From assembly GCF_002270055.1 (NCBI RefSeq), contig NZ_NIBG01000001.1, positions 346,937 through 410,936 of the forward strand: a stretch of DNA of 64,000 nucleotides. Direction: 5' to 3'. This stretch comes from Anaeromicrobium sediminis. GTDB taxonomy: Bacteria; Bacillota; Clostridia; Peptostreptococcales; Thermotaleaceae. Each line of letters opens with the position of its first letter. Positions within the stretch are counted from its first letter, which is position 1. The notes under the pieces are model-generated. The model worked only from the letters and a program-made list of their open reading frames with translations. It was not told the origin of the DNA and made no database searches. Below, piece by piece: positions 1-64,000 of the stretch. The position numbers were made by a program, and so were the translations under genes.

Positions 1-75
1 ATACCTAAGAACATGAGTAGGATACTCTGTAATTTTGCTTACTTCCGATATGGTATATTGTTTCTTTTTCTCCAT
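1..75 (-). CDS. MerR-family-like DNA-binding protein (N-terminal 25 residues only)
   Basis: The reading frame starts at an ATG at 73-75 behind a GGGGGTG ribosome site and runs off the left edge of the window, so only 25 residues are visible. They read like the first helix-turn-helix of the MerR superfamily, where a YTISEVSKIT-type helix is followed by a PTHVLRYYE-type turn. MerR proteins are dimeric transcription regulators, but the effector domain lies outside the window, so no target can be proposed. The gene follows cheR in the same direction after a 130-bp gap. Confidence 0.6.
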   Translation of the reverse strand, partial: MEKKKQYTISEVSKITEYPTHVLRY

Positions 76-205
76 AAAATTACACCCCCTTATTTTCTAT
101 TCTTTATAGACATTCTAATTCCTTCATACTTTTATAAAATAAAAATAGCAAATTCGAACACTATTAGACTATCTTTTCATAAGAGAGTGTAATAATTATA
201 TAATA

Positions 206-973
206 TTATATTTTTTTGTAGAAAAAAGTCTTTAAAGATTCAAAATTGTATCTTGTCGGCATTATTATTTGTTCTGTACTACCTACAAATAATATTCCTC
301 CACCCTTTAAAGATTCATTGAATTTTTTATAAATCATATCTTTAGACTCTTCTGTGAAATATATCATTACATTCCTGCATACTATTAAATCACAATTCTT
401 AGGATATGGATCGTTTAAAAGATTATGCTCTTTGAATTCTATACATTTTTTTATTTCACTTTTAATTTGGTATTTATCTCCTACCTTATTAAAATATTTA
501 TTAACAAAGTTAGTAGGTACACCTGCTACACTTTTCTCACTATATATGCCTTCCTTTGCCTTTCTAAGGACCTCTTTATCTATATCAGTAGCTATTATAC
601 TTATAGATGATAATGGAATTAAATTGCTAAGACACATGGCCAGTGAATATGGTTCATCACCCGTTGAGCATGCTGCACTCCATATTTTTAATTTTTTATT
701 TTTGGATAATAAGTATGGAAATACTTCTGATTCTAGTACCTTCCATTGATTTATATTCCTGTAAAATTCTGATACATTTATGGTGAGATAGTTTATGAAC
801 TGCTCATACAAGTCTTTGTCTTTGCATAAGGCTTCATAGTAATCTTTATATCCTTTAAAGTTATTTCTTTTAATTAAAGAGTCTATTCTTCTTTTCATTT
901 GTCTTTCTTTATAGTAATTTAAATTTATTTTGCTTTTTCTATGTATTACATCTTTAAACTCTTCGTAATTCAT
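206..973 (-). CDS. cheR: CheR-type protein-glutamate methyltransferase
   Basis: 255-residue S-adenosylmethionine-dependent methyltransferase that methylates glutamates on chemoreceptors in adaptation of chemotaxis. The N-terminal helical CheR domain (about residues 1-75) is followed by a Rossmann methyltransferase domain with the SAM-binding segment AACSTGDEPYSLAM near residue 100 and a DLIVCRNVMIYF segment near residue 200, both typical of CheR. The ATG at 971-973 is preferred because the GTG at 977-979, in frame two codons upstream, is part of the AAGGGGGTG ribosome site. It stands alone without other chemotaxis genes, which is common for cheR in Clostridia. It is separated from the upstream ispH-rpsA gene by a terminator. 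Confidence 0.93.
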   Translation of the reverse strand: MNYEEFKDVIHRKSKINLNYYKERQMKRRIDSLIKRNNFKGYKDYYEALCKDKDLYEQFINYLTINVSEFYRNINQWKVLESEVFPYLLSKNKKLKIWSAACSTGDEPYSLAMCLSNLIPLSSISIIATDIDKEVLRKAKEGIYSEKSVAGVPTNFVNKYFNKVGDKYQIKSEIKKCIEFKEHNLLNDPYPKNCDLIVCRNVMIYFTEESKDMIYKKFNESLKGGGILFVGSTEQIIMPTRYNFESLKTFFYKKI

Positions 974-993
974 AGGCACCCCCTTATTTTATT

Positions 994-1021
994 AAAAAAG
1001 AATAAGGATTAATCCTTATTC
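994..1021 (-). terminator. Intrinsic terminator after ispH-rpsA
   Basis: A 22-nt perfect palindrome (GAATAAGGATT and its complement, 1000-1021) is followed on the minus strand by six T. It lies 14 bp past the ispH-rpsA stop and before cheR. A CCTTTTT run on the other side means it could also work on the plus strand. Confidence 0.85.
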
Positions 1022-1034
1022 CTTTTTGTTATTA

Positions 1035-2945
1035 TTATTCAGCAGAAGTTCCTTCTGCTTCTTTAATACTTAAGCTCATTCTCTTCTTTTCTTTGTCTAA
1101 TTCTAATATTTTAGCTTTAACAGTTTCGCCTACTTTTAATGCCTCATCTGCCTTAGATATATGTCTTTCACAGATTTGTGATATATGAACTAATCCATCA
1201 AGACCTGGCTCTACTTCTACAAAAGCTCCAAAGTCCACTAGTCTAACAACTTTACCTTCTACTACTTCACCTATTTCATATTTTTCATCTGCCACTTCCC
1301 ATGGTTGTGGTAAAAGTTGCTTAATACCTAATGATACTTTACCCTTTTCCCTGTCAAAGTCTAGTATCTTAACTTCTACTTTATCTTCTTCTTTTAACAC
1401 ATCCTTAGGATCATTTACTCTTCCCCAAGATATATCTGAAATGTGAACTAATCCATCAATTCCACCAATATCTACAAAGGCTCCAAAATTGGCAAGTCTC
1501 TTAACAGTACCTTGTACAACCTTATCCTTTTCAATGTTCTCCCAAACTTTATTTTCTCTTTCTTCTCTTTCAGTTTCTAATATGGTTCTATGAGAGAATA
1601 CTACTTTCTTTTTGTCTAACTTAAATTCAATAACTTTTACAGGTAATTCTTGTCCTACATATTTATCTAAATCTTTCACAAATCTTAAAGATAATTGAGA
1701 AGCTGGAATAAATCCTCTTAACTCCTTATATAATGCTATAACTCCACCTTTTACAACTTGTGAAACCTTAACTTCTATAGTGTCTTTACTTTCAAATATC
1801 TTCTCTATTTCTTCCCAATACTTTTCTGCATCTACTCTCTTCTTAGATAATAATACATTACCTTCTCCATCATCAGATTTCAATACACAAACTTCTAATT
1901 CTTCACCCTCTTTTACAATTGTTCTTGGGTCTACAGAAGAATCACTTGCAAGCTCACTTCTTGGTATTACTCCATCAGACTTATATCCAATGTTTACAAT
2001 TACTTCTCCTTCAGTTACTTGCACAACAGTTCCTTTAACTATGCTTCCTCTTCTTGGCATAACTAAACTCTTTTCAATTTCCTCCATCATGCTCATCATG
2101 TCATTTTTCTCTTGTTGAATATCACTCATTTTTTCAATAGCCTCCTTAATAATCCAATCTGGAGTAGAAGCTCCAGCTGTAATTCCTATTCTATTTAAAT
2201 CTTTTAATTCTTTCATAGGCAATTCGTCTGCCGTTTCAATGTGATATGACTTATCACAATACTCTTTACTTATTTTATATAACTTTTGAGTATTAGAACT
2301 ATGATAACCTCCGATGACAATCATAGCGTCCACATTTTTAGCTAGTTCTGCACAGTGCATCTGTCTTTCTTTAGTGGCAGCACATATAGTATTAAACATT
2401 TCTAACTCATTAGCCTTATTTTTCAGTTCATTGGTTATATCATTCCAAAGTTCATGGGTAATTGTAGTTTGAGCTACAACACAAATTTTTTCACAATTTG
2501 GTACAGAATCTAAATCCTTACTAGATTCTACCACATATACATTATCTTCACACCATCCTCTTATACCTATTACCTCTGGATGCTTAGGGTTACCTATAAT
2601 TACTAGGGTATAACCTTTCTTACCATATTCCTTTGCTATGTTTTGGACTTTTCTAACAAAGGGACATGTGCAATCTATAACCTCTATATCTAATCCTTTA
2701 GCGTCTTCATATACCCTAAGAGGAATTCCATGGGACCTGATAATTAAAGTGGAATTTTTCACTTCTTCTAAATCTTCTTTAGCTTTTATTCCTTCATTTT
2801 CAAGTTTGCTTATAACTTGGTTATTATGTATAAGAGGTCCATATGTATATATGGAATCATATTTTTTTGCAGCCTCTATTGTTTCATTCATGGCTTTTTT
2901 AACACCAAAACAAAAGCCTGCATTTTTAGCAACTTCTATTTTCAA
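1035..2945 (-). CDS. ispH: Fused IspH (HMBPP reductase) and S1-domain protein
   Basis: 636-residue fusion. Residues 1-280 are 4-hydroxy-3-methylbut-2-enyl diphosphate reductase, the last step of the MEP isoprenoid pathway. The three cluster-ligand cysteines of the family are seen at C12 (GFCFG), C94 (CTCPFV) and C188 (NTICAAT), with the substrate histidines H40 and H122. From about residue 300 to the end are four S1 RNA-binding repeats; the last two have the canonical FGAFV and DGLVHIS motifs, while the second is divergent. This fusion is widespread in Clostridia, where the S1 half substitutes for ribosomal protein S1. The start is a TTG, ten bases after AGGAGG. It lies downstream of cmk, the classic cmk-rpsA neighbourhood. 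Confidence 0.96.
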   Translation of the reverse strand: MKIEVAKNAGFCFGVKKAMNETIEAAKKYDSIYTYGPLIHNNQVISKLENEGIKAKEDLEEVKNSTLIIRSHGIPLRVYEDAKGLDIEVIDCTCPFVRKVQNIAKEYGKKGYTLVIIGNPKHPEVIGIRGWCEDNVYVVESSKDLDSVPNCEKICVVAQTTITHELWNDITNELKNKANELEMFNTICAATKERQMHCAELAKNVDAMIVIGGYHSSNTQKLYKISKEYCDKSYHIETADELPMKELKDLNRIGITAGASTPDWIIKEAIEKMSDIQQEKNDMMSMMEEIEKSLVMPRRGSIVKGTVVQVTEGEVIVNIGYKSDGVIPRSELASDSSVDPRTIVKEGEELEVCVLKSDDGEGNVLLSKKRVDAEKYWEEIEKIFESKDTIEVKVSQVVKGGVIALYKELRGFIPASQLSLRFVKDLDKYVGQELPVKVIEFKLDKKKVVFSHRTILETEREERENKVWENIEKDKVVQGTVKRLANFGAFVDIGGIDGLVHISDISWGRVNDPKDVLKEEDKVEVKILDFDREKGKVSLGIKQLLPQPWEVADEKYEIGEVVEGKVVRLVDFGAFVEVEPGLDGLVHISQICERHISKADEALKVGETVKAKILELDKEKKRMSLSIKEAEGTSAE

Positions 2946-3019
2946 TATTATTATACCTCCTATGAATACTTTTATTTAAATTCTACACTTTTTTACAAAT
3001 TCCTTCTAAATATTATCTT

Positions 3020-3667
3020 TTATTCTATAAAAGATAATATTTCTTTTATTACTTCATTTATGTTCTTCCTTGTACTATCTATTTCAATGGCATCATCTGC
3101 CTTTTTTAAAGGAGCAATCTCCCTCTCACTATCTATTTTATCTCTTTTTCCTATATCTCTTTTTATATCTTCTAAATTTACGTCAAATCCCTTTTTAATG
3201 AACTCTTCATATCTTCTATGAGCCCTTTCTTCTATGGATGCTGTCAAGAAAAATTTGTACTCAGCCTTTGGAAGAACGAAAGTACCTATATCTCTTCCAT
3301 CCATTATAACACTTTTTCCTTCTGCTATTTTTCTTTGAAGTTCTACCATTTTTTCTCTTACTTTCCCTATGGCCGATACGGCTGATACATTTTTAGTTAC
3401 TATGGGAGTTCTTATTTCTTCATTTACACATTGTCCGTTTAAATATACGTTAGAACTATCTAAGTCAATATCTATTTTACTCAAAGTTTCTTTTACTTGT
3501 TTTTCATCTTCTATAGAAATTTCATTGCATAAAAAGTTTAGTGTTACTGCCCTATACATGGCTCCCGTATCTATGTAAACTAAATTCTTAAGCTTGGCAA
3601 TTTCCTTTGCTACTGTACTCTTCCCCGCTCCTGCCGGTCCATCTAATGCTATTGTTATCTTTCTCAT
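3020..3667 (-). CDS. cmk: Cytidylate kinase
   Basis: 215-residue kinase that phosphorylates CMP and dCMP to the diphosphates for nucleotide recycling. The P-loop GPAGAGKST is at residues 10-18, followed by DTGAMYRA, and the RDIGTFVLP and RAHRRYEE segments mark the NMP-binding and LID regions of the Cmk family. Length is normal. It sits between the BaiN-like flavoprotein gene and ispH-rpsA in one direction, with a short gap to each, so co-transcription is likely. Confidence 0.96.
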   Translation of the reverse strand: MRKITIALDGPAGAGKSTVAKEIAKLKNLVYIDTGAMYRAVTLNFLCNEISIEDEKQVKETLSKIDIDLDSSNVYLNGQCVNEEIRTPIVTKNVSAVSAIGKVREKMVELQRKIAEGKSVIMDGRDIGTFVLPKAEYKFFLTASIEERAHRRYEEFIKKGFDVNLEDIKRDIGKRDKIDSEREIAPLKKADDAIEIDSTRKNINEVIKEILSFIE

Positions 3668-3695
3668 CCTAAAAATTCCTTTCCTCTATTTAATT

Positions 3696-4934
3696 TTATA
3701 CGTTCATTCCTGCCAAATAACCTGTGGAATATGCTATTTGTAAGTTATATCCTCCCGTTAAAGCCTCCACATCTATAACTTCACCTGCAAAATAAAGACC
3801 TGAAGTCTTTTTAGATTCCATAGTAGATGGATCTATTTCTTTCACATTAATTCCTCCAGAAGTTATTATGGCTTCCTTTATAGGTCTAGTTTTTGTAACG
3901 GTCATAGGTAATTTTGTTATATTATCTAATAAATTTTTTCTTTCTTCCTTAGTTATCTGATTTACTGTTTTCTCTTCTTCTATATTGGATAATTTAATTA
4001 TTACAGGTATTAATTTTGCAGGTAATAAGTCCTTTAATGCATTTTTAAATTGTTTATTAGAATATTTTTCAAAATCCCTTTGAATTCTCTTATCTAATTT
4101 ATCTCTATCAAGGGCTGGCTTTAAATTAATAGTAACTGCCATATTTCCCTTTTCTAGATATTCATTTATATAATTGCTAGCGCTTAAAACTAATGGGCCT
4201 GATATACCAAAATGTGTAAATAGCATTTCTCCAAAATTAGAATATACTACTTTATTTTTATGATGGAATTTTATTTCCACATTTCTAAGAGAAAGTCCTT
4301 GAAGCTCCTTAATCCATCCTTCTTTCGTTTCAAGGGGTATAAGAGCAGCCTTTAATTTTACTACATTGTGTCCAACCTTCTTAGCAAAATTATAACCATC
4401 GCCTGTAGCTCCTGTAGTAGGATAGGATAATCCGCCTGTGGCTATAATTATTTTTTCACAATTAATTTTTTTATTATCACTTAATATTACTCCTGTTACT
4501 TTATTGTCCTTAACAATAATGTCTTTTACTTTAGTGTCCAGTCTCACATCCACTTTGTATTTTGACATATTTTTTTCTAATGCCTTTATTACATCACTAG
4601 ACTTATCAGAAACGGGAAATACTCTAAAACCCCTTTCTACTTTTGTCTTTACACCATGTTCATGCATCAAGTTTATTATGTCATCATTTGTGTAACTATA
4701 AAAAGCACTGTATAAAAAGTTCTTGTTTGTAGTAACATTATTTATTAATTCTTCTACATCTTGGGCATTAGTAATGTTACATCTGCCTTTTCCTGTAATA
4801 TATATTTTCTTTCCCAATTTTTCATTTTGCTCTAATAATACGGTCTCATTTCCTTTACTTGCAGAAGTGGCAGCTGCAATCATTCCCGCTGCGCCTCCTC
4901 CTATAACAATTACTTTACTCAATTTTATCTTCAT
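3696..4934 (-). CDS. HI0933/BaiN-family flavoprotein
   Basis: 412-residue NAD(P)/FAD-dependent oxidoreductase. The dinucleotide-binding motif GGGAAGM is near residues 12-18, followed by the family signature GKKIYITGKGRCN. A second signature near the C-terminus (ALTGGYNLQIAYSTGYLAG) completes the FAD site. Members of this family include BaiN, linked to bile-acid reduction, and proteins of unknown substrate; the substrate here cannot be inferred. The upstream phosphatase gene stops 3 bp before the ATG. The ATG sits almost on top of the AAAGG ribosome site, so the TTG at codon 5 (position 4922) is an alternative start. Confidence 0.88.
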   Translation of the reverse strand: MKIKLSKVIVIGGGAAGMIAAATSASKGNETVLLEQNEKLGKKIYITGKGRCNITNAQDVEELINNVTTNKNFLYSAFYSYTNDDIINLMHEHGVKTKVERGFRVFPVSDKSSDVIKALEKNMSKYKVDVRLDTKVKDIIVKDNKVTGVILSDNKKINCEKIIIATGGLSYPTTGATGDGYNFAKKVGHNVVKLKAALIPLETKEGWIKELQGLSLRNVEIKFHHKNKVVYSNFGEMLFTHFGISGPLVLSASNYINEYLEKGNMAVTINLKPALDRDKLDKRIQRDFEKYSNKQFKNALKDLLPAKLIPVIIKLSNIEEEKTVNQITKEERKNLLDNITKLPMTVTKTRPIKEAIITSGGINVKEIDPSTMESKKTSGLYFAGEVIDVEALTGGYNLQIAYSTGYLAGMNV

Positions 4935-4937
4935 CCT

Positions 4938-5552
4938 TTACTCTATATTTTCTAAGTGAGCAGTATCATTTAATGTTTTAATAACTGGACCATAATCCCT
5001 ATACTCTATTATATTTATAGATGTATTATTTTGAGTTATTTTATAAAAGTCTGATAATGGCATTTCCATAATGCCTAAAATTATGCTTTTAATTGATATG
5101 CCATGAGATACTATTAATATAGTTTTCCCTTTATTTTCTTTAATAATATAATTAATTATTTCTAATGTCCTATTTTGGACATCTACTAACTTCTCAGCTT
5201 CAGGAATTAGGGCTTTATGTGGATTATTTCTCCATATAATAAAATCATCTTCGTATTTTTCTTTTATTTCACTAGTTGTTAAACCTTCCCATTTTCCAAA
5301 GCTCATCTCTCTTAGTCTATTGTCTTTTATAACCTCTTGATCTAGTTCTTTTGCCACCATTTCTGCCGTATGAAAGGCTCTATCTAAATCACTACTGTAT
5401 ATTTTATCAATCTTATAATGCTTTAGCCTTTTTGCTAATAATTTAGCTTGATTTAGTCCATTCTTCGTCAAACCTATATTTTTACTACCTTGAGCTCTAT
5501 GTTCTAAGTTCCATGTAGTTTCACCATGTCTTACGATAATTAGTTTCGTCAT
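4938..5552 (-). CDS. Histidine phosphatase (phosphoglycerate-mutase-like)
   Basis: 204-residue member of the histidine phosphatase superfamily. The catalytic RHGET motif is at residues 8-12, with the supporting arginine and glutamate in YSSDLDRAFHTA and LREMSFGKWEG, and the second catalytic histidine in VSHG near residue 150. These features match the CobC/PhoE/GpmB-like branch of small phosphatases rather than glycolytic mutase. The natural substrate is not evident. An AGGAGG site precedes the ATG. It heads the unit with the flavoprotein and cmk, and its upstream region has a TATAAT box near 5579-5584. Confidence 0.85.
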   Translation of the reverse strand: MTKLIIVRHGETTWNLEHRAQGSKNIGLTKNGLNQAKLLAKRLKHYKIDKIYSSDLDRAFHTAEMVAKELDQEVIKDNRLREMSFGKWEGLTTSEIKEKYEDDFIIWRNNPHKALIPEAEKLVDVQNRTLEIINYIIKENKGKTILIVSHGISIKSIILGIMEMPLSDFYKITQNNTSINIIEYRDYGPVIKTLNDTAHLENIE

Positions 5553-5696
5553 GCCATTCCTCCTAACACTAAGAACAATTATACATTAAATTATATAATC
5601 ATAAAATATCCTTTTGATTATTTTATCCTTTCAAATAATAATAATTTAATATGGGGTATAAAATTAGTGGCAAAATTATTATTACTTGAAAAAATT

Positions 5697-5726
5697 TAAA
5701 AAAAGCCACAGTTTTCACTGTAGCTT
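5697..5726 (-). terminator. Intrinsic terminator after the RpiR gene
   Basis: Stem AAGCTACAGT / ACTGTGGCTT with a four-base loop, followed by a T-run on the minus strand. It lies just past the stop of the RpiR gene and ends the kor operon. Confidence 0.88.
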
Positions 5727-5733
5727 CTTTTAT

Positions 5734-6612
5734 CTATAGACTAGATCCATCTTTATTATCGTATACATTTTGCTTTTTCCATATATTTTCAAGCTTGTTA
5801 AAGGTAGTTGAGATTTTATCTCTTTCTTTCATACCTAGTGCAACTATTAGTGCATTGATTAAGCTAAGTGGCGCTACTAAAGAATCTACAAAAGATGCCA
5901 TGTTACTTCTTGCTGTCAAAGTATAATCTGCTATTTCCGTTATAGGAGACACTTTACTGTCTGTAAGACCTACAATAGTAGCTCCTTGTTCTTTAGTGTA
6001 ATTTAAGGCATTCAATGTAATCTTAGAATATCTAGGAAAACTAATTCCAATTACTAAGTCTCCCTCTTTAACTCTTAATATTTGCTCAAATACGTCACTT
6101 ACACCTAATCTTACTACTCGTACATTATCTAGTACCAGATTTAAGTAAAAACCTAAATACTCTGCTAAAGTGCTCGAACTCCTAAGACCTACTATATAAA
6201 CTCTGTCTGCTTCTAAAATTTTATCAATTACGCTTTGGAATAATTTGTCATCTAATTCGTCAATCATATGACGTATATTATCCATATCAGCCTTTAGAAC
6301 TTTCTTTAATACTGTACCACCATCTTTGTAGTCTTTTGACATTTCAAGTCTCTGTACAGTAGTTAATTTTGTCTTAACAAGTTCTTGGAGTTCTTTTTGC
6401 AGTTGGGGGTACCCATCATATCCTAATGCATTAGCAAATCTTACTACTGTAGATTCACTTACTCCTACCTTGTTTCCTAGTTTTGAAGCCGTCATAAAAG
6501 CTGCCTTATCATATTCGTTTATAATGTATTGCGCAATAAGTTTTTGCCCCTTACTTAATCGTGAAAATTTCTTTTGTATAATCCTAGTTAAATCTACCTT
6601 TTCTTCTTTCAT
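5734..6612 (-). CDS. RpiR-family transcription regulator
   Basis: 292-residue regulator with an N-terminal helix-turn-helix of the RpiR/HTH_6 type (residues 1-80; SESTVVRFANALGYDGYP is characteristic) and a C-terminal SIS sugar-phosphate isomerase-like domain (about residues 110-260, with VGLRSSSTLAEYLG and VIGISFPRYS). SIS domains usually sense phosphosugars. It is the last gene of the kor operon, 19 bp after the gamma subunit, so it probably senses central-carbon status and controls this or another metabolic operon. The ligand is unknown. Confidence 0.9.
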   Translation of the reverse strand: MKEEKVDLTRIIQKKFSRLSKGQKLIAQYIINEYDKAAFMTASKLGNKVGVSESTVVRFANALGYDGYPQLQKELQELVKTKLTTVQRLEMSKDYKDGGTVLKKVLKADMDNIRHMIDELDDKLFQSVIDKILEADRVYIVGLRSSSTLAEYLGFYLNLVLDNVRVVRLGVSDVFEQILRVKEGDLVIGISFPRYSKITLNALNYTKEQGATIVGLTDSKVSPITEIADYTLTARSNMASFVDSLVAPLSLINALIVALGMKERDKISTTFNKLENIWKKQNVYDNKDGSSL

Positions 6613-6631
6613 GTTTTATATACCTTTCTTC

Positions 6632-7171
6632 TTAAAGATTTTCTACTAGCTTATATCCTTCGTATAAAGCTTTTTTGTTTAGCTCTTCAGTTCCCTTTGG
6701 AACTCTGCTTAACACTGCTTTTTCTAAAGATTCTTTTTCTACTAATCCTAATTCTCCGTTTATAACACCTAATGCAACGATGTTAGCCACTACAGACTTT
6801 CCAACTTCATTAGCTGCTGTATCAAGTATTGGTAATTGTATAACCTTACCACACTTTATATTATCTCCTAATTTTACCTTTGTGTCTACTATTAAAGTAG
6901 TATTCTCATTTACTTCTTTACCATATTTGTCACACGCTATTTGAGTTAAGCATAAAAGCATATCAACAGTTTGAACTTTAGGGAAATCGATTTCGTCATT
7001 ACTAATGATTACTTCTGCTTTACTAGCTCCCCCACGAGCCTCTGGACCATATGATTGAGATTGAATAGCATTTTTGCCTTCTAATATTCCAGCTTCTGCT
7101 AGTATTATTCCACCAAGGATTAGACCTTGACCACCTGAACCTGTTAATCTTAATTCTTTTTTATTAGACAT
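6632..7171 (-). CDS. korC: 2-oxoacid:ferredoxin oxidoreductase, gamma subunit
   Basis: 179-residue gamma subunit of a four-subunit 2-oxoglutarate- or related 2-oxoacid:ferredoxin oxidoreductase. LTGSGGQGLILGG near the N-terminus and SYGPEARGGASKAEVI are family signatures. The ATG at 7169-7171 is chosen because it follows AAAGGAGAG at correct spacing; an in-frame ATG nine codons upstream lies inside korB and has no site. The enzyme oxidatively decarboxylates a 2-oxoacid to the acyl-CoA and reduces ferredoxin, or runs in reverse. All four subunits are present in the order D-A-B-C. Confidence 0.92.
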   Translation of the reverse strand: MSNKKELRLTGSGGQGLILGGIILAEAGILEGKNAIQSQSYGPEARGGASKAEVIISNDEIDFPKVQTVDMLLCLTQIACDKYGKEVNENTTLIVDTKVKLGDNIKCGKVIQLPILDTAANEVGKSVVANIVALGVINGELGLVEKESLEKAVLSRVPKGTEELNKKALYEGYKLVENL

Positions 7172-7172
7172 A

Positions 7173-7994
7173 TTATCTCTCCTTTGATAATCTATCAATG
7201 ATTTTTTGATATTCTTCAGTGTATTCTGGTGAAGTAGTGCTTACGAATTCACCTATTAAGAACTTACCTTCTAATTGTTCTTCAGTTAACTTTTCTGCTC
7301 TCTTTACATCAACAGCGTGATCTTTTTGCCACTTAAGCATGTTAACAGAGTCACCTTTTTTGTTCTTTCTTCCGTAGTAAGTTGGGCAAGAACTGATTCC
7401 TTCAATTAATGAGAATCCTTTGTTTTCAATACCCTTTTGGATGTACTTAATAAGTGGGTTAACATGGTATGCAGTTGAACGTGCAACGTAAGTTGCTCCT
7501 GCTGCCGCACCTAAGTTACAGATATCAAAAGGTCTATCAATATTTCCATATGGTGCTGTAGTTCCTAAGTCTCCTGTTGGAGTTGCTGGAGAATATTGAC
7601 CACCTGTCATTCCATAAATATTGTTGTTAAATACGATAGTTGTAATATCTATGTTTCTTCTTGCTGCATGAATTAAGTGGTTACCACCGATTGCAGATGC
7701 ATCTCCATCTCCTGTAATTACGATTACAGTAAGCTCTGGTCTTGCAAGTTTAACTCCCGTAGCAAAAGCTAATGCTCTACCGTGAGTAGTGTGTAATGTA
7801 TTAAAGTCCATGTATCCTGGTGCTCTTGAAGAACATCCGATTCCTGATACTACACAAACCTTATCTTTATCTAAACCTAAATTTTGGATCGCTTGTGCTA
7901 TACCACGCATTAAGATTCCGTGGCCACAACCTGGACACCAAATATGAGGTAATTTATTCATTCTAAAAGTATCTTGTATTAATTGACTAGACAT
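7173..7994 (-). CDS. korB: 2-oxoacid:ferredoxin oxidoreductase, beta (TPP) subunit
   Basis: 273-residue thiamine-diphosphate-binding beta subunit. The N-terminal CPGCGHG motif supplies cluster ligands, GIGCSSRAPGY follows, and the TPP/Mg motif GDGDASAIGGNH continues to NNNIYGMTGGQYSPATP. This last segment is typical of KorB (2-oxoglutarate type) rather than pyruvate oxidoreductases, though substrate assignment from sequence alone is not firm. Start and the stop of korA overlap as TAATG, so translation is coupled. Confidence 0.93.
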   Translation of the reverse strand: MSSQLIQDTFRMNKLPHIWCPGCGHGILMRGIAQAIQNLGLDKDKVCVVSGIGCSSRAPGYMDFNTLHTTHGRALAFATGVKLARPELTVIVITGDGDASAIGGNHLIHAARRNIDITTIVFNNNIYGMTGGQYSPATPTGDLGTTAPYGNIDRPFDICNLGAAAGATYVARSTAYHVNPLIKYIQKGIENKGFSLIEGISSCPTYYGRKNKKGDSVNMLKWQKDHAVDVKRAEKLTEEQLEGKFLIGEFVSTTSPEYTEEYQKIIDRLSKER

Positions 7995-9133
7995 TATAAT
8001 ACCTCCTTAATTTTTGCTAATATTTCGTCTGGAGTTAAAATTTCACCATTGATTTTTCCTATATGGCTAACCTTAGTAGCACCCTTTACAACTCTTTCTA
8101 CTTCTAAAGCTATTTGACCATAGTTAAGTTCTGATACAATAATGTTATCAACTTTATTAGCTAATTCAATAACTTGCTTTTCTGGGAATGGCCAGATAGT
8201 AATTGGTCTAAACATACCAACCTTTAAACCTTCTTCTCTAGCTTTTCTTACAGCAGCCTTTACAGCTCTTGCATTTCCACCATAACCTAATACTACAAGT
8301 TCTGCATCTTCTAACATGAATTCTTCGTACTCTACGATATCATCAACGTTTTTCTCAACCTTGTCCATTAATCTTGTAATTAATGTCTGAGCAACCTCAG
8401 TGCTGTTTGTAGGGAATCCAGTTTCATCATGAACAAGTCCTGTAACATGATATCTATATCCGTCACCGAACCCTGCCATAGCTGGAACTAATTCGTCACC
8501 TTCTACACCATATGCTAAGTAGTCTTCTGGTGCACAAGTAGGCTTCTTTCTATCTATAATTTCAATGTCATCCGCACTAGGGATTTCAATTTTTTCTCTC
8601 ATATGTCCAACAATTTCATCTAATAATAGTATTACAGGAGTTCTGTATTTTTCTGCTAAGTTAAAGCATCTAACTGTTAAGTCAAATGTTTCTTTAACTG
8701 AAGATGGTGATAAAGCTATAACTGGGTGATCTCCATGAGTTCCCCACTTAGCTTGCATAACATCTCCTTGAGATGGTGAAGTAGGAAGTCCAGTACTTGG
8801 ACCATGTCTTTGAACGTTTACTATAACGCATGGTGCTTCTGCCATAGCAGCATATCCAATATTTTCTTGCTTTAATGAAAATCCTGGTCCACTTGTAGCA
8901 GTCATAGCCTTAGCTCCAGTTAATGCTGCACCTATAGTAGCTGCCATACCTGCTATTTCATCTTCCATTTGTATAAACTTTCCACCAACTCTAGGAAGCT
9001 TTTCTGCTGATCCTTCTGCAACTTCTGTAGAAGGTGTTATTGGATAACCGCCATAAAAAGTCATTCCAGCAGCTATAGCTCCCTCTACGCAGGCTTCGTT
9101 TCCTTGCATTAATTTTACTACATTATTTTTCAT
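7994..9133 (-). CDS. korA: 2-oxoacid:ferredoxin oxidoreductase, alpha subunit
   Basis: 379-residue alpha subunit carrying the pyrimidine-binding and transketolase C-terminal-like domains. GNEACVEGAIAAGMTFYGGYP at residues 10-30 and TSGPGFSLKQENIGYA near residue 80 are the KorA/VorB signature segments. It overlaps the korD end by 11 bp and its GGAGGTAACG ribosome site lies inside korD, indicating one transcript. The complex generates reduced ferredoxin for anaerobic metabolism or supplies 2-oxoacids by reductive carboxylation. Confidence 0.94.
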   Translation of the reverse strand: MKNNVVKLMQGNEACVEGAIAAGMTFYGGYPITPSTEVAEGSAEKLPRVGGKFIQMEDEIAGMAATIGAALTGAKAMTATSGPGFSLKQENIGYAAMAEAPCVIVNVQRHGPSTGLPTSPSQGDVMQAKWGTHGDHPVIALSPSSVKETFDLTVRCFNLAEKYRTPVILLLDEIVGHMREKIEIPSADDIEIIDRKKPTCAPEDYLAYGVEGDELVPAMAGFGDGYRYHVTGLVHDETGFPTNSTEVAQTLITRLMDKVEKNVDDIVEYEEFMLEDAELVVLGYGGNARAVKAAVRKAREEGLKVGMFRPITIWPFPEKQVIELANKVDNIIVSELNYGQIALEVERVVKGATKVSHIGKINGEILTPDEILAKIKEVL

Positions 9134-9329
9134 CTTCGTTACCTCCTAAATATATAGCATAATCAGGACATCTTAGCTCACATAGTCCACACTTGATACA
9201 TCCTTCAAGGTCTAAGATTTCGATTTTTTCGTCTACTAAACCTAAAACTTTCTTAGGACAAAATTCAACGCAGATTCCACAACCCTTACACCATTCTTTT
9301 TTTATAATTAATTTTTTATCCTGTGACAC
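9123..9329 (-). CDS. korD: 2-oxoacid:ferredoxin oxidoreductase, ferredoxin-like delta subunit
   Basis: 68-residue protein (73 from the ATG) with two [4Fe-4S] motifs, CKGCGICVEFCP and CIKCGLCELRCP, which carry electrons between the catalytic subunits and ferredoxin. It opens the kor operon. The start is ambiguous: the ATG at 9342-9344 has no ribosome site, while a GTG at 9327-9329 lies nine bases after GGAG, so I set the start there. An AT-rich terminator of the preceding surE gene and a palindrome lie upstream. Confidence 0.88.
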   Translation of the reverse strand: MSQDKKLIIKKEWCKGCGICVEFCPKKVLGLVDEKIEILDLEGCIKCGLCELRCPDYAIYLGGNEDEK

Positions 9330-9384
9330 TACTTTCAACTCCATTCTATTTATTAATAAATTGTTTTTCCAAATTTATATTACC

Positions 9385-9436
9385 AAAAAAAAGAAAGAAT
9401 TGCAATTTAAATTTCACATTTCTTTAAATTGCAATT
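9385..9436 (-). terminator. AT-rich intrinsic terminator after surE
   Basis: Perfect 14-bp arms (AATTGCAATTTAAA at 9398-9411 and its complement at 9423-9436) are followed on the minus strand by CTTTCTTTTTTTT. It separates surE from the kor operon. The stem is AT-rich, so partial readthrough or a second role as an operator is possible. Confidence 0.65.
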
Positions 9437-9445
9437 ATTCTGTCT

Positions 9446-9459
9446 AATTGTATACAATT
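9446..9459. promoter_or_regulatory. 14-bp perfect palindrome upstream of kor operon
   Basis: AATTGTATACAATT is a perfect palindrome between surE and korD. Its core resembles operators of GntR-type dimeric repressors (TTGTATACAA). No GntR gene is seen in this window; the RpiR protein encoded at the end of the operon is the local candidate. Confidence 0.4.
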
Positions 9460-9489
9460 ATTCATTTATACTTAAATGCTTCTTCCATT

Positions 9490-10251
9490 TTATATACTAA
9501 TATTCCATTTTTCAACTTCTTTTATTAAGGAATTTTTTGTTAAATCAAAATGTAATGGTGTTATGGATACCATGTTGTTGTCTATGGCATGTACATCAGT
9601 GTCTGTACCATTTTCTATATCCACTAGTTCTCCTTCCAACCAGAAATACCTCTCTCCTCTAGGATCAACTCTCTCCATATAAGAACTTTTATATCTTCGT
9701 ACACCTAAATTTGTAATTTCTACTCCTTTTATCTCATCCTCACTACAATTAGGTATATTAACATTAAGTAGTGTGTCCTCTGGTATATTCTTATCATTTA
9801 AATTCTCTACTAACTTTCTAGCAAATTTAGCTGCATATGTATAATCTAAATTTTTAAATCCTGCTAAGGACATGGCAATACCCTTACTTCCTAATAATAC
9901 ACCTTCCATAGCTGCAGAAACAGTTCCTGAATATAACACGTCCGTACCTAAGTTTGGTCCATTATTAATACCTGATACTACTATGTCAGGTCTTTTATCC
10001 ATTATGGATTCTATAGCTAATTTCACACAATCTGCTGGTGTTCCACTTATGGACCAAGCTTCAAAATCCGTATCAAAAAAAGTAACTTTTCTAGCTCTTA
10101 AAGGCTCATGCATGGTTATTCCATGACCTGTAGCACTTCTTTGTCTATCAGGAGCCGCTATAAAAATGTCACCCACTTTACTTAATTCACAAGCTAGCTT
10201 GTATATTCCCTCAGCACCAATTCCATCATCGTTAGTAATTAATATTTTCAT
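9490..10251 (-). CDS. surE: 5'-nucleotidase SurE
   Basis: 253-residue survival-protein phosphatase acting on 5'- and 3'-nucleotides. The metal-binding NDDG is at residues 7-10, and SGTPADCVKLA plus SGINNGPNLGTDVLYSGTV complete the active site of the family. The ATG at 10249-10251 follows AAGGGGTGA at good spacing; the longer in-frame start at 10290 would sit inside the upstream gene without a ribosome site. It is followed by a terminator. Confidence 0.95.
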   Translation of the reverse strand: MKILITNDDGIGAEGIYKLACELSKVGDIFIAAPDRQRSATGHGITMHEPLRARKVTFFDTDFEAWSISGTPADCVKLAIESIMDKRPDIVVSGINNGPNLGTDVLYSGTVSAAMEGVLLGSKGIAMSLAGFKNLDYTYAAKFARKLVENLNDKNIPEDTLLNVNIPNCSEDEIKGVEITNLGVRRYKSSYMERVDPRGERYFWLEGELVDIENGTDTDVHAIDNNMVSITPLHFDLTKNSLIKEVEKWNISI

Positions 10252-10270
10252 GAAATCACCCCTTTTATAT

Positions 10271-10840
10271 TTATTTCTTTTCAATGGCAACTAAAATAGG
10301 TGGATTATTTTTTTGGTTAAAAAATTCCATTTTAATTACATGATATTTTTTGCTATCTAAATTCTGCACATAGTCTAATACCATATTCTTCTCTTCTAAG
10401 CCCTTTTCATGGCCATAATATATGGATATGACCATAAGCCCACCTTTTTTCAGAAGATTCAAGGTCTTTTCAAAAGCTATAACTGTATTTTTACCTAAAG
10501 TAGTTATACTCTTATCTCCCTTAGGTAAAAATCCTAAATTATACATGGCCCCATCTATTTCCTCTTTTATGTATTTATCTAAATTTTCATGTCCATCTTT
10601 AATCAATTCTACATTAGAAAGCATATTTCTTTCATCTAGCTTTTTCCTTGTATTTTCAACGGCTAGATCTTGAATATCGAAACTATATATCTTTCCAGCA
10701 TTGCCTATCTTTTCTCTCAAAAAAACAGTATCATTTCCATTTCCCATAGTTCCATCTAAGGCCACACTTCCCTGGTGTAGACAATTTTCTATCATGGACC
10801 AGGCAATATTAGTTATTTTAGTTAAGCTTCTATTTTCCAT
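10271..10840 (-). CDS. SAM-dependent methyltransferase, MnmM/YtqB-like
   Basis: 189-residue class I methyltransferase. The SAM motif LDGTMGNGNDT near residue 30 and the YNLGFLPKGDKSITT segment match the YtqB family, shown in Bacillus to be MnmM, the methyltransferase making the mnm5 group of tRNA wobble uridine. I assign it by these motifs only. The ATG at 10838-10840 lies seven bases after AAAGGTGG, better than the ATG three codons upstream. It overlaps the preceding gene by 11 bp. Confidence 0.82.
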   Translation of the reverse strand: MENRSLTKITNIAWSMIENCLHQGSVALDGTMGNGNDTVFLREKIGNAGKIYSFDIQDLAVENTRKKLDERNMLSNVELIKDGHENLDKYIKEEIDGAMYNLGFLPKGDKSITTLGKNTVIAFEKTLNLLKKGGLMVISIYYGHEKGLEEKNMVLDYVQNLDSKKYHVIKMEFFNQKNNPPILVAIEKK

Positions 10841-11228
10841 TGCATCCACCTTTACAACAGCTATTATTTACCCATTTATTTAAATCTAAAGAGTAATAAT
10901 CCTTAAATTCTTTTAAAATTAAATCCTCGTTGTCCTTTTCAAATCCATAATGTTTTAAATTATTTTCTTTATTTATAGCAAAAAAGATTCCCCTATTAAA
11001 CATAAAGTTTAAAGATGCCTTTACAAGTCCATCTTTCATACTAAACTCTTTATTCATGATTCTTATTTCTTTTATTTCTCCTACTAGTGGATTTATTTGA
11101 AGAAATTCTAGAACTCCTAGAATTTCATTTTTTTCTTTTAAGACTACAAATTCATTTTTATCATCTACTTCTTTATCTAAAAATGTTTTTATAATATTAG
11201 GGTCCTTTTCTAAATACATCTCTAACAT
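10830..11228 (-). CDS. Small GNAT-like protein with C-terminal cysteine cluster
   Basis: 132-residue protein. The middle part (GVLEFLQINPLVGEIKEIRI, about residues 38-58) resembles the beta-strand core of GNAT acetyltransferases, but I cannot see a convincing acetyl-CoA loop, so enzyme activity is uncertain. The C-terminal tail NNSCCKGGCNGK has three clustered cysteines that could bind metal. It lies between rluB (gap 2 bp) and the mnmM-like gene (11-bp overlap), so it is translated with RNA-modification genes. Substrate unknown. Confidence 0.7.
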   Translation of the reverse strand: MLEMYLEKDPNIIKTFLDKEVDDKNEFVVLKEKNEILGVLEFLQINPLVGEIKEIRIMNKEFSMKDGLVKASLNFMFNRGIFFAINKENNLKHYGFEKDNEDLILKEFKDYYSLDLNKWVNNSCCKGGCNGK

Positions 11229-11230
11229 AT

Positions 11231-11941
11231 TTATCTTCCCTCTCTTAAATAATTAACTTCTTTACTAGTTAAAAGTCTCCATTTTCCCTTTTCTAAATTG
11301 TCTAAGTTGATTCTTCCAATACTAACCCTTTGAAGTTTTACAACAGAATGGCCTATACTATCAAACATCTTTCTAACCTGTCTATTTTTACCTTCATGGA
11401 TACTAATTTCTATTACACTAGTTCCCTGATTTTCTTTTAATCTTCTCACTATGGCTGGACTAGTTTTATAGCCTTCTATTTGAACACCATTTCTTAGTTT
11501 TTCTAATTTTTCTTCACTAATATGTCCCCTTACTTTAGCCATGTATGTCTTTTTAATTTCATGTTTAGGGTGAGTAAGCTTGTATGCCAAGTCTCCATCA
11601 TTAGTCATTATTAAAAGACCAGATGTATTATAATCAAGTCTACCCACAGGATATACTCTCTCCTTTACATCCTTTACTAAATCTATAACAGTTTTTCTAT
11701 CCTTTTCATCTGATAAGGTGGACACATATCCTTCAGGTTTATAAAGTAATATATATTTTTTAATAGATTCAGGCTTTATCCTTCTTCCATTTACCTTAAC
11801 CACATCTTTATCTGGATCTATTACTTTTCCCATATAATCTATTACTTCACCATTAACAACAACCTTACCTTCTTTTATCATTTCTTCTGATTTTCTTCTA
11901 GATGCAACCCCACAATGGGCCATATACTTTTGTAATTTCAT
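11231..11941 (-). CDS. rluB: rRNA pseudouridine synthase, RluB/RsuA family
   Basis: 236-residue pseudouridine synthase. An S4 RNA-binding domain (residues 1-60; QKYMAHCGVASRRKSEEMI) precedes the catalytic domain with GRLDYNTSG, in which D103 is the catalytic aspartate. KPEGYVST and GKNRQVRKM are also standard. RluB modifies U2605-type positions of 23S rRNA and RsuA acts on 16S rRNA; the length and motifs fit RluB, as is usual next to scpB in other Firmicutes, although here scpB is elsewhere. AAGGAG precedes the ATG. Confidence 0.93.
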   Translation of the reverse strand: MKLQKYMAHCGVASRRKSEEMIKEGKVVVNGEVIDYMGKVIDPDKDVVKVNGRRIKPESIKKYILLYKPEGYVSTLSDEKDRKTVIDLVKDVKERVYPVGRLDYNTSGLLIMTNDGDLAYKLTHPKHEIKKTYMAKVRGHISEEKLEKLRNGVQIEGYKTSPAIVRRLKENQGTSVIEISIHEGKNRQVRKMFDSIGHSVVKLQRVSIGRINLDNLEKGKWRLLTSKEVNYLREGR

Positions 11942-11952
11942 ATAAACACTCC

Positions 11953-12660
11953 TTATATATTTAACCTATTTCCATAGTATTGTAGCCATTCACTTCTTTT
12001 TTTGTAATCAGGAATTATTTTTCCTAGTAACCTCCAAAAAGATTTTAAATGATTCATATGAGCTAAATGGCACATTTCGTGAACTACTACATAATCTATT
12101 ATCTCTATTGGAGCCATAATAAGCCTCCAATTAAAATCTAATTTTCCATTTGTGTTACAACTTCCCCACTTATTTTTAGATTCTATTATTTCAATGTTTT
12201 TTATCTTTTTGTTAAAATGATTATCATATTCTTTAATTCTTTTTAATATAACTTTTTTACATTGTTTTTTATAGAATCTCTTTACGAGCTTTTTAATAGT
12301 ATCCTTGTCATATGCTTTTAGGGTAATTGTAAATTCCTCATTATTAAAGTCTATCATATTTTTTTCTATATTATTGTCCATAATTATATTCATTATATAG
12401 TATTTCCCTAAATATAATAGCTTATCTCCATCTTCATACTTATTTTCCACAATATCCTTAGTTTTTTTCTCCATTGATTTTAATTTTTCTAATATTAGGG
12501 TAGCCTTAGACTTGACTGAATCTATTATCTGTTCTTCTTTAGTTCCCTTTGGAGCTAGTACAGTTATTCTTCGCCCCTGGTCAATCTGTATTTTAATCTT
12601 TTTTCTTTTTTTATATTCTATATTAAATTTTATAATTTGGTCATTATGATGTATCTCCAT
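11953..12660 (-). CDS. YgjP-like (DUF45) zinc metallopeptidase
   Basis: 235-residue protein of the M48-related YgjP/WLM-like group. The zinc motif HEMCH is near residue 185, followed by HMNHLKSFWRLL in which the third ligand is expected, and the WGSCNTNGKLDFNWRLI segment preceding it is diagnostic of the family. The cellular role is not known; relatives occur near restriction genes or housekeeping genes. The ATG at 12658-12660 follows GGAAGGAAAAG; the longer in-frame start has no site. It follows the two-component operon after a terminator. Confidence 0.87.
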   Translation of the reverse strand: MEIHHNDQIIKFNIEYKKRKKIKIQIDQGRRITVLAPKGTKEEQIIDSVKSKATLILEKLKSMEKKTKDIVENKYEDGDKLLYLGKYYIMNIIMDNNIEKNMIDFNNEEFTITLKAYDKDTIKKLVKRFYKKQCKKVILKRIKEYDNHFNKKIKNIEIIESKNKWGSCNTNGKLDFNWRLIMAPIEIIDYVVVHEMCHLAHMNHLKSFWRLLGKIIPDYKKRSEWLQYYGNRLNI

Positions 12661-12737
12661 CTTTTCCTTCCTTTTTCTAATGATAGTCTTCAAAATTATA
12701 TATTACCACAAAGAATTTTCAAATGTTATAGTTATTT

Positions 12738-12782
12738 TAAAAAAAGTAAGGGTCTGACCTTAATAGATCATAACCTTACTTT
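12738..12782 (-). terminator. Intrinsic terminator after the sigma-54 response regulator
   Basis: Arms AAAGTAAGG (minus strand, 12774-12782) and CCTTACTTT (12743-12751) with an inner partial stem, followed by a T-run. It lies 14 bp past the regulator stop. Confidence 0.8.
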
Positions 12783-12796
12783 AAATTATTAAATAC

Positions 12797-14143
12797 CTAT
12801 TTATTTATTAAACCAAATTTTTTTAATTTATATTGAAGTGTTCGCCTTGATATGCCCAGGTCTTTAGCAGTTTTTTCCCGATGTCCACCATATTTTTCTA
12901 AAGCTTTCTTTATTACCTTAATCTCTTGTATTTCTAAAGGACTAAGTCCATTGTTATTATTAAAATACTCATGATTCTTTGCCTTCTGAATAATCCTTAT
13001 TGGTAAATCATCTTCATAAAGTGTTGTGCTATTAGCTAAAGCAATGGCACTTTCAAGTGTATTTTCCAATTCCCTTACATTTCCCGGCCAGTCATAGTTT
13101 TTAAGTATTTGCCATACTTCTGAGGATATTTCTAATACATTCTTATTAAATTTTGTATTTATCTTTTTTAAAAAATACAAAGTTAGTGCCTCTATATCTT
13201 CTCGCCTGAAACGTAAAGGCGGACATTCAATGGTGATAACGTTTAATCTATAAAAAAGGTCTTCTCTAAATTCCTTATGTCTAACAGCCTCTTCTAAATT
13301 TTCATTTGTAGCAGCAATAATTCTTGCCTCAACAGGTATTGTTTTAGAGCCACCTATCTTCTCCATTCTTTTTTCCTGTAAAACAGTTAAAAGCTTTGCT
13401 TGAAGATTAGGAGATAGGGAGTTAATTTCATCAAGAAAAATCGTTCCTTTTCCAGCTAATTCAAATTTACCCTTCTTATTTTCAACAGCTCCTGTAAAAG
13501 ATCCTTTTTCATGTCCAAAAAGTTCACTTTCAATTAAATTTGCAGGTAGTACTGCACAGTTTAAATGAATAAATGGTAAATTATTGCGATCACTTGAATA
13601 ATGGATTGCTTTAGCAATAACCCCCTTACCTGTTCCACTTTCTCCTGTTAAAAGTACTGTAGTTTCTAAATCTTTTATCTTTTCTATTTTTGATTTTATC
13701 AATTTCATTTCTTTGCTTTGTCCAATTAGATTTACTTGTTTATCATCAGAAATATCCATTTTGTTAGAAGTTTTTTCCTTGATTTTTAAAGCTTCTTGAA
13801 TTTTATATATTAATTCAGTACTATCAAAAGGTTTTGTTAAATAATCATAGGCACCTATTTTTATTGCCTCTACTGCATTTTCAATAGTACCAAATGCTGT
13901 CATCATAATAACAATAGTTTCTTTACGAATACTTTTTATCTCTTTTAAAGTTTCTATACCATCCTTTTTAGGCATTCTAATATCTAATATAGCTACATCA
14001 TACTTATTTTTTCTTATTTTTTCACAAGCTTCATCACCATCATAAGCTAAGTCTACTTCATACCCCTCATTTAATAGTTCTGCACGTATGACTTTTAATA
14101 TATTCACTTCATCATCTGCTACCAGTATTCTTTTCTTATTCAT
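12797..14143 (-). CDS. Sigma-54-dependent response regulator, AtoC/NtrC type
   Basis: 448-residue enhancer-binding activator. The receiver domain (1-120) has the acidic pair D10/D11, phosphoacceptor D54 (LDIRMP) and K in LTKPFD. The AAA+ domain (about 145-380) has Walker A GESGTGKG and the sigma-54 contact loop as GSFTGA, a common variant of GAFTGA, plus FLDEI. The Fis-type helix-turn-helix is at the C-terminus ([20 protein letters not shown]). The start ATG at 14141-14143 follows GGGAGGAG and overlaps the kinase gene by 8 bp. AtoC-type regulators activate short-chain fatty-acid genes; the neighbouring beta-oxidation operons have matching sigma-54 promoters, so this is their likely activator. 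Confidence 0.93.
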
Positions 14144-15623
14144 ATGGCTCCTCCCTTCTAACGGGCAAATAGATTTCAAATGTAGTTCCTTCATCTAATT
14201 TAGACTTTATCTTAATGTCACCATGGAGCCTTTCTATAGCCCTTTTAGCAATACATAATCCGAAACCAATGCCTTTTTTCTTAGTAGAATAAAAGGGTGT
14301 AAAGATTTTTTCTATTTCTTCAGGACAAATACCCACACCATTATCTGAAATGGAAACTCCTATTTTCTCTTCTTTCTTTATATAATCACTATTAATTTTA
14401 ATAATCCCTTCACTTTCTATGGCTTCAATTCCATTCATTAAAATATTAATAAATGCTTGCTGCAATTGTACATTGTTCCCCTTAATAAGAGGCAAATCTT
14501 GTGATAAATTTTTTTCAATATAAATATGTTTTGATTTCCTGTGCAAACCTATGACCTTAAAACATTTTTCTAAAACTTCGTTAATGCTTAACAAAATACT
14601 CCTATTTTCTTTCGTCATCATAGCATATGAAAGCATTTGTTCTACCACATCATTAATTCTATCTACTTCACCAATAATTGGTTCTATAAATTCCATATGT
14701 TTGGGTTGTTCCAGTAAAGATCTTTTTAAAATATTAGCACATCCTTTAATACTCATTAAAGGATTTCTAATATCATGGGCAACACCTGTTGCCAATTCTC
14801 CTAAAACAGCAAATTGTTTAGCCTGCTCTAATTCTCTTTCATATATTTTTAACCTGGTAATATCCCTCGAAATTACTACAACACCTACAACATGATTTTT
14901 GCTATCATTTAAAGGAGAAATTGCTAGATTGACAATTTTCTCTTCACCTGTATCATTTGAAAATATAACTTCTTTAACATAATATGTTTTGTTATGTTTT
15001 ACTACATATTCTATACTCTTGTCCATATTGTGACTTTCTTCTTGTGTCAAAAGCTCATAATACTTTCTTCCAATAATATCCTCTGGTATCCACCCATAAA
15101 CATCTAGTGACGCCCTATTTGCTGTGGTTATTACCCCATCAAGACCCATACTGATAATAGATGCTTCTGTACTATTAAAAATATTTTGTAGATAATTTCT
15201 TTCTTGAATAATTTCATTATTTAATAGTACATTCTCATATGTAACTTCTGTAATGAATTCTAGTATGGATAAATCTTTTGAAGTATATTTTTCTCTTATA
15301 CTACAACATATATAAAATACTTCATAATCATCTTGCACCCGTATAGGAGATACCATTATGTTAGTATTACTTTCATTTTGTAATATTTCATATATTTTTC
15401 CTTCTTCTAACAATATCATATCTTTACTTATTTCTGTTAAGCACTTAATAATTCTAGATACCCCTATATTATTATAATCTCTTCCTCCATCAATAATTAT
15501 TTTATTTGTATTAGTTATTGTAACAATTCCCATCCAATCAACAGATAAGAATTTCTTCATTCCTAAACCGTCAAGTTTGTTTAATGAATTTTCTACATTA
15601 CAACTTACATCAGAGTAATACAT
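14136..15623 (-). CDS. PAS-domain sensor histidine kinase, AtoS-like
   Basis: 495-residue kinase without membrane segments, so it should sense a cytoplasmic signal. Residues 1-120 look like a degenerate GAF-type sensor, followed by a short coiled stretch and a PAS domain (about 140-250; SMGLDGVITTANRASLDVYG). The dimerisation box LATGVAHDIRNPLMSIKG carries the phosphorylated histidine, and the ATPase has the N box (NILMNGIEAI), DNGVGI and the GFGLCIAKR region. It pairs with the overlapping sigma-54 regulator gene. The signal could be an acyl-CoA or fatty acid, inferred only from the adjacent fatty-acid genes. Confidence 0.92.
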   Translation of the reverse strand: MYYSDVSCNVENSLNKLDGLGMKKFLSVDWMGIVTITNTNKIIIDGGRDYNNIGVSRIIKCLTEISKDMILLEEGKIYEILQNESNTNIMVSPIRVQDDYEVFYICCSIREKYTSKDLSILEFITEVTYENVLLNNEIIQERNYLQNIFNSTEASIISMGLDGVITTANRASLDVYGWIPEDIIGRKYYELLTQEESHNMDKSIEYVVKHNKTYYVKEVIFSNDTGEEKIVNLAISPLNDSKNHVVGVVVISRDITRLKIYERELEQAKQFAVLGELATGVAHDIRNPLMSIKGCANILKRSLLEQPKHMEFIEPIIGEVDRINDVVEQMLSYAMMTKENRSILLSINEVLEKCFKVIGLHRKSKHIYIEKNLSQDLPLIKGNNVQLQQAFINILMNGIEAIESEGIIKINSDYIKKEEKIGVSISDNGVGICPEEIEKIFTPFYSTKKKGIGFGLCIAKRAIERLHGDIKIKSKLDEGTTFEIYLPVRREEPYE

Positions 15624-15758
15624 ATCTACACCTCCTACCTATATGAATACCCAAATAATAACACGCAATATTTTTTACTTAAATCGTACTCATTAAATAT
15701 CATTCTAACATCAATTTATTTTATATTCTATATTTCCCATATTTCTTAAAACTATAAA

Positions 15759-15807
15759 CGGTGTACCCTTCAATTTTGGTATTATACCATATATGAAGTT
15801 TACACCG
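15759..15807 (-). terminator. Nested hairpin between thioesterase and histidine kinase genes
   Basis: Three nested stems (CGGTGTA/TACACCG, CTTCA/TGAAG, TGGTA/TACCA) occupy 49 bases. On the minus strand they are followed by TTTATAGTTTT, a weak T-tract. This may be a leaky terminator that lets some transcript reach the two-component genes. Confidence 0.5.
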
Positions 15808-15876
15808 CTTATTCTATATGCTATTTTTCATACTAGGTCCATCATTATCAAAATTTCATTGATCCTTTATTCCTAT

Positions 15877-16344
15877 CTATTTATTCCTTTTTAACTTATA
15901 TGATTCATATCTTTTTTTACCTTCTTCAAACATCATCTTTTCTTCCTCTGTACTTAACACAAGTTTTGGAACAGTCTTCGGTTTACCTTCATTATCTAAA
16001 GCTACCATAGTAAAATATGCTGATAAAGCCTTTTGAGGTGGTATACTCTTTTCTAAATCTTCTACTTCAACTGTTACACTCACCTCCATAGAAGATTTTC
16101 CTACAAAAGCAATTTCAGCAGTACAGGTTACCAAGGCTCCAATAAAAATTGGCAAATGAAATTGTAGTTCATCCACTCTAGCAGTTACAATATTAGATCT
16201 AGCATATTTTTTTGCTGCTACATATGCAACAGAATCCATAAATTTCATAATTTCTCCACCATGAATATTTCCTGCTATATTTGCTTGATTTGGCAGCATA
16301 ACTTGACTCATAACTACTCTCGTGTCTTTAATGCTATTGCTCAT
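15877..16344 (-). CDS. Acyl-CoA thioesterase, hotdog fold (YkhA/YciA-like)
   Basis: 155-residue hotdog-fold hydrolase of acyl-CoA esters. The family segment NIHGGEIMKFMDSVAYVAA is near residues 25-45 and contains the active-site region. The ATG at 16342-16344 follows TAGGAGGGA; the in-frame upstream start lacks a site. It lies 83 bp after the OYE-type reductase gene, within the fatty-acyl-CoA module, so release of free acids from CoA esters is the likely job. Confidence 0.9.
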   Translation of the reverse strand: MSNSIKDTRVVMSQVMLPNQANIAGNIHGGEIMKFMDSVAYVAAKKYARSNIVTARVDELQFHLPIFIGALVTCTAEIAFVGKSSMEVSVTVEVEDLEKSIPPQKALSAYFTMVALDNEGKPKTVPKLVLSTEEEKMMFEEGKKRYESYKLKRNK

Positions 16345-16427
16345 TTTAATCCCTCCTAGTAATACTATTGCAGACATTTTCTATGTGTTATAAGCAGGTA
16401 AATCTATATCTATAAAGTGATTCTAAA

Positions 16428-18383
16428 TTATAGATTACATGCTTCTGTATATCCAGCTTCAACAGCTTGTACAATTCTTCCAAGCTCATTTGCATCTCCA
16501 ATAATTTTTACATTTTTAAAGTTATTTTTTAATTCCTCTATCATTTGATTGTTTGATCTAGTCCCTAATGAAAGAATTACATGATCTATTTCTTTTTCAA
16601 TCAATTCATTAGTTTTTAAGTTTTCAAGAACAATTTTTTCATGGGTAATCTCCTGTAGTTTATGACTAGGAAGCATTTCTGCTTTATGCTTCATCAGTTT
16701 CATTAATACATCCATACGATTTGGTGCATAAATACCCTTCCCAATTTTATCTACCATTTCAACGATTGTAATTTCATTTCCTCGTTCTGCTAAAAACTCG
16801 CCTGTCTCAAGTCCTGTCATACCTGATCCGATTACAACAACCTTTTTTCCTTCGAATTTTACTTGACCTTTTAATATTTCTGGTACCATATGCACATTTT
16901 CACCCTTTACACCATCAATTGGCGGAACAATAGGGCTAGATCCTGCTGCTACAAATACTGCATATGGATTTAATGCTCTTATTTCTTCCACAGAAGCTTC
17001 TGTATTTAATCTTATTTCTACGCCTAATTTTTTAAGCTCTGCTAACTCATAATCTATAAACCATGTGATCTTTTCTTTTTTAGGAGGTTTATTAGCAAGC
17101 TGTAATTGTCCACCTACTTCATTTTCTTTTTCAAATATTACAGGCTTAAATCCTCTCATGGCTAATACTCTAGCTGCCTCCATCCCACTAGGTCCTGCTC
17201 CAATAACTGCAACGACTCTTCCTTCACCATCTTTTTTAAGGTCCTTAATTTTTAATTCTCTACCAGCTTTCGCATTTAAAGAACATGCTATAGGTTTGTG
17301 ATATGCAACACTTTCTATACAAGTTAAGCAGGATATACATTTTCTAATATGATCATCTCTACCTTCTTTTCCCTTATCTACCCATGCAGCATCTGCTACT
17401 AACCCTCTACCTAAAGCTACAAAATCTGTAACTCCATCTTCTAATAATTGTTCTACAAATGTTGGCTCTCTTAAAACACCTGCTGCAATAACAGGAATAT
17501 TTACAGCTTCTTTGATTGTTTTCGCTAAATGTTTTCTCCAACCTTGTTCATAAGAAGTAGGCTCAATTACTGTATGGGAAGTAATATAAACACCTGAAGA
17601 TACATTCATCACATCAATTCCTAGTGTTTCTAAATATTTAGCAATCTTAACGCCTTCTTCTAATTGGATTCCCTGTTCTTTAATACCAAACTGTTTTAAG
17701 AATTCATCTACTGAAACTCTTACACTGATTGGATAATCTTCTCCACAGGCCTCTCTAATGCCCTTGATGATTTCAGCAAGAAATCTCATTCTATTCACAA
17801 AGTTTCCACCATATTCATCTGTTCTTTTGTTTGAATAAGGACTTAAGAATTCATTAAGTAGATATCCATGGGCAGCATGTAATTCCACTCCATCTACATT
17901 AGCAGACTTTAGTCTTACAGCTCCTTGTACAAAATCTTTAACTAAACTTTTTACTTCCTCTGTTGTTAATGCTCTTGTTTCTTCTCTACAAACTACACAA
18001 GGGATTGCACTAGGACCAACAACTGTGTTTCCTTCGTTTATGTTAGAAAAAGTTTGTCTCCCTGGGTGAGCTAATTGTATAAACACTTTTGCACCATGTT
18101 TATGCATAGCTTCTGAAAATTTCTTTAATGGTTCTATATGCTCATCTTTTGTTATGGCAAGCTGAAAAGGTTCCATTGTTCCATGTTCTTCATTTATTTT
18201 TGTTGCTCCTACGATGATCAGCCCTACACCATTTTTTGCTCTTTCTTCATAAAAAGCAATAACTTCCTCTGTTAATGCCCCATCTCTTTTTGCCATTCCG
18301 GGACTCATTGGCGACATAACCACTCTATTTTTTAATGTTAAATTCCCTATTTTACCTTCTGAAAATAAATTTTTGTATTTCAT
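16428..18383 (-). CDS. OYE-type NADH:flavin / enoate (2,4-dienoyl-CoA) reductase
   Basis: 651-residue flavo-iron-sulfur enzyme. An FMN TIM-barrel of the Old Yellow Enzyme family (1-330; LAHPGRQ and ELHAAHGYLLNEFLSPYSN are diagnostic), a cysteine motif CISCLTC...ACS for one [4Fe-4S] cluster, then an FAD/NADH-binding half starting at VIGAGPSGMEAA. This arrangement is shared by 2-enoate reductase, FadH 2,4-dienoyl-CoA reductase and BaiCD. The substrate is open, but the setting among beta-oxidation genes supports an enoate or dienoyl-CoA. It begins its own operon behind a sigma-54-type promoter and inverted repeat. Confidence 0.9.
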   Translation of the reverse strand: MKYKNLFSEGKIGNLTLKNRVVMSPMSPGMAKRDGALTEEVIAFYEERAKNGVGLIIVGATKINEEHGTMEPFQLAITKDEHIEPLKKFSEAMHKHGAKVFIQLAHPGRQTFSNINEGNTVVGPSAIPCVVCREETRALTTEEVKSLVKDFVQGAVRLKSANVDGVELHAAHGYLLNEFLSPYSNKRTDEYGGNFVNRMRFLAEIIKGIREACGEDYPISVRVSVDEFLKQFGIKEQGIQLEEGVKIAKYLETLGIDVMNVSSGVYITSHTVIEPTSYEQGWRKHLAKTIKEAVNIPVIAAGVLREPTFVEQLLEDGVTDFVALGRGLVADAAWVDKGKEGRDDHIRKCISCLTCIESVAYHKPIACSLNAKAGRELKIKDLKKDGEGRVVAVIGAGPSGMEAARVLAMRGFKPVIFEKENEVGGQLQLANKPPKKEKITWFIDYELAELKKLGVEIRLNTEASVEEIRALNPYAVFVAAGSSPIVPPIDGVKGENVHMVPEILKGQVKFEGKKVVVIGSGMTGLETGEFLAERGNEITIVEMVDKIGKGIYAPNRMDVLMKLMKHKAEMLPSHKLQEITHEKIVLENLKTNELIEKEIDHVILSLGTRSNNQMIEELKNNFKNVKIIGDANELGRIVQAVEAGYTEACNL

Positions 18384-18467
18384 TATTATCCTCCTACTTA
18401 AGTTGTCTGTTGTTAATTTTTAATTACATATGGATTACCTAGTTCATTAACTTCTACATTATTACCT

Positions 18468-18483
18468 TCCAAAATTCATGCCA
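18468..18483 (-). promoter_or_regulatory. Candidate sigma-54 (-24/-12) promoter for the OYE-reductase operon
   Basis: Minus-strand TGGCATGAATTTTGGA matches the sigma-54 consensus in the GG of -24 and spacing to TTG of -12; the final C of GC is replaced by G, so it is a weaker match than its partner at 25155. It lies 85 bp before the reductase start. A 17-bp inverted repeat is 51 nt upstream. Confidence 0.65.
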
Positions 18484-18534
18484 ATTCTAATATGCTGAAA
18501 AAACTAACATCCAAGGAGTTAATAAGTACAAAGA

Positions 18535-18551
18535 TTGCACATGTTGTGCAA
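18535..18551. promoter_or_regulatory. 17-bp inverted repeat, proposed upstream activator site
   Basis: TTGCACATGTTGTGCAA has perfect 7-bp arms around a 3-base centre. A copy with one change occurs at 25222-25238. Both lie 51 nt upstream of a -24/-12 element, so they are the proposed binding site of the local sigma-54 activator. Confidence 0.75.
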
Positions 18552-18579
18552 TGTTGGTCCTATTTACATTTACAGATAG

Positions 18580-18652
18580 AAAAATACCAGCTAATTATGT
18601 TATCCTCTATTAACCCCAATATATATACTGGTAGGAGGATAACATATGCTGG
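18580..18652 (-). terminator. Three-tier hairpin terminator after the membrane-protein gene
   Basis: Outer stem GCTGG/CCAGC (18648-18652 with 18587-18591), middle stem of 11 bp (ATGTTATCCTC and complement) and an inner near-palindrome at 18616-18631 are followed on the minus strand by TATTTTTC. It would end the upstream crotonase-to-membrane-protein operon just before the next activator site. Confidence 0.7.
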
Positions 18653-18673
18653 AATTTTATATAGCATACTATT

Positions 18674-19186
18674 TTAATGTGTTGCCTCTCCATCATGGAC
18701 ACCATTCTTGTTCATCATTCTTACAATTCCGTATATTCCACTAATACATAATGCACCACCTAAGAAATGAATTCCTAGCCACTGAAAAGTATGTGCAGGC
18801 ACTTCTTTAAGATGTAATAATGCTAAAAGAGCATACGTAAATGTAACAGGGTTGAATAAAAATCTAGCGATTGGTCCTAAACCAATAATTACGAAAAGTA
18901 CGATGCCTATAAGCATATAAAATGCTATTTCTCCTCCAACAATTGGAGCCAAAACACTAAGAATTATTGGCATAGTATATCCTATAGAGAGACCCATTGC
19001 TCCTGCACCAAAAATTGTCTTTAAACTACTAGTATCGAAATGAACATTAAAGAAAAAAATAACTGCTAAAAATGCTGGCCACTTATCATGTATGTGTAGC
19101 TTCGTTAAAATCACGGTACATATTACAAGCCATACTACCATTAATGTAGTTGTTATAAGGTGTTCCTTGGTTATTCCTTTTGGCAT
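18674..19186 (-). CDS. Small multi-spanning membrane protein (DUF1097-like)
   Basis: 170-residue protein with four to five hydrophobic segments (roughly residues 10-30, 38-50, 60-85, 88-110 and 120-160) and a hydrophilic C-terminus. The pattern of small glycine-rich helices resembles DUF1097/YcdZ-type inner-membrane proteins, but I am not certain. The ATG at 19184-19186 lies nine bases after AAGGAG; the ATG three codons upstream is too close. It is the last gene of the beta-oxidation operon, so a role in moving a short carboxylate is possible but not shown. Confidence 0.75.
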   Translation of the reverse strand: MPKGITKEHLITTTLMVVWLVICTVILTKLHIHDKWPAFLAVIFFFNVHFDTSSLKTIFGAGAMGLSIGYTMPIILSVLAPIVGGEIAFYMLIGIVLFVIIGLGPIARFLFNPVTFTYALLALLHLKEVPAHTFQWLGIHFLGGALCISGIYGIVRMMNKNGVHDGEATH

Positions 19187-19259
19187 AGTAATCATCTCCT
19201 TAAAAGTATATATTTTATGAATTAAATCTTTTTCTTAACTTAAATATTAGATTAGAGTT

Positions 19260-19295
19260 TTCTACACTTAAGATTTTCTAAAATCAAGTGTAGAA
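19260..19295 (-). other. Intercistronic hairpin without T-tract (fadA / membrane-protein gap)
   Basis: Arms TTCTACACTT and complement (10 bp) with an inner GATTTT/AAAATC stem in the 156-bp gap. No T-run follows on either strand, so an mRNA-processing or stability element is more likely than a terminator. Confidence 0.5.
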
Positions 19296-19342
19296 TTGAA
19301 TTCAGAGCATCATAATAGATGGGCCAGGTTCATGACTAAAAT

Positions 19343-20500
19343 TTACTTAACAAGCTCAAATACACCTGCAGCTCCCATGCCGCCGCCAATACACATACTT
19401 ACAATCCCGTACTTGACATCTCTACGTCTCATTTCTGAAAGAAGTTTCGCTGTTAAGAATGAACCTGTGCATCCTAATGGATGTCCTAATGCAATAGCTC
19501 CTCCATTTGGATTTACTTTTTCAGGATCAAGACCTAGTTCATTGATGCAAGCAATAGCTTGTGATGCAAATGCTTCATTTAACTCATACTGATCTATATC
19601 TTCCATATTAATTCCTGCAATTTTTAATGCCTTTGGAATGGCTTTTATTGGTCCAATTCCCATCACTTCAGGATCTACCCCTGCAACAGCAAATGATCTA
19701 AATATGGCTAAAGGCTTAACCCCAAATGCTTCTGCCTTTTCTCTTGACATGAGTATCACTGCTGCTGCACCATCACTCATTTGAGATGCATTTCCTGGTG
19801 TTACAGTACCATTTACTTTAAATACTGTTCTTAGCTTAGCCAATCCTTCCATGCTTGCATTTGGTCTAACACCCTCATCTTTATTGAAGATGAATGTTTC
19901 ATTATTTTGATTCACTGCTTCTACTGGAATGATTTCGTCATCAAATTTTCCTTCCGCTTGTGCTTTTGCTGCTCTTTTGTGACTTTCTACTGCAAATTCA
20001 TCTTGCATCTGACGTGTTACATTGTATTTCTCTGCAACTTTTTCTGCTGTTAATCCCATAGACATGTATGCTTCTGGTCTGTTTTCCATAAGATATGGAT
20101 TTGGGGCAATGATGTTTCCTGACATAGGAACTGTACTCATAAATTCTACCCCACCAGCTAACACAACATCTGCTTGTCCAGCCATAATACTATTCGCTGC
20201 CATAGCAATAGTTTGTAGTCCTGATGAACAAAATCTATTTACAGTCTGACCTGGTACGCATTCTGGTAATCCAGCTCTTAGGGCCACAATTTTCCCTAAG
20301 TTATATCCTTGCTCTGCTTCAGGAAATGCACATCCTAGTACAAAATCATCAATTTCCTCAGGATTTAATTGTGGAACTTTATTTAAAACGCCATTAATAA
20401 CTTGAGCTGCAACATCAGCTGGTCTTGTATATTTAAGTTTTCCTTTTGGCGCCTTTCCAATAGGCGAACGGCCAAAAGCTACGATTACTGCCTCTTTCAT
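19343..20500 (-). CDS. fadA: Acetyl-CoA C-acyltransferase (thiolase), FadA-type
   Basis: 385-residue thiolase. C91 in NRFCSSGLQ is the acyl-carrying nucleophile, GHPLGCTG carries the active-site histidine, and CIGGGMG near the C-terminus has the second cysteine. The order fadN-fadA with a 16-bp gap reproduces the Bacillus fadNA arrangement, which favours a 3-ketoacyl-CoA thiolase in beta-oxidation over a dedicated acetoacetyl-CoA thiolase. The reaction is reversible, so chain elongation is also possible. Confidence 0.94.
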
Positions 20501-20516
20501 ATTGTTAACACCTCCA

Positions 20517-22856
20517 TTAATTTCTTAGAGCCTTACCTGTTTTTAGCATGTGTTCAATTCTTTGTAATGTCTTTTCTTCTTTACAAAGACTAACAAAAGC
20601 TTCCTTTTCTAATTGAAGAATTTGTTCCTCTGTTACTAAGGCGCCATTGGCAACATCTCCACCTGTTAGTACATAAGCAACTTTATTTGCAATATGTGCA
20701 TGATATTCAGTGATAAATCCTCCTCTTGACAGGAAGTCTAGATTAAACTGGATAGCAGCTCTTCCTGTAGTACCTAATACACAAACTGGCTTCTTTTCTA
20801 ATGGTCTAAACCCCCTTTCAGCAAGATAAAGAACTGTACGTTTTCCTTCATCAATAAGATAATCTTTACTCATTACTACTTGATCTGCCTCTCTTATAAA
20901 TCTCTTTTTCATTCCATCATGGGCACTACTTGATACTTTTGCCATAACAATATTTTCCCAAGCTTTACGCAAATTTGTTATAACTTCACCTGTAGGTGCT
21001 TTGTCTAAGCCTTCCATTGTGCGCATTAATAATTCTTTCGTACCACCACCTGCTGGAATAAGCCCTACACCAATTTCTACTAATCCCATATAAGTTTCAG
21101 CATGTGCTGCTACTTTATGGGCATGCATAGCAATTTCAAATCCTCCACCTAGGGTCATGCCATATGGTGCAGCAACTACTGGCTTTTTACAATACTTCAG
21201 TGCCATATTTGCCTTTTGTAAGCCCTCTACCATCTTTCCAATAGCTTCAAAGTTTTTATCAGCAGCTAATTTCCCTACAACTGCAAGGTTTGCACCTACT
21301 GAGAAGTTTTTGCTTTGATTTCCTATGACTAATCCCTTGTAGTTCTTTTCCACCTCTTCTACAGCCATCAGCATCATTTCAATCACATCATCTGTTATTG
21401 AGTTTCCCTTTGTTTTAAAGTTAAGGCAAAGAACGCCATCACCAAGGTCTACTAAAGCTGCACCTTCATTTTCTTTTACAACTTTATTTTTAGCAGATGA
21501 AAGGGTGATATAAGGTGTTTCAATACTAGCTTCATCATAAAACTTTGTATTTCCAGCTGCTAATCTTTCTTCAATCCACTGAGGAATCGTTTCTCCTTCT
21601 TCTTTCATTTTTTTCACAGACTTTTCAAATCCGATTGCATCCCAGATTGCAAAAGGTCCTAATTCCCAGTTGTAGCCCCACATCATACCATTATCGATTT
21701 CTTTATAATCATCAGCGATTGTTGGTACGTTATTTGCACTATATAATAATGTGCTCTTGATTATTTCCCAAGCAAATTTGCTTTCTTCTGCTTCTCCATA
21801 AACTAATGTTTCTAGAGGATTTGCTGTTTTCTTTACTTCTTCAACAGCTTCAACTTTTACTTTTGGTAATTCAATATACTCTTCGTTTTTGTAATCCCAC
21901 ATAAGGGTTTGTTTCCCTTTTTCTGTCTTAACTTTCTTATAGAAACCTTGTTTTGTTTTATCTCCTAATTGTCCGTTGTTGATTAATGTTTGTACAAAGG
22001 CAGGTGATGTTAATGCTTCTTTTTCTCCTGCATCATCAATAGCATTGATAGTGTTATTTGCTACATGGGCATATATATCAATCCCTACCATATCTAGGGT
22101 ACGGAATGTTGCACTCTTAGGTCTTCCTACAATAGCACCTGTAAGTTGATCTGCTTTTGTCAAATCGTATCCATATTTTTCTGTAAGTTTTACAGCTGTT
22201 ACCAATGCATGAGATCCAATACGATTTGCTACAAATCCTGGAGTATCCTTTGCCATAACAACCCCTTTACCTAATCTCTTCGTTCCAAATTCCTTCATGA
22301 AATCTACTACTTCTTTAGAAGTATTATTTCCTGGAATTAATTCAAATAACTTCATGTAACGAGGTGGGTTGAAGAAATGTGTTCCCATAAAATGTTGTTT
22401 GAATGCTACTGGTAAATCTTTTACGATTTCATTGATAGATACACCAGAAGTATTCGAACTTACAATGGCACCGGCTTTTGTGTATTCACTGATTTGTTTC
22501 ATGAAATTCTTTTTAATTTCTAGGTTTTCAACAATTACTTCAATGATCCAGTCACAATCCCTTAGCATATGCATATTGTCAGTAAAGTTACCTACCTGGA
22601 TCATATTTCCCATATCCTTGTGATAAATTGCTTTGTTTCTAGGATTAGTAACTCTATCTTTACCTGCTTGTGCAATACGATTTCTAACCTGTGGATTTTC
22701 TAAAGATAATCCCTTTGCCTTTTCTTTTTCTGTCAATTCCCTTGGCACCACATCTAAAAGACATACTGGAATACCAGCACTTGCTATATGAGCTGCAATA
22801 CCTGCACCCATTACACCAGAACCAAGCACTGCTACTTTATTAATGTTATAGTTCAT
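20517..22856 (-). CDS. fadN: Bifunctional 3-hydroxyacyl-CoA dehydrogenase / enoyl-CoA hydratase, FadN-type
   Basis: 779-residue fusion. The NAD-binding fold opens with VLGSGVMGAGIAAHIA, the dehydrogenase continues to about residue 390 with SSNTSG and HFFNPPRYMKL, and a crotonase domain follows (about 450-640, with KPVVAAPYGMTLGGGFE and GLIPAGGG). Dehydrogenase first and hydratase second is the FadN order, the reverse of FadB. The ATG at 22854-22856 follows AGAGGGGGA; a longer frame from 22922 has no site. It carries out two consecutive beta-oxidation steps between CoA-transferase and thiolase genes. Confidence 0.93.
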   Translation of the reverse strand: MNYNINKVAVLGSGVMGAGIAAHIASAGIPVCLLDVVPRELTEKEKAKGLSLENPQVRNRIAQAGKDRVTNPRNKAIYHKDMGNMIQVGNFTDNMHMLRDCDWIIEVIVENLEIKKNFMKQISEYTKAGAIVSSNTSGVSINEIVKDLPVAFKQHFMGTHFFNPPRYMKLFELIPGNNTSKEVVDFMKEFGTKRLGKGVVMAKDTPGFVANRIGSHALVTAVKLTEKYGYDLTKADQLTGAIVGRPKSATFRTLDMVGIDIYAHVANNTINAIDDAGEKEALTSPAFVQTLINNGQLGDKTKQGFYKKVKTEKGKQTLMWDYKNEEYIELPKVKVEAVEEVKKTANPLETLVYGEAEESKFAWEIIKSTLLYSANNVPTIADDYKEIDNGMMWGYNWELGPFAIWDAIGFEKSVKKMKEEGETIPQWIEERLAAGNTKFYDEASIETPYITLSSAKNKVVKENEGAALVDLGDGVLCLNFKTKGNSITDDVIEMMLMAVEEVEKNYKGLVIGNQSKNFSVGANLAVVGKLAADKNFEAIGKMVEGLQKANMALKYCKKPVVAAPYGMTLGGGFEIAMHAHKVAAHAETYMGLVEIGVGLIPAGGGTKELLMRTMEGLDKAPTGEVITNLRKAWENIVMAKVSSSAHDGMKKRFIREADQVVMSKDYLIDEGKRTVLYLAERGFRPLEKKPVCVLGTTGRAAIQFNLDFLSRGGFITEYHAHIANKVAYVLTGGDVANGALVTEEQILQLEKEAFVSLCKEEKTLQRIEHMLKTGKALRN

Positions 22857-22932
22857 TAAACGTCCCCCTCTTTCTTTGAAAATATAAGATAAAGACCTAA
22901 ATATTTTCAGATCTTTATCCAAACAATATACC

Positions 22933-24219
22933 TTACTCTGTAATTAAACCTGCTTCTATGGCTTGTTTTCTTAATTCATCTCTAAAATCTGGATGAGCTA
23001 TAGCAATTAATGCATTTACACGTTCTTTAATAGGTTTGTTGTATACATCTGCTACACCATATTCAGTTACTATATACATAGCATCACTTCTAGGTGTTGT
23101 AATGGCTGCTCCTTGAAGAAGAACAGGATTTATTTTAGATACTAACTTACCATCTTTATCTTTTGTCACTGATGCTAAACACATGAAACTCTTTCCACCT
23201 TTAGACAGTCCAGCACCTCTTACGTAATCTAATTGTCCTCCAGTAGAACTGATTTGTCTAAATCCTACAGACTCAGAACAGATTTGTCCTGTTAAATCCA
23301 CCATTAAACATGCATTAATAGATATAAAATTATCATTTTTTCCAATTTCATAAGGATCATTTACTGTATGCATAGGAGCTAATTCTACTTTACCTTCACC
23401 TACAAATTCATATAATTCTTTGCTACCTAAACCTAATCCAGCATAGATTTTTCCATTGATTACACCTTTTTTAGCTAAATGTACCATTGAATCCGTAAAC
23501 ATTTCTGTATGAACAGATAAGTCTTTCTTAGACTCTAGTCCATACCCTACTGCATTGGCTAATCCACCAAGACCAATTTGAATCGTTGCACCATCAGGTA
23601 TTAATGGTAAAAGATGTTCTGCAATTTTTTTATCTGTTTCTGATACTTCTGGTTGTGGTAATTCAGGTAACTCATGGTCAAATTCACATATATAAGCTAC
23701 TTCACTTACATGGATTCTATGTTCTATTCCCTTAACTTTTGGTTGATGCTTATTCACTTGAAGGATGATTTTATCTGCTGTATCAGCAGCTGAGCCGTTA
23801 AAAGCAACCCCCATAGGTCCATAATACATATATCCTTCTTCATCTGGCATAGACACATCCGCTAATAGGACATTAGGGTTGAACTCAGCCATTACTTTGT
23901 CCATTTTTGAAAAATGTGCTGAATTTATATTTACATTTCCAACTTTATAAAAAGCTTTACTATATCCACCATAGAAAATAGTATGATAATTTATTCTTCC
24001 TATATATTTTGGAGATTGTAAGAATTTAAACGGATGTAATGCCATAGCTGACATGAAATCTACATTTTCTAATTCGTCAACACGATCAGCAATGGCCTCT
24101 AATAATTGAATAGGTGCTGATGAACAAGGTCCAACCCAAGCTTTATCTCCCGATTCAATTTTTGCTGCCGCTTCTTCAATTGAAACAACCTTATTTTCGT
24201 ATATTTTTTTCCAATCCAT
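22933..24219 (-). CDS. Acyl-CoA:carboxylate CoA-transferase (4-hydroxybutyrate/acetyl-CoA hydrolase family)
   Basis: 428-residue member of the Cat1/AbfT family. E239 in HTEMFTDSM corresponds to the catalytic glutamate that forms the CoA thioester in 4-hydroxybutyrate CoA-transferase, and GLGGLANAVG precedes it. Such enzymes activate short-chain acids with acetyl-CoA or butyryl-CoA as donor. In this operon it most likely loads the fatty acid on CoA before crotonase, FadN and FadA act. Substrate range is not readable from sequence. Confidence 0.92.
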   Translation of the reverse strand: MDWKKIYENKVVSIEEAAAKIESGDKAWVGPCSSAPIQLLEAIADRVDELENVDFMSAMALHPFKFLQSPKYIGRINYHTIFYGGYSKAFYKVGNVNINSAHFSKMDKVMAEFNPNVLLADVSMPDEEGYMYYGPMGVAFNGSAADTADKIILQVNKHQPKVKGIEHRIHVSEVAYICEFDHELPELPQPEVSETDKKIAEHLLPLIPDGATIQIGLGGLANAVGYGLESKKDLSVHTEMFTDSMVHLAKKGVINGKIYAGLGLGSKELYEFVGEGKVELAPMHTVNDPYEIGKNDNFISINACLMVDLTGQICSESVGFRQISSTGGQLDYVRGAGLSKGGKSFMCLASVTKDKDGKLVSKINPVLLQGAAITTPRSDAMYIVTEYGVADVYNKPIKERVNALIAIAHPDFRDELRKQAIEAGLITE

Positions 24220-24237
24220 AGTAAAATCCCCCTCTAA

Positions 24238-25026
24238 TTATTTACCTTGAAATTTAGGTTTTCTTCTTTCTACAAAGGCTTTAACACCTTCTTTAAAATC
24301 TTCAGTATTTGTGCATTGAACCTGATATTCTGTTTCATTATCTAGGGCATTTTCAAATCCTTCGAATGCTGCTCTATTTATAAGAACTTTCATTTTTCCT
24401 AATGCTATACTTGGTAAAGCATTAAGCTTTTTAGCAAATTTCAAAGTAGTTTCTTCTAAGTTTTCTTGAGGTACTACTTGATTAACCAATCCTAATGATA
24501 GTGCTTCATCTGCACTTACAGGTCTTCCTGTCATGATTAATTCAGTAGCTCTAGCAGCTCCTAACATACGTGTGAGTAAGAAAGTCCCACCCATATCAGG
24601 AATTAGGCCAATGTTTATAAAGGCTTGTATAAATTTTGAATTTGCTGCAGCAATACGAAAATCACAAAGTAAGGCAAAATTAAATCCAGCCCCAGCTACT
24701 GGTCCATGGACAGAAGCTATTACAGGCTTTCTTATGTTACGGATTTTTAATGCAGTCATACCAACTTTACGTACAAGGGGAGCCAGCCTCTGCTCACTAC
24801 CTTCTAAGTTTTCTAACATCTTTCCAATATCTCCACCTGCAGAAAATCCTTTTCCTTCACCAGAAATAACTACCACTTTTATAGTTCCATCATCTGCACA
24901 CATATCTAGTGCAACCATTAAATCATCTAACATTGGTTCATCTAGTGCATTTAAGTTTTTTGGACTATTCAATATAATTGATGCAATCCCATTTTCTTGG
25001 GAATATTTGATCTTTTTGAATTCCAT
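24238..25026 (-). CDS. Enoyl-CoA hydratase/isomerase (crotonase family)
   Basis: 262-residue crotonase-fold enzyme. The oxyanion-hole segments GEGKGFSAGGDIGKM and HGPVAGAGFNFALLCDFRIA are present, followed by GLIPDMGGTFLLTRMLG, which carries the region of the second catalytic residue as in hydratases. The start ATG at 25024-25026 follows GAAGGAGGAG; the longer frame to 25146 would include the promoter. It is the first gene of the operon, behind a sigma-54-type promoter with a leader of about 115 nt. A dehydratase or isomerase activity on a specific acyl-CoA cannot be excluded. Confidence 0.92.
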   Translation of the reverse strand: MEFKKIKYSQENGIASIILNSPKNLNALDEPMLDDLMVALDMCADDGTIKVVVISGEGKGFSAGGDIGKMLENLEGSEQRLAPLVRKVGMTALKIRNIRKPVIASVHGPVAGAGFNFALLCDFRIAAANSKFIQAFINIGLIPDMGGTFLLTRMLGAARATELIMTGRPVSADEALSLGLVNQVVPQENLEETTLKFAKKLNALPSIALGKMKVLINRAAFEGFENALDNETEYQVQCTNTEDFKEGVKAFVERRKPKFQGK

Positions 25027-25154
25027 AAGTTCTCCTCCTTCTTCTCTAGTTATACAATTATTATCATTTGAAAATAATAAAGCTTTATTTTTCTCATGAA
25101 TGAAATATAAGGATTCTGTAATTGTATTGATTTCCAACTTACGCATTATATTAA

Positions 25155-25170
25155 AGCAAAAGTTATGCCA
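25155..25170 (-). promoter_or_regulatory. Sigma-54 (-24/-12) promoter of the crotonase-fadN-fadA operon
   Basis: Minus-strand TGGCATAACTTTTGCT has GG at -24, GC at -12 and the exact consensus spacing. Transcription should begin near 25144, about 115 nt before the crotonase start. The 17-bp inverted repeat lies 51 nt upstream. Confidence 0.82.
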
Positions 25171-25221
25171 ATTTTATTTACCCTTAATAACTAGCTTTCA
25201 TGCAAATTCCATATGCAGAAA

Positions 25222-25238
25222 TTTCACATGTTGTGCAA
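25222..25238. promoter_or_regulatory. 17-bp inverted repeat, proposed upstream activator site (second copy)
   Basis: TTTCACATGTTGTGCAA differs by one base from the perfect inverted repeat at 18535-18551 and has identical spacing to the downstream -24/-12 element. Confidence 0.72.
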
Positions 25239-25376
25239 TTTTCGTACGAAATAATCACATATTATTTATTGTGAACTCCTCAGTATTGTTTCTTATGGAT
25301 GGTTTTATTTAATTATTTTGTTTACTAAAATCACTTTGTATACTTATTAATCCTATCGGAAGTATTAATATGAAAA

Positions 25377-25406
25377 TGAATGATTTTATGTACTTAACAC
25401 ATACTA
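25377..25406 (+). promoter_or_regulatory. Sigma-G-like forespore promoter for the 54-aa gene
   Basis: TGAATG, 17 bases, then CATACTA. This fits the sigma-G consensus (TGAATA, 17-18, CATACTA) closely. The predicted start is about 40 nt before the ATG. It implies late forespore expression. Confidence 0.55.
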
Positions 25407-25452
25407 ATACTGTAGTTCTTGGTACACATCTACAAATCTAAGGAGGATTATT

Positions 25453-25617
25453 ATGACGCAAAAATCAAGAAAGGGCATTGTGGGGAAGAAAATTCCTACT
25501 ACTAACCATAGACAAGATGTTGGCGCTGGTATAAGTTTTACGGCTGAACATGTTTTTACTTCTAAGGAAATTGAGAACCTTGCTGATAAGGAATTAAGAG
25601 AAGAAGGTTTAAAATAA
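25453..25617 (+). CDS. 54-aa small protein of unknown function, possibly forespore-specific
   Basis: This plus-strand gene encodes 54 residues, beginning MTQKSRKGIVGKK and ending KELREEGLK. A perfect AGGAGG lies six bases before the ATG, and an 8-bp terminator hairpin with a seven-T run follows 39 bp after the stop. A sigma-G-like promoter is upstream. The first 20 residues are basic and the C-terminal half looks helical and charged. The gene is opposite to all its neighbours. I recognise no family; a small spore-core or forespore protein is the best guess from the promoter alone. Confidence 0.78.
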   Translation: MTQKSRKGIVGKKIPTTNHRQDVGAGISFTAEHVFTSKEIENLADKELREEGLK

Positions 25618-25656
25618 AGTCTATGTTTTTTATTATTCATAAAAATATACAAAATT

Positions 25657-25684
25657 GGACTTACATATGGTAAGTCCTTTTTTT
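25657..25684 (+). terminator. Intrinsic terminator of the 54-aa gene
   Basis: GGACTTAC / GTAAGTCC stem of 8 bp with a five-base loop and a run of seven T on the plus strand. Confidence 0.92.
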
Positions 25685-25766
25685 ACAATATATAGCTAAC
25701 TGATGTAATTCAATAGAAATTTTCATAAGTATGGCTACCACCGTATGGTGATAGCCTAAATTAAAT

Positions 25767-27047
25767 TTATAGTATTTTTTCATCGTATATATTTAATAAT
25801 CCTAATTTTTCTATTTTATTTTTTAACATATCTTCATTTAAAATATATAGACCTAGCATTTTCATCCTTTCAAAGTATATGGACCCAGCAAAGGTATATC
25901 TCTTTCTAAGACCATTAACAGAATTTCTCATGTGATTTTCATGGGATATTATATCTCCTATTGCAATGTTTGTGGGTAGCTTTAATAGGGGTAGACCACA
26001 AATTAGTCGTACACTATTGTGTCCTGCTAATGCTCCTGTAGTTATGGCCTCTGTATGGCCCACAAATAAACCTGATTTTTCTCCTCCACATAGCAAATTA
26101 TCCACATTTAAAACTCTCATAAAATTGTCCCTCTGAGCTATAGATAAATACCTAATAGAATTTCCTATACCTCCTGAGTATGGATCTTCATATCTGGCAT
26201 TCTCAAGACCCTTTATCTTTCTAAGTTTATCTAATGGATAATAGGGTGACATTAATTTTGCATGGCCTGTATCTAATAATATTACATTTTGTGCATATTC
26301 CTTTAGGGCATATTGTTGACATACTTTAATATCTAATTTATTCATGTTTATATCATCTTCATTAACTGGTAGTACAACTACTCCCTTTTCATCTAATTCT
26401 TTCCTTACTTCATCACTTAAGGATTCCTTATTCAATTTACAGGATCCACTAAAAGCTCCACATGTACCATCATTTCGTTCTCCCATTTGATCTTCATTCC
26501 CAGTCTTTGCACTAATACTTACCCTTGGACCAAAGGTGGGACATCTTAATATACACATGGCACATCCATTACCATACTTGCTACAGTTTCCCATGCCTCC
26601 TGCACTTCCTGTAGTTTCTACAAATACATCTCCATATATAATTTCATCATTTTGAAGTATTATTCCTATAATTTTATTTTCCTTCATTTCTATATTAATA
26701 GCTCTACTTTTTAACTTTATTTCTATATCCATTTCTTTTAAAAGCTTTCTAACCTCTGGTTCTACCCTTGATACATCATATAGATTTGCATGTTTATGTC
26801 CTGGGAAATCCAGTTTTTTATGTGTTGATACCCTATCCGTTATTTCAAACAATTCCCAATTACCAAGTAATATATTTTCTTCTGCCGCCGTATGTCTACC
26901 GTTATTTCTCATAATACCGCCCACATTACCAAGTCCCAATAACATATCCGTTCTTTCTATTATAGTTACTTGAGCTCCTGCCTTTTTAGCACTTATGGCT
27001 GCAGATACACCTGCCCATCCACCGCCAATTATTACGACCTTACTCAT
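25767..27047 (-). CDS. FAD-dependent oxidoreductase with a ferredoxin-like cysteine motif
   Basis: 426-residue flavoprotein with a GGGWAGVSAA dinucleotide motif at the start, GidA-like in outline. In the middle (about residues 155-175) is a cysteine group C-x6-C-x2-C-x3-CP that could hold a [4Fe-4S] cluster, followed by two further cysteines in GTCGAFSGSC. The C-terminal half has GGEKSGLFVGHTEA, typical of the FAD-binding end. It overlaps the next upstream gene by 8 bp and should be its redox partner. The substrate is unknown. Confidence 0.82.
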   Translation of the reverse strand: MSKVVIIGGGWAGVSAAISAKKAGAQVTIIERTDMLLGLGNVGGIMRNNGRHTAAEENILLGNWELFEITDRVSTHKKLDFPGHKHANLYDVSRVEPEVRKLLKEMDIEIKLKSRAINIEMKENKIIGIILQNDEIIYGDVFVETTGSAGGMGNCSKYGNGCAMCILRCPTFGPRVSISAKTGNEDQMGERNDGTCGAFSGSCKLNKESLSDEVRKELDEKGVVVLPVNEDDINMNKLDIKVCQQYALKEYAQNVILLDTGHAKLMSPYYPLDKLRKIKGLENARYEDPYSGGIGNSIRYLSIAQRDNFMRVLNVDNLLCGGEKSGLFVGHTEAITTGALAGHNSVRLICGLPLLKLPTNIAIGDIISHENHMRNSVNGLRKRYTFAGSIYFERMKMLGLYILNEDMLKNKIEKLGLLNIYDEKIL

Positions 27048-28005
27048 TTGGTATCCCCCTTTCTATTATTTCCTGAGGTTTTACCTGTGTCTTGCACAAT
27101 TTCACTAAATTCCCATGTACATCTTTACTAGTACAAGATCCACAAATTCCTTCTCCACAACATATTTTAGAATTATTTAATATGACAAAGGCCATTTTAT
27201 TTTCTTTCGCTATAGGATACATTCTTCTACTAAAATTATCAGACCCGGAAGAATATAATATATCATATCCTTCTTTTGCCATACCTTTTAATATATCTAT
27301 GTGGTTTTCATCTTTCAAATTCATTTTTTTTATAGTACAGTCTAAATTCTCTATATATTCTTCCATAAATTCTTCTTTTCTTCTTCCATAGTCAACTATG
27401 AAAGTAACCTTGTTATCATTCTTTATCAAATACTTAATAGTGTTTATAGCAGGTGCTATACCAGCTCCTCTACTTACTACTAATATTTTCTTTCCTTTAG
27501 CCTTTTTTAATTTCTTAAGACCTATTAATCCATTAAAATAAGGGCCTCTAACTACTATATTATCCTCTATATTACTTAAAGTCTTAGTTTTAGAGCCTAG
27601 TATTTCTATTAATGTGTATACACATGACTCTTTCTCATTTGTATCCATGATAGACATGGGAGCACTAAAGTATTCTGGACTATTATTATCTTTCAACATT
27701 AAATAAGATCCTGGATGCTTGAGATCTTTAACTATTTTTTTATCTAGTTTAATTTTTAACAAAAAAATATCTTCCATAATATTTTTCTTGTCTAATACTT
27801 TAGCTTGAAAATTCTGCCGTTGCTCTTTTCTTTTATTTTGATTCCAAATATAATTTTGGTATATACATTGGCCAGTCCAAATGCATTCACAGATTTTCTT
27901 GTTTTGAAGATGGGAGCATAGTATACATTCACCTACTTCTGCTAGATAACATGGACAGTACTCACCACCTGCATCTACGCAATCATAATTTTTTATAACC
28001 ACCAT
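27040..28005 (-). CDS. Cysteine-rich FNR/PyrK-like FAD/NAD-binding reductase subunit
   Basis: 321-residue protein resembling the electron-transfer subunit of dihydroorotate dehydrogenase. The first 50 residues carry eight cysteines (C9, C17, C19, C27, C30, C39, C41, C47), an extra metal-binding region not found in PyrK. A flavin-reductase fold follows, with SRGAGIAPAINTIKYL for NAD binding, and the C-terminal CCGEGICGSC is the [2Fe-2S] site. It likely passes electrons between NAD(P)H and the partner flavoprotein. A terminator directly precedes the gene, leaving little space for a promoter. Confidence 0.82.
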   Translation of the reverse strand: MVVIKNYDCVDAGGEYCPCYLAEVGECILCSHLQNKKICECIWTGQCIYQNYIWNQNKRKEQRQNFQAKVLDKKNIMEDIFLLKIKLDKKIVKDLKHPGSYLMLKDNNSPEYFSAPMSIMDTNEKESCVYTLIEILGSKTKTLSNIEDNIVVRGPYFNGLIGLKKLKKAKGKKILVVSRGAGIAPAINTIKYLIKNDNKVTFIVDYGRRKEEFMEEYIENLDCTIKKMNLKDENHIDILKGMAKEGYDILYSSGSDNFSRRMYPIAKENKMAFVILNNSKICCGEGICGSCTSKDVHGNLVKLCKTQVKPQEIIERGIPNE

Positions 28006-28022
28006 TTTCCCTCCTATCCAAT

Positions 28023-28054
28023 AAAAAAATACCCTTATAAATATAGGGTATTTT
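28023..28054 (-). terminator. Intrinsic terminator after the first D,D-carboxypeptidase gene
   Basis: AAAATACCCT / AGGGTATTTT stem, nine-base loop, and a run of seven T on the minus strand, 16 bp after the stop codon. Confidence 0.9.
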
Positions 28055-28070
28055 CTTTCACTCTGTTTTG

Positions 28071-29222
28071 TTACAAATTCATACTCATTATTTTTTCTTT
28101 AAAGTAATTTGTAATTTTATTTTGTATTTTTTCCACTTCTATGTCTTCTCTACTTATTATATCTGTAGTACCTAATAATTTATCATTTAAGTACACATTA
28201 GCTTGCCCTAAACATTGCCTTCTTTTAATTGGAGCTTGTATATTTTCATCAATTTCTATTATAGTTTTAATTAGTTTTTCTTCTCCTTCTTTTAAAGGCA
28301 CCACAATATTATCCTTATATACTAAATTTGTATATTTTTTTTCTCCATTAGAAATAGTAACCTTTTTAGCTATTTTATCTTTTGCAAAGACTTCGGTTCC
28401 ATTAAAATTGTCAAATCCAAAATCCAACATTCTAAAACAGTCGTTAAACCAGTTTGGATCATTTAGTACTACTGCAATCAATTGCATATTATCCCTAGTA
28501 GCAGAAGTTACTAAACATCTTCCAGCTGCTTTTGTATATCCTGTTTTGACTCCATCTCCACCCTTATATCGACTTAGTGTTTTATTTTTATTATAAAAAT
28601 ATTTATGACCTTCTCTTTCTGCCACCCATAACTTAGTTTTAGTTACTTCTCTAAAAGCATGATTTTTTAAAGCTTCTCGTGTTATTAGAGCTAAATCATA
28701 AGCGGTAGTATAATGTTTGTCATGATGGAGACCGTTTGGATTCATAAAGTTAGTATTCTTAGCACCTAGCCTTTTTGCTTCACTATTCATCATATCTACA
28801 AATTGATCCACAGATTTTCCAACATGGTGAGCTATGGCTACAGCTGAATCATTTCCTGACCTTAACATTAAACCATATACTAAATCTCTTAATAATATCT
28901 TTTCACCATGTTGAAGATAAATTGATGACCCCTCTACCCCAACTGCCTCTGTAGGAACTTTAACATAACTATTCAAGTCTCCATTTTTTATAGCTAAAAG
29001 TGCAGTCATTATCTTAGTAGTACTAGCCATAGGCATCTTAGTGTTTATGTTTCTTGCATATAATACTCGTCCTGTAGATCGATCCATTAATATGGCACTA
29101 CTAGCAGATAGGGGTACTTCTAATCCAAAGGAATTAGTGCCCATTAGCACTAAAAAACACACTGTTAACAGTGCATATTTCTTTAACCTTAAAAATTTTG
29201 ATATTAAATTTCTATGTCTCAT
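28071..29222 (-). CDS. D-alanyl-D-alanine carboxypeptidase (PBP5/DacF-like)
   Basis: 383-residue peptidoglycan carboxypeptidase that removes the terminal D-Ala from stem peptides. A signal peptide with a hydrophobic core is at residues 13-30. The penicillin-binding motifs are STTK near residue 68, SGN near 125 and KTG near 230, in the correct order. The C-terminal PBP5-type domain and a final hydrophobic/basic tail may anchor it. The ATG at 29220-29222 is eight bases after GGAG; the longer frame uses a GTG inside the ribosome site. A paralogue lies at 32413-33576. Confidence 0.92.
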   Translation of the reverse strand: MRHRNLISKFLRLKKYALLTVCFLVLMGTNSFGLEVPLSASSAILMDRSTGRVLYARNINTKMPMASTTKIMTALLAIKNGDLNSYVKVPTEAVGVEGSSIYLQHGEKILLRDLVYGLMLRSGNDSAVAIAHHVGKSVDQFVDMMNSEAKRLGAKNTNFMNPNGLHHDKHYTTAYDLALITREALKNHAFREVTKTKLWVAEREGHKYFYNKNKTLSRYKGGDGVKTGYTKAAGRCLVTSATRDNMQLIAVVLNDPNWFNDCFRMLDFGFDNFNGTEVFAKDKIAKKVTISNGEKKYTNLVYKDNIVVPLKEGEEKLIKTIIEIDENIQAPIKRRQCLGQANVYLNDKLLGTTDIISREDIEVEKIQNKITNYFKEKIMSMNL

Positions 29223-29372
29223 ATTTATCACTCCAAAAGGTAATCTTAATATTATTATCTACCCTTGGATATAAAAATATGAGTTTATAAAAGTATTCAT
29301 CCTGTCCAATTTTTTCTATAGTAGTTGATTATTTATAAATATATTTATAACAACTTCATAATCTTAGGATGG

Positions 29373-29783
29373 TTATATAGATTTATTTTCATATATAATT
29401 TCACAACCAAACTCCTTGGCAATCTTTTCAGCTTCCTTTAAATCTTCTTCACTCCAAACATACCATCCACCTTTTACATTATTGTCTACTAAAATCTCTA
29501 CTTTATCCTTTTTAAATATCATAACCTTTTTATTTCTAGAGTTCATTTGCTTTATTTGATTTGTTATAGCCTCTTCCACATCCACATCCATAACTTTAAG
29601 AGCAATAAATAAACAGGATAATGCATCTTCCAATTCCCTTTTAGCTTTGTTAATATCTCCTTTAATTAAAGCTTTCATAGATTCTGCCACTTCTTCATTT
29701 AAGTGACTTATGGCCTTTTTAGGGTCATCAGTAGTATACTTCCTATTTTTCCATATCAAATCAATAGCTTCTTTAATTTCCAC
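29373..29783 (-). CDS. MazG-like nucleotide pyrophosphohydrolase-fold protein
   Basis: 136-residue all-helical protein whose segment HLNEEVAESMKAL...RELEDALSCLFIAL resembles the metal-binding helices (EExxE...ExxD) of MazG-type pyrophosphohydrolases. The C-terminal 50 residues (GGWYVWSEEDLKEAEKIAKEFGCEIIYE) form a separate short unit not found in typical MazG. It starts with GTG seven bases after GAGGGGG. Substrate unknown; possibly house-cleaning of nucleotides. Confidence 0.72.
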   Translation of the reverse strand: MEIKEAIDLIWKNRKYTTDDPKKAISHLNEEVAESMKALIKGDINKAKRELEDALSCLFIALKVMDVDVEEAITNQIKQMNSRNKKVMIFKKDKVEILVDNNVKGGWYVWSEEDLKEAEKIAKEFGCEIIYENKSI

Positions 29784-29842
29784 TTATATTCCCCCTCATG
29801 TACTCTTAGATATAATATATCATATTTAAGGTTTTCATTGAG

Positions 29843-29879
29843 AAAAAAATATTCTGTAGGGAAATTTCCCTTACAGAAT
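29843..29879 (-). terminator. Intrinsic terminator overlapping the ytfJ stop
   Basis: ATTCTGTAAGGGAAA pairs with TTTCCCTACAGAAT with one bulge and is followed by a run of T on the minus strand. The stem starts inside the last codons of ytfJ. Confidence 0.85.
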
Positions 29880-30335
29880 AATGTCATTTTCTTCTTCTTT
29901 TTTATCATCTTTTTTTACCATGTCTTGAATTTTGTCTAAAAGTTTAGGCATGAAATTCATAACATTATCCAATATACTAGCATTTTGATCTACTGGCATT
30001 AATTTCATCTCATCATTAGAAACTATCATAAAGGCCACAGGTTGTACAGAGACTCCAGCTCCTGAACCACCACCAAATGGAAGTTTATCTTTTTGATCTT
30101 TACCTTGTGAATTATCCTCTTCTTCATTATCTTGACTATCTTCTTCCTTATCTTTCTTTTGTTTTTCATATTCTGCTCCTCCTGATACAAATCCAAAGGA
30201 TACCTTTGATATGGGAATTACAACAGTACCGCTTGGAGTTTCAACAGGATCACCTACTATGGTATTTACATCTATCATTTCCTTTAAACTTTCCATGGTA
30301 GTTTGCATTAAAGCTTCAATAGGGTATTGTGCCAT
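29871..30335 (-). CDS. ytfJ: GerW/YtfJ-family sporulation protein
   Basis: 154-residue protein of the YtfJ (GerW) family, required in Bacillus for normal spore germination. The start PIEALMQTTMESLKEMIDV and TVVIPISKVSFGFVSGG are diagnostic. A charged, glutamate-rich linker sits between residues 55-85, followed by a glycine-rich segment (GGGSGAGVSVQPVAFMIV). It follows the DUF2953 gene by 4 bp, the same pairing as in Bacillus, and a sigma-F-like promoter lies before that gene. Confidence 0.93.
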   Translation of the reverse strand: MAQYPIEALMQTTMESLKEMIDVNTIVGDPVETPSGTVVIPISKVSFGFVSGGAEYEKQKKDKEEDSQDNEEEDNSQGKDQKDKLPFGGGSGAGVSVQPVAFMIVSNDEMKLMPVDQNASILDNVMNFMPKLLDKIQDMVKKDDKKEEENDIIL

Positions 30336-30339
30336 TTTT

Positions 30340-30852
30340 TCACTTCCTTTTTAATTTTATTCTTGCCATAATAATGTAAATAATCCTCACTCTTATATTA
30401 CATTGTAATAAATTGTCTATACTTATCTTTGTATAGGAGGGAGTAGTTAAAAATATTAAGTTTTTATAGTCTAAATTCCTTTTTATTAATATTTTTATGT
30501 TTTCCTTAATTGCAATAATTATTCCTGAAAAAATGGCTGTATATGCCGCATCACCTGTTCCCACTTCCGTTTTCCATATAAAATTGTCTAAACCTGTTTT
30601 TTGTACAACATATTTCACCATATAATAAATATTTTCTATTTCCACTTCACTTTTGGTCTTACTCTCTTCTTTCCACCTGTTCTCTATCTCTTCTCTTATG
30701 TCTAAACTCTTCTCTATAGTTTTAAATGGTACCTTAATAGTTACATTAAAATCATATCTATTATTTCTAAAGGTTATCATGATTTTTATTGGTATAAACA
30801 AAATTATTATTAAACATGTAAATATGATTCCTCCCAATATAAAAAATCTCAA
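30340..30852 (-). CDS. DUF2953 membrane protein (YtfI-like)
   Basis: 170-residue protein with one N-terminal membrane segment (residues 5-25) and a long C-terminal part of mixed strands and helices, matching DUF2953/YtfI, always found beside ytfJ in spore formers. The likely start is a TTG at 30850-30852 after GGGGGTGG; the frame can be extended to 30870. Its function is not known, but the pair is linked to sporulation. Confidence 0.82.
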   Translation of the reverse strand: MRFFILGGIIFTCLIIILFIPIKIMITFRNNRYDFNVTIKVPFKTIEKSLDIREEIENRWKEESKTKSEVEIENIYYMVKYVVQKTGLDNFIWKTEVGTGDAAYTAIFSGIIIAIKENIKILIKRNLDYKNLIFLTTPSYTKISIDNLLQCNIRVRIIYIIMARIKLKRK

Positions 30853-30886
30853 ATAACCACCCCCATACAAAGTTATTATTTGAGTA

Positions 30887-30915
30887 TATTTTTTCCATTT
30901 TCTTAATAATTACTC
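30887..30915 (-). promoter_or_regulatory. Sigma-F-like promoter before the DUF2953-ytfJ operon
   Basis: GGAAAAAATA (30887-30896, minus strand) matches the sigma-F -10 pattern fully, and GAGTA lies 14 bases upstream as a weak -35. In Bacillus ytfJ is forespore-expressed, which supports the call. Confidence 0.35.
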
Positions 30916-30924
30916 TCAATATAC

Positions 30925-30953
30925 AAAAAAAGCACGAAAATAATCTCGTGCTT
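30925..30953 (-). terminator. Intrinsic terminator after scpB
   Basis: AAGCACGA / TCGTGCTT stem with an eight-base loop and a run of T on the minus strand, starting at the scpB stop. Confidence 0.92.
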
Positions 30954-31478
30954 CTAAGTTCCTAATTCTTCACTTTCTAAAGTTGGTAATGCTTCCAAAT
31001 TATTTATACCAAAAGATCTTAAAAATTCATCAGTAGTTATATATAGTATGGGCTTACCTGGCTTATCAAGCCTTCCATTTTCACATATTAAATTTCTATC
31101 TAACAGGGTGCTTATAGCCTTATCACTCTTTACACCCCTTATTGCCTCTATCTCTGGTCTAGTTATAGGCTGTTTATATGCTATTATTGATACGACCTCT
31201 AAAGCAGCCTGAGTGAGTCCTTTATTTTGTGGTGGAGTACATAATTTTTGTATGTATTCATAGTTTTCTTTATTCGTTGATAATTGAAATTTGTTATTTA
31301 CCTCTATGATTTGTATACCCCTATTTTCCTTTTCATAGGTATTTTTCATATCTATTATGACTTTTCTCACATATGCAGGTGATAGCTCTAAAGTTTTACT
31401 TATTAATTTAATATCTAATGGTTCACCCCATACAAATAAAAATGATTCAATTATGGATTTTACTTTTTCCTCCTTCAC
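30954..31478 (-). CDS. scpB: Segregation and condensation protein B
   Basis: 174-residue winged-helix protein that, with ScpA, completes the SMC condensin for chromosome segregation. The sequence SIIAYKQPITRPEIEAIRGV is the ScpB signature. The start is a GTG at 31476-31478 after AGAGGTG, with the ribosome site inside the end of scpA. Translation of the two is therefore coupled. Confidence 0.95.
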   Translation of the reverse strand: MKEEKVKSIIESFLFVWGEPLDIKLISKTLELSPAYVRKVIIDMKNTYEKENRGIQIIEVNNKFQLSTNKENYEYIQKLCTPPQNKGLTQAALEVVSIIAYKQPITRPEIEAIRGVKSDKAISTLLDRNLICENGRLDKPGKPILYITTDEFLRSFGINNLEALPTLESEELGT

Positions 31479-31481
31479 AAC

Positions 31482-32225
31482 TTACACCTCTTTACTTACT
31501 TTTCTCAAATGTATTTTCTCAAATGCTTTATCTTGTTCAACACGTATTACCTTTAATTTTATTAACTCTAATATGGCTAAGAAAGTCACTACTAATTCAG
31601 TTCTCGTATAGAAATCGGAAAATAATTCTTCAAACTCCATTTTGACACTTGTTTCTAATTTTTCCCTTATGTATTTAAGTTTATCTTCAATGGTTATTTC
31701 TTCTCTTTTTAAAATTTGAATATCTATGTTTATATTTTCTTCTTTTTTCTTTCTTTTTAATATATTTTCAAAGGCCTCTTTCAAAACATACAATTCCAAA
31801 TCAAGGGGTTCATAAACATCTCTTATTATATATTCATCTATTTGTTCTTGTTCCTTATAAAATGTTTTCTTATATAGATTTTGCCTATCTTTTAAGTTTA
31901 AGGCGGCTTCTTTAAACTTTTTATATTCTATAAGTTTTAAAATTAATTCTTGCCTAGGGTCTTCTTCTAAGTCTAGTTCTAATTGAGTTTCTTTCTTATT
32001 TGGCAATAGCATTTTTGACTTAATTTCCATTAAAGTTGAAGCCATAACCAAAAATTCGCTAGTTATTTCTAAGTCAAATTTTTTCATTTGATCAATGTAT
32101 TCAATATATTGCTGAGTTATATTAAAAATAGGTATATCGTATATATCAACTTTAGCCTTTTCTATTAAGTGAAACAATAGGTCAAGGGGTCCTTCAAAAG
32201 ATTCTAGTTTGAGATTTAGTGCCAT
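31482..32225 (-). CDS. scpA: Segregation and condensation protein A
   Basis: 247-residue kleisin that bridges the SMC heads. The N-terminal FEGPLDLLFHLIEKAKVDIYD and the C-terminal VVTFLAILELIKLKVIRVEQ are typical. ScpA and ScpB form the only two-gene unit between terminators at 32317 and 30925. The same neighbourhood (xerD, deoB, dacF, scpAB) is kept in Bacillus. Confidence 0.95.
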   Translation of the reverse strand: MALNLKLESFEGPLDLLFHLIEKAKVDIYDIPIFNITQQYIEYIDQMKKFDLEITSEFLVMASTLMEIKSKMLLPNKKETQLELDLEEDPRQELILKLIEYKKFKEAALNLKDRQNLYKKTFYKEQEQIDEYIIRDVYEPLDLELYVLKEAFENILKRKKKEENINIDIQILKREEITIEDKLKYIREKLETSVKMEFEELFSDFYTRTELVVTFLAILELIKLKVIRVEQDKAFEKIHLRKVSKEV

Positions 32226-32316
32226 AGTCTCACCTCTTAAATTATTTATTAATGAAATTATATACGATACCCATTATACCATATTTTCTACTATCCTGTC
32301 CCCATTTCACCCTCAT

Positions 32317-32361
32317 AAAACCCCTATAAGTCAAAGATACTTTTTGACTTATAGGGGTTTT
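32317..32361. terminator. Strong bidirectional hairpin between dacF and scpA
   Basis: Perfect 19-bp arms (AAAACCCCTATAAGTCAAA and its complement) with a seven-base loop. Four-base T runs follow on each strand. It would stop transcription from dacF before scpA. Confidence 0.85.
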
Positions 32362-32412
32362 GTAATTAATATTAAATATTTTAATTGTAAAGCCTTTTTA
32401 TAAAAGACTTTT

Positions 32413-33576
32413 TTATAATACATTATCACTTAGTCGAGTAAATATATCTAATACATTGGCTTTTTTAACATCTTTTTCTGCTACTAAATCTATCTTTGTT
32501 ATTTCTTTTCCATTTAAAGATAAGGATATATATCCTACCTTACTACCAGCTTTTAAGGGAGCCTTTATACTTTTTTGTATTACAATTTCCTTATGGACTT
32601 CCTTTTCTTGACCTTTTTTTACTATAGTTCCCACATTATCCTTTGCAATAACATTTATATTTTCTACCTTACCTTTATCAACCTTTATTTCTCCCATTAC
32701 TTGATTTTTCTTAGCCACATTCACCATACTATAGTTCGAGAATCCATAATTTAACATTTTGCTAGCTTCAGCAAATCTAATTTTTGACGTAGGACTACCT
32801 AATATTACGGCGATTAAATTGAATCCATTTTTTTTAGCTGAGGCTGATAAACAGTATTTTGCATCAGATGTATAACCTGTTTTTATACCATTGGCCCCTT
32901 TATAGAATCTGATTAATTTGTTAGTGTTAGTAAGTTGTAATACAGTCTGTTTCTTGTTAGGTAATCCCACTGTAAGGGTATCCATCCATATGGTTAACCA
33001 TTTATGTATCTTAGGATGCTTTAACAATTCTTTGGACATTAAAGCAATATCATAGGCTGTTGTATAATGTCCTTCTTCTGGCAATCCATTAGTATTCATA
33101 AACTGAGTATTATTCATTCCCAATTCTCTAGCTTTATCATTCATTCTTTTGACAAATACTTCTTCTGACCCAGATATGAACTCAGCCATAGCCACACATC
33201 CATCATTTGCAGATGCTACTGCAATGCCTTTCATTAGTTCTTCTACTGTTCTGATCTCTCCTGGTTCCATATATAGCTGACTTCCCCCCATACTAGAGGC
33301 GTGTTCACTTATAGTCACCTTATCTGTTAAAGCTATATTTCCTGAATCAATTTCTTCCATAGCAATTAGCATAGTCATTATCTTTGTTACACTAGCTGGA
33401 GGCAATTTATCATTAGGATTCTTTTCATAAATGACCTTTCCACTCACCGGATCCATTAAAATAGCAGACCTGGCCTCTACATCAAAGGGATTTGCCCATA
33501 CTAAACTCATTTGTCCAGTAAATATTAACATAAATAACATTATATAAATGACTATTTTTATTGAATATTTTTTCAA
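32413..33576 (-). CDS. dacF: D-alanyl-D-alanine carboxypeptidase, sporulation DacF-type
   Basis: 387-residue carboxypeptidase with signal peptide (residues 6-28, cleavage expected after VWANP region), SVTK near 63, SAND near 120 and KTG near 230. The order spoIIM-xerD-deoB-dacF reproduces the Bacillus locus, where DacF is made in the forespore and trims spore peptidoglycan. The start is a TTG after GGAGGGAG. A sigma-F-like promoter lies about 30 bp upstream of the start. Confidence 0.93.
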   Translation of the reverse strand: MKKYSIKIVIYIMLFMLIFTGQMSLVWANPFDVEARSAILMDPVSGKVIYEKNPNDKLPPASVTKIMTMLIAMEEIDSGNIALTDKVTISEHASSMGGSQLYMEPGEIRTVEELMKGIAVASANDGCVAMAEFISGSEEVFVKRMNDKARELGMNNTQFMNTNGLPEEGHYTTAYDIALMSKELLKHPKIHKWLTIWMDTLTVGLPNKKQTVLQLTNTNKLIRFYKGANGIKTGYTSDAKYCLSASAKKNGFNLIAVILGSPTSKIRFAEASKMLNYGFSNYSMVNVAKKNQVMGEIKVDKGKVENINVIAKDNVGTIVKKGQEKEVHKEIVIQKSIKAPLKAGSKVGYISLSLNGKEITKIDLVAEKDVKKANVLDIFTRLSDNVL

Positions 33577-33607
33577 ATTTCTCCCTCCTTAAGCATGATT
33601 TTAATTT

Positions 33608-33637
33608 TAGCTTTTCCACCCATTAATATACTTATTC
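33608..33637 (-). promoter_or_regulatory. Sigma-F-like promoter before dacF
   Basis: GAATA, 15 bases, then GGAAAAGCTA on the minus strand. This matches the sigma-F pattern (GYWTA, 15, GGNRANANTW) with one mismatch per box. Expected for dacF by analogy with Bacillus. Confidence 0.4.
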
Positions 33638-33694
33638 AATAGGTTGTTGAATAATTAAAGTTTTTCTCAAAAGTAACAAGTTATTTTTATTAAA

Positions 33695-33743
33695 AGAAAA
33701 AAATAAGAGATATGAAAAAGATTTTCATCTCTTTCATATCTCT
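33695..33743 (-). terminator. Intrinsic terminator after deoB
   Basis: AGAGATATGAAA pairs with TTTCATATCTCT (12 bp) around a loop with its own small stem; TTATTTTTTTC follows on the minus strand. Confidence 0.88.
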
Positions 33744-33762
33744 CCATATTACATTTCTTTCA

Positions 33763-34932
33763 CTATAGGATTATATCTTTAAAACTCTCTCCATTTTTAG
33801 GCATTTTCGTATCTAATATATCTGCTATAGTCGCTCCTATATCGGCAAAAGATTTTCTAATACCTAGATTAACTCCAGATTTAACATTCTTTCCATATAC
33901 TAGTATAGGAATATATTCTCTAGTGTGATCTGTTCCCTTATAAGTAGGATCATTTCCATGATCTGCTGTTATTATTAATAGATCATCTTCTTTTAGGCTT
34001 TCTAATATTTCTGGCATTCTTTTATCAAATTCTTCCAAAGCTTCCTTGTAACCTTCTACATTTCTTCTATGTCCAAATTTAGCATCAAAATCTACAAGGT
34101 TAGTAAAGATAATACCTTTACTATCTCCCTTTAGATATTCTATAGTCTTATCTACCCCATCCATATTGCTCTTAGTATGAGCAGCTTCTGTCACACCTTG
34201 TCCATCAAATATGTCCTCTATTTTTCCAACTGCAATTACATCCAATCCTTTTTCCTTTGCAAAATCAAGGACAGTTTTATCAAAGGGCTTTAATGAGTAA
34301 TCCTTTCTATTGGCAGTTCTCGTAAAATTGCCTACTTCCCCAAGGAATGGTCTAGCTATGACTCTTGCAACTTGATCTTCGCCTCTTAGCATTTCCCTAG
34401 CAATTGAACAAATTTTGTAAAGTTCCTCAAGTGAAATTACATCTTCATGGGCTGCCACTTGGAACACACTATCAGCTGAAGTGTATACTATAGGATCTCC
34501 TGTTTTAACATGCTCTTCTCCTAGTTCCTTAATTATTTCCGTTCCTGAAGCAACCTTGTTTCCTAATACTTTTCTGCCTATTTTTTCTTCAAATTTTTCT
34601 ATTATATGTTTTGGGAATCCATCTGGGTATGTTTGAAATGGTTCTTCTATCTTTAAACCAACGATTTCCCAATGTCCAGTGGTAGTATCTTTACCCTTTG
34701 AAATTTCATCAGCCTTACCATAGGCTCCCTTTGGATTAGAAACTTTATCTATATTTTCAATTCCATCTATATTACCTAGCCCTAACTCTACTAAATTTGG
34801 TAAATTAATTCCGCCGCACTCCTTAGCTATATTTTCAAGAGTATTAACACCCTCATCTCCATAGGATTTTGAATCTGGTAATGCTCCTACTCCTACGCTG
34901 TCTAATATTATTATAGTTGTTCTATTAATCAC
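33763..34932 (-). CDS. deoB: Phosphopentomutase
   Basis: 389-residue enzyme interconverting ribose/deoxyribose 1- and 5-phosphates in nucleoside salvage. The metal-binding N-terminal [13 protein letters not shown], the phosphothreonine region [12 protein letters not shown] near residue 85 and [19 protein letters not shown] near the C-terminus define the alkaline-phosphatase-fold DeoB family. The start is a GTG at 34930-34932, seven bases after AAAGGAGG; a longer ATG frame exists but has no site. Confidence 0.95.
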
Positions 34933-35066
34933 CTTATTGCCTCCTTTGTTTTCTATTACGAATATTATACCCATTAATTTATAAACTAATTGAGTAATGT
35001 AAAAATTTTAATTTTCTATGATCCATATTAATAAAGTGAAATTCATTTATATATTTTTTTTAAAAT

Positions 35067-35948
35067 TTATGCCCTAGGGTGGGCCTTTGTATAAACTTCA
35101 TTAATCTTTTTACTATTTATTAAAGCATATATATTAGTGGTAGATATATCGGAATGACCTAACATTTTTTGTATAGATTTTAGATCTGCCCCATTTTGTA
35201 GAAGATGTATTGCAAAGGAATGTCTGAGAACTTGAGGAGTAATGCTTTTTTCGATTTGAGCATTGTGGGCATACTTTTTAATTATCTTCCAAAATCCCTG
35301 CCTTGACATGGGATTTCCTTGAACATTTACAAATAAAGCATCTCCATCTTCTTTCACCATATAGTCCCTACAATTTTCCAAGTAATTTTTTAGTGCTTCC
35401 AGAGCCATAGAACCCATTGGAATTATTCTTTCTTTATTACCTCTATTGCACTTTAGGTAACTCATACTTAAATTCACATCTTCTAAGTTTAATTCTACCA
35501 ACTCAGAAACTCTAATTCCCGTTGCATATAGTAGTTCTAACATTGCTTTATCTCTAATTCCCTTTTGGGTATTGGTTTTAGGTTGATCTAATAAAAGCTC
35601 TATTTCTTCAATAGTTAGAATTATGGGAAGTTTCTTTTCACCTTTTGGAGCTTCTAAATTCAAAGTGGGATCTTTAGATACATGCCTTTTAGAAAACAAA
35701 TATTGAAAAAAAGATCTTATAGAAGCTAAATTTCTAGAAATAGTAGAAGTTGCTCTTCCAACTTTCTTTAAATGAATCATATAAGTTATTATATTTGTCT
35801 TTGTCACATCATCTATATTCTCTATTTTCATAGTGTTTAAAAAAACCATAAATTGGTATATATCTCTTTTATATGAATCTAAAGTGTTTTTGGATAATTC
35901 TCTTTCATTAGTTATGTAATCTATAAAATTCTCAACATACTCATTCAT
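35067..35948 (-). CDS. xerD: Tyrosine recombinase XerD
   Basis: 293-residue site-specific recombinase that resolves chromosome dimers at dif. A SAM-like N-terminal core-binding domain (1-85) precedes the catalytic domain with R in TGIRVSELVEL, K in the beta hairpin, HSFAIHL with upstream R (LRHSF), the LGHSDISTTNIYA box and catalytic tyrosine Y. Position between spoIIM and deoB is as in Bacillus, so this is the chromosomal XerD rather than a phage integrase. Confidence 0.94.
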   Translation of the reverse strand: MNEYVENFIDYITNERELSKNTLDSYKRDIYQFMVFLNTMKIENIDDVTKTNIITYMIHLKKVGRATSTISRNLASIRSFFQYLFSKRHVSKDPTLNLEAPKGEKKLPIILTIEEIELLLDQPKTNTQKGIRDKAMLELLYATGIRVSELVELNLEDVNLSMSYLKCNRGNKERIIPMGSMALEALKNYLENCRDYMVKEDGDALFVNVQGNPMSRQGFWKIIKKYAHNAQIEKSITPQVLRHSFAIHLLQNGADLKSIQKMLGHSDISTTNIYALINSKKINEVYTKAHPRA

Positions 35949-36175
35949 AAACTTGTCCCCTTTTATCTTATATGTATTTTCCTATATATTTATTTTATTA
36001 AATATTTATCTATTTCACAAAATTTTTTTATAAATAAGCTTTATTTTTATTCTAGGGACTATATATATAAGTAATACTCCAATGGAATCTAATATAAATT
36101 AAAGTTGGTGCAATTAAAATTATAAAAATTTTAATTCATAATGTAAAGTGCATTTTTAAATTTATATTAAAAAAT

Positions 36176-36817
36176 CTATATTATGTAATTTGTCAAAAGT
36201 CCCATTAGTACAGGAGACACATATGCTTCAATAATGCATCCAAATAAAGTTACAAAAAATATAAAACACACTAAGCTACTATAAGCTATTATTTTCTTAA
36301 TTGGCGAGTATTTATTATGGTTATATTTGAGAAATTTATTCTGAACAAAAGTTTTTCCAAATGAAATGCCTAAAACAGCCACAATTATAATAGATGGAAT
36401 TATTATTAAATTTTGCGGTAAAAGTGATACTGCTGAAAAAACAATTCCCTTAAGGCCTAATTCACTTATTATAAAACTTATGGTAAAACCAACTACCAAT
36501 CCTCTTATTAAGACTAATATTAATATAAAAGGAATCCCTATAATAGTTATGCCTAAAAACCACATTAATATTATAGTCTGAAAATTGTTCATTATGGATT
36601 GCTTTAAAACCATGCTGCTTTCTATCTTGTTATTGTCTAATACATAGAAAAAGTTTTTCATGTAATTCATTAACTCTTGCCTTTGCACATCTCCCAAGGC
36701 TTTTACTGTAAATGCACCACCTGATACACCAACTATAAAAAATAATATGACTAAAAAATAGGTTCCTGTATTTGTTTCTATGTGAGAATATATTAAATTT
36801 TTAAAGTTTCTAACCAT
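36176..36817 (-). CDS. spoIIM: Stage II sporulation protein M
   Basis: 213-residue membrane protein with five to six hydrophobic segments, matching SpoIIM, which with SpoIID and SpoIIP drives septal peptidoglycan degradation during engulfment. Recognisable blocks are the central GFTISFIISELGLKGI and LLPQNLIIIPSIII. The ATG lies eight bases after GGGGGC. A sigma-E-like promoter is upstream. It precedes xerD, as in other spore formers, after a 227-bp AT-rich gap with no gene. Confidence 0.92.
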   Translation of the reverse strand: MVRNFKNLIYSHIETNTGTYFLVILFFIVGVSGGAFTVKALGDVQRQELMNYMKNFFYVLDNNKIESSMVLKQSIMNNFQTIILMWFLGITIIGIPFILILVLIRGLVVGFTISFIISELGLKGIVFSAVSLLPQNLIIIPSIIIVAVLGISFGKTFVQNKFLKYNHNKYSPIKKIIAYSSLVCFIFFVTLFGCIIEAYVSPVLMGLLTNYII

Positions 36818-36850
36818 ACATAATGCCCCCTTTCTATATTACCTTATAGA

Positions 36851-36880
36851 ATATTATGCAAAAGGGGACATCTTTATGAC
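36851..36880 (-). promoter_or_regulatory. Sigma-E-like promoter before spoIIM
   Basis: GTCATAAA, 13 bases, GCATAATAT on the minus strand, about 35 bp before the start codon. Six of eight and seven of nine positions fit the sigma-E consensus. Mother-cell expression of spoIIM in Bacillus is sigma-E dependent. Confidence 0.5.
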
Positions 36881-36952
36881 TTGTCTAATTTTTTTCATAT
36901 TTTTAATTTTTCTTGCATATTATAAAAGTATAAAGGGAAGGAGCTGTTACAT

Positions 36953-37084
36953 GTGCATAAAATAATATGTAATAATAAAATTTTTTTAGTAGGAAAAGTT
37001 AAAGAACTCCTAGAAGCTTTAGAAATCGTATCACAAGATTTTTCTACAGTAAAAGATCTTATTGATTCTGAATTAAATCAATAG
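36953..37084 (+). CDS. 43-aa small protein of unknown function
   Basis: Plus-strand frame from a GTG at 36953, nine bases after AAGGAG, to a TAG at 37082-37084. The 43 residues start MHKIICNNKIFLVGK and continue with an amphipathic helix (VKELLEALEIVSQDF) and a second charged helix ending SELNQ. It overlaps the 3' end of the convergent DUF3866 gene by 26 bp. The hydrophobic-then-helical layout suggests a folded miniprotein, perhaps made in sporulation since spoIIM diverges from the same gap. No family recognised; the frame could be fortuitous, but the ribosome site argues otherwise. Confidence 0.6.
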   Translation: MHKIICNNKIFLVGKVKELLEALEIVSQDFSTVKDLIDSELNQ

Positions 37085-38138
37085 CCATTTGAGATGATAA
37101 TGCTGCTGTTATAAAATATTCTCTATCTTCCATATAATTTCTCCCCATACTTCTCATATTAAATGGACAAGCATTAAGAACTTCATCTATATAATTCACA
37201 TTATAATATTTTATTTCATGTTTTTTATCTATATTATTTTCTATAAGTTGATTTAATAAAACACTGTCATTATCATTGTTAAATTTGGGAATTGGTATAT
37301 ATGCTTTAGTTTTGCAAATTTCCTTTAAAACCGTAATAGAATGGTGACTAATTCCAATATGTCTCTGTCTTTTATCTGCAAAGCTAATTCTTGGTATGGC
37401 AATAGGTATTCCTCCTAGTGTATTTACTGCATCAATTATTTGACCTTGTTCTACACCTGTAAACCCATACCTAGTTCCCGTACCAGTTATTCCTGGCCCC
37501 ATTGTAACTATTATTAAATCTGCTTTTTCTATTTCCTTTGCTGCAATTAACCCATTATATATATTTACACATTCTAAATCCCCACCAAAGGAATTTCCAA
37601 CAGTGATTGTCTTTTCAATTATTTTTTTATTCTTCAAATTATTTACAGCTTTACTTAAACTAATAGGTAATGCTGCTCCATCAGTCATTATATATACTAT
37701 TTTCAATTCCTTATCTAAGTGTCTTGCCATAAAGCTAACTGGCACTAACATACTATGTAGTGTTCCTATTATTACAGGTATGTTATTTAGAGATTTAAAT
37801 TCATTGAATAGACCATGATATTTACTATCCTGTTCTTCTGCTGCAAAGACTTTTAATTGATAAGGAGTATATCTAAGTTTCATAATATGACCTCCAGAAC
37901 TTAGACCCTTCTCAGCATCTTCTAAATTGCATATTACAAAGTGATTTCCACCCGTACCTAAACTTAGCTCTACAGCTGTAGTATTTAATAATACCCTATC
38001 TCCAACAGATACTTTTCCAGTTAGTTTTTTATATAATATGGCCTTATAATCCTCATTATTTACTTTTACTAATAGTTCACTTATTTCTTCTCTCTCATTA
38101 ATGATTTTTTCTACTGTACCTATTTTTATACTCATCAT
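37059..38138 (-). CDS. DUF3866 family protein
   Basis: 359-residue protein matching DUF3866, found in Actinobacteria and Firmicutes beside SteA/SteB genes. A small beta-rich N-terminal domain (1-60) is followed by segments rich in glycine: GTGGNHFVI, SSGGHIMKLRYTP, GNSFGGDLE and TMGPGITGTGTRYGF. No catalytic motif that I can name. It is the last gene of the steA cluster and its ATG lies 15 bp after the glycosyltransferase 4 gene. Confidence 0.85.
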   Translation of the reverse strand: MMSIKIGTVEKIINEREEISELLVKVNNEDYKAILYKKLTGKVSVGDRVLLNTTAVELSLGTGGNHFVICNLEDAEKGLSSGGHIMKLRYTPYQLKVFAAEEQDSKYHGLFNEFKSLNNIPVIIGTLHSMLVPVSFMARHLDKELKIVYIMTDGAALPISLSKAVNNLKNKKIIEKTITVGNSFGGDLECVNIYNGLIAAKEIEKADLIIVTMGPGITGTGTRYGFTGVEQGQIIDAVNTLGGIPIAIPRISFADKRQRHIGISHHSITVLKEICKTKAYIPIPKFNNDNDSVLLNQLIENNIDKKHEIKYYNVNYIDEVLNACPFNMRSMGRNYMEDREYFITAALSSQMAIDLIQNQ

Positions 38139-38153
38139 TTTTATTGCACCGCC

Positions 38154-38969
38154 CTATCTTCCAAGGTCATCTATATACTTTAATATACTTACTTTTTCTA
38201 TTGTTTTAGTGATGGAGTATTTTTCTGCGTATAAATGGATTAAAATCAAAAAGACTAGTGCAATGATTCTAATTTCCATAGGTGTATTGTACACCCATAG
38301 TATCCCTAAACTTACTCCCATTAAATTTGACCCCACATCTCCTAACATGGATTTCGCCTTTAAATCATATTTAATATATGCTAATATGCCACCATATAAA
38401 GTATATATGTAATTTTTAATCATATAATTTATGGGATATACAAAAACTATTAAACTACATACTAAAAACCCTTTTATAGCTCTCCCTGGTCTTAAATCCA
38501 ATAAATTTATGAAGTTTGTAAAAAGTGCTATTACTAAAGTATTAACTATTACATCAATATACTCTTTACTAATTAGCAAACTCATGGCGAAGGCCACTGC
38601 CCCACCTATTACAGCCTTTAGACCACCTGTAGATAATTTTCCTTTTAATATATACAATAAGTGGCCTTTAAGACCTGTTATATTCCTATTTCCTAATAAA
38701 TCATCACATAATCCTAAAAATGCCATAGTAATGGTGCCTATTAAAAAAATGCTTAATGGAATAATTTCTATTTCCTTTTCTAATAAAATAATTAAAATAG
38801 AATTTACAATAATAAGAGGGACGAAAAATATTCCACTACTTACAGGAATTTTTTCTTTTTTATAATTTTCCCTCGTTGCTTCTCCCGTCTCTAACAAGAA
38901 AAGTATCTTACTTATACTGAATCTCGTTATAATGTATGCTCCTATAAAATATACTATATAGTTTAGCAT
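38154..38969 (-). CDS. MraY/WecA-family UDP-sugar:polyprenyl-phosphate phosphotransferase
   Basis: 271-residue membrane protein with about nine hydrophobic segments. LGLCDDLLGNR corresponds to the conserved DD pair, NFINLLDLRPGRA to the NxxNxxDG-like loop and MLGDVGSNLMG to the HxGDxGS-type motif. Compared with MraY it is short and lacks the usual HHH cluster, so it is a distant or specialised member. It overlaps the upstream GT2 gene by 7 bp and should act with it on a lipid-linked sugar; substrate not known. Confidence 0.83.
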   Translation of the reverse strand: MLNYIVYFIGAYIITRFSISKILFLLETGEATRENYKKEKIPVSSGIFFVPLIIVNSILIILLEKEIEIIPLSIFLIGTITMAFLGLCDDLLGNRNITGLKGHLLYILKGKLSTGGLKAVIGGAVAFAMSLLISKEYIDVIVNTLVIALFTNFINLLDLRPGRAIKGFLVCSLIVFVYPINYMIKNYIYTLYGGILAYIKYDLKAKSMLGDVGSNLMGVSLGILWVYNTPMEIRIIALVFLILIHLYAEKYSITKTIEKVSILKYIDDLGR

Positions 38970-39649
38970 TTTCTATCGCCTCGCCTTTTTCCTAGAACAT
39001 ATAATATGTGTAAAAATTGCTTTCCCCTATGGATGAAACCTCTCAAATCCCTTCCTGTTTCCCTATGACTCATATTTACAGGAATCTCCTTTATCCTATA
39101 TCCTTTATTTAATATATCTATAGTCATTCCAACTTCTACACCATACCCAAATTCCATTTTACCTAAATCCTTTAGAACTTCCCTTTTAAAGGCCCTTTGG
39201 CCGGATAGTGCTGAATAAATTTCTTGACCTGTATAAAATTTCACGCCTTCTTTAGCTAATTTTTTAACAAGGCCCACTCCACCCTTTTTCTTAGGAGAAG
39301 GAAATTTTCCAATTGTGCAATCTGCCTCATTTTCCACTAAAGGCTTTATCAATTTGTCTAATTCTATAGATGTATGACCTATATCCCCATCTAAAAAACA
39401 TATTATTTTACTATTATCCATAACTTTTTCCAAACCATAATTCATGGCATAGCCTTTTCCGGAATTTTTTTCTAATCTATATAGTAGTATTGGTTCATTT
39501 TTTAAAAGAGAGGCAGTATTATCTGTCGAACCATCATCGATAACTACTATTTGGTCAATATATATGCTGTTTTTTAAACTATCTATAGTTGATTTAATTC
39601 GTTTTTCTTCATTATAAGCTGGAATTAATACTGTAATATGTTCTTTCAC
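38963..39649 (-). CDS. Family 2 glycosyltransferase
   Basis: 228-residue GT-A glycosyltransferase. ITVLIPAYNEE opens the nucleotide-binding domain, VVIDDGSTDNT and CFLDGDIGH provide the two metal/sugar acidic motifs. No membrane segments at the C-terminus, so it is cytosolic or peripheral. I chose the GTG at 39647-39649, nine bases after TAGGAG; an ATG three codons upstream is too close to that site. It resembles DPM1-like or glucosyl-3-phosphoglycerate-type GT2 proteins that transfer sugar to polyprenyl phosphate. Confidence 0.85.
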   Translation of the reverse strand: MKEHITVLIPAYNEEKRIKSTIDSLKNSIYIDQIVVIDDGSTDNTASLLKNEPILLYRLEKNSGKGYAMNYGLEKVMDNSKIICFLDGDIGHTSIELDKLIKPLVENEADCTIGKFPSPKKKGGVGLVKKLAKEGVKFYTGQEIYSALSGQRAFKREVLKDLGKMEFGYGVEVGMTIDILNKGYRIKEIPVNMSHRETGRDLRGFIHRGKQFLHILYVLGKRRGDRKC

Positions 39650-39661
39650 TTGTATCATCTC

Positions 39662-40513
39662 CTATTCCTTAAACCACTGAGGAGCTACTTTATCAGCTGT
39701 TTTCTTTTGTCCGTAGTTTCCACTTTCCCCCGTTAGAAGCATTACTAAAGATATTTTTCCCATAGTTGTATCTATATTATCTACTGTGGACAATCCTAGC
39801 TTCTTATATTCTTTAATTTTAGATATATCGCTATTACTTTTTTCAACAGCTACTATTTCCATATTATTATCCTTACAAAAACTAATTATAGGCTTCTCTA
39901 TACTTTCAAATACAGCTAAGCTCTCATTATCTTCACCTGCTAAAATTATATAATCAAAATCCATATTAGTCTGACCATTTAATTGAATTATTTCATCTTC
40001 TATAGATTTTTTTATAATATCCTCATTCTTTTCTGTAAGTATACTATTTAACAATTGATTAATATTTAGTTTTTCTGTATTTTCTCCTTCTACCTCTTCA
40101 CTTTGGTCATTTTCAAGGGTAAAGAATTTATCCTTTATTATTAACTTAGAAATATTTTCAACTCCACTTTGTTGTAGTGTATCATCTATTTCTGAATAGG
40201 ATATATGTTCACTAGTTTCAATTATCATAACTTTATAATCTTTCAATCTACCCTTTACTAAATTAGGGAAAATAGTATTTAAGAATTTCACGTTGTTTTC
40301 ATTCTCATTGTTTAATTGTGCAATACTTTCTTGTAATTCGTCTTGTTTAATCTTAAATTCATCAAACCTATCTTCTACCTGTTTTAATATATCCGCCTGT
40401 TGCTTTACTATTAAATCCTGACCATCTAGCATTATTCCTATGAATATACCAATTCCAATTGCTAGAAATATTGCAACTATAGTTATAACATAATATTTCA
40501 CATTTATTACCAT
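39662..40513 (-). CDS. SteB/MctB-like (DUF3186) membrane-anchored coiled-coil protein
   Basis: 283-residue protein with one N-terminal membrane helix (residues 6-27), a coiled coil (about 35-75; KQQADILKQVEDRFDEFKIK) and an extracytoplasmic domain. Databases label such proteins copper transporter MctB, but the genetic context beside steA fits the SteA/SteB pair known to control cell-wall hydrolysis at the division site in Corynebacterium. No metal-binding cysteine or histidine cluster is visible, so copper transport is doubtful. Confidence 0.82.
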   Translation of the reverse strand: MVINVKYYVITIVAIFLAIGIGIFIGIMLDGQDLIVKQQADILKQVEDRFDEFKIKQDELQESIAQLNNENENNVKFLNTIFPNLVKGRLKDYKVMIIETSEHISYSEIDDTLQQSGVENISKLIIKDKFFTLENDQSEEVEGENTEKLNINQLLNSILTEKNEDIIKKSIEDEIIQLNGQTNMDFDYIILAGEDNESLAVFESIEKPIISFCKDNNMEIVAVEKSNSDISKIKEYKKLGLSTVDNIDTTMGKISLVMLLTGESGNYGQKKTADKVAPQWFKE

Positions 40514-40525
40514 TTTTATCCTCCT

Positions 40526-41647
40526 TTATATTGGAAAAGCAAATTTAAGCTTCATTAGTAGTAATTTTAATAACTGTCTTCCTGGAGGTGAAAATGCACC
40601 CACTATAAATATAGGAATTATGGCACCTATAATTACGCCTACTAAATGCTTTAATCTTATACTTTCTCTATATAATTTACTTACACCTTTAGCATCTATT
40701 AATTTTGATCCTACCTTTAATCTAACTAAAAAAGTACTTGCCATACCCTTTCTTCCCTTTTCTAAAAAATCTACCATATTGGAATGAGTACCTACGGCTA
40801 CTATTAATTCTGTGTCATAGTGAAAGGCTAATAACATAGCTAAATCTTCACTAGTTCCTGGCGCTGGAAAAGTAATTGCATTTAAACCAAGTTCATTTAT
40901 TCTTTTTAGACCCGGTGCCCTTCCATTAGGATATGCATGAACTACTAATTCTTCACAAAGTCTTAAACATTCATCAGAAATACTGTCCATATCTCCAACT
41001 ATCATATGGGGTGTATATCCGAACTCCATTAGAGCATCCCCACCACCGTCTACTCCTATTAATACTGGGTTAAACTCATCTATATAAGTTCTGATTGCCT
41101 TTAGATCTTCTTTATAATTTTGACCTCTTACAACTACCAGAGTATGTCTATTTTTAAACTTAGTTTTAACCTTGGGAATCTCTAGATTCTCAAGAAATAA
41201 GTCTTTTTCCTTTTGAGCATACTCTAAAGTGTTTTCAACAAATTTATTGAGCTCTTTTTCAAAATTCTTACTAGTCTCTTTTAATTTTTTTGCAATTACA
41301 TCTTCTGTTAATAATTCCCCTTGTCCTATATATGTATCTCCAATATATATATTTCCATCTCTTATTTCTATAATGTCATTTTCTGATATTCTATCAAAGG
41401 CATCTTGTCCTATATTATCTAATATGGGAATTCCTGCTTTATTTATAACCTCGGGTCCTAAATTTTCATATCTTCCACTGATACTCTTGGCTCCATTTAT
41501 TATTAAAACAGGTTTACAATTAACTAGTGAATTTGCAGCAACTTCATCTATATCCTCATGATTTATTACAGCGATTTCTCCCGGTTCTAATCTATTCACT
41601 AAATTCTTTGTCTTCCTGTCAACTCGTCCAGTTGATTTTATTAACAT
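40526..41647 (-). CDS. SteA-like cytokinetic ring protein (thiamin-pyrophosphokinase fold)
   Basis: 373-residue protein. The centre (about residues 165-300) has the thiamin pyrophosphokinase-like motifs GVDGGGDALMEFGYTPHM and GDMDSIS, which bind nucleotide-like ligands. Two hydrophobic segments at the C-terminus (about 330-370) anchor it. This is the architecture of SteA, first gene of the division-linked cluster here. It begins after a 244-bp gap downstream of recA and has a TTGGAGGAA ribosome site. Confidence 0.85.
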   Translation of the reverse strand: MLIKSTGRVDRKTKNLVNRLEPGEIAVINHEDIDEVAANSLVNCKPVLIINGAKSISGRYENLGPEVINKAGIPILDNIGQDAFDRISENDIIEIRDGNIYIGDTYIGQGELLTEDVIAKKLKETSKNFEKELNKFVENTLEYAQKEKDLFLENLEIPKVKTKFKNRHTLVVVRGQNYKEDLKAIRTYIDEFNPVLIGVDGGGDALMEFGYTPHMIVGDMDSISDECLRLCEELVVHAYPNGRAPGLKRINELGLNAITFPAPGTSEDLAMLLAFHYDTELIVAVGTHSNMVDFLEKGRKGMASTFLVRLKVGSKLIDAKGVSKLYRESIRLKHLVGVIIGAIIPIFIVGAFSPPGRQLLKLLLMKLKFAFPI

Positions 41648-41865
41648 ATATTTCCTCCAATAGTTTTTTTATTAGTATTTCTCTATTTTAATTATTCATA
41701 CAATACGAATATTAATTATATCATAAAAAGAATCTATAGTAACATTTAATGTGAATGTTTCATTATTCGAAATTATTTATAATTTGAAAGAAGTTTATTA
41801 AATATTTTGAAGTTATGTTCTTATTGATTTCCTACTCGGAATATAATTTGTAATTAATTATACAA

Positions 41866-41893
41866 AAGAAAAAACCTACATATGTAGGTTTTT
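41866..41893 (-). terminator. Intrinsic terminator overlapping the recA stop
   Basis: AAAAACCTACA and complement flank a short loop; the minus strand continues TTTTTTCTTTTG. The stem begins at the stop codon. Confidence 0.88.
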
Positions 41894-42950
41894 ATTTTTC
41901 CTTTTTTTCTGATGATTTCTCTTTTGATGCTACTTCTTTTTTTGCAACAGGTACATCTTTTAAAGGTAAATTATGTTTTTCTCTTATTTTATTTTCCACA
42001 TCCACTGCAAAATCTGGATTTTCTTCTAAGAACTTTTTCACATTTTCCCTTCCTTGACCTAGCTTTTTATCATTATAGCTATACCAAGATCCAGATTTCT
42101 TAATTATGTCACATTTTACAGCACAGTCTAATATATTTCCTTCTGCAGAAATACCTTTTCCATACATTATGTCAAATTCTGCAATTCTAAAGGGAGGTGC
42201 CACTTTATTTTTAACAACCTTTACTTTAGTTCTGTTTCCTAAAATACTATCTCCTTGCTTTATTGCTTCAACTCTTCTTACATCTAATCTTAAAGAAGAA
42301 TAGAACTTAAGTGCTCTACCTCCACTAGTAGTTTCAGGATTACCAAACATTACTCCTACCTTTTCTCTTAACTGATTAATAAATATAGTTGAAGTCTTAG
42401 ATTTATTAATTATACCAGCCAATTTTCTTAAAGCTTGAGACATTAATCTAGCTTGTAATCCCACATGAGAATCTCCCATTTCACCTTGAATCTCAGCTTT
42501 TGGTACTAGTGCAGCTACTGAATCTATTACAATTATATCTACAGCACCACTTCTTACTAAAGCTTCACATATTTCTAATGCTTGCTCTCCCGTATCTGGT
42601 TGTGAAACTACAAGTTCATCTATATTAACCCCTAAGTTTCCTGCATATACAGGGTCTAGTGCATGCTCCGCATCTATGAAGGCTGCAACTCCACCCTTTT
42701 TTTGTGCCTCTGCAATTGCATGTAAAGCTACTGTAGTTTTTCCAGATGATTCTGGTCCATATATTTCAATAATTCTTCCCTTTGGCATTCCACCAATACC
42801 TATTGCTATATCTAAATCTAATGATCCCGTTGAAATTGATTCAACGTTCATTCTCATACTTTCTTCTCCTAATTTCATAATAGAACCTTTACCAAATTGC
42901 TTTTCAATTTGGCCCATGGCCATTTCTAATGCTCTCTTTTTTTGCTCCAT
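41892..42950 (-). CDS. recA: Recombinase RecA
   Basis: 352-residue DNA-strand-exchange ATPase, also the co-protease for LexA cleavage in the SOS response. Walker [10 protein letters not shown] is near residue 66, and the standard blocks [27 protein letters not shown] and [19 protein letters not shown] are intact. The C-terminus is lysine/glutamate rich. A LexA box and a near-perfect sigma-A promoter lie upstream. The ribosome site is unusually far from the ATG (about 26 nt), with a hairpin between them; an in-frame TGA upstream rules out an earlier start. Confidence 0.98.
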
Positions 42951-42955
42951 AATTA

Positions 42956-42973
42956 GTCAGAATAAATTCTGAC
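42956..42973 (-). promoter_or_regulatory. Hairpin between recA ribosome site and start codon
   Basis: GTCAGAA and TTCTGAC (7-bp stem, four-base loop) lie between AAAGGTGGTG (42977-42986) and the ATG at 42950. Folding would bring the ribosome site to about eight bases from the start. Confidence 0.6.
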
Positions 42974-42993
42974 TTTCACCACCTTTCTTTCAC

Positions 42994-43008
42994 CGAACAG
43001 ATGTTCTG
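42994..43008. promoter_or_regulatory. LexA (SOS) box of recA
   Basis: CGAACAGATGTTCTG fits the Firmicute consensus CGAACRNRYGTTYG except for the last outer base. It sits just downstream of the -10 box, where LexA would block initiation. Confidence 0.85.
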
Positions 43009-43013
43009 ATTAA

Positions 43014-43042
43014 ATTATAATTTATTATTACCCTAAAGTCAA
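43014..43042 (-). promoter_or_regulatory. Sigma-A promoter of recA
   Basis: TTGACT, 17 bases, TATAAT on the minus strand, directly before the LexA box. Confidence 0.93.
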
Positions 43043-43069
43043 TAAAAATATTACAATATTTTATCCTGC

Positions 43070-44296
43070 TTACAATACTTCTTTAATCATGTTTAGTCCA
43101 CTCAGCATAGTATAGATTCTTATTTTATTCCTATCTCCAGTAAAGTAAAAACGTCTTGTTACCATGATTTTTCCATATAAAAGTGATATGTACACTAATC
43201 CAACAGGTTTTTCATCAGTTCCTCCATCAGGCCCTGCTATACCAGTTACTGACAAACATATATCACTTTTTGTTTTTCTTTTCAAACCAATTACCATACT
43301 TTCAGCCGTTTGACGGCTAACAGCTCCAAATTCTTTTAGTATATGTTTCTTAACACCTAATTCTTCTTCCTTAGCCCTATTTGAGTAGGTTACTAAACTT
43401 CTATCAAAATAATTTGATACGCCTGGTATATCTGTAAATTTTGATCCTATCATTCCACCAGTACATGATTCTGCTAAAGATAGGGTTAGAGACTTTTCCT
43501 TAAGTTTCTTTACTACCACATCTATCAATTCTTCATTGTCCGTACTATATATGTATTTACCCACTTTTTCATATATATTTTTTATCATATTATCTACTAA
43601 ATATTTAGCTTCCTCTTCATCCTTACTGCTTGATGTAATCCTTATACTTACTTCTCCTTCTTTAGCATAAGTGGCTATGGTAGGATTTTTTTGCTTTCTA
43701 ATTAGATCCATTATATTTTCCTCTAATGAAGACTCACCTATTCCAAATAATCTAATAGTTTTTGAGTGGATATAATTTTTCTCTTTGTCCATTATATATT
43801 TTATTACCTGATCATTAAACATATTTTTCATTTCTCTAGGTGGCCCTGGTAGACATATAATTATCTTTTCTTTTTCCTCTAAAATAAATCCTGGAGCAGT
43901 ACCATAATTATTTTCAAGAATTATGGAATCCTTAGGCATGTAAGCTTGTCTTATATTGTTCGGAGACATGGCCTTTTTTCTTCTTTTAAAATAACCTTTT
44001 ATTCTTTCATATGAGTATTCATCTTTTATCATTTCCCTGTTAAATATCTTACTAATAATGTCCTTAGTCAAATCATCTTGGGTAGGACCTAACCCTCCTG
44101 TGGTTATGATCATATCTACATTTTTGAAAGTTTCTTTTATTAATGCCTCAAGTCTCTTAGGATTGTCACCAACCGTATGATGATAATATACCCCTATTCC
44201 TAAATTGTTCAGTTCCTCTGATAGATATTTGCTATTAGTGTTTAATATTTGTCCCATTAGCAGTTCTGTCCCAATACTTAAAATTGCACATTTCAT
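43070..44296 (-). CDS. cinA: CinA-type nicotinamide-nucleotide amidohydrolase/pyrophosphatase
   Basis: 408-residue two-domain protein. The N-terminal MoCF/COG1058 domain (1-170; GTELLMGQ, TTGGLGPTQDD) is the ADP-ribose pyrophosphatase half, and the C-terminal CinA domain (about 250-408; LAESCTGG, SVTGIAGPDGGT) is the nicotinamide mononucleotide deamidase. Together they recycle pyridine nucleotides; the gene is often next to recA. Overlap with recA transcripts is prevented by its own gap of 120 bp and the recA promoter. Confidence 0.95.
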   Translation of the reverse strand: MKCAILSIGTELLMGQILNTNSKYLSEELNNLGIGVYYHHTVGDNPKRLEALIKETFKNVDMIITTGGLGPTQDDLTKDIISKIFNREMIKDEYSYERIKGYFKRRKKAMSPNNIRQAYMPKDSIILENNYGTAPGFILEEKEKIIICLPGPPREMKNMFNDQVIKYIMDKEKNYIHSKTIRLFGIGESSLEENIMDLIRKQKNPTIATYAKEGEVSIRITSSSKDEEEAKYLVDNMIKNIYEKVGKYIYSTDNEELIDVVVKKLKEKSLTLSLAESCTGGMIGSKFTDIPGVSNYFDRSLVTYSNRAKEEELGVKKHILKEFGAVSRQTAESMVIGLKRKTKSDICLSVTGIAGPDGGTDEKPVGLVYISLLYGKIMVTRRFYFTGDRNKIRIYTMLSGLNMIKEVL

Positions 44297-44344
44297 AATA
44301 TCCCTCCTAATCCAACATACTTTAGTATATTATATTAAGTAACT

Positions 44345-44517
44345 AAAAAAGGCATACTTCGTATGCTTGGCTAGGAAACCCTATGGTTTCCTTCGACGAT
44401 TGCTCCCGTAATCTGATCACTTTCCTTTGAAGCGGGCAGGGGATGTTCCCCCACGTTCCCTTATTTTTTGCTTATCCACAGTTTTGGAAATTTATAATTT
44501 CCTAGTAAGCAAAAAAA
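44345..44517 (-). repeat. Structured repeat, copy A (unknown RNA or mobile element)
   Basis: 173-bp element between pgsA and cinA, about 65-70% like the copy at 56307-56481. On the minus strand it starts in the T-tract of the pgsA terminator, with TTTTTTTGCTTA pairing with TAAGCAAAAAA, an inner GGAAAT/ATTTCC hairpin, a GGGGAACATCCCC hairpin, a GGAAACC/GGTTTCC hairpin and finally GCATAC/GTATGC followed by TTTTTT. The last is a second terminator. It has no coding frame. A perfect DnaA-like TTATCCACA occurs in copy A only. Confidence 0.8.
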
Positions 44518-44535
44518 GCAGCATAGCTGCTTTTT
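44511..44535 (-). terminator. Intrinsic terminator of pgsA
   Basis: AGCAGC / GCTGCT stem extended by A:T pairs, three-base loop, followed by seven T on the minus strand. The T-run is also the start of repeat copy A. Confidence 0.9.
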
Positions 44536-45073
44536 ATCCTTGTTTAAGTATATGTCTATTTAAGTATATATAGTCAACTCCTGATATAATAGTTAAAATA
44601 ACTGCCACCCATAGAGCAATGGTACTAAATGGAAATCCTATTAAACTAAAAGGATAATTGTCAAGTAATATGGCTATTATAGCAACTATTTGAGATACGG
44701 TCTTTAACTTCCCATAAATACTTGCAGCTATGACAATTCCTTCTGATGCAGCAACTGCCCTTAAAATGCTTATGGCATACTCTCTTGAAATAATTATAAC
44801 AACAATCCAAGCTGGAAGTTGATTCATTTGTACTAAACAAACTAAAGCCGCAGTAACTAATAACTTATCTGCAAGTGGATCCATGAATTTGCCAAACTTA
44901 GTAACTTGATTTCTACTTCTAGCAATATATCCATCTAAAGTATCTGTTATGGCCGCTGCTGTAAATACAAATGCTGCTATATATACACCATAAGGAATTT
45001 CATTCAATAGAAATATCATAAATACTGGCACTAAAAATATTCTTACAATCGTCAGCTTGTTAGCAAGATTCAT
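44534..45073 (-). CDS. pgsA: CDP-diacylglycerol--glycerol-3-phosphate phosphatidyltransferase
   Basis: 179-residue membrane enzyme of phosphatidylglycerol synthesis. The CDP-alcohol motif DGYIAR...G...MDPLADK is intact (residues 46-72), and several hydrophobic helices follow. The ATG at 45071-45073 lies in the end of rimO with GGGGAG ahead of it; the in-frame TTG one codon upstream is less likely. The chain ftsK-mnmH-rimO-pgsA reads as one operon. Confidence 0.95.
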
Positions 45074-46397
45074 CAAGCATCTCCCCTATTAAATCATATT
45101 CAAAAGCGTCTGTTATCTCTGTTTTTACCATTTGGCCTTCCTTTAAGTCCACCTCAGAGTTAACATATACTATTCCATCTACCTCAGGAATATCATACAT
45201 GCTTCTTCCAGCATATACATTTTCTGCTTCTTTTTCTTCTATAAGTATATCATAAATTTTGCCTATTTTATCATTATTTTTCTCAAATGATATATTTTTT
45301 TGTATGTCCATTATCTCCTCTTGTCTAGATATCTTTACATGTTCTTCTACTTGATTTGGAAGCTTTGCCGCCGGTGTTCCCTCTTCTTGAGAATAAGCAA
45401 ATACTCCTAGTCTATCAAATCTCATTCTTTTAACAAAATCCTTTAACTCTAAAAAGTCTTCTTCTGTTTCTCCAGGAAATCCTACTATTAAAGTAGTTCT
45501 TATACTAATATCTTCTACCTTTTCTCTCAATTTGTTTATTACAGTTTCTATATGTTCTTTACTAGTTTTTCTATTCATTAATTTTAGTACCTTATCGCTA
45601 CAATGCTGTATTGGCATATCTATATATCTACATACTTTCTCATTTCTAGCTATGGATTCTATAAGCTTATCATCTATTTTATCTGGATAACAATACAATA
45701 TTCTAATCCATTTAATACCCTCAATTTCATTTAATTCATCTAGTAAGTCTCCTATTTTAATTTCTCCATATAAATCTATTCCATAGTTTGAAGTGTCTTG
45801 TGCTATTATGATTAATTCTTTAACACCTTGTGATGCTAATGATTTTGCTTCTTGTATAATATCCTTCATATCTCTGCTTCTGTATTCTCCTCTTAACTTT
45901 GGAATAATACAATAAGTACATAAATTGTTACAACCTTCAGCGATTTTTAAATATGCACTATAAGAAGGTGATGTTAATATTCTTGGCATATTTTCATCAA
46001 ATACCACATTTATATCCCCATACTTACTAGTTCTTTCTCCCTTTAATGTATTATTCACAATCTCAACAATTTGTGGAAAGTTTCCAGTTCCCACAATTCC
46101 GTCTACTTCTGGTAATTCTTTTAATAACTCATCGTTGTATCTTTCTCCCAAGCACCCTGCTACTATTAGTAATTTACAATTTCCATCTTCTTTATATTTA
46201 GCTAAAGAAAGTATAGTATCTATAGACTCTTGTTTTGCATCATTTATAAAACCACAAGTGTTTACTATTATAATGTCTGCCATATGTTCTTCCATTTCCA
46301 ATTCAAACCCATGCTCCCTCAAAAGTCCCATCATAACTTCTGAATCAACTTGATTTTTAGCACATCCTAATGTTTCAATGTATACCCTTAATTTCAT
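45060..46397 (-). CDS. rimO: Ribosomal protein S12 methylthiotransferase
   Basis: 445-residue radical-SAM enzyme that adds a methylthio group to Asp of ribosomal protein S12. The UPF0004 domain has [19 protein letters not shown] and AGC cysteines for the auxiliary cluster; the radical SAM motif is CNNLCTYC near residue 150; a TRAM domain closes the C-terminus. [10 protein letters not shown] distinguishes RimO from MiaB. Begins two bases after mnmH stops and overlaps pgsA by 14 bp. Confidence 0.96.
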
Positions 46398-46399
46398 TG

Positions 46400-47458
46400 T
46401 TAATTTCTCCCTTCACTAGTTACATCTTCTACAAATTTTATTATTTCATCTACTGCTTTGTCCATGGATAAGTAATTTATCTCACAGTCATATTCTCTAA
46501 ACTTATCAATGGAATACTTATAAAGTGGATCATAATAATTTTTAATTAAATATTCTATAACATAGTCATATTCTTTTTCATCTAATTTTTCAATCAACAT
46601 ATTAACTTTATTATTTCCCAGTCTTTTTCTTAAATGTTCTATTGCATTTTTCAGCTTTTGTTCATTATCTTCTATTCCATTAATATAATCTTTTTTTATA
46701 TTGGCAATTCTATTTTCCATATTAGTTCCTACTAATATATGTTTATCACTTATTATTTTTTCAAATATGTTATTAAGTATTATTACATTTCCTATCCTTT
46801 TACTTTCACTTTCCACATATACATTCTTATCATTCAATACCCTTAAAGTGTGAAAAATTCCAGCATCAAAGTTTTTTTGAGTAGGTAATTTTTCATTATA
46901 CATTATATTTCCAAAAACTGACCCACTATTATTAGCCAATTTTTCTAAATCTAATACACTTTTACCTCGTTCATGTAATTCTTCTAATATGTGAGTTTTT
47001 CCCACGCCTGTTAATCCATGTATCATTATGAAATTATAGTCGTAAATTTTTTTTTCTAAAAAGTTCACAACATAATTTCTATAATTTTTGTATCCACCTG
47101 TTAATTGAAGTACATTTTTAATCCCCATCATTTGCACAAAGGAACATACACTTTTACTTCTCATTCCACCCCTATAGCAAAAGAAAATTATCTTCTCATA
47201 TTTTTTAGAGTAATCTTTTATATTCTCATATATGGAAACTAACTTTTTAGATGCATACTCAACTCCCATTGACATAGCTTTTTCTGTACACTCTTTTTTA
47301 TATATGGTTCCTACTATGGCCCTCTCCTCATTATCTAATATTGGAATATTAATGGCATTTGGAATAGTACCATCTTCATATTCAATGGGAGATCTTACAT
47401 CTATAAGTAGAATGTCTTTCATTTCAAGTACATCTTTAATATTAATTGTTTTTACCAT
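46400..47458 (-). CDS. mnmH: tRNA 2-selenouridine synthase
   Basis: 352-residue enzyme replacing sulfur with selenium at the wobble uridine of certain tRNAs, using selenophosphate via a geranylated intermediate. The N-terminal rhodanese domain has the catalytic C94 in FCYRGGMRS, and a P-loop GLTGVGKT follows near residue 149. Its presence implies that the organism makes selenophosphate (selD), which is not in this window. The ATG immediately follows the ftsK stop codon. The gene is sometimes named selU. Confidence 0.94.
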
Positions 47459-49747
47459 TTAAATCCCTTCTTCTGCTTGTATAGTTTCTAGTTCTTCTTT
47501 TGTCATTAAAACTTTCCTTGGCTTACTACCCTCGTGTGGTCCTACTATATTTCTTTCTTCTAATTCATCTATAAGCCTAGCTGCTCTATTATACCCAATT
47601 CTAAACCTTCTTTGAAGCATAGATATGGATGCCTGTCCTGAATTTACAACTAAGTCAATGGCTTCCTTTAAAACTGGATCTACTTCCTTGTTTAATTCCA
47701 TGCTAGCTTGCTCAAAATTATCTATAATATCTTCTTCGTAATTATTTTCCTCTGATTGATTTTTTACAAAACCAACCACTTTTTCAACCTCAGAGTCAGA
47801 TATAAATGCCCCTTGAACTCGTATTGGCTTGGCTGATCCAACAGGATAAAATAGCATATCTCCCTTTCCTAATAATTTTTCAGCTCCGCCCATATCTAAT
47901 ATGGTTCTAGAGTCTGCTTGAGAAGATACAGAAAAAGCTATTCTAGATGGTATATTAGCCTTAATTACCCCTGTAATTACATCTACAGATGGCCTTTGAG
48001 TAGCCACAATTAAATGGATACCCGCAGCCCTAGCCATTTGAGCTAACCTACATATGCTATCTTCCACCTGTGAAGGAGATACCATCATTAAATCTGCCAA
48101 TTCATCTATTATTATTACAATTTGTGGGAAAGTTTCACCTTCTAGCTCTTTCATTTTTTTGTTATATCCGCCTATATCACGTACATTATTTTCTGCAAAG
48201 GACTTATATCTTCTAGTCATTTCTGACACAGCCCAATTTAATGCACTTGATGCCTTATTAGGATCTGTAACTACTGGTATTAGTAAATGTGGAATTCCAT
48301 TATAGGTACTAAGTTCTACTACCTTTGGATCTATTAAAAGAACCTTTACCTCATTAGGTTTTGCCTTATATAAAATACTATTTATTATTGCATTTACGCA
48401 TACACTCTTACCTGATCCGGTAGCTCCAGCAATTAACATATGTGGCATTTTTGACAAATCCGTTACAATAGTATTTCCCGCTATGTCCTTTCCTAACACA
48501 AAACTAACTTTTGATGGGCTACTTAAAAATTGTTCACTCTCTATAACTTCTCTTATAGTAACCATTGACACCTCATCATTTGGAACTTCTATACCTACAG
48601 CTGCCTTTCCTGGTATAGGAGCTTCAATTCGAATGTTAGAAGCAGCTAAATTGAGGGCAATATCATCTGAAAGATTCACTATTTTACTTACTTTCACCCC
48701 TGGACTTGGTTGAATCTCATATCTAGTTATACTTGGACCTTTGCTAACTTGAACAACTTTTGCTTCAACACCAAAATTATCTAGGGTTTGTTCTAATATG
48801 CTGGCTTTTCCTAAAATTTCCTTTTTATCATTTTGGTTATTTTTCGTAAGCTTTTTTTCTAATAGATCTATAGGTGGAATAATATATTCTTTTTCTTCAT
48901 TTTTATCTGTATCTATTTTTATTTCTATTTCTTCATTTTTCACAGGTGCTTTAGTTTCTTTGCCCATATTAGTTTCTTTAATCTTATTAGTTTCTTTACT
49001 TATATTAGTTTCTATTGGTTTTTCTTCTTCAAATTCTTTAGTAAAATCCAGGATTTTTATCTTTTCATTCATGGATTTTTCTTCAATAATGCCTTCAACT
49101 TTAGGTTCTCTTATTTTACTTTCTCTTACTTTCTTTTCTCTTTTCTTCTTTGGTTTATCTGTCACCATGACAAAAGAAACTATTACATTTTTAAGTACTA
49201 TGGCCCCTTCCTCTAAAATTTCTTTTAGAAATTCAAATATTTCTATTAAAGAAAGATTTAATAAGGATATTAAAGAAAGTATTATTACGGATATTACTAG
49301 AAAATAACTACCATTAACTCCTAGTAATTTTATACTATTATATCCTATAAAATTGCCAATTAATCCTCCACCAATACCATTAGTTCCTTGTATGTACATA
49401 TTCTTTATATTACTTATGTCAAAAAATTTTTCTGGAATATGTTCTCTACTGTATAAAGTAAACAAGATTAAATAACATATGTACATAATTACTACAGAAT
49501 ATTTAACTTTATGATTTAAAAATTCTTTCTTCTTAAATAAGGATAGTATTCCAAATGATATTATCACTACAGGTAACACATAGGATGTTGTAGAAAATAA
49601 ACCCATTAAATTTACTTTTATTAAATTGCCAATTTGTCCCACAGAGTTATAAGTTAAGCTTATATATATAAAGATTCCTATAAAAACTATTAATATAGAC
49701 TTAAATTCTGTATTTTCTTTTTTTGCTGTTCTCCTTTTCTTTGCCAT
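47459..49747 (-). CDS. ftsK: DNA translocase FtsK/SpoIIIE
   Basis: 762-residue DNA motor that pumps chromosomes through the division or sporulation septum. Four membrane segments occupy residues 15-180, an acidic and basic linker runs to about 290, then alpha/beta motor domains with Walker A GATGSGKS and DELADLM Walker B, and the C-terminal gamma winged helix ([19 protein letters not shown]) that reads KOPS/SRS sequences. As the only such gene here it likely serves as SpoIIIE too. Confidence 0.95.
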
Positions 49748-49828
49748 AAGTTCTCTCCTTAATATGTAGTGAAAAAAGTCTTTTTTTTAATATAAAAATT
49801 ATAATTGAATATAATTTTCCATGAATTA

Positions 49829-49866
49829 CAAAAAAGTCTTCCAGGAAAAACATTTCTGTAGACTTT
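49829..49866 (-). terminator. Second hairpin terminator downstream of uppP
   Basis: AAGTCT / AGACTT with an inner CAG/CTG stem, followed by six T on the minus strand. It shares the flank GACTTTYATAAAAT with hairpins at 51688 and 58712. Confidence 0.72.
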
Positions 49867-49916
49867 CATAAAATCTATACACAATCTTAAAAAGTTTATA
49901 ATTCCCTATAGATTAT

Positions 49917-49940
49917 AAAAAAGCACAGAATTAACTGTGC
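49917..49940 (-). terminator. Intrinsic terminator at the uppP stop
   Basis: GCACAG / CTGTGC stem with a six-base loop and six T on the minus strand, starting inside the last codons of uppP. Confidence 0.88.
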
Positions 49941-50764
49941 CAGAAACTATATAATAAAACACCTATTCCTACAGTCCATGTATAATATGAAAAGTAATAT
50001 AATTTCTTCTCCTTTACGAACCTAATCATAGATTTTATAGCTATAAATCCAAATATAGCTGCAGATACAATTCCAACTAAGGTTACATTTCCAGAAACAT
50101 TCATATTTCCTGTTTCCAACACATCCTTCACTTCCAGTAAAGTAGCACCTATTACAGCTGGCAATGATATTAAAAACGAAAATTTCACAGTAAGTTCTTT
50201 ATTTAATCCCATTAGTAAACTTCCAACGATAGTAGATCCAGATCTAGATACACCTGGTGTAATGGCAAAAGCCTGAAAAAAACCTACAACAAGGGCATCT
50301 TTACTATTCATTTTTTGAATATCTTTTTTACCATTGTTATATTTTTCAGCTATCCACAAAAGGGTACCTGTTATAACCAAGGATATCCCTATAGCCTTAG
50401 TCATACTAAATAAACTTTCAAAGAAATCCTTCAGAGAAAGTCCTATTATAGCTGTAGGTATGGATGCCAAAATTATGAAAAATCCCAATCGCCTGTAAGG
50501 ATTATGTAGTTTTAAGCCCTTTCCAGTTAGTATATCTTTAATAGTTCTAAAAAATTCTACTACCAACATAGTTACATCCTTATAATATACACCTATTATA
50601 GAAATTAGGGTTCCAAAGTGTAACATGGTAGTAATAAATAAAACTTGGTTTTCTGGAATTTTTAGTATCATTTGTGTAAGAGCCAAGTGACCTGAACTGC
50701 TTACAGGTAAAAACTCAGTTAACCCTTGAACCATCCCCAATATTATGGCTTTTAAAATAGTCAA
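49931..50764 (-). CDS. uppP: Undecaprenyl-diphosphatase
   Basis: 277-residue membrane enzyme that dephosphorylates undecaprenyl diphosphate to recycle the lipid carrier of cell-wall synthesis and gives bacitracin resistance. The conserved GLTEFLPVSSSGHL is at residues 14-27 and TPGVSRSGST near residue 170. The TTG at 50762-50764 is chosen because it gives the normal 13 residues before GLTEFLP and lies eight bases after AAGGGGG. The frame can be read from a GTG at 50773 inside that site. Confidence 0.95.
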   Translation of the reverse strand: MTILKAIILGMVQGLTEFLPVSSSGHLALTQMILKIPENQVLFITTMLHFGTLISIIGVYYKDVTMLVVEFFRTIKDILTGKGLKLHNPYRRLGFFIILASIPTAIIGLSLKDFFESLFSMTKAIGISLVITGTLLWIAEKYNNGKKDIQKMNSKDALVVGFFQAFAITPGVSRSGSTIVGSLLMGLNKELTVKFSFLISLPAVIGATLLEVKDVLETGNMNVSGNVTLVGIVSAAIFGFIAIKSMIRFVKEKKLYYFSYYTWTVGIGVLLYSFWHS

Positions 50765-50821
50765 CAAAGCCACCCCCTTAAAAAACTATAAATTTTAACA
50801 AATTTATTTTTGACAAAATTT

Positions 50822-50851
50822 AAAGTGTTAATATTCGTCTATTAACACTTT
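50822..50851 (-). terminator. Perfect 12-bp hairpin upstream of uppP
   Basis: AAAGTGTTAATA and complement with a six-base loop, after tepA on the minus strand. Only three T follow, so it may be a weak terminator or an operator. Confidence 0.45.
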
Positions 50852-50916
50852 AACATTCATATTATAACATAAGAAAAAATATTATTCTACTCTGGAAAAT
50901 TGAGACTTATGAATAG

Positions 50917-51633
50917 TTATTCTTCTTTTTCTGCTTCTTTTCCTGCTTCTTTTTCTGTTTCTTTTTCATTTATCATACCCTGTAATTTCCCCATGGCATG
51001 ACTTAATCCTCCCACACTGTTTATAAGACCCACATCTACTGCTTCTTTTCCTATTAAAATAGTTCCAACGTCATTGGCAATTTCGTCAGTTTCGCTCATT
51101 AATCCATTTAACTTTTCCTTTGATATAGTAGATGTTCTAAGAATAAAATTTATTATTCTATCTTGCATCTTTTTAAAATACTGAAAAGTCTGAGGTGCAC
51201 CTATGACTAATCCATTGGTTCTTATGGGATGAACAGTCATAGTAGCTGTTTGAGCTATATATGAATAATCACTTGCTGTAGCAAGGGGAACTCCTATACT
51301 ATGACCTCCTCCTAGTACTAGTGAAACAGTAGGTTTTGATATACTAGATATCATCTCTGCTATGGCAAGTCCTGCTTCCACATCTCCTCCTACCGTATTT
51401 AAAATGGTGAGCATACCTTTTATGTTAGGATTTTCCTCTACTGCAATCAATTGAGGTATTATATGTTCATACTTTGTAGCTTTAGTTTGAGGTGAAGATA
51501 CTGCATGACCTTCTATATGTCCTATTATGGTTAGACAATGAATATTACTTTGAAGACTTGGAATGTTACTTACGCCCATTTCTTTTATATTTTCAAGTTT
51601 TTCGTTGGTTTTGTTTGAATCTTTTTTTTCCAT
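50917..51633 (-). CDS. tepA: ClpP-fold protease TepA (translocation-enhancing protein)
   Basis: 238-residue ClpP-like serine protease of the TepA group. The catalytic serine lies in GGGHSIGVPLA and the histidine in MTVHPIRTNG; NTVGGDVEAGLAI forms the oxyanion region. An acidic and lysine-rich tail (EKETEKEAGKEAEKEE) ends the protein. The start is M8 of the longest frame (51631-51633), nine bases after AAGGGG; an ATG two codons earlier is also possible. Order dapG-tepA-ftsK matches Bacillus. Confidence 0.88.
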   Translation of the reverse strand: MEKKDSNKTNEKLENIKEMGVSNIPSLQSNIHCLTIIGHIEGHAVSSPQTKATKYEHIIPQLIAVEENPNIKGMLTILNTVGGDVEAGLAIAEMISSISKPTVSLVLGGGHSIGVPLATASDYSYIAQTATMTVHPIRTNGLVIGAPQTFQYFKKMQDRIINFILRTSTISKEKLNGLMSETDEIANDVGTILIGKEAVDVGLINSVGGLSHAMGKLQGMINEKETEKEAGKEAEKEE

Positions 51634-51687
51634 CGACATTATCCCCTTCTGCAATCAATTTAATTAATCTTAAATTATTTTTTCCAA

Positions 51688-51724
51688 TATAAAAGTCTTT
51701 TATTAAAAATAAAAGACTTTTATA
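51688..51724 (-). terminator. Intrinsic terminator after dapG
   Basis: Perfect 17-bp arms (TATAAAAGTCTTTTATT and complement) with a three-base loop. It shares a GACTTTTATAAAAT flank with two other hairpins in the window. Confidence 0.82.
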
Positions 51725-51756
51725 AAATAAATATAATAAAATAATTGACCACTATT

Positions 51757-52977
51757 TTATTTGTCTAAATTAAATTCTGCATGAAGAGCGTTTACTGCCT
51801 TTTCTATATGTTCTTCCTTTATAAGACAAGATATTGTTGTATAAGAATCGGAACTTTGTAAAATGTTAATTCCAGAATGAGAAAGTGCCCTCACTATCTT
51901 TCCCATAACTCCAGGAATACCTCTTATTTTATGGCCAATAGCAGTTACCTTACTACAATTCTTAATAATACTATACTTAAATTTATTTTCTTCCAATATA
52001 TTTTTAACCTTATTCAAATCCTTATTATCTACAGTAAACACTTTCTTATCCGTAAAAAAGTTAATCAAATCAATACTCACTTGAAACTTTGTTAAGTTAT
52101 TCATAAGTATATCGTTATCTTCCATGTTATCATCGAAAAATACGCTTATTTGAGAAATATTACTTTTATGTGCTATTGCCCTGATCATGTTTTCCTCCTC
52201 TAAGGATTTTCTAGCTTTTCTTAAATAATGATTTTTTTGTATTATTATAGTGCCTTTACTATCACTTAATGTGTTTTTTACTTTCATGGGAATATTAGAT
52301 CTTTTGGCTACAGCCACAGCTCTTGGGTGAACCACCTTAGCTCCCTCATCAGCCATTTGGTATATTTCTTCATAATCAATTTCTTCTATTACTTTTGCCT
52401 TTTTTACAACTCTAGGATCTGCCGTCATTACACCATCCACATCTGTGTATATTTCAACACACTCTGCATGTAAAGCTTCTCCTAAAATAGCTGCTGTAGT
52501 ATCACTTCCTCCTCTTCCTAGAGTTGTAATCTCTCCAGCTTCAGTAACTCCTTGAAACCCTGCTACTACAGGTATTATCCCTTTGTTAAGTAAATCCATT
52601 AAATATTTATTATCAACTTTTAAAACATCTGCATCTCCAAAATGATTATCAGTTATTATTCCTGCTTGAAATCCTGTTACAGCTTGAGATTTGTATCCCA
52701 TTGACTTTATGGTATTAGAAAGTATTACAGATGATATAATTTCACCAACAGACATTATTATATCTAGATCTCTAGCATTATCACCATCATATACGGAAGT
52801 AGCCATATTGACTAAAGTGTCTGTAGCATAGTTATCGCCTCGTCTCCCAATAGCTGATACTACTACAATTGGACTTTTTCCTGCCTCTTTAGTTGCTACT
52901 ACCTTTGATGCTACTTTTTTTCTTAATTCTTCTGTAGCTACAGATGTTCCACCAAATTTTTGTACGATTATGTCCAT
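51757..52977 (-). CDS. dapG: Aspartate kinase, DapG-type
   Basis: 406-residue kinase for the first step of the aspartate family (lysine, diaminopimelate, threonine). KFGGTSVA is at residues 8-15, TLGRGGSDTTA and YTDVDGVMTADPR follow, and two ACT domains (about 265-400) supply allosteric control. No lysine riboswitch is seen in the 231-bp leader, which fits the diaminopimelate-regulated DapG form. In Bacillus it lies in the same order beside ymxH and tepA. Confidence 0.94.
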   Translation of the reverse strand: MDIIVQKFGGTSVATEELRKKVASKVVATKEAGKSPIVVVSAIGRRGDNYATDTLVNMATSVYDGDNARDLDIIMSVGEIISSVILSNTIKSMGYKSQAVTGFQAGIITDNHFGDADVLKVDNKYLMDLLNKGIIPVVAGFQGVTEAGEITTLGRGGSDTTAAILGEALHAECVEIYTDVDGVMTADPRVVKKAKVIEEIDYEEIYQMADEGAKVVHPRAVAVAKRSNIPMKVKNTLSDSKGTIIIQKNHYLRKARKSLEEENMIRAIAHKSNISQISVFFDDNMEDNDILMNNLTKFQVSIDLINFFTDKKVFTVDNKDLNKVKNILEENKFKYSIIKNCSKVTAIGHKIRGIPGVMGKIVRALSHSGINILQSSDSYTTISCLIKEEHIEKAVNALHAEFNLDK

Positions 52978-53173
52978 ACTTTTCCCCCTAACTCTCTATA
53001 CATATATTAGCATGAAAACAACATATAGTCTAATATACATTAATGTAGCAGTTGACAAAATTTCAAAAGATTTTTGCCTTTGCCAACACACTTCATTCTA
53101 ATATAACACTCTAATATAATAATATGTATGTATATTGGCTTTTGGGAATCTTATATGTAATAAGGTCTTATAT

Positions 53174-53209
53174 AAAAAAAAAGATTGGTAATAAATTATA
53201 CCAATCTTT
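53174..53209 (-). terminator. Intrinsic terminator after ymxH
   Basis: AAAGATTGGTA / TACCAATCTTT stem and a nine-T run on the minus strand. Confidence 0.92.
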
Positions 53210-53451
53210 TAAAACTCCTCTAATTCCACAATAATCATATCATTTCCTATCTTCTTTACACAATCCCACGGAACCTCTAAAAAATTCCTGTCATAAAAAA
53301 GTGAAAACTGACTCTTATAGTCTGGAACTAGTATACCCTTTATTCTTCCTGTTTTCTCGTTAATAAGAAGATCACATTCTCCTAGCATGCCCAGTCTAGC
53401 TCCATCTGTTAAGTTTACTATTTCTTTACCCCCAAGTTCACTTAACCTCAT
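53209..53451 (-). CDS. ymxH: YlmC/YmxH family PRC-barrel sporulation protein
   Basis: 80-residue PRC-barrel protein. MRLSELGGKEIVNLTDGARLG and the central LLINEKTGRIKGILVPD are family markers. YmxH/YlmC occurs near dapG in spore formers and YlmC-type proteins are linked to sporulation, but no molecular function is known. The ATG at 53449-53451 is used, seven bases after AGGAGG; the ATG two codons upstream touches the site. Confidence 0.9.
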   Translation of the reverse strand: MRLSELGGKEIVNLTDGARLGMLGECDLLINEKTGRIKGILVPDYKSQFSLFYDRNFLEVPWDCVKKIGNDMIIVELEEF

Positions 53452-53632
53452 CCCCATTCCTCCTGTTTGCCTATTTTTTCTTAAAAAACTTTGTTATATA
53501 TAAATAAACTACTTCATAACTCAATAAACTCTACATACCTATGAAATGAAATAGATCCACATAAGTATATTTTAGAAGTACTTTATTTCTCTATAATAAC
53601 ACCCTCATTTAATTATATTAAGCATATACCTT

Positions 53633-54067
53633 TTATATTCCTGTATGTCCAAATCCACCTTCTCCACGTGAAGTATCATCTAAAGTTTCAACTTCCTCCC
53701 AGTTTATCTTTTCATATCTACATATTACTAATTGAGCTATTCTATCACCATTTTTGATTACAAAATCCTCTTCTCCCCAATTGATCAAAGGAACTTTTAT
53801 TTCTCCCCTATAATCACTATCTATAGTTCCAATTCCGTTAATTACACCTATACCATATTTAATGGCAAGTCCACTTCTAGCTCTAACTTGGGCCTCTGTT
53901 CCTTGTGGTAATTGTATGTGGATTCCTGTGCCTATTAAGCTCCTTTTTCCTGGTTTTATTATTATATCTTCTTTTATGTGTGCTCTCAAATCCATTCCAG
54001 CAGATCCATTAGTTTCATACTTAGGCATTTGTGCTCCTTCTTTAGTCACTATTTTAACTCTTGTCAT
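53633..54067 (-). CDS. dut: dUTP diphosphatase
   Basis: 144-residue trimeric dUTPase that hydrolyses dUTP to dUMP and keeps uracil out of DNA. Motif 1 is GSAGMDLRA, motif 2 RSGLA, motif 3 GTIDSDYRGE, motif 4 GDRIAQLV and motif 5 RGEGGFGHTG, all present. The gene sits between the mlpA-like protease and ymxH, an insertion relative to the Bacillus order. Confidence 0.96.
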   Translation of the reverse strand: MTRVKIVTKEGAQMPKYETNGSAGMDLRAHIKEDIIIKPGKRSLIGTGIHIQLPQGTEAQVRARSGLAIKYGIGVINGIGTIDSDYRGEIKVPLINWGEEDFVIKNGDRIAQLVICRYEKINWEEVETLDDTSRGEGGFGHTGI

Positions 54068-54093
54068 TATTCATTCCTCCCATGTGTACAAAT

Positions 54094-54144
54094 TTTTAGG
54101 CTACTAACAATATCCAAATTTTTTATTTGAACTTTATCAGTAGC
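54094..54144 (-). terminator. Long hairpin between mlpA-like gene and dut
   Basis: GGCTACT / AGTAGCC arms with an inner CAAAT/ATTTG stem. The minus strand continues TAAAAATTTG, so termination would be weak. Confidence 0.45.
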
Positions 54145-54159
54145 CCAACCTATTCTCTT

Positions 54160-55422
54160 TTAATATAAATATTGTTTAATATTAATCTCATTATCTATAT
54201 TTCCAACTAAAGACACGGACATATTATCTTTTGAAAATATTTTATCGATTACTTTTTTAATGTGATCCATCTCTATATTATCAATTTTATCTAAAACTTC
54301 CTTTTGAGTATAAACTCTATTTAATAAAAGCTCACTTTTCCCAATTCCCATCATTCTACTACTTGTACCTTCTAATCCCAATATATAGTTTCCCTTTAAC
54401 TGTTCCTTAGCTTTTAATAATTCTTCTTTTCTTAATCCCTTATTTTTTATTAGATTGATTTCTTCTTTTATACTTGAACATACTCGTTCTAGTTGCTTTG
54501 GATTTATTCCTGCATATATGGTAAATATTCCAGAATTTCTATAAGATGTTGGATAAGAAAAAACTGAATATGCTAACCCCTTATCTTCTCTTATATTTTG
54601 AAATAATCTAGAGCTCATACTGCCACCAAATATGGTATTCATAACTAATAAGGGATATACATTTTCACTTCCCATAGAGAAACTCTCAAGACCTATACAT
54701 AAGTGCAATTGTTCTATGTCCTTGTACTTAACTCCAATTTCCTTATTAAAATTAGCTTTGTTTTTACTCTTTATTAAATGGATATTTTCTTTTTTCCCTG
54801 TACCAACTATTTTTTCCTCTAACATATCTATTAAATATTTTTCATCAAAGTTTCCTGCTACAGAAATAACCATATTCTCTGGAACATAAAATTTTTCCAT
54901 ATATTCTATTAGTTTATCTCTTGTTAAATTTGATATAATATCTCTTGTTCCTAATATGGGATAACCTAAAGAATCTTCCTGATATATGGTTTTAAATAGT
55001 AAATCATGGGCATTCTCCTCTGGAGAATCTTCATACATACTAATTTCTTCTAATACAACATTTTTTTCCTTTTCAATGTCCTTTTCATCTAATGACGAAT
55101 TAAATACCATATCGGAAAGAACGTCCACTGCTATATTAATGTGGGAATCTAATACTTTAGCATAATAACATGTGCACTCTTTTCCTGTAAAGGCATTTAT
55201 TTGACCTCCTATGTCATCAATAGCAGCTGCTATATCCTTCGCACTCCTATTTTTAGTTCCTTTAAAAAGCATATGTTCTATAAAGTGGGTAATACCATTA
55301 TTTTCTGCTGTCTCATCTACAGATCCCACATTAACCCATATACCTAAGGAAATGGACTTTACATGAGGAATTTTTTCCATAATAATTCTCGTACCGTTAC
55401 TTAATTTAAACTTTCTGTACAT
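54160..55422 (-). CDS. M16 zinc protease (MlpA/YmxG-like)
   Basis: 420-residue pitrilysin-family peptidase. The inverted zinc motif HFIEH (HxxEH) is near residue 48, with the downstream glutamate in the VVLEEISMYEDSPEE region. A second M16 half-domain ends the protein (DHIKKVIDKIFSKDNM). In Bacillus the homologue mlpA lies in the same order between ylxY and ymxH. Likely cytoplasmic, since no signal peptide is seen. AGGAGG precedes the ATG. Confidence 0.93.
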   Translation of the reverse strand: MYRKFKLSNGTRIIMEKIPHVKSISLGIWVNVGSVDETAENNGITHFIEHMLFKGTKNRSAKDIAAAIDDIGGQINAFTGKECTCYYAKVLDSHINIAVDVLSDMVFNSSLDEKDIEKEKNVVLEEISMYEDSPEENAHDLLFKTIYQEDSLGYPILGTRDIISNLTRDKLIEYMEKFYVPENMVISVAGNFDEKYLIDMLEEKIVGTGKKENIHLIKSKNKANFNKEIGVKYKDIEQLHLCIGLESFSMGSENVYPLLVMNTIFGGSMSSRLFQNIREDKGLAYSVFSYPTSYRNSGIFTIYAGINPKQLERVCSSIKEEINLIKNKGLRKEELLKAKEQLKGNYILGLEGTSSRMMGIGKSELLLNRVYTQKEVLDKIDNIEMDHIKKVIDKIFSKDNMSVSLVGNIDNEINIKQYLY

Positions 55423-55509
55423 AGTGTCCTCCTAGAGTGTTTTATAGCATAACTACTTGTTATTATAGTTTACTCCCCTTTAATTATCAAGTAAAACAGG
55501 ATTTTTTTC

Positions 55510-56223
55510 CTATATGTTTATAAGTTCAGAAACTGTACATATGTGAATTCCCTCTTCCTCGATCTTTTTTATTATATAAGGAAGTGCCTCCAAAGTTGCT
55601 TCCTTTGGATGCATTAACAAAATTGCCCCTTTATGGTCTTTATCTAATACTCTTTTTATTATTATATCTTTTGTAGATCCTTTTTTCCAGTCAATTGTAT
55701 CAACACTCCAAAGAATAACCTTATATCCTAGTCCCTCAGCAATGTCTAAAGTTTCTTTATTATAATCACCTGCTGGAGGAGCAAATAGAGTTGTTTTATG
55801 ACCTAAAACTTTATATATGGCGTCCTCTGTCCTTCTTATCTCCTTTATATTCTCTTTCCTATTTGTCTTACTAGGTAACTTATGTGCGTATCCATGATTC
55901 CCTATTTCATGTCCATCTTCCTTTATTTTTGCCAATAATTCACTATTTTTCTCCGCCCATCTTCCTGTTATGAAAAATGTGATTTTAATATTATTTTCTT
56001 TAAATATTTCCAACATTTTAGGAATATGCTCTCCACCCCAATCCACATTACATGTGAAGGCCATCTTCTTTGAATTTGCTTCAACCTTTCTTATGGGTTC
56101 TGTTCTATATTCATTCCAAACCCCTTTACTCCTATAGGCTAACATAGAAGTTGTTGTTAGTATTAATATTATGACCAAAATAAATATATAAATTTTTTTT
56201 CTAGATACAACATAAAATCTCAT
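55510..56223 (-). CDS. ylxY: Polysaccharide deacetylase-like protein YlxY
   Basis: 237-residue protein with an N-terminal membrane anchor (residues 9-29) and an extracytoplasmic NodB domain. The family motif 1 (TFDDG) is changed to TCNVDWG, while HEIGNHGYAH keeps the metal histidines and APPAGDYN the third motif. Loss of the aspartate pair suggests reduced or altered catalysis, as in other YlxY proteins. It is downstream of pnp, as in Bacillus, and separated from it by repeat copy B. Confidence 0.88.
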   Translation of the reverse strand: MRFYVVSRKKIYIFILVIILILTTTSMLAYRSKGVWNEYRTEPIRKVEANSKKMAFTCNVDWGGEHIPKMLEIFKENNIKITFFITGRWAEKNSELLAKIKEDGHEIGNHGYAHKLPSKTNRKENIKEIRRTEDAIYKVLGHKTTLFAPPAGDYNKETLDIAEGLGYKVILWSVDTIDWKKGSTKDIIIKRVLDKDHKGAILLMHPKEATLEALPYIIKKIEEEGIHICTVSELINI

Positions 56224-56306
56224 ACTATCCCCCCCTTTAAACTATATTCAACTTAAAATTTATTATTCTAATTACCCCTTTACAACAACAAAATTTATCC
56301 TAAAAT

Positions 56307-56481
56307 AAAAAAAGGCATACTCCGTATGCTTCCATATGGAACTCTATGGTTCCCTTAGACGCAACTACAGTTGTTGATCACCCTCCTCCAAAGAAGTAGG
56401 GGATGTTCCCCCACACCCCCTTATTTTTTTACTTATCTATAGTTTTGAGAATGTTATAATTTCCTAGTAAGTAAAAAAAAA
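56307..56481 (-). repeat. Structured repeat, copy B (unknown RNA or mobile element)
   Basis: 175-bp element related to copy A at 44345-44517, between pnp and ylxY. Stems are kept with compensatory changes, for example GCTTA/TAAGC in A becomes ACTTA/TAAGT in B and GGAAACC/GGTTTCC becomes GGAAC/GTTCC. On the minus strand it begins in the T-tract of the pnp terminator and ends with GCATAC/GTATGC plus TTTTTTT. No coding frame. Confidence 0.8.
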
Positions 56482-56502
56482 CATAAACCTTATGGTTTAT
56501 GT
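56473..56502 (-). terminator. Intrinsic terminator of pnp
   Basis: ACATAAACC / GGTTTATGT stem with a four-base loop and a nine-T run on the minus strand. The T-run forms the start of repeat copy B. Confidence 0.92.
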
Positions 56503-56507
56503 CTTCC

Positions 56508-58619
56508 CTATTTCTCATTTGCTTTTTCTTTTTCCTTTTCTTGTTCTATTAAAACTGCTTTTCTAGATAAGTTTACTCTTCCTTGCTTATCGATTTCAGT
56601 AACTTTAACTAGGATTTCATCCCCTACTTTAAGGACGTCTTCAACTTGAGGAATTTTTTCCTTAGCAATTTGAGAAATATGTACTAATCCTTCTTTTCCT
56701 GGTAACACTTCTACGAAAGCTCCAAATTTAAGAATTCTCATTACTTTACCTAAATAAATTTGTCCAACTTCCACATCTTTAACAATGGCTTCTATCATTT
56801 TAATAGCTTTGTCTGCTTGTTCTAAGCTTTGAGCCATTATAAATACCTTTCCATCGTCATTAATATCAATTTTAACGTCAGTCTCATCTATAATTTTATT
56901 TATAGTCTTTCCTCCAGGTCCAATTAATTCTCTAATCTTCTCTGTGTTAATAGTCATGCTTGTAATTCTTGGTGCATATGGTGACATTTCTTCTCTTGGA
57001 GTAGAAATAACCTCATTCATTTTATCTAATATATGTAATCTTCCAACTCTAGCTTGTTCTAATGCTCTAGTTAAAATCGCTTTGTCTATTCCATGGATCT
57101 TAATATCCATTTGAATTGCAGTGATACCATCCTTAGTACCAGCCACTTTAAAGTCCATATCTCCTAGGAAATCTTCCATTCCTTGTATATCACTTAAAAT
57201 AGCAACTTTTTCCTCTTCCTTAATAAGACCCATAGCAATACCTGCAACTGGCTCAGCAATTGGCACTCCAGCATCTAATAGAGCTAATGTACTTCCACAT
57301 ACAGATGCTTGAGAAGAACTTCCGTTAGAACTTAGTACTTCAGATACTAATCTAATAGTATAAGGGAATTTTTCTTCACTAGGAATAACAGGAACTAAAG
57401 CTCTTTCTGCTAAGGCCCCATGTCCAATTTCCCTTCTACCTGGTCCTCTTAAAAATCTTGCTTCACCTACACTATATGGTGGGAAGTTATAATGGTGCAT
57501 GTATCTCTTGCTTTCCCTTTCTCCTAGACCATCTATAACTTGAGCATCTCCTATAGCTCCTAATGTAGCTACAGTTAAAGCTTGAGTTTGACCTCTAGTA
57601 AATAAGCCTGTTCCATGGGCACGAGGAAGTAATGATACATCACAAGATATAGGTCTAATTTCACTTTCACTTCTATTATCAGGTCTTATACCTTCCTTAG
57701 TAATCATGGATCTAACTTGCTCTTTAATGATTTGACTTAATACAGAGTCTACATCCTTTAAATTCTCTGGATACTCTTCTTCAAAGTGTATTAGAGTTTC
57801 TTCCTTTACTTTGTCCATTTTTTCGCTACGTTCTAATTTTTCTACAGTTTTAATTGCAGATGCCATTTTCTCCGTAGCAAATAATCTAACCTTTCCATCT
57901 ATCTCAGGATCTACTTTTTGCAGTTCTACTTCTCGTTTTTCTTTACCAATCTCTGCAACTATACCTTCGATGAATGTAATTATCTTCTTTATCTCTTCAT
58001 GGGCAAACATGATAGCATTTAGCATAACCTCTTCTGATACCATTTCAGCTCCTGCTTCAACCATCATAATAGCATCCTTTGTTCCTGATACTACTAAGTG
58101 CATCTTGCTTTCTTCTCTTTGAGCTGAAGTTGGGTTTGTTACAAACTCTCCATCTACTAAGCCAATGCATACGGAAGCTGTTGGCCCATCAAATGGAATA
58201 TCTGAAATTGATAGTGCTACAGAAGAACCTATCATAGAAACAATATCTGGTGTACAGTCTTGGTCTACAGACATTACAGTAGCTATAACTTGTACATCAT
58301 TTCTAAATCCCTTTGGGAACAATGGTCTTATAGGTCTATCTATAAGTCTAGCTGTTAAAACAGCTTTTTCAGTTGGTCTACCTTCCCTTTTAATAAATCC
58401 ACCTGGAATTTTTCCAACAGAATAAAATCTTTCCTCATAATCTACACTAAGAGGGAAGAAGTCTATTCCAGCTTTTGGTTCATCTGATGCCACAGCAGTA
58501 ACTAATACTACTGTATCACCATATCTTAATACGGCTGAACCATTAGCAAGTTGAGCAACTTTACCAGTTTCAACTTCTAAGGTTCTATTACCAATGGTTG
58601 TAGTAAATGTCCTCTCCAT
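56508..58619 (-). CDS. pnp: Polyribonucleotide nucleotidyltransferase
   Basis: 703-residue 3'-to-5' phosphorolytic exoribonuclease. Two RNase PH domains (1-215 and 310-545) flank an all-helical segment, followed by KH (GPGGKTI) and S1 ([19 protein letters not shown]) RNA-binding domains. FTRGQTQAL and [20 protein letters not shown] are canonical. It follows rpsO after 242 bp containing three tandem hairpins, an arrangement that may reduce or process rpsO-pnp readthrough. Confidence 0.97.
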
Positions 58620-58711
58620 TACTAACCTCCTATATTTTATAGTATATAATCTAATTCTACATAGTTTATATTATTTCCTACATATTAGATAAAATTCCTA
58701 TACATTAAAAT

Positions 58712-58749
58712 AAAAAAGTCTTACGAATAAAATATTCTTGTCGACTTTT
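58712..58749 (-). terminator. Hairpin terminator in the rpsO-pnp gap (third of three)
   Basis: AAGTC / GACTT with an inner GAAT/ATTC stem and a T-run on the minus strand. It shares its flank with hairpins at 49829 and 51688. Confidence 0.7.
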
Positions 58750-58787
58750 ATAAAATCCGTATAGTTAAATTAGATTATCACTATTTA

Positions 58788-58822
58788 AAATAAAAAATCA
58801 ATTTTAATAAATTGATTTTCCT
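58788..58822 (-). terminator. Intrinsic terminator in the rpsO-pnp gap (second of three)
   Basis: AATCAATTT / AAATTGATT stem with a short loop and six T on the minus strand. Confidence 0.75.
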
Positions 58823-58836
58823 TACCTAAAATAATA

Positions 58837-58854
58837 GAGCGGGAAATCCCGCTC
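58837..58854 (-). terminator. GC-rich hairpin after rpsO (first of three)
   Basis: GAGCGGGA / TCCCGCTC, 8-bp stem with two-base spacer, seven bases after the rpsO stop. The T-tract (TATTATTTT) is interrupted. Confidence 0.75.
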
Positions 58855-58861
58855 AATAGAA

Positions 58862-59131
58862 TTATTTTCTTAATCCTAACTTTTTAATAACAGCTCTATA
58901 TCTTTCGATATCTTTGCTCTTTAAGTAGTTTAAAAGATTTCTTCTCTTACCTACCATCTTTAATAGTCCACGACGAGAATGGTGATCTTTCTTGTGTACT
59001 TTTAAATGCTCATTTAACTCGTTGATTCTTGTAGTTAAAATAGCTACTTGTACTTCTGGAGATCCAGTATCAGTATCATGTACTTTATGAGCTGAAATTA
59101 CTTCAGTTTTTCTTTCTTTGTTCATTGTCAT
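58862..59131 (-). CDS. rpsO: 30S ribosomal protein S15
   Basis: 89-residue primary 16S-binding protein that nucleates the small-subunit platform. [32 protein letters not shown] and the C-terminal [21 protein letters not shown] are the full S15 signature. The ATG at 59129-59131 lies eight bases after AAGGAGGTG; the frame extends 20 codons further but that part is the structured leader. It has its own promoter and leader. Confidence 0.97.
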
Positions 59132-59222
59132 GTTTTTCACCTCCTTGGTTATACAATCGCCTAAAGCCAGGTATAAGGTCGGTGATTCCATTTACCGAGC
59201 TTAAGGTTCCTTACAGAAATAA
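59132..59222 (-). ncRNA. Structured rpsO leader, candidate S15 autoregulatory element
   Basis: About 90 nt between the rpsO promoter and the ribosome site. TAAGG/CCTTA and TCGGT/ACCGA form one extended helix, and TATAC/GTATA with CC...GG forms a second just before AAGGAGG. S15 of several bacteria represses its own translation by binding such leaders. I have not matched it to a named family. Confidence 0.6.
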
Positions 59223-59251
59223 ATTTTATCATATTATTACCAAATTGTAAA
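59223..59251 (-). promoter_or_regulatory. Sigma-A promoter of rpsO
   Basis: TTTACA, 17 bases, TAAAAT on the minus strand, overlapping the end of ribF. Confidence 0.75.
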
Positions 59252-60178
59252 CTGTCTTTTTTCAAAAAAATTTTTAGCGAGAGCTATGTCCTTCTTTAAT
59301 TGAATAGTCAGCTCTGTGACACTCGGAAATTTCTTTTCTTCCCTAATCCTATCTATAAAATGTACTTCTATGTTTTTACCATATATATCTTCACGGAAAT
59401 CCATTATATGAGTTTCTATGTTAATTTCTTCTTGACTAAAGGTAGGGTTGTATCCCACATTAGTAATACTATCATATAATCTGCCATCTATATTCACCTT
59501 TGTTAAATATACACCTGGAGATGGAGTTAACATATTCTTTTCTAACTTAATGTTAGCAGTTGGCACGCCCATCTTGCGTCCTACCTTTTTGCCTTCTATC
59601 ACTTGTCCATTTATTGAATATTTTTTTCCTAAAAACAAATTGGCTCTTTGAATATTTCCATCCCTTATTAAAGATCTAATATTGGTACTGCTCACAGTTT
59701 GTCTTTGAATTTCAATAGAATCTATTTCATTTAATTCATAATCATAATCCTTTGATAAGGTCCTAAGTAAGTGTATATCTCCTTGGGCCTTATATCCAAA
59801 CTTGTAATTGAAACCTACAATACAACTTTTCATCTTCAAAGTGTTTTTTAAAATATCTCTTACAAAGCTCTCTGCCTTTAATTTCATCTGAAATTCATCA
59901 AAGGTCACTAATATTACATAATCTATTCCTAATTCACCCAATGTACTTATTTTTTTATTCAAATTCATTATTCTCTTTGGTGCACCATTCTCACTTGTAA
60001 AAGCCCTAGGATGATTTGAAAAGGTATATACTACACTTTTTAAGTTTTTAAGTCTACATGTCTCTACTAAATTCACTAGTAGGGTTTGATGTCCTATATG
60101 TACGCCATCAAAGTTGCCTAAAGCAACACCCGTATCATCATTAATGTTTACATCACTTAACCTTCTTATTACCTTCAT
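59237..60178 (-). CDS. ribF: Bifunctional riboflavin kinase / FAD synthetase
   Basis: 313-residue enzyme that makes FMN and FAD. The N-terminal adenylyltransferase domain has ALGNFDGVHIGHQ near residue 19 and SSTNIRSLI; the C-terminal kinase has GRKMGVPTANI near residue 200. It lies between truB and rpsO, the usual Firmicute order. The ATG follows AAAGGGG. Confidence 0.96.
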   Translation of the reverse strand: MKVIRRLSDVNINDDTGVALGNFDGVHIGHQTLLVNLVETCRLKNLKSVVYTFSNHPRAFTSENGAPKRIMNLNKKISTLGELGIDYVILVTFDEFQMKLKAESFVRDILKNTLKMKSCIVGFNYKFGYKAQGDIHLLRTLSKDYDYELNEIDSIEIQRQTVSSTNIRSLIRDGNIQRANLFLGKKYSINGQVIEGKKVGRKMGVPTANIKLEKNMLTPSPGVYLTKVNIDGRLYDSITNVGYNPTFSQEEINIETHIMDFREDIYGKNIEVHFIDRIREEKKFPSVTELTIQLKKDIALAKNFFEKRQFTIW

Positions 60179-60190
60179 CTTGTTGCCCCT

Positions 60191-61087
60191 TTAATGAAAT
60201 ACTCTATCTGTATCAATATATACATTATTGTCCTTATCTTTTTTTACTCTTCCTATGGCTATAAACTTATCTTTACTATACATTCTTACTAGGTCATCTT
60301 CTTTCAATTCATCATTTTCTTTTATATTTTTCATATATATGGTATTACCATTTAAAAGAAATCTCTCAGCCCAGTCATGTACTAGTACCTTAGGAAAAGA
60401 TTGTATTGGGTAATCTAGGGGATAGAACTCTTTTTCTAATTCTTCTATAGATAATCTCTCTATATCTTCTATCGTAACTGTATCTTCTAAATGGAAACCA
60501 CCTGTTTGAGTTCTTAAAAGAAAGGTCATATGTGCCCCACACCCAAGTTTGTTTCCCACATCTTCACATATGGTTCTAACATAGGTTCCCTTAGAACACT
60601 CCACATCAAATAATATATTGTTACCTAAAATTCTAATAACTTCAATATTATATATGTATATTTTCCTACTTTTTCTTTCTACAGTTTTACCTTCCCTAGC
60701 TAATTCATATAATTTCCTGCCATCTTTTTTTAAAGCCGAATACATAGGAGGCGTTTGAAGAATTTCACCTTTAAATTCTTCAAAAACTCCAAGTATTTGT
60801 TCTTCATCCACATTCACAGGTCTTTCATGAACTATAGTTCCCCATCTATCTTGTGTATCTGTATTAGATCCTAAAACCATTTCACATCTGTATTTTTTTC
60901 TATCATTAAGTAGATATTGACTTACCTTCGTAGCCTGCCCTACACATATAGGTAAAACCCCACATGCCATTGGATCTAGTGTTCCTGTATGGCCTACTTT
61001 TTTTATTTTTAATGTTCTTCTTATTAATCCGACCACATCATGTGAGGTCATATTAGGAGGCTTTAGTATATTTATAATTCCATTCAC
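60191..61087 (-). CDS. truB: tRNA pseudouridine(55) synthase
   Basis: 298-residue enzyme modifying U55 in the T-loop of tRNAs. NILKPPNMTSHDVV opens the domain and GHTGTLDPMACGVLP carries the catalytic aspartate. SKGTYVRTICEDVG follows, and a PUA-like domain ends it. The start is a GTG (61085-61087) after TAGGTGATATA, overlapping the ribosome region with the nrnA stop. The protein is in the infB-rbfA-nrnA-truB-ribF operon. Confidence 0.96.
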   Translation of the reverse strand: MNGIINILKPPNMTSHDVVGLIRRTLKIKKVGHTGTLDPMACGVLPICVGQATKVSQYLLNDRKKYRCEMVLGSNTDTQDRWGTIVHERPVNVDEEQILGVFEEFKGEILQTPPMYSALKKDGRKLYELAREGKTVERKSRKIYIYNIEVIRILGNNILFDVECSKGTYVRTICEDVGNKLGCGAHMTFLLRTQTGGFHLEDTVTIEDIERLSIEELEKEFYPLDYPIQSFPKVLVHDWAERFLLNGNTIYMKNIKENDELKEDDLVRMYSKDKFIAIGRVKKDKDNNVYIDTDRVFH

Positions 61088-61095
61088 TATATCAC

Positions 61096-62046
61096 CTACA
61101 AATATTCTTCTATATTGTCTATTATGATTTCATTAACCTTTTTAATACTATCATTAATTAAACAACCAGCTGCTTTCTTATGGCCCCCACCACCGAATAT
61201 CTCTGCAATTTTACTTACATCCACATCGTATTTAGACCTGAGCCCTACCTTAACCTTTTTTTCTTCTAGTTCTTTTAATAATATACTTACTTCTACGCCC
61301 CATATATCTCTTCCAATTTCAATCAATCCATCTGTATCAGATAGGGCCATTTTATTATTTGCTAGCATCTTTTGTGTCACATGCATAATGGATACTTTCC
61401 CATCATAGTAAAATTTTATAGTATTTATAACATCTTTTAATAGTTTCACCTTATTTATTGGCTTATTTTGGTATAATTCCACATTTATGGAATTGACACT
61501 TATTCCAGTTTCAATTAATTCTGCTACAATTCTATGGGTCTTAGATGTGGTGTTATCATATTTAAAACTGCCCGTGTCTGTTGACAAAGCAGTATAAATA
61601 CAAGTAGCTATTTTTTTATCCATATCTACATTTAAAGCTTTAATAAGGTCATATATTATCTCACCAGTGGCCGCAGCCTTTGGATTAACCAAATTATATT
61701 TACCATAAAAGTTATTAGTAATATGATGATCAATGTTAATTGTGCATCCATTAAGATATCGTCTTCTATTTCCTAGTCTTTCCGTATCACTACAATCTAT
61801 AGCAATACATAAATCATATTGAAATTCGTTTACATGTTCATCTATCGCTTCAAATTCAATAAATTTTATATTGTCAGGTAAAGGTTCATCTACTATAATT
61901 TTAACATCCTTGCCTAACCTTTTAAGGGCTAAACACAGGGCCATAGACGAACCTATAGTATCACCATCAGGCATAATATGAGGAAGAATTATAATTTTAT
62001 TAGATTCTTTTATCACATCTATAATCTTAAGTAAACTATTACTCAT
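61096..62046 (-). CDS. nrnA: DHH phosphoesterase NrnA (oligoribonuclease/pAp phosphatase)
   Basis: 316-residue DHH/DHHA1 protein that degrades nanoRNAs and pAp. [25 protein letters not shown] and NIDHHITN provide the DHH-family metal sites, and [11 protein letters not shown] at the C-terminus the DHHA1 domain. I take the ATG at 62044-62046; five more codons upstream (MMMVLI) are in frame but overlap rbfA more. The ribosome site is weak, and coupling to rbfA is likely. Confidence 0.93.
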
Positions 62047-62401
62047 TATCAGCACCATCATCATTGACTTTTTTTATCAATCCAGATATATACATTCCAT
62101 TTTCAATTGAATTGTCATTCTCAAAAATTGGCTCTGGTGTATATCTTAACTTCAGTTGTTTCCCAATTTCCCTTCTGACAAATCCACTAGAATTATTTAA
62201 TGCTTTTAGTGTTGACTCTCTTTCCTTCTCATTTCCAAATACACTAACATATATATTAGCATATCTTAAATCACGTGTTACTTTTACCTCTACAATACTA
62301 GTTAGTGAAGAAATCCTAGGGTCTTTAAGTTCATTCATTATCATTTGGCTAACTATCTTTTTTATTTCTCCAGCTATCCTATTAGCTCTCATATACCCCA
62401 T
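62039..62401 (-). CDS. rbfA: 30S ribosome-binding factor A
   Basis: 120-residue KH-fold factor for maturation of the 16S 5' end and cold adaptation. [37 protein letters not shown] and the C-terminal [17 protein letters not shown] match the family. It lies 20 bp after infB and overlaps nrnA. An AAGGGTG site is nine bases before the ATG. Confidence 0.96.
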
Positions 62402-62420
62402 TTTTTATCACCCTTCTTTA

Positions 62421-64000
62421 CTAGTCTCTTTTAATTTCTTCTATAATATACGCTTCTATAATATCGCCTTCTCTAAGGTCATTATAGTTTGCAATACCTA
62501 TACCACATTCATATCCAGTTTGAACTTCCTTAGCATCATCTTTAAATCTCTTAAGGGATGATACATCTCCTTCAAAGATTACGATTCCATCTCTTACTAA
62601 TCTCATCTTCGCATTTCTTGCCATCTTACCTTCTTTTACATATGCCCCTGCTATAGTTCCAATGTTAGGTACTTTAAATGTTGCCCTTACTTCTGATTTT
62701 CCTATAACAACTTCTTTAAACTCTGGGTCTAACATACCTTTCATTGCCTTTTGCACATCTTCTATAGCTTCATAGATAACTCTGTAAATTCTTACATCTA
62801 CACTTTCTCTTTCAGCCATGCTAGATACTGCCGAAGACGGTCTTACATTGAATCCTATTATAATAGCATTAGAAGCTGAAGCTAGCAAAATGTCTGATTC
62901 AGTAACAGTACCTACGCCACCATGAATCATGTTTATTTTAACTTCATCATTAGATAATTTAGCTAATGATTGTTTTACAGCCTGAACAGAACCTTGAACA
63001 TCTGCTTTTACAATTATGTTCAGTTCTTTAACTTCACCTTCTTGAATATGCATAAATAAATCTTCTAATGATACTTTTGTAGTAGAGTTTAAGTTAGCTT
63101 CTCTAAATTTAGCCTTTCTCTTTTCTCCAATTTGTCTTGCAAGCTTATCGCTTTTAACAGCATTAAAAGTATCTCCTGCATTTGGAACATCTGATAGTCC
63201 TAATATTTCAACTGCAGTTGATGGATTGGCCTTTTTAATGTTCTTACCCTTGTCATTTATCATGGCTCTAACTCTACCAAAAGAAGCACCTGCTACAATA
63301 GGATCTCCAACCTTTAAGTTACCCTTTTGAACTAAAACAGTAGCTACAGGACCTCTGCTCTTGTCAAGTTTGGCTTCAATTACAACTCCAGCACCTAATC
63401 TATTAGGATTAGCTTTTAATTCTTGCATCTCTGCTGCCAATACTATCATTTCTAAAAGATTGTCAATTCCTTCACCTTTAAGGGCAGATACTGGAACAGA
63501 AATAGTGTCTCCACCCCAATCCTCAACTAAAACTCCATGTTCAGATAATTCTTGCTTTACCCTGTCCGGATTAGATCCTGGTTTATCCATTTTATTTATA
63601 GCAACAATTATTGGTACCCCTGCAGCCTTAGCATGGTTTATAGCCTCTTTAGTCTGTGGCATAACTCCATCATCTGCCGCTACAACTAGTATAGCTATAT
63701 CTGTAAGACTAGCTCCTCTAGCTCTCATAGACGTAAAGGCCTCATGTCCTGGTGTATCTAAGAATACAATTTTCTTACCATCCACATATACCTCTGATGC
63801 ACCTATATGCTGAGTAATTCCACCTGCTTCTCTGGCAGTTACATTAGTCTCTCTAATAGCATCTAAAAGAGATGTTTTTCCATGGTCAACATGACCCATA
63901 ACAGTTATAACCGGTGGTCTATCTTTTAAATCTTTTGGATCATCTTCAAAATCCTCAATTCCATATTCTGCTTCTTCTTCCTCTGCACCTTCTAATTTAA
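62421..64000 (-). CDS. infB: Translation initiation factor IF-2 (5' end outside window)
   Basis: The C-terminal 525 or so residues are seen. Reading continues without interruption past the methionine at 63899 to the right edge, where an acidic stretch ([15 protein letters not shown]) precedes the GTPase domain, so the protein is truncated by the window and not by a start there. G1 is GHVDHGKT, G3 DTPGHEAF and G4 NKMD. Domains II, III and the initiator-tRNA-binding C-terminus ([22 protein letters not shown]) are complete. IF-2 brings fMet-tRNA to the 30S subunit. Confidence 0.97.

Follow-up and report, generated by a model that had tools for sequence, protein, structure and literature searches.

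A repeat unit of Anaeromicrobium sediminis that inserts behind intrinsic terminators, probably a non-autonomous IS91-like element

The repeat found behind the pgsA gene of Anaeromicrobium sediminis (copy A) is a member of a family of units that occupy unrelated sites of the genome. The unit consists of a left-end (LE) hairpin, a core that belongs to the Rfam family RF02937 and a right-end (RE) hairpin followed by a T-tract. It inserts at intrinsic terminators, and orthologous sites with and without it are found in related genomes. The LE motif, the target and the form of the RE are common to the units and to IS91-like elements of relatives. The unit is probably an IS91-like rolling-circle element of the non-autonomous kind, with an intrinsic terminator as its target and an imitation of one as its right end. 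The term window designates below the whole stretch of 64,000 nucleotides that was analysed.

Architecture of the unit and its copies

The functional sense of copy A is the minus strand, on which the host T-tract, the LE hairpin, the Clostridiales-2 core, the RE hairpin and TTTTTT follow in this order (Table 1). The upstream gene pgsA codes for a CDP-OH_P_transf domain and the next gene is cinA. The LE hairpin can also be read as TTTTTTTGCTTACTAGGAAATTATAAATTTCC...GTGGATAAGCAAAAAA after the T-tract (minus strand), and the A-tract beside it base-pairs with the T-tract of the host. No ORF exists within the 173-nt unit and no promoter-like site was found inside it. The unit folds with a stability above that of shuffled sequences both as RNA (z -3.0) and as single-stranded DNA (z -3.7). 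The original prediction had described a non-coding, stem-rich element of about 173 bp with its start in the T-tract of pgsA's terminator and another terminator-like hairpin at its end, and all of this is confirmed. Its kinship with copy B also holds, as the two are 78% identical. Copy B is positioned behind the pnp terminator.

Table 1. Position of copies A and B, of their parts and of the host terminators in the window
Feature	Position	Strand	Evidence
Copy A, whole unit, from host T-tract to right-end T-tract	44345..44517	minus	blastn and RF02937
pgsA intrinsic terminator, insertion target of copy A	44513..44535	minus	terminator scan; upstream hairpin -9.9 kcal/mol
T-tract of the pgsA host terminator	44511-44517	minus	
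LE hairpin GCTTACTAGGAAATTATAAATTTCC...GTGGATAAGCAAAAAA of copy A	44464..44510	minus	fold; motif also opens IS91-like elements
Core of copy A, RF02937 Clostridiales-2 match	44386..44468	minus	47.9 bits, E 1e-10 (cut-off 58.6)
RE hairpin GCATACGAAGTATGC and T-tract CTTTTTT of copy A, second intrinsic terminator	44345..44366	minus	terminator scan
Copy B, whole unit	56308..56479	minus	blastn, 78% identity to copy A
Core of copy B, RF02937 match	56349-56428		53.1 bits (below cut-off 58.6)
pnp host terminator hairpin, target of copy B	56481..56502	minus	hairpin -13.5 kcal/mol directly before T-tract; pnp domains

An Rfam scan of the window at gathering score returned nothing, and RF02937 surfaced only in a permissive scan. 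Copies A and B score below the gathering cut-off of this family (58.6 bits) and are diverged members, although copy A matches the model over its full length (positions 1-82 of 82) and with the consensus hairpins. Copy A and RF02937 have in common the 82-nt core, its two hairpins and the AAGGAGGGUGCUCAG...CGUCGAAGG strings, which hardly vary. A search with the model identified 97 copies in the window's genome, 71 of which reach the cut-off, and blastn of the query against the same genome gave 41 matches. The repeat family belongs to RF02937 in spite of the divergence of copies A and B. RF02937, the Clostridiales-2 RNA, is entered in Rfam as an sRNA with a model that spans 82 of the 173 nt, while the LE, the RE hairpin, the terminator target and the mobility all lie outside this model. 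The claim of novelty made for copy A depended on a third copy, of which the genome has ample supply, and on the outcome of an Rfam search, which limits the claim for 82 of the 173 nt and does so, for copy A, through a match below gathering score. The core is thus the known part, as an sRNA family in Rfam. The new part is the complete unit, a non-autonomous mobile element that targets terminators, ends in one and most likely descends from IS91-like elements.

The aligned genome copies have a common start and a common end, each in a T-tract, the flanks being unique and the sequence outside the unit different in each case. The LE motif is present in 84 of 94 copies of the window's genome and the RE T-tract is retained in 93 of 94, with a median pairwise identity of 81%. 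RF02937 was detected in 28 of 391 drawn genomes of the same class; carriers include Oceanirhabdus seepicola, Lutispora and Ruminiclostridium cellobioparum. The unit had no matches in plasmids, phages or IMG/VR. In Clostridiales GWB2_37_7 (L218, L221, L225) the core occurs as a variant with ~90 extra bases in the first hairpin and in many near-identical copies. Two further records (L118, L127) are named Calditrichales bacterium MX18-03, a deposited name that looks wrong: by GTDB their genome (G211) falls in the class of the window's genome, and a spread of the family across phyla was discarded.

Insertion behind intrinsic terminators

A host terminator hairpin (below -6 kcal/mol and ending at the T-tract) directly precedes the unit in 86 of 95 copies, compared with 9% of shuffled controls and 13% of the remaining T6+ runs (219) of the window. 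The host terminators differ from one another, and other genomes display an equal layout with different hairpin sequences. The median distance to the upstream stop codon on the same strand is 33 nt, and none of 91 copies tested is inside a long ORF. Some copies of the congeneric genomes G010 and G002 are preceded by a T-rich stretch only; the RE of these units ends in GTTC. The fusion of copy A to a terminator, as originally predicted, is real, but it is not special to pgsA: the terminator is the target rule of the whole family. The fold of the RE gave weak z-scores (median -0.7) because they were calculated over a segment of fixed length, which is unsuited to some subfamilies. In genome G015 an element with this LE is found inside the terminator of a T-box leader (RF00230; L113, 16330-16660), where its own terminator may lock the T-box-regulated gene off.

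Empty sites were looked for, as had been suggested, by locating the gene ends that adjoin units in both G010 and G002, and orthologous sites with the terminator but without the unit were found. At L245/L257 and at L250/L253 the orthologous terminator is present in both genomes and the unit in one, showing that the terminator predates the unit. At L244/L249 the gap between matching flanks measures 171 nt in one genome and 13 nt in the other. At L248/L255 the unit is also in one genome only, with a less conserved spacer, and at L247/L256 a full unit in one genome corresponds to an LE hairpin alone in the other.

The window's genome (L189) and Oceanirhabdus (L215) also have core-less units, in which the LE is joined directly to the RE. 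Tandem units occur in Clostridiales GWB2_37_7 (L145, L222) and in genome G028 with the LE against the T-tract of the preceding RE, which indicates that the RE of a unit serves as a target too. LE hairpins of ~44 bp are found alone behind a T-tract in L256 near 1839 (G010) and in L220 (GWB2_37_7); they are perhaps independent minimal units or remnants. Units of ~200-250 bp with the same LE, another middle and an RE hairpin GCATA...TGCGAATTTTTTT (L113 ~600-807, L111 ~4640-4831) form a second non-autonomous family without a match in Rfam.

Likeness of the ends to those of IS91-like elements

A search with the query's LE segment gave 10 places in genome G028, and at 9 of these an IS91-like transposase copy, or what remains of one, was verified to start. 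The transposase has the domains Zn_Tnp_IS91 and Y2_Tnp, and its sequence shows an HIH motif as well as YIGRY. The G028 elements are nearly identical, start with T-tract-TTCTATAGGAAATTATAA and end with CCCCGTCAGGGGA-TTTTTTTAT, and most of them are behind host terminators. The nearest transposases (at least 40% identity, or 100% for G028) come from six genomes. All six have an LE-like start of the element, which is directly behind a terminator in five; excluding G028, the five are G224, G421, G404, G191 and G081, with four of the starts directly behind terminators. Right ends of the hairpin-plus-T form are present downstream of L260-L263.

The likeness of the LE is short and a loose search for its motif over all transposases was not discriminating (10 of 28, against 21% in shuffles), so that the case for IS91 rests on this nearest clade. 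The LE motif and the terminator form of the RE are common to units and IS91-like elements, while the sequences of the RE hairpins differ. G191 carries both the RNA and the transposase; their ends have a similar form there without being identical, and no genome carrying RF02937 was found to have a transposase copy whose ends are identical to those of its units. The four copies of the distant G329 group have the LE GTATAGGAATTT and lack a terminator, and their RE ends in GTTC. Taken together, the units resemble dependent relatives of IS91-like elements, in a branch that may have shifted its target to terminators.

Small details of the transposase elements were also recorded. Downstream of the G028 transposase (L178, L285) is a small second ORF, which contains two CxxC pairs, and similar small proteins follow the transposase in L261-L263. 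One IS91-like copy of G028, at L112 ~4900-7515 (minus), is truncated by another insertion with long ORFs that resemble a transposase of some other kind. Genome G012 has three near-identical elements with an IS91-type transposase (L163, L169, L172); they have a recombinase-like neighbour and different ends and were set aside as another type.

In the mechanism that would account for the preferred reading, an IS91-like HUH (Y2) transposase supplied in trans would act on single-stranded ends, recognising the LE hairpin and the RE hairpin with its T-tract. The LE would then be joined to the T-tract of a target that resembles the element's own RE, namely an intrinsic terminator, to give host hairpin-TTTTTT-[LE-core-RE hairpin]-TTTTTT. 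The upstream gene should stay terminated and no gene would be cut. Because the units sit behind terminators and bring their own stop signal, their insertion probably does the host next to no harm.

Y2_Tnp, Zn_Tnp_IS91 and G028-type proteins are absent from the window's genome, which consists of 55 contigs and is recorded as 100% complete. As no IS91-like transposase was detected there, the mobilising enzyme is one that we infer. The copies of this genome are either relics or moved by an enzyme that escaped the search; their 81% identity fits the former. Among the 391 genomes of the class, 28 have the RNA, 21 the transposase and 4 both (G167, G191, G311 and G379; ~1.5 expected). None of 232 loci has a core adjoining an IS91-like transposase, and no other gene recurs tellingly beside units in these loci.

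Stem covariation, alternative origins and known systems

Covariation was analysed in 40 non-redundant copies from many genomes. Changes on both sides were found for 13 of 20 stem pairs. The cells of double-sided change numbered 86, whereas shuffles gave 25.5 +/- 4.8 and slid controls no more than 24. The paired changes reported initially from two copies are genuine and their strength shows that the structure of the unit is under selection, in agreement with the proposed selection on RNA or single-strand structure. Selection on RNA of this sense alone should give G.T cells above A.C cells. Between genomes 23 G.T cells were counted versus 19 A.C cells, and within the genome 68 versus 49, a surplus that comes from one poorly aligned stem. 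Without a clear excess of G.T, the constraint is equally likely to act on single-stranded DNA or on RNA. HUH enzymes act on hairpins in single-stranded DNA, and DNA structure is therefore a sufficient cause of the covariation. The ends of ISCR elements are structured (PMC13393415).

The core strings are near-invariant across genera, and the core is more conserved than passive filler should be; it may act as a transcript or as a DNA structure to which the transposase binds. There is a small chance that the core is an RNA or single-stranded DNA cofactor which helps the HUH transposase to find targets made of a hairpin plus a T-tract. RF02937 would then be a transposition RNA, not a host sRNA, and for the transposon family a terminator would be at once the end that it carries and the address that it seeks.

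A mobile mini-element moved by another enzyme, such as a Y1 transposase or a reverse transcriptase, is unlikely but has arguments in its favour: the IS91-like transposase is absent from the host genome, its co-occurrence with the RNA is weak, and group IIC introns, which are reverse-transcriptase elements, likewise insert behind terminators (Robart 2007, via PMC7161350, PMC3240598). The LE would in that case be shared through old ancestry or convergence. Yet the LE motif, its position at terminators and the terminator-like RE recur on IS91-like elements of several genomes, and no recurrent neighbour gene could serve as the alternative mover.

The strong covariation, the near-invariant strings of the core and the terminator nature of the RE would suit a host small RNA or 3' UTR element that was duplicated and kept as useful, for instance as a back-up terminator or a sponge. 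Such an origin has a slim chance in view of the empty orthologous sites, whose terminators are older than the units, of the core-less LE-RE units and of the different internal sequences enclosed by the same ends. The units moreover have no neighbour genes in common and no internal promoter-like site, and G.T does not exceed A.C in their stems. It is very improbable that the repeat, mobile by origin, is now fixed and domesticated as a second terminator. In its favour, the genome has no remaining transposase and its copies are old, with stems and RE T-tract kept despite the median identity given above, but the pairing of the stems could date from the time of mobility. The non-autonomous IS91-like element remains the preferred reading.

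Both candidates offered in the original prediction contain some truth, the clostridial non-coding RNA for the core, which is RF02937, and the miniature mobile element on account of the empty sites. The proposed affiliation to the IS200/IS605 or IStron kind seems less fitting, as the ends resemble those of IS91-like elements, whose HUH transposase is of the Y2 type. Like IS91/ISCR (HUH Y2, oriIS/terIS), the unit has the LE motif, two different structured ends and no sign of inverted terminal repeats. The relatives carrying its ends encode Zn_Tnp_IS91 and Y2_Tnp, whereas the 173-nt unit encodes no transposase. The IS91/ISCR target is a tetranucleotide of the GTTC/GAAC type, in contrast to the intrinsic terminator of the unit; the right end in the window's genome is a T-tract, and a GTTC end is limited to the G010/G002 subfamily and the distant G329 elements.

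REP/RAYT and IS200/IS605 mini-elements resemble the unit in having many short, hairpin-bearing intergenic copies that depend on an HUH enzyme, but they have other ends and a Y1 enzyme, while the autonomous relatives of the unit carry Y2 and its target is the terminator. REP/RAYT systems (PMC2817692) are like the unit in copy number and enzyme superfamily and unlike it in ends and target. IStrons are also clostridial, mobile and structured. They contain a group I intron and are spliced, whereas the unit is intergenic and needs no splicing; the Rfam scan gave no group I intron match of the unit, and elements with its ends carry Y2_Tnp. Group IIC introns of the B.h.I1 type share with the unit the location directly behind intrinsic terminators and the avoidance of genes. 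As retroelements, however, they possess a ribozyme and a reverse transcriptase, both lacking in the unit, which had no group II intron match in the Rfam scans. The avoidance of genes and a common target were proposed as an advantage for group IIC introns (Robart 2007, via PMC3240598 and PMC7161350).

In a literature search that covered mostly journals free of subscription, the family was found unnamed and terminators were not reported as targets of HUH or IS91-like enzymes. A curated sRNA of unassigned role can now be re-read as the inside of a mobile element. Covariation alone is no proof of a functional RNA, because the single-stranded DNA ends of transposons can covary too. The unit is the DNA-transposon counterpart, under the preferred reading, of group IIC introns: it inserts behind terminators and carries a terminator at its right end. 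If the transposase recognises terminator hairpins, this would be a testable HUH targeting rule that steers DNA to gene-safe sites.
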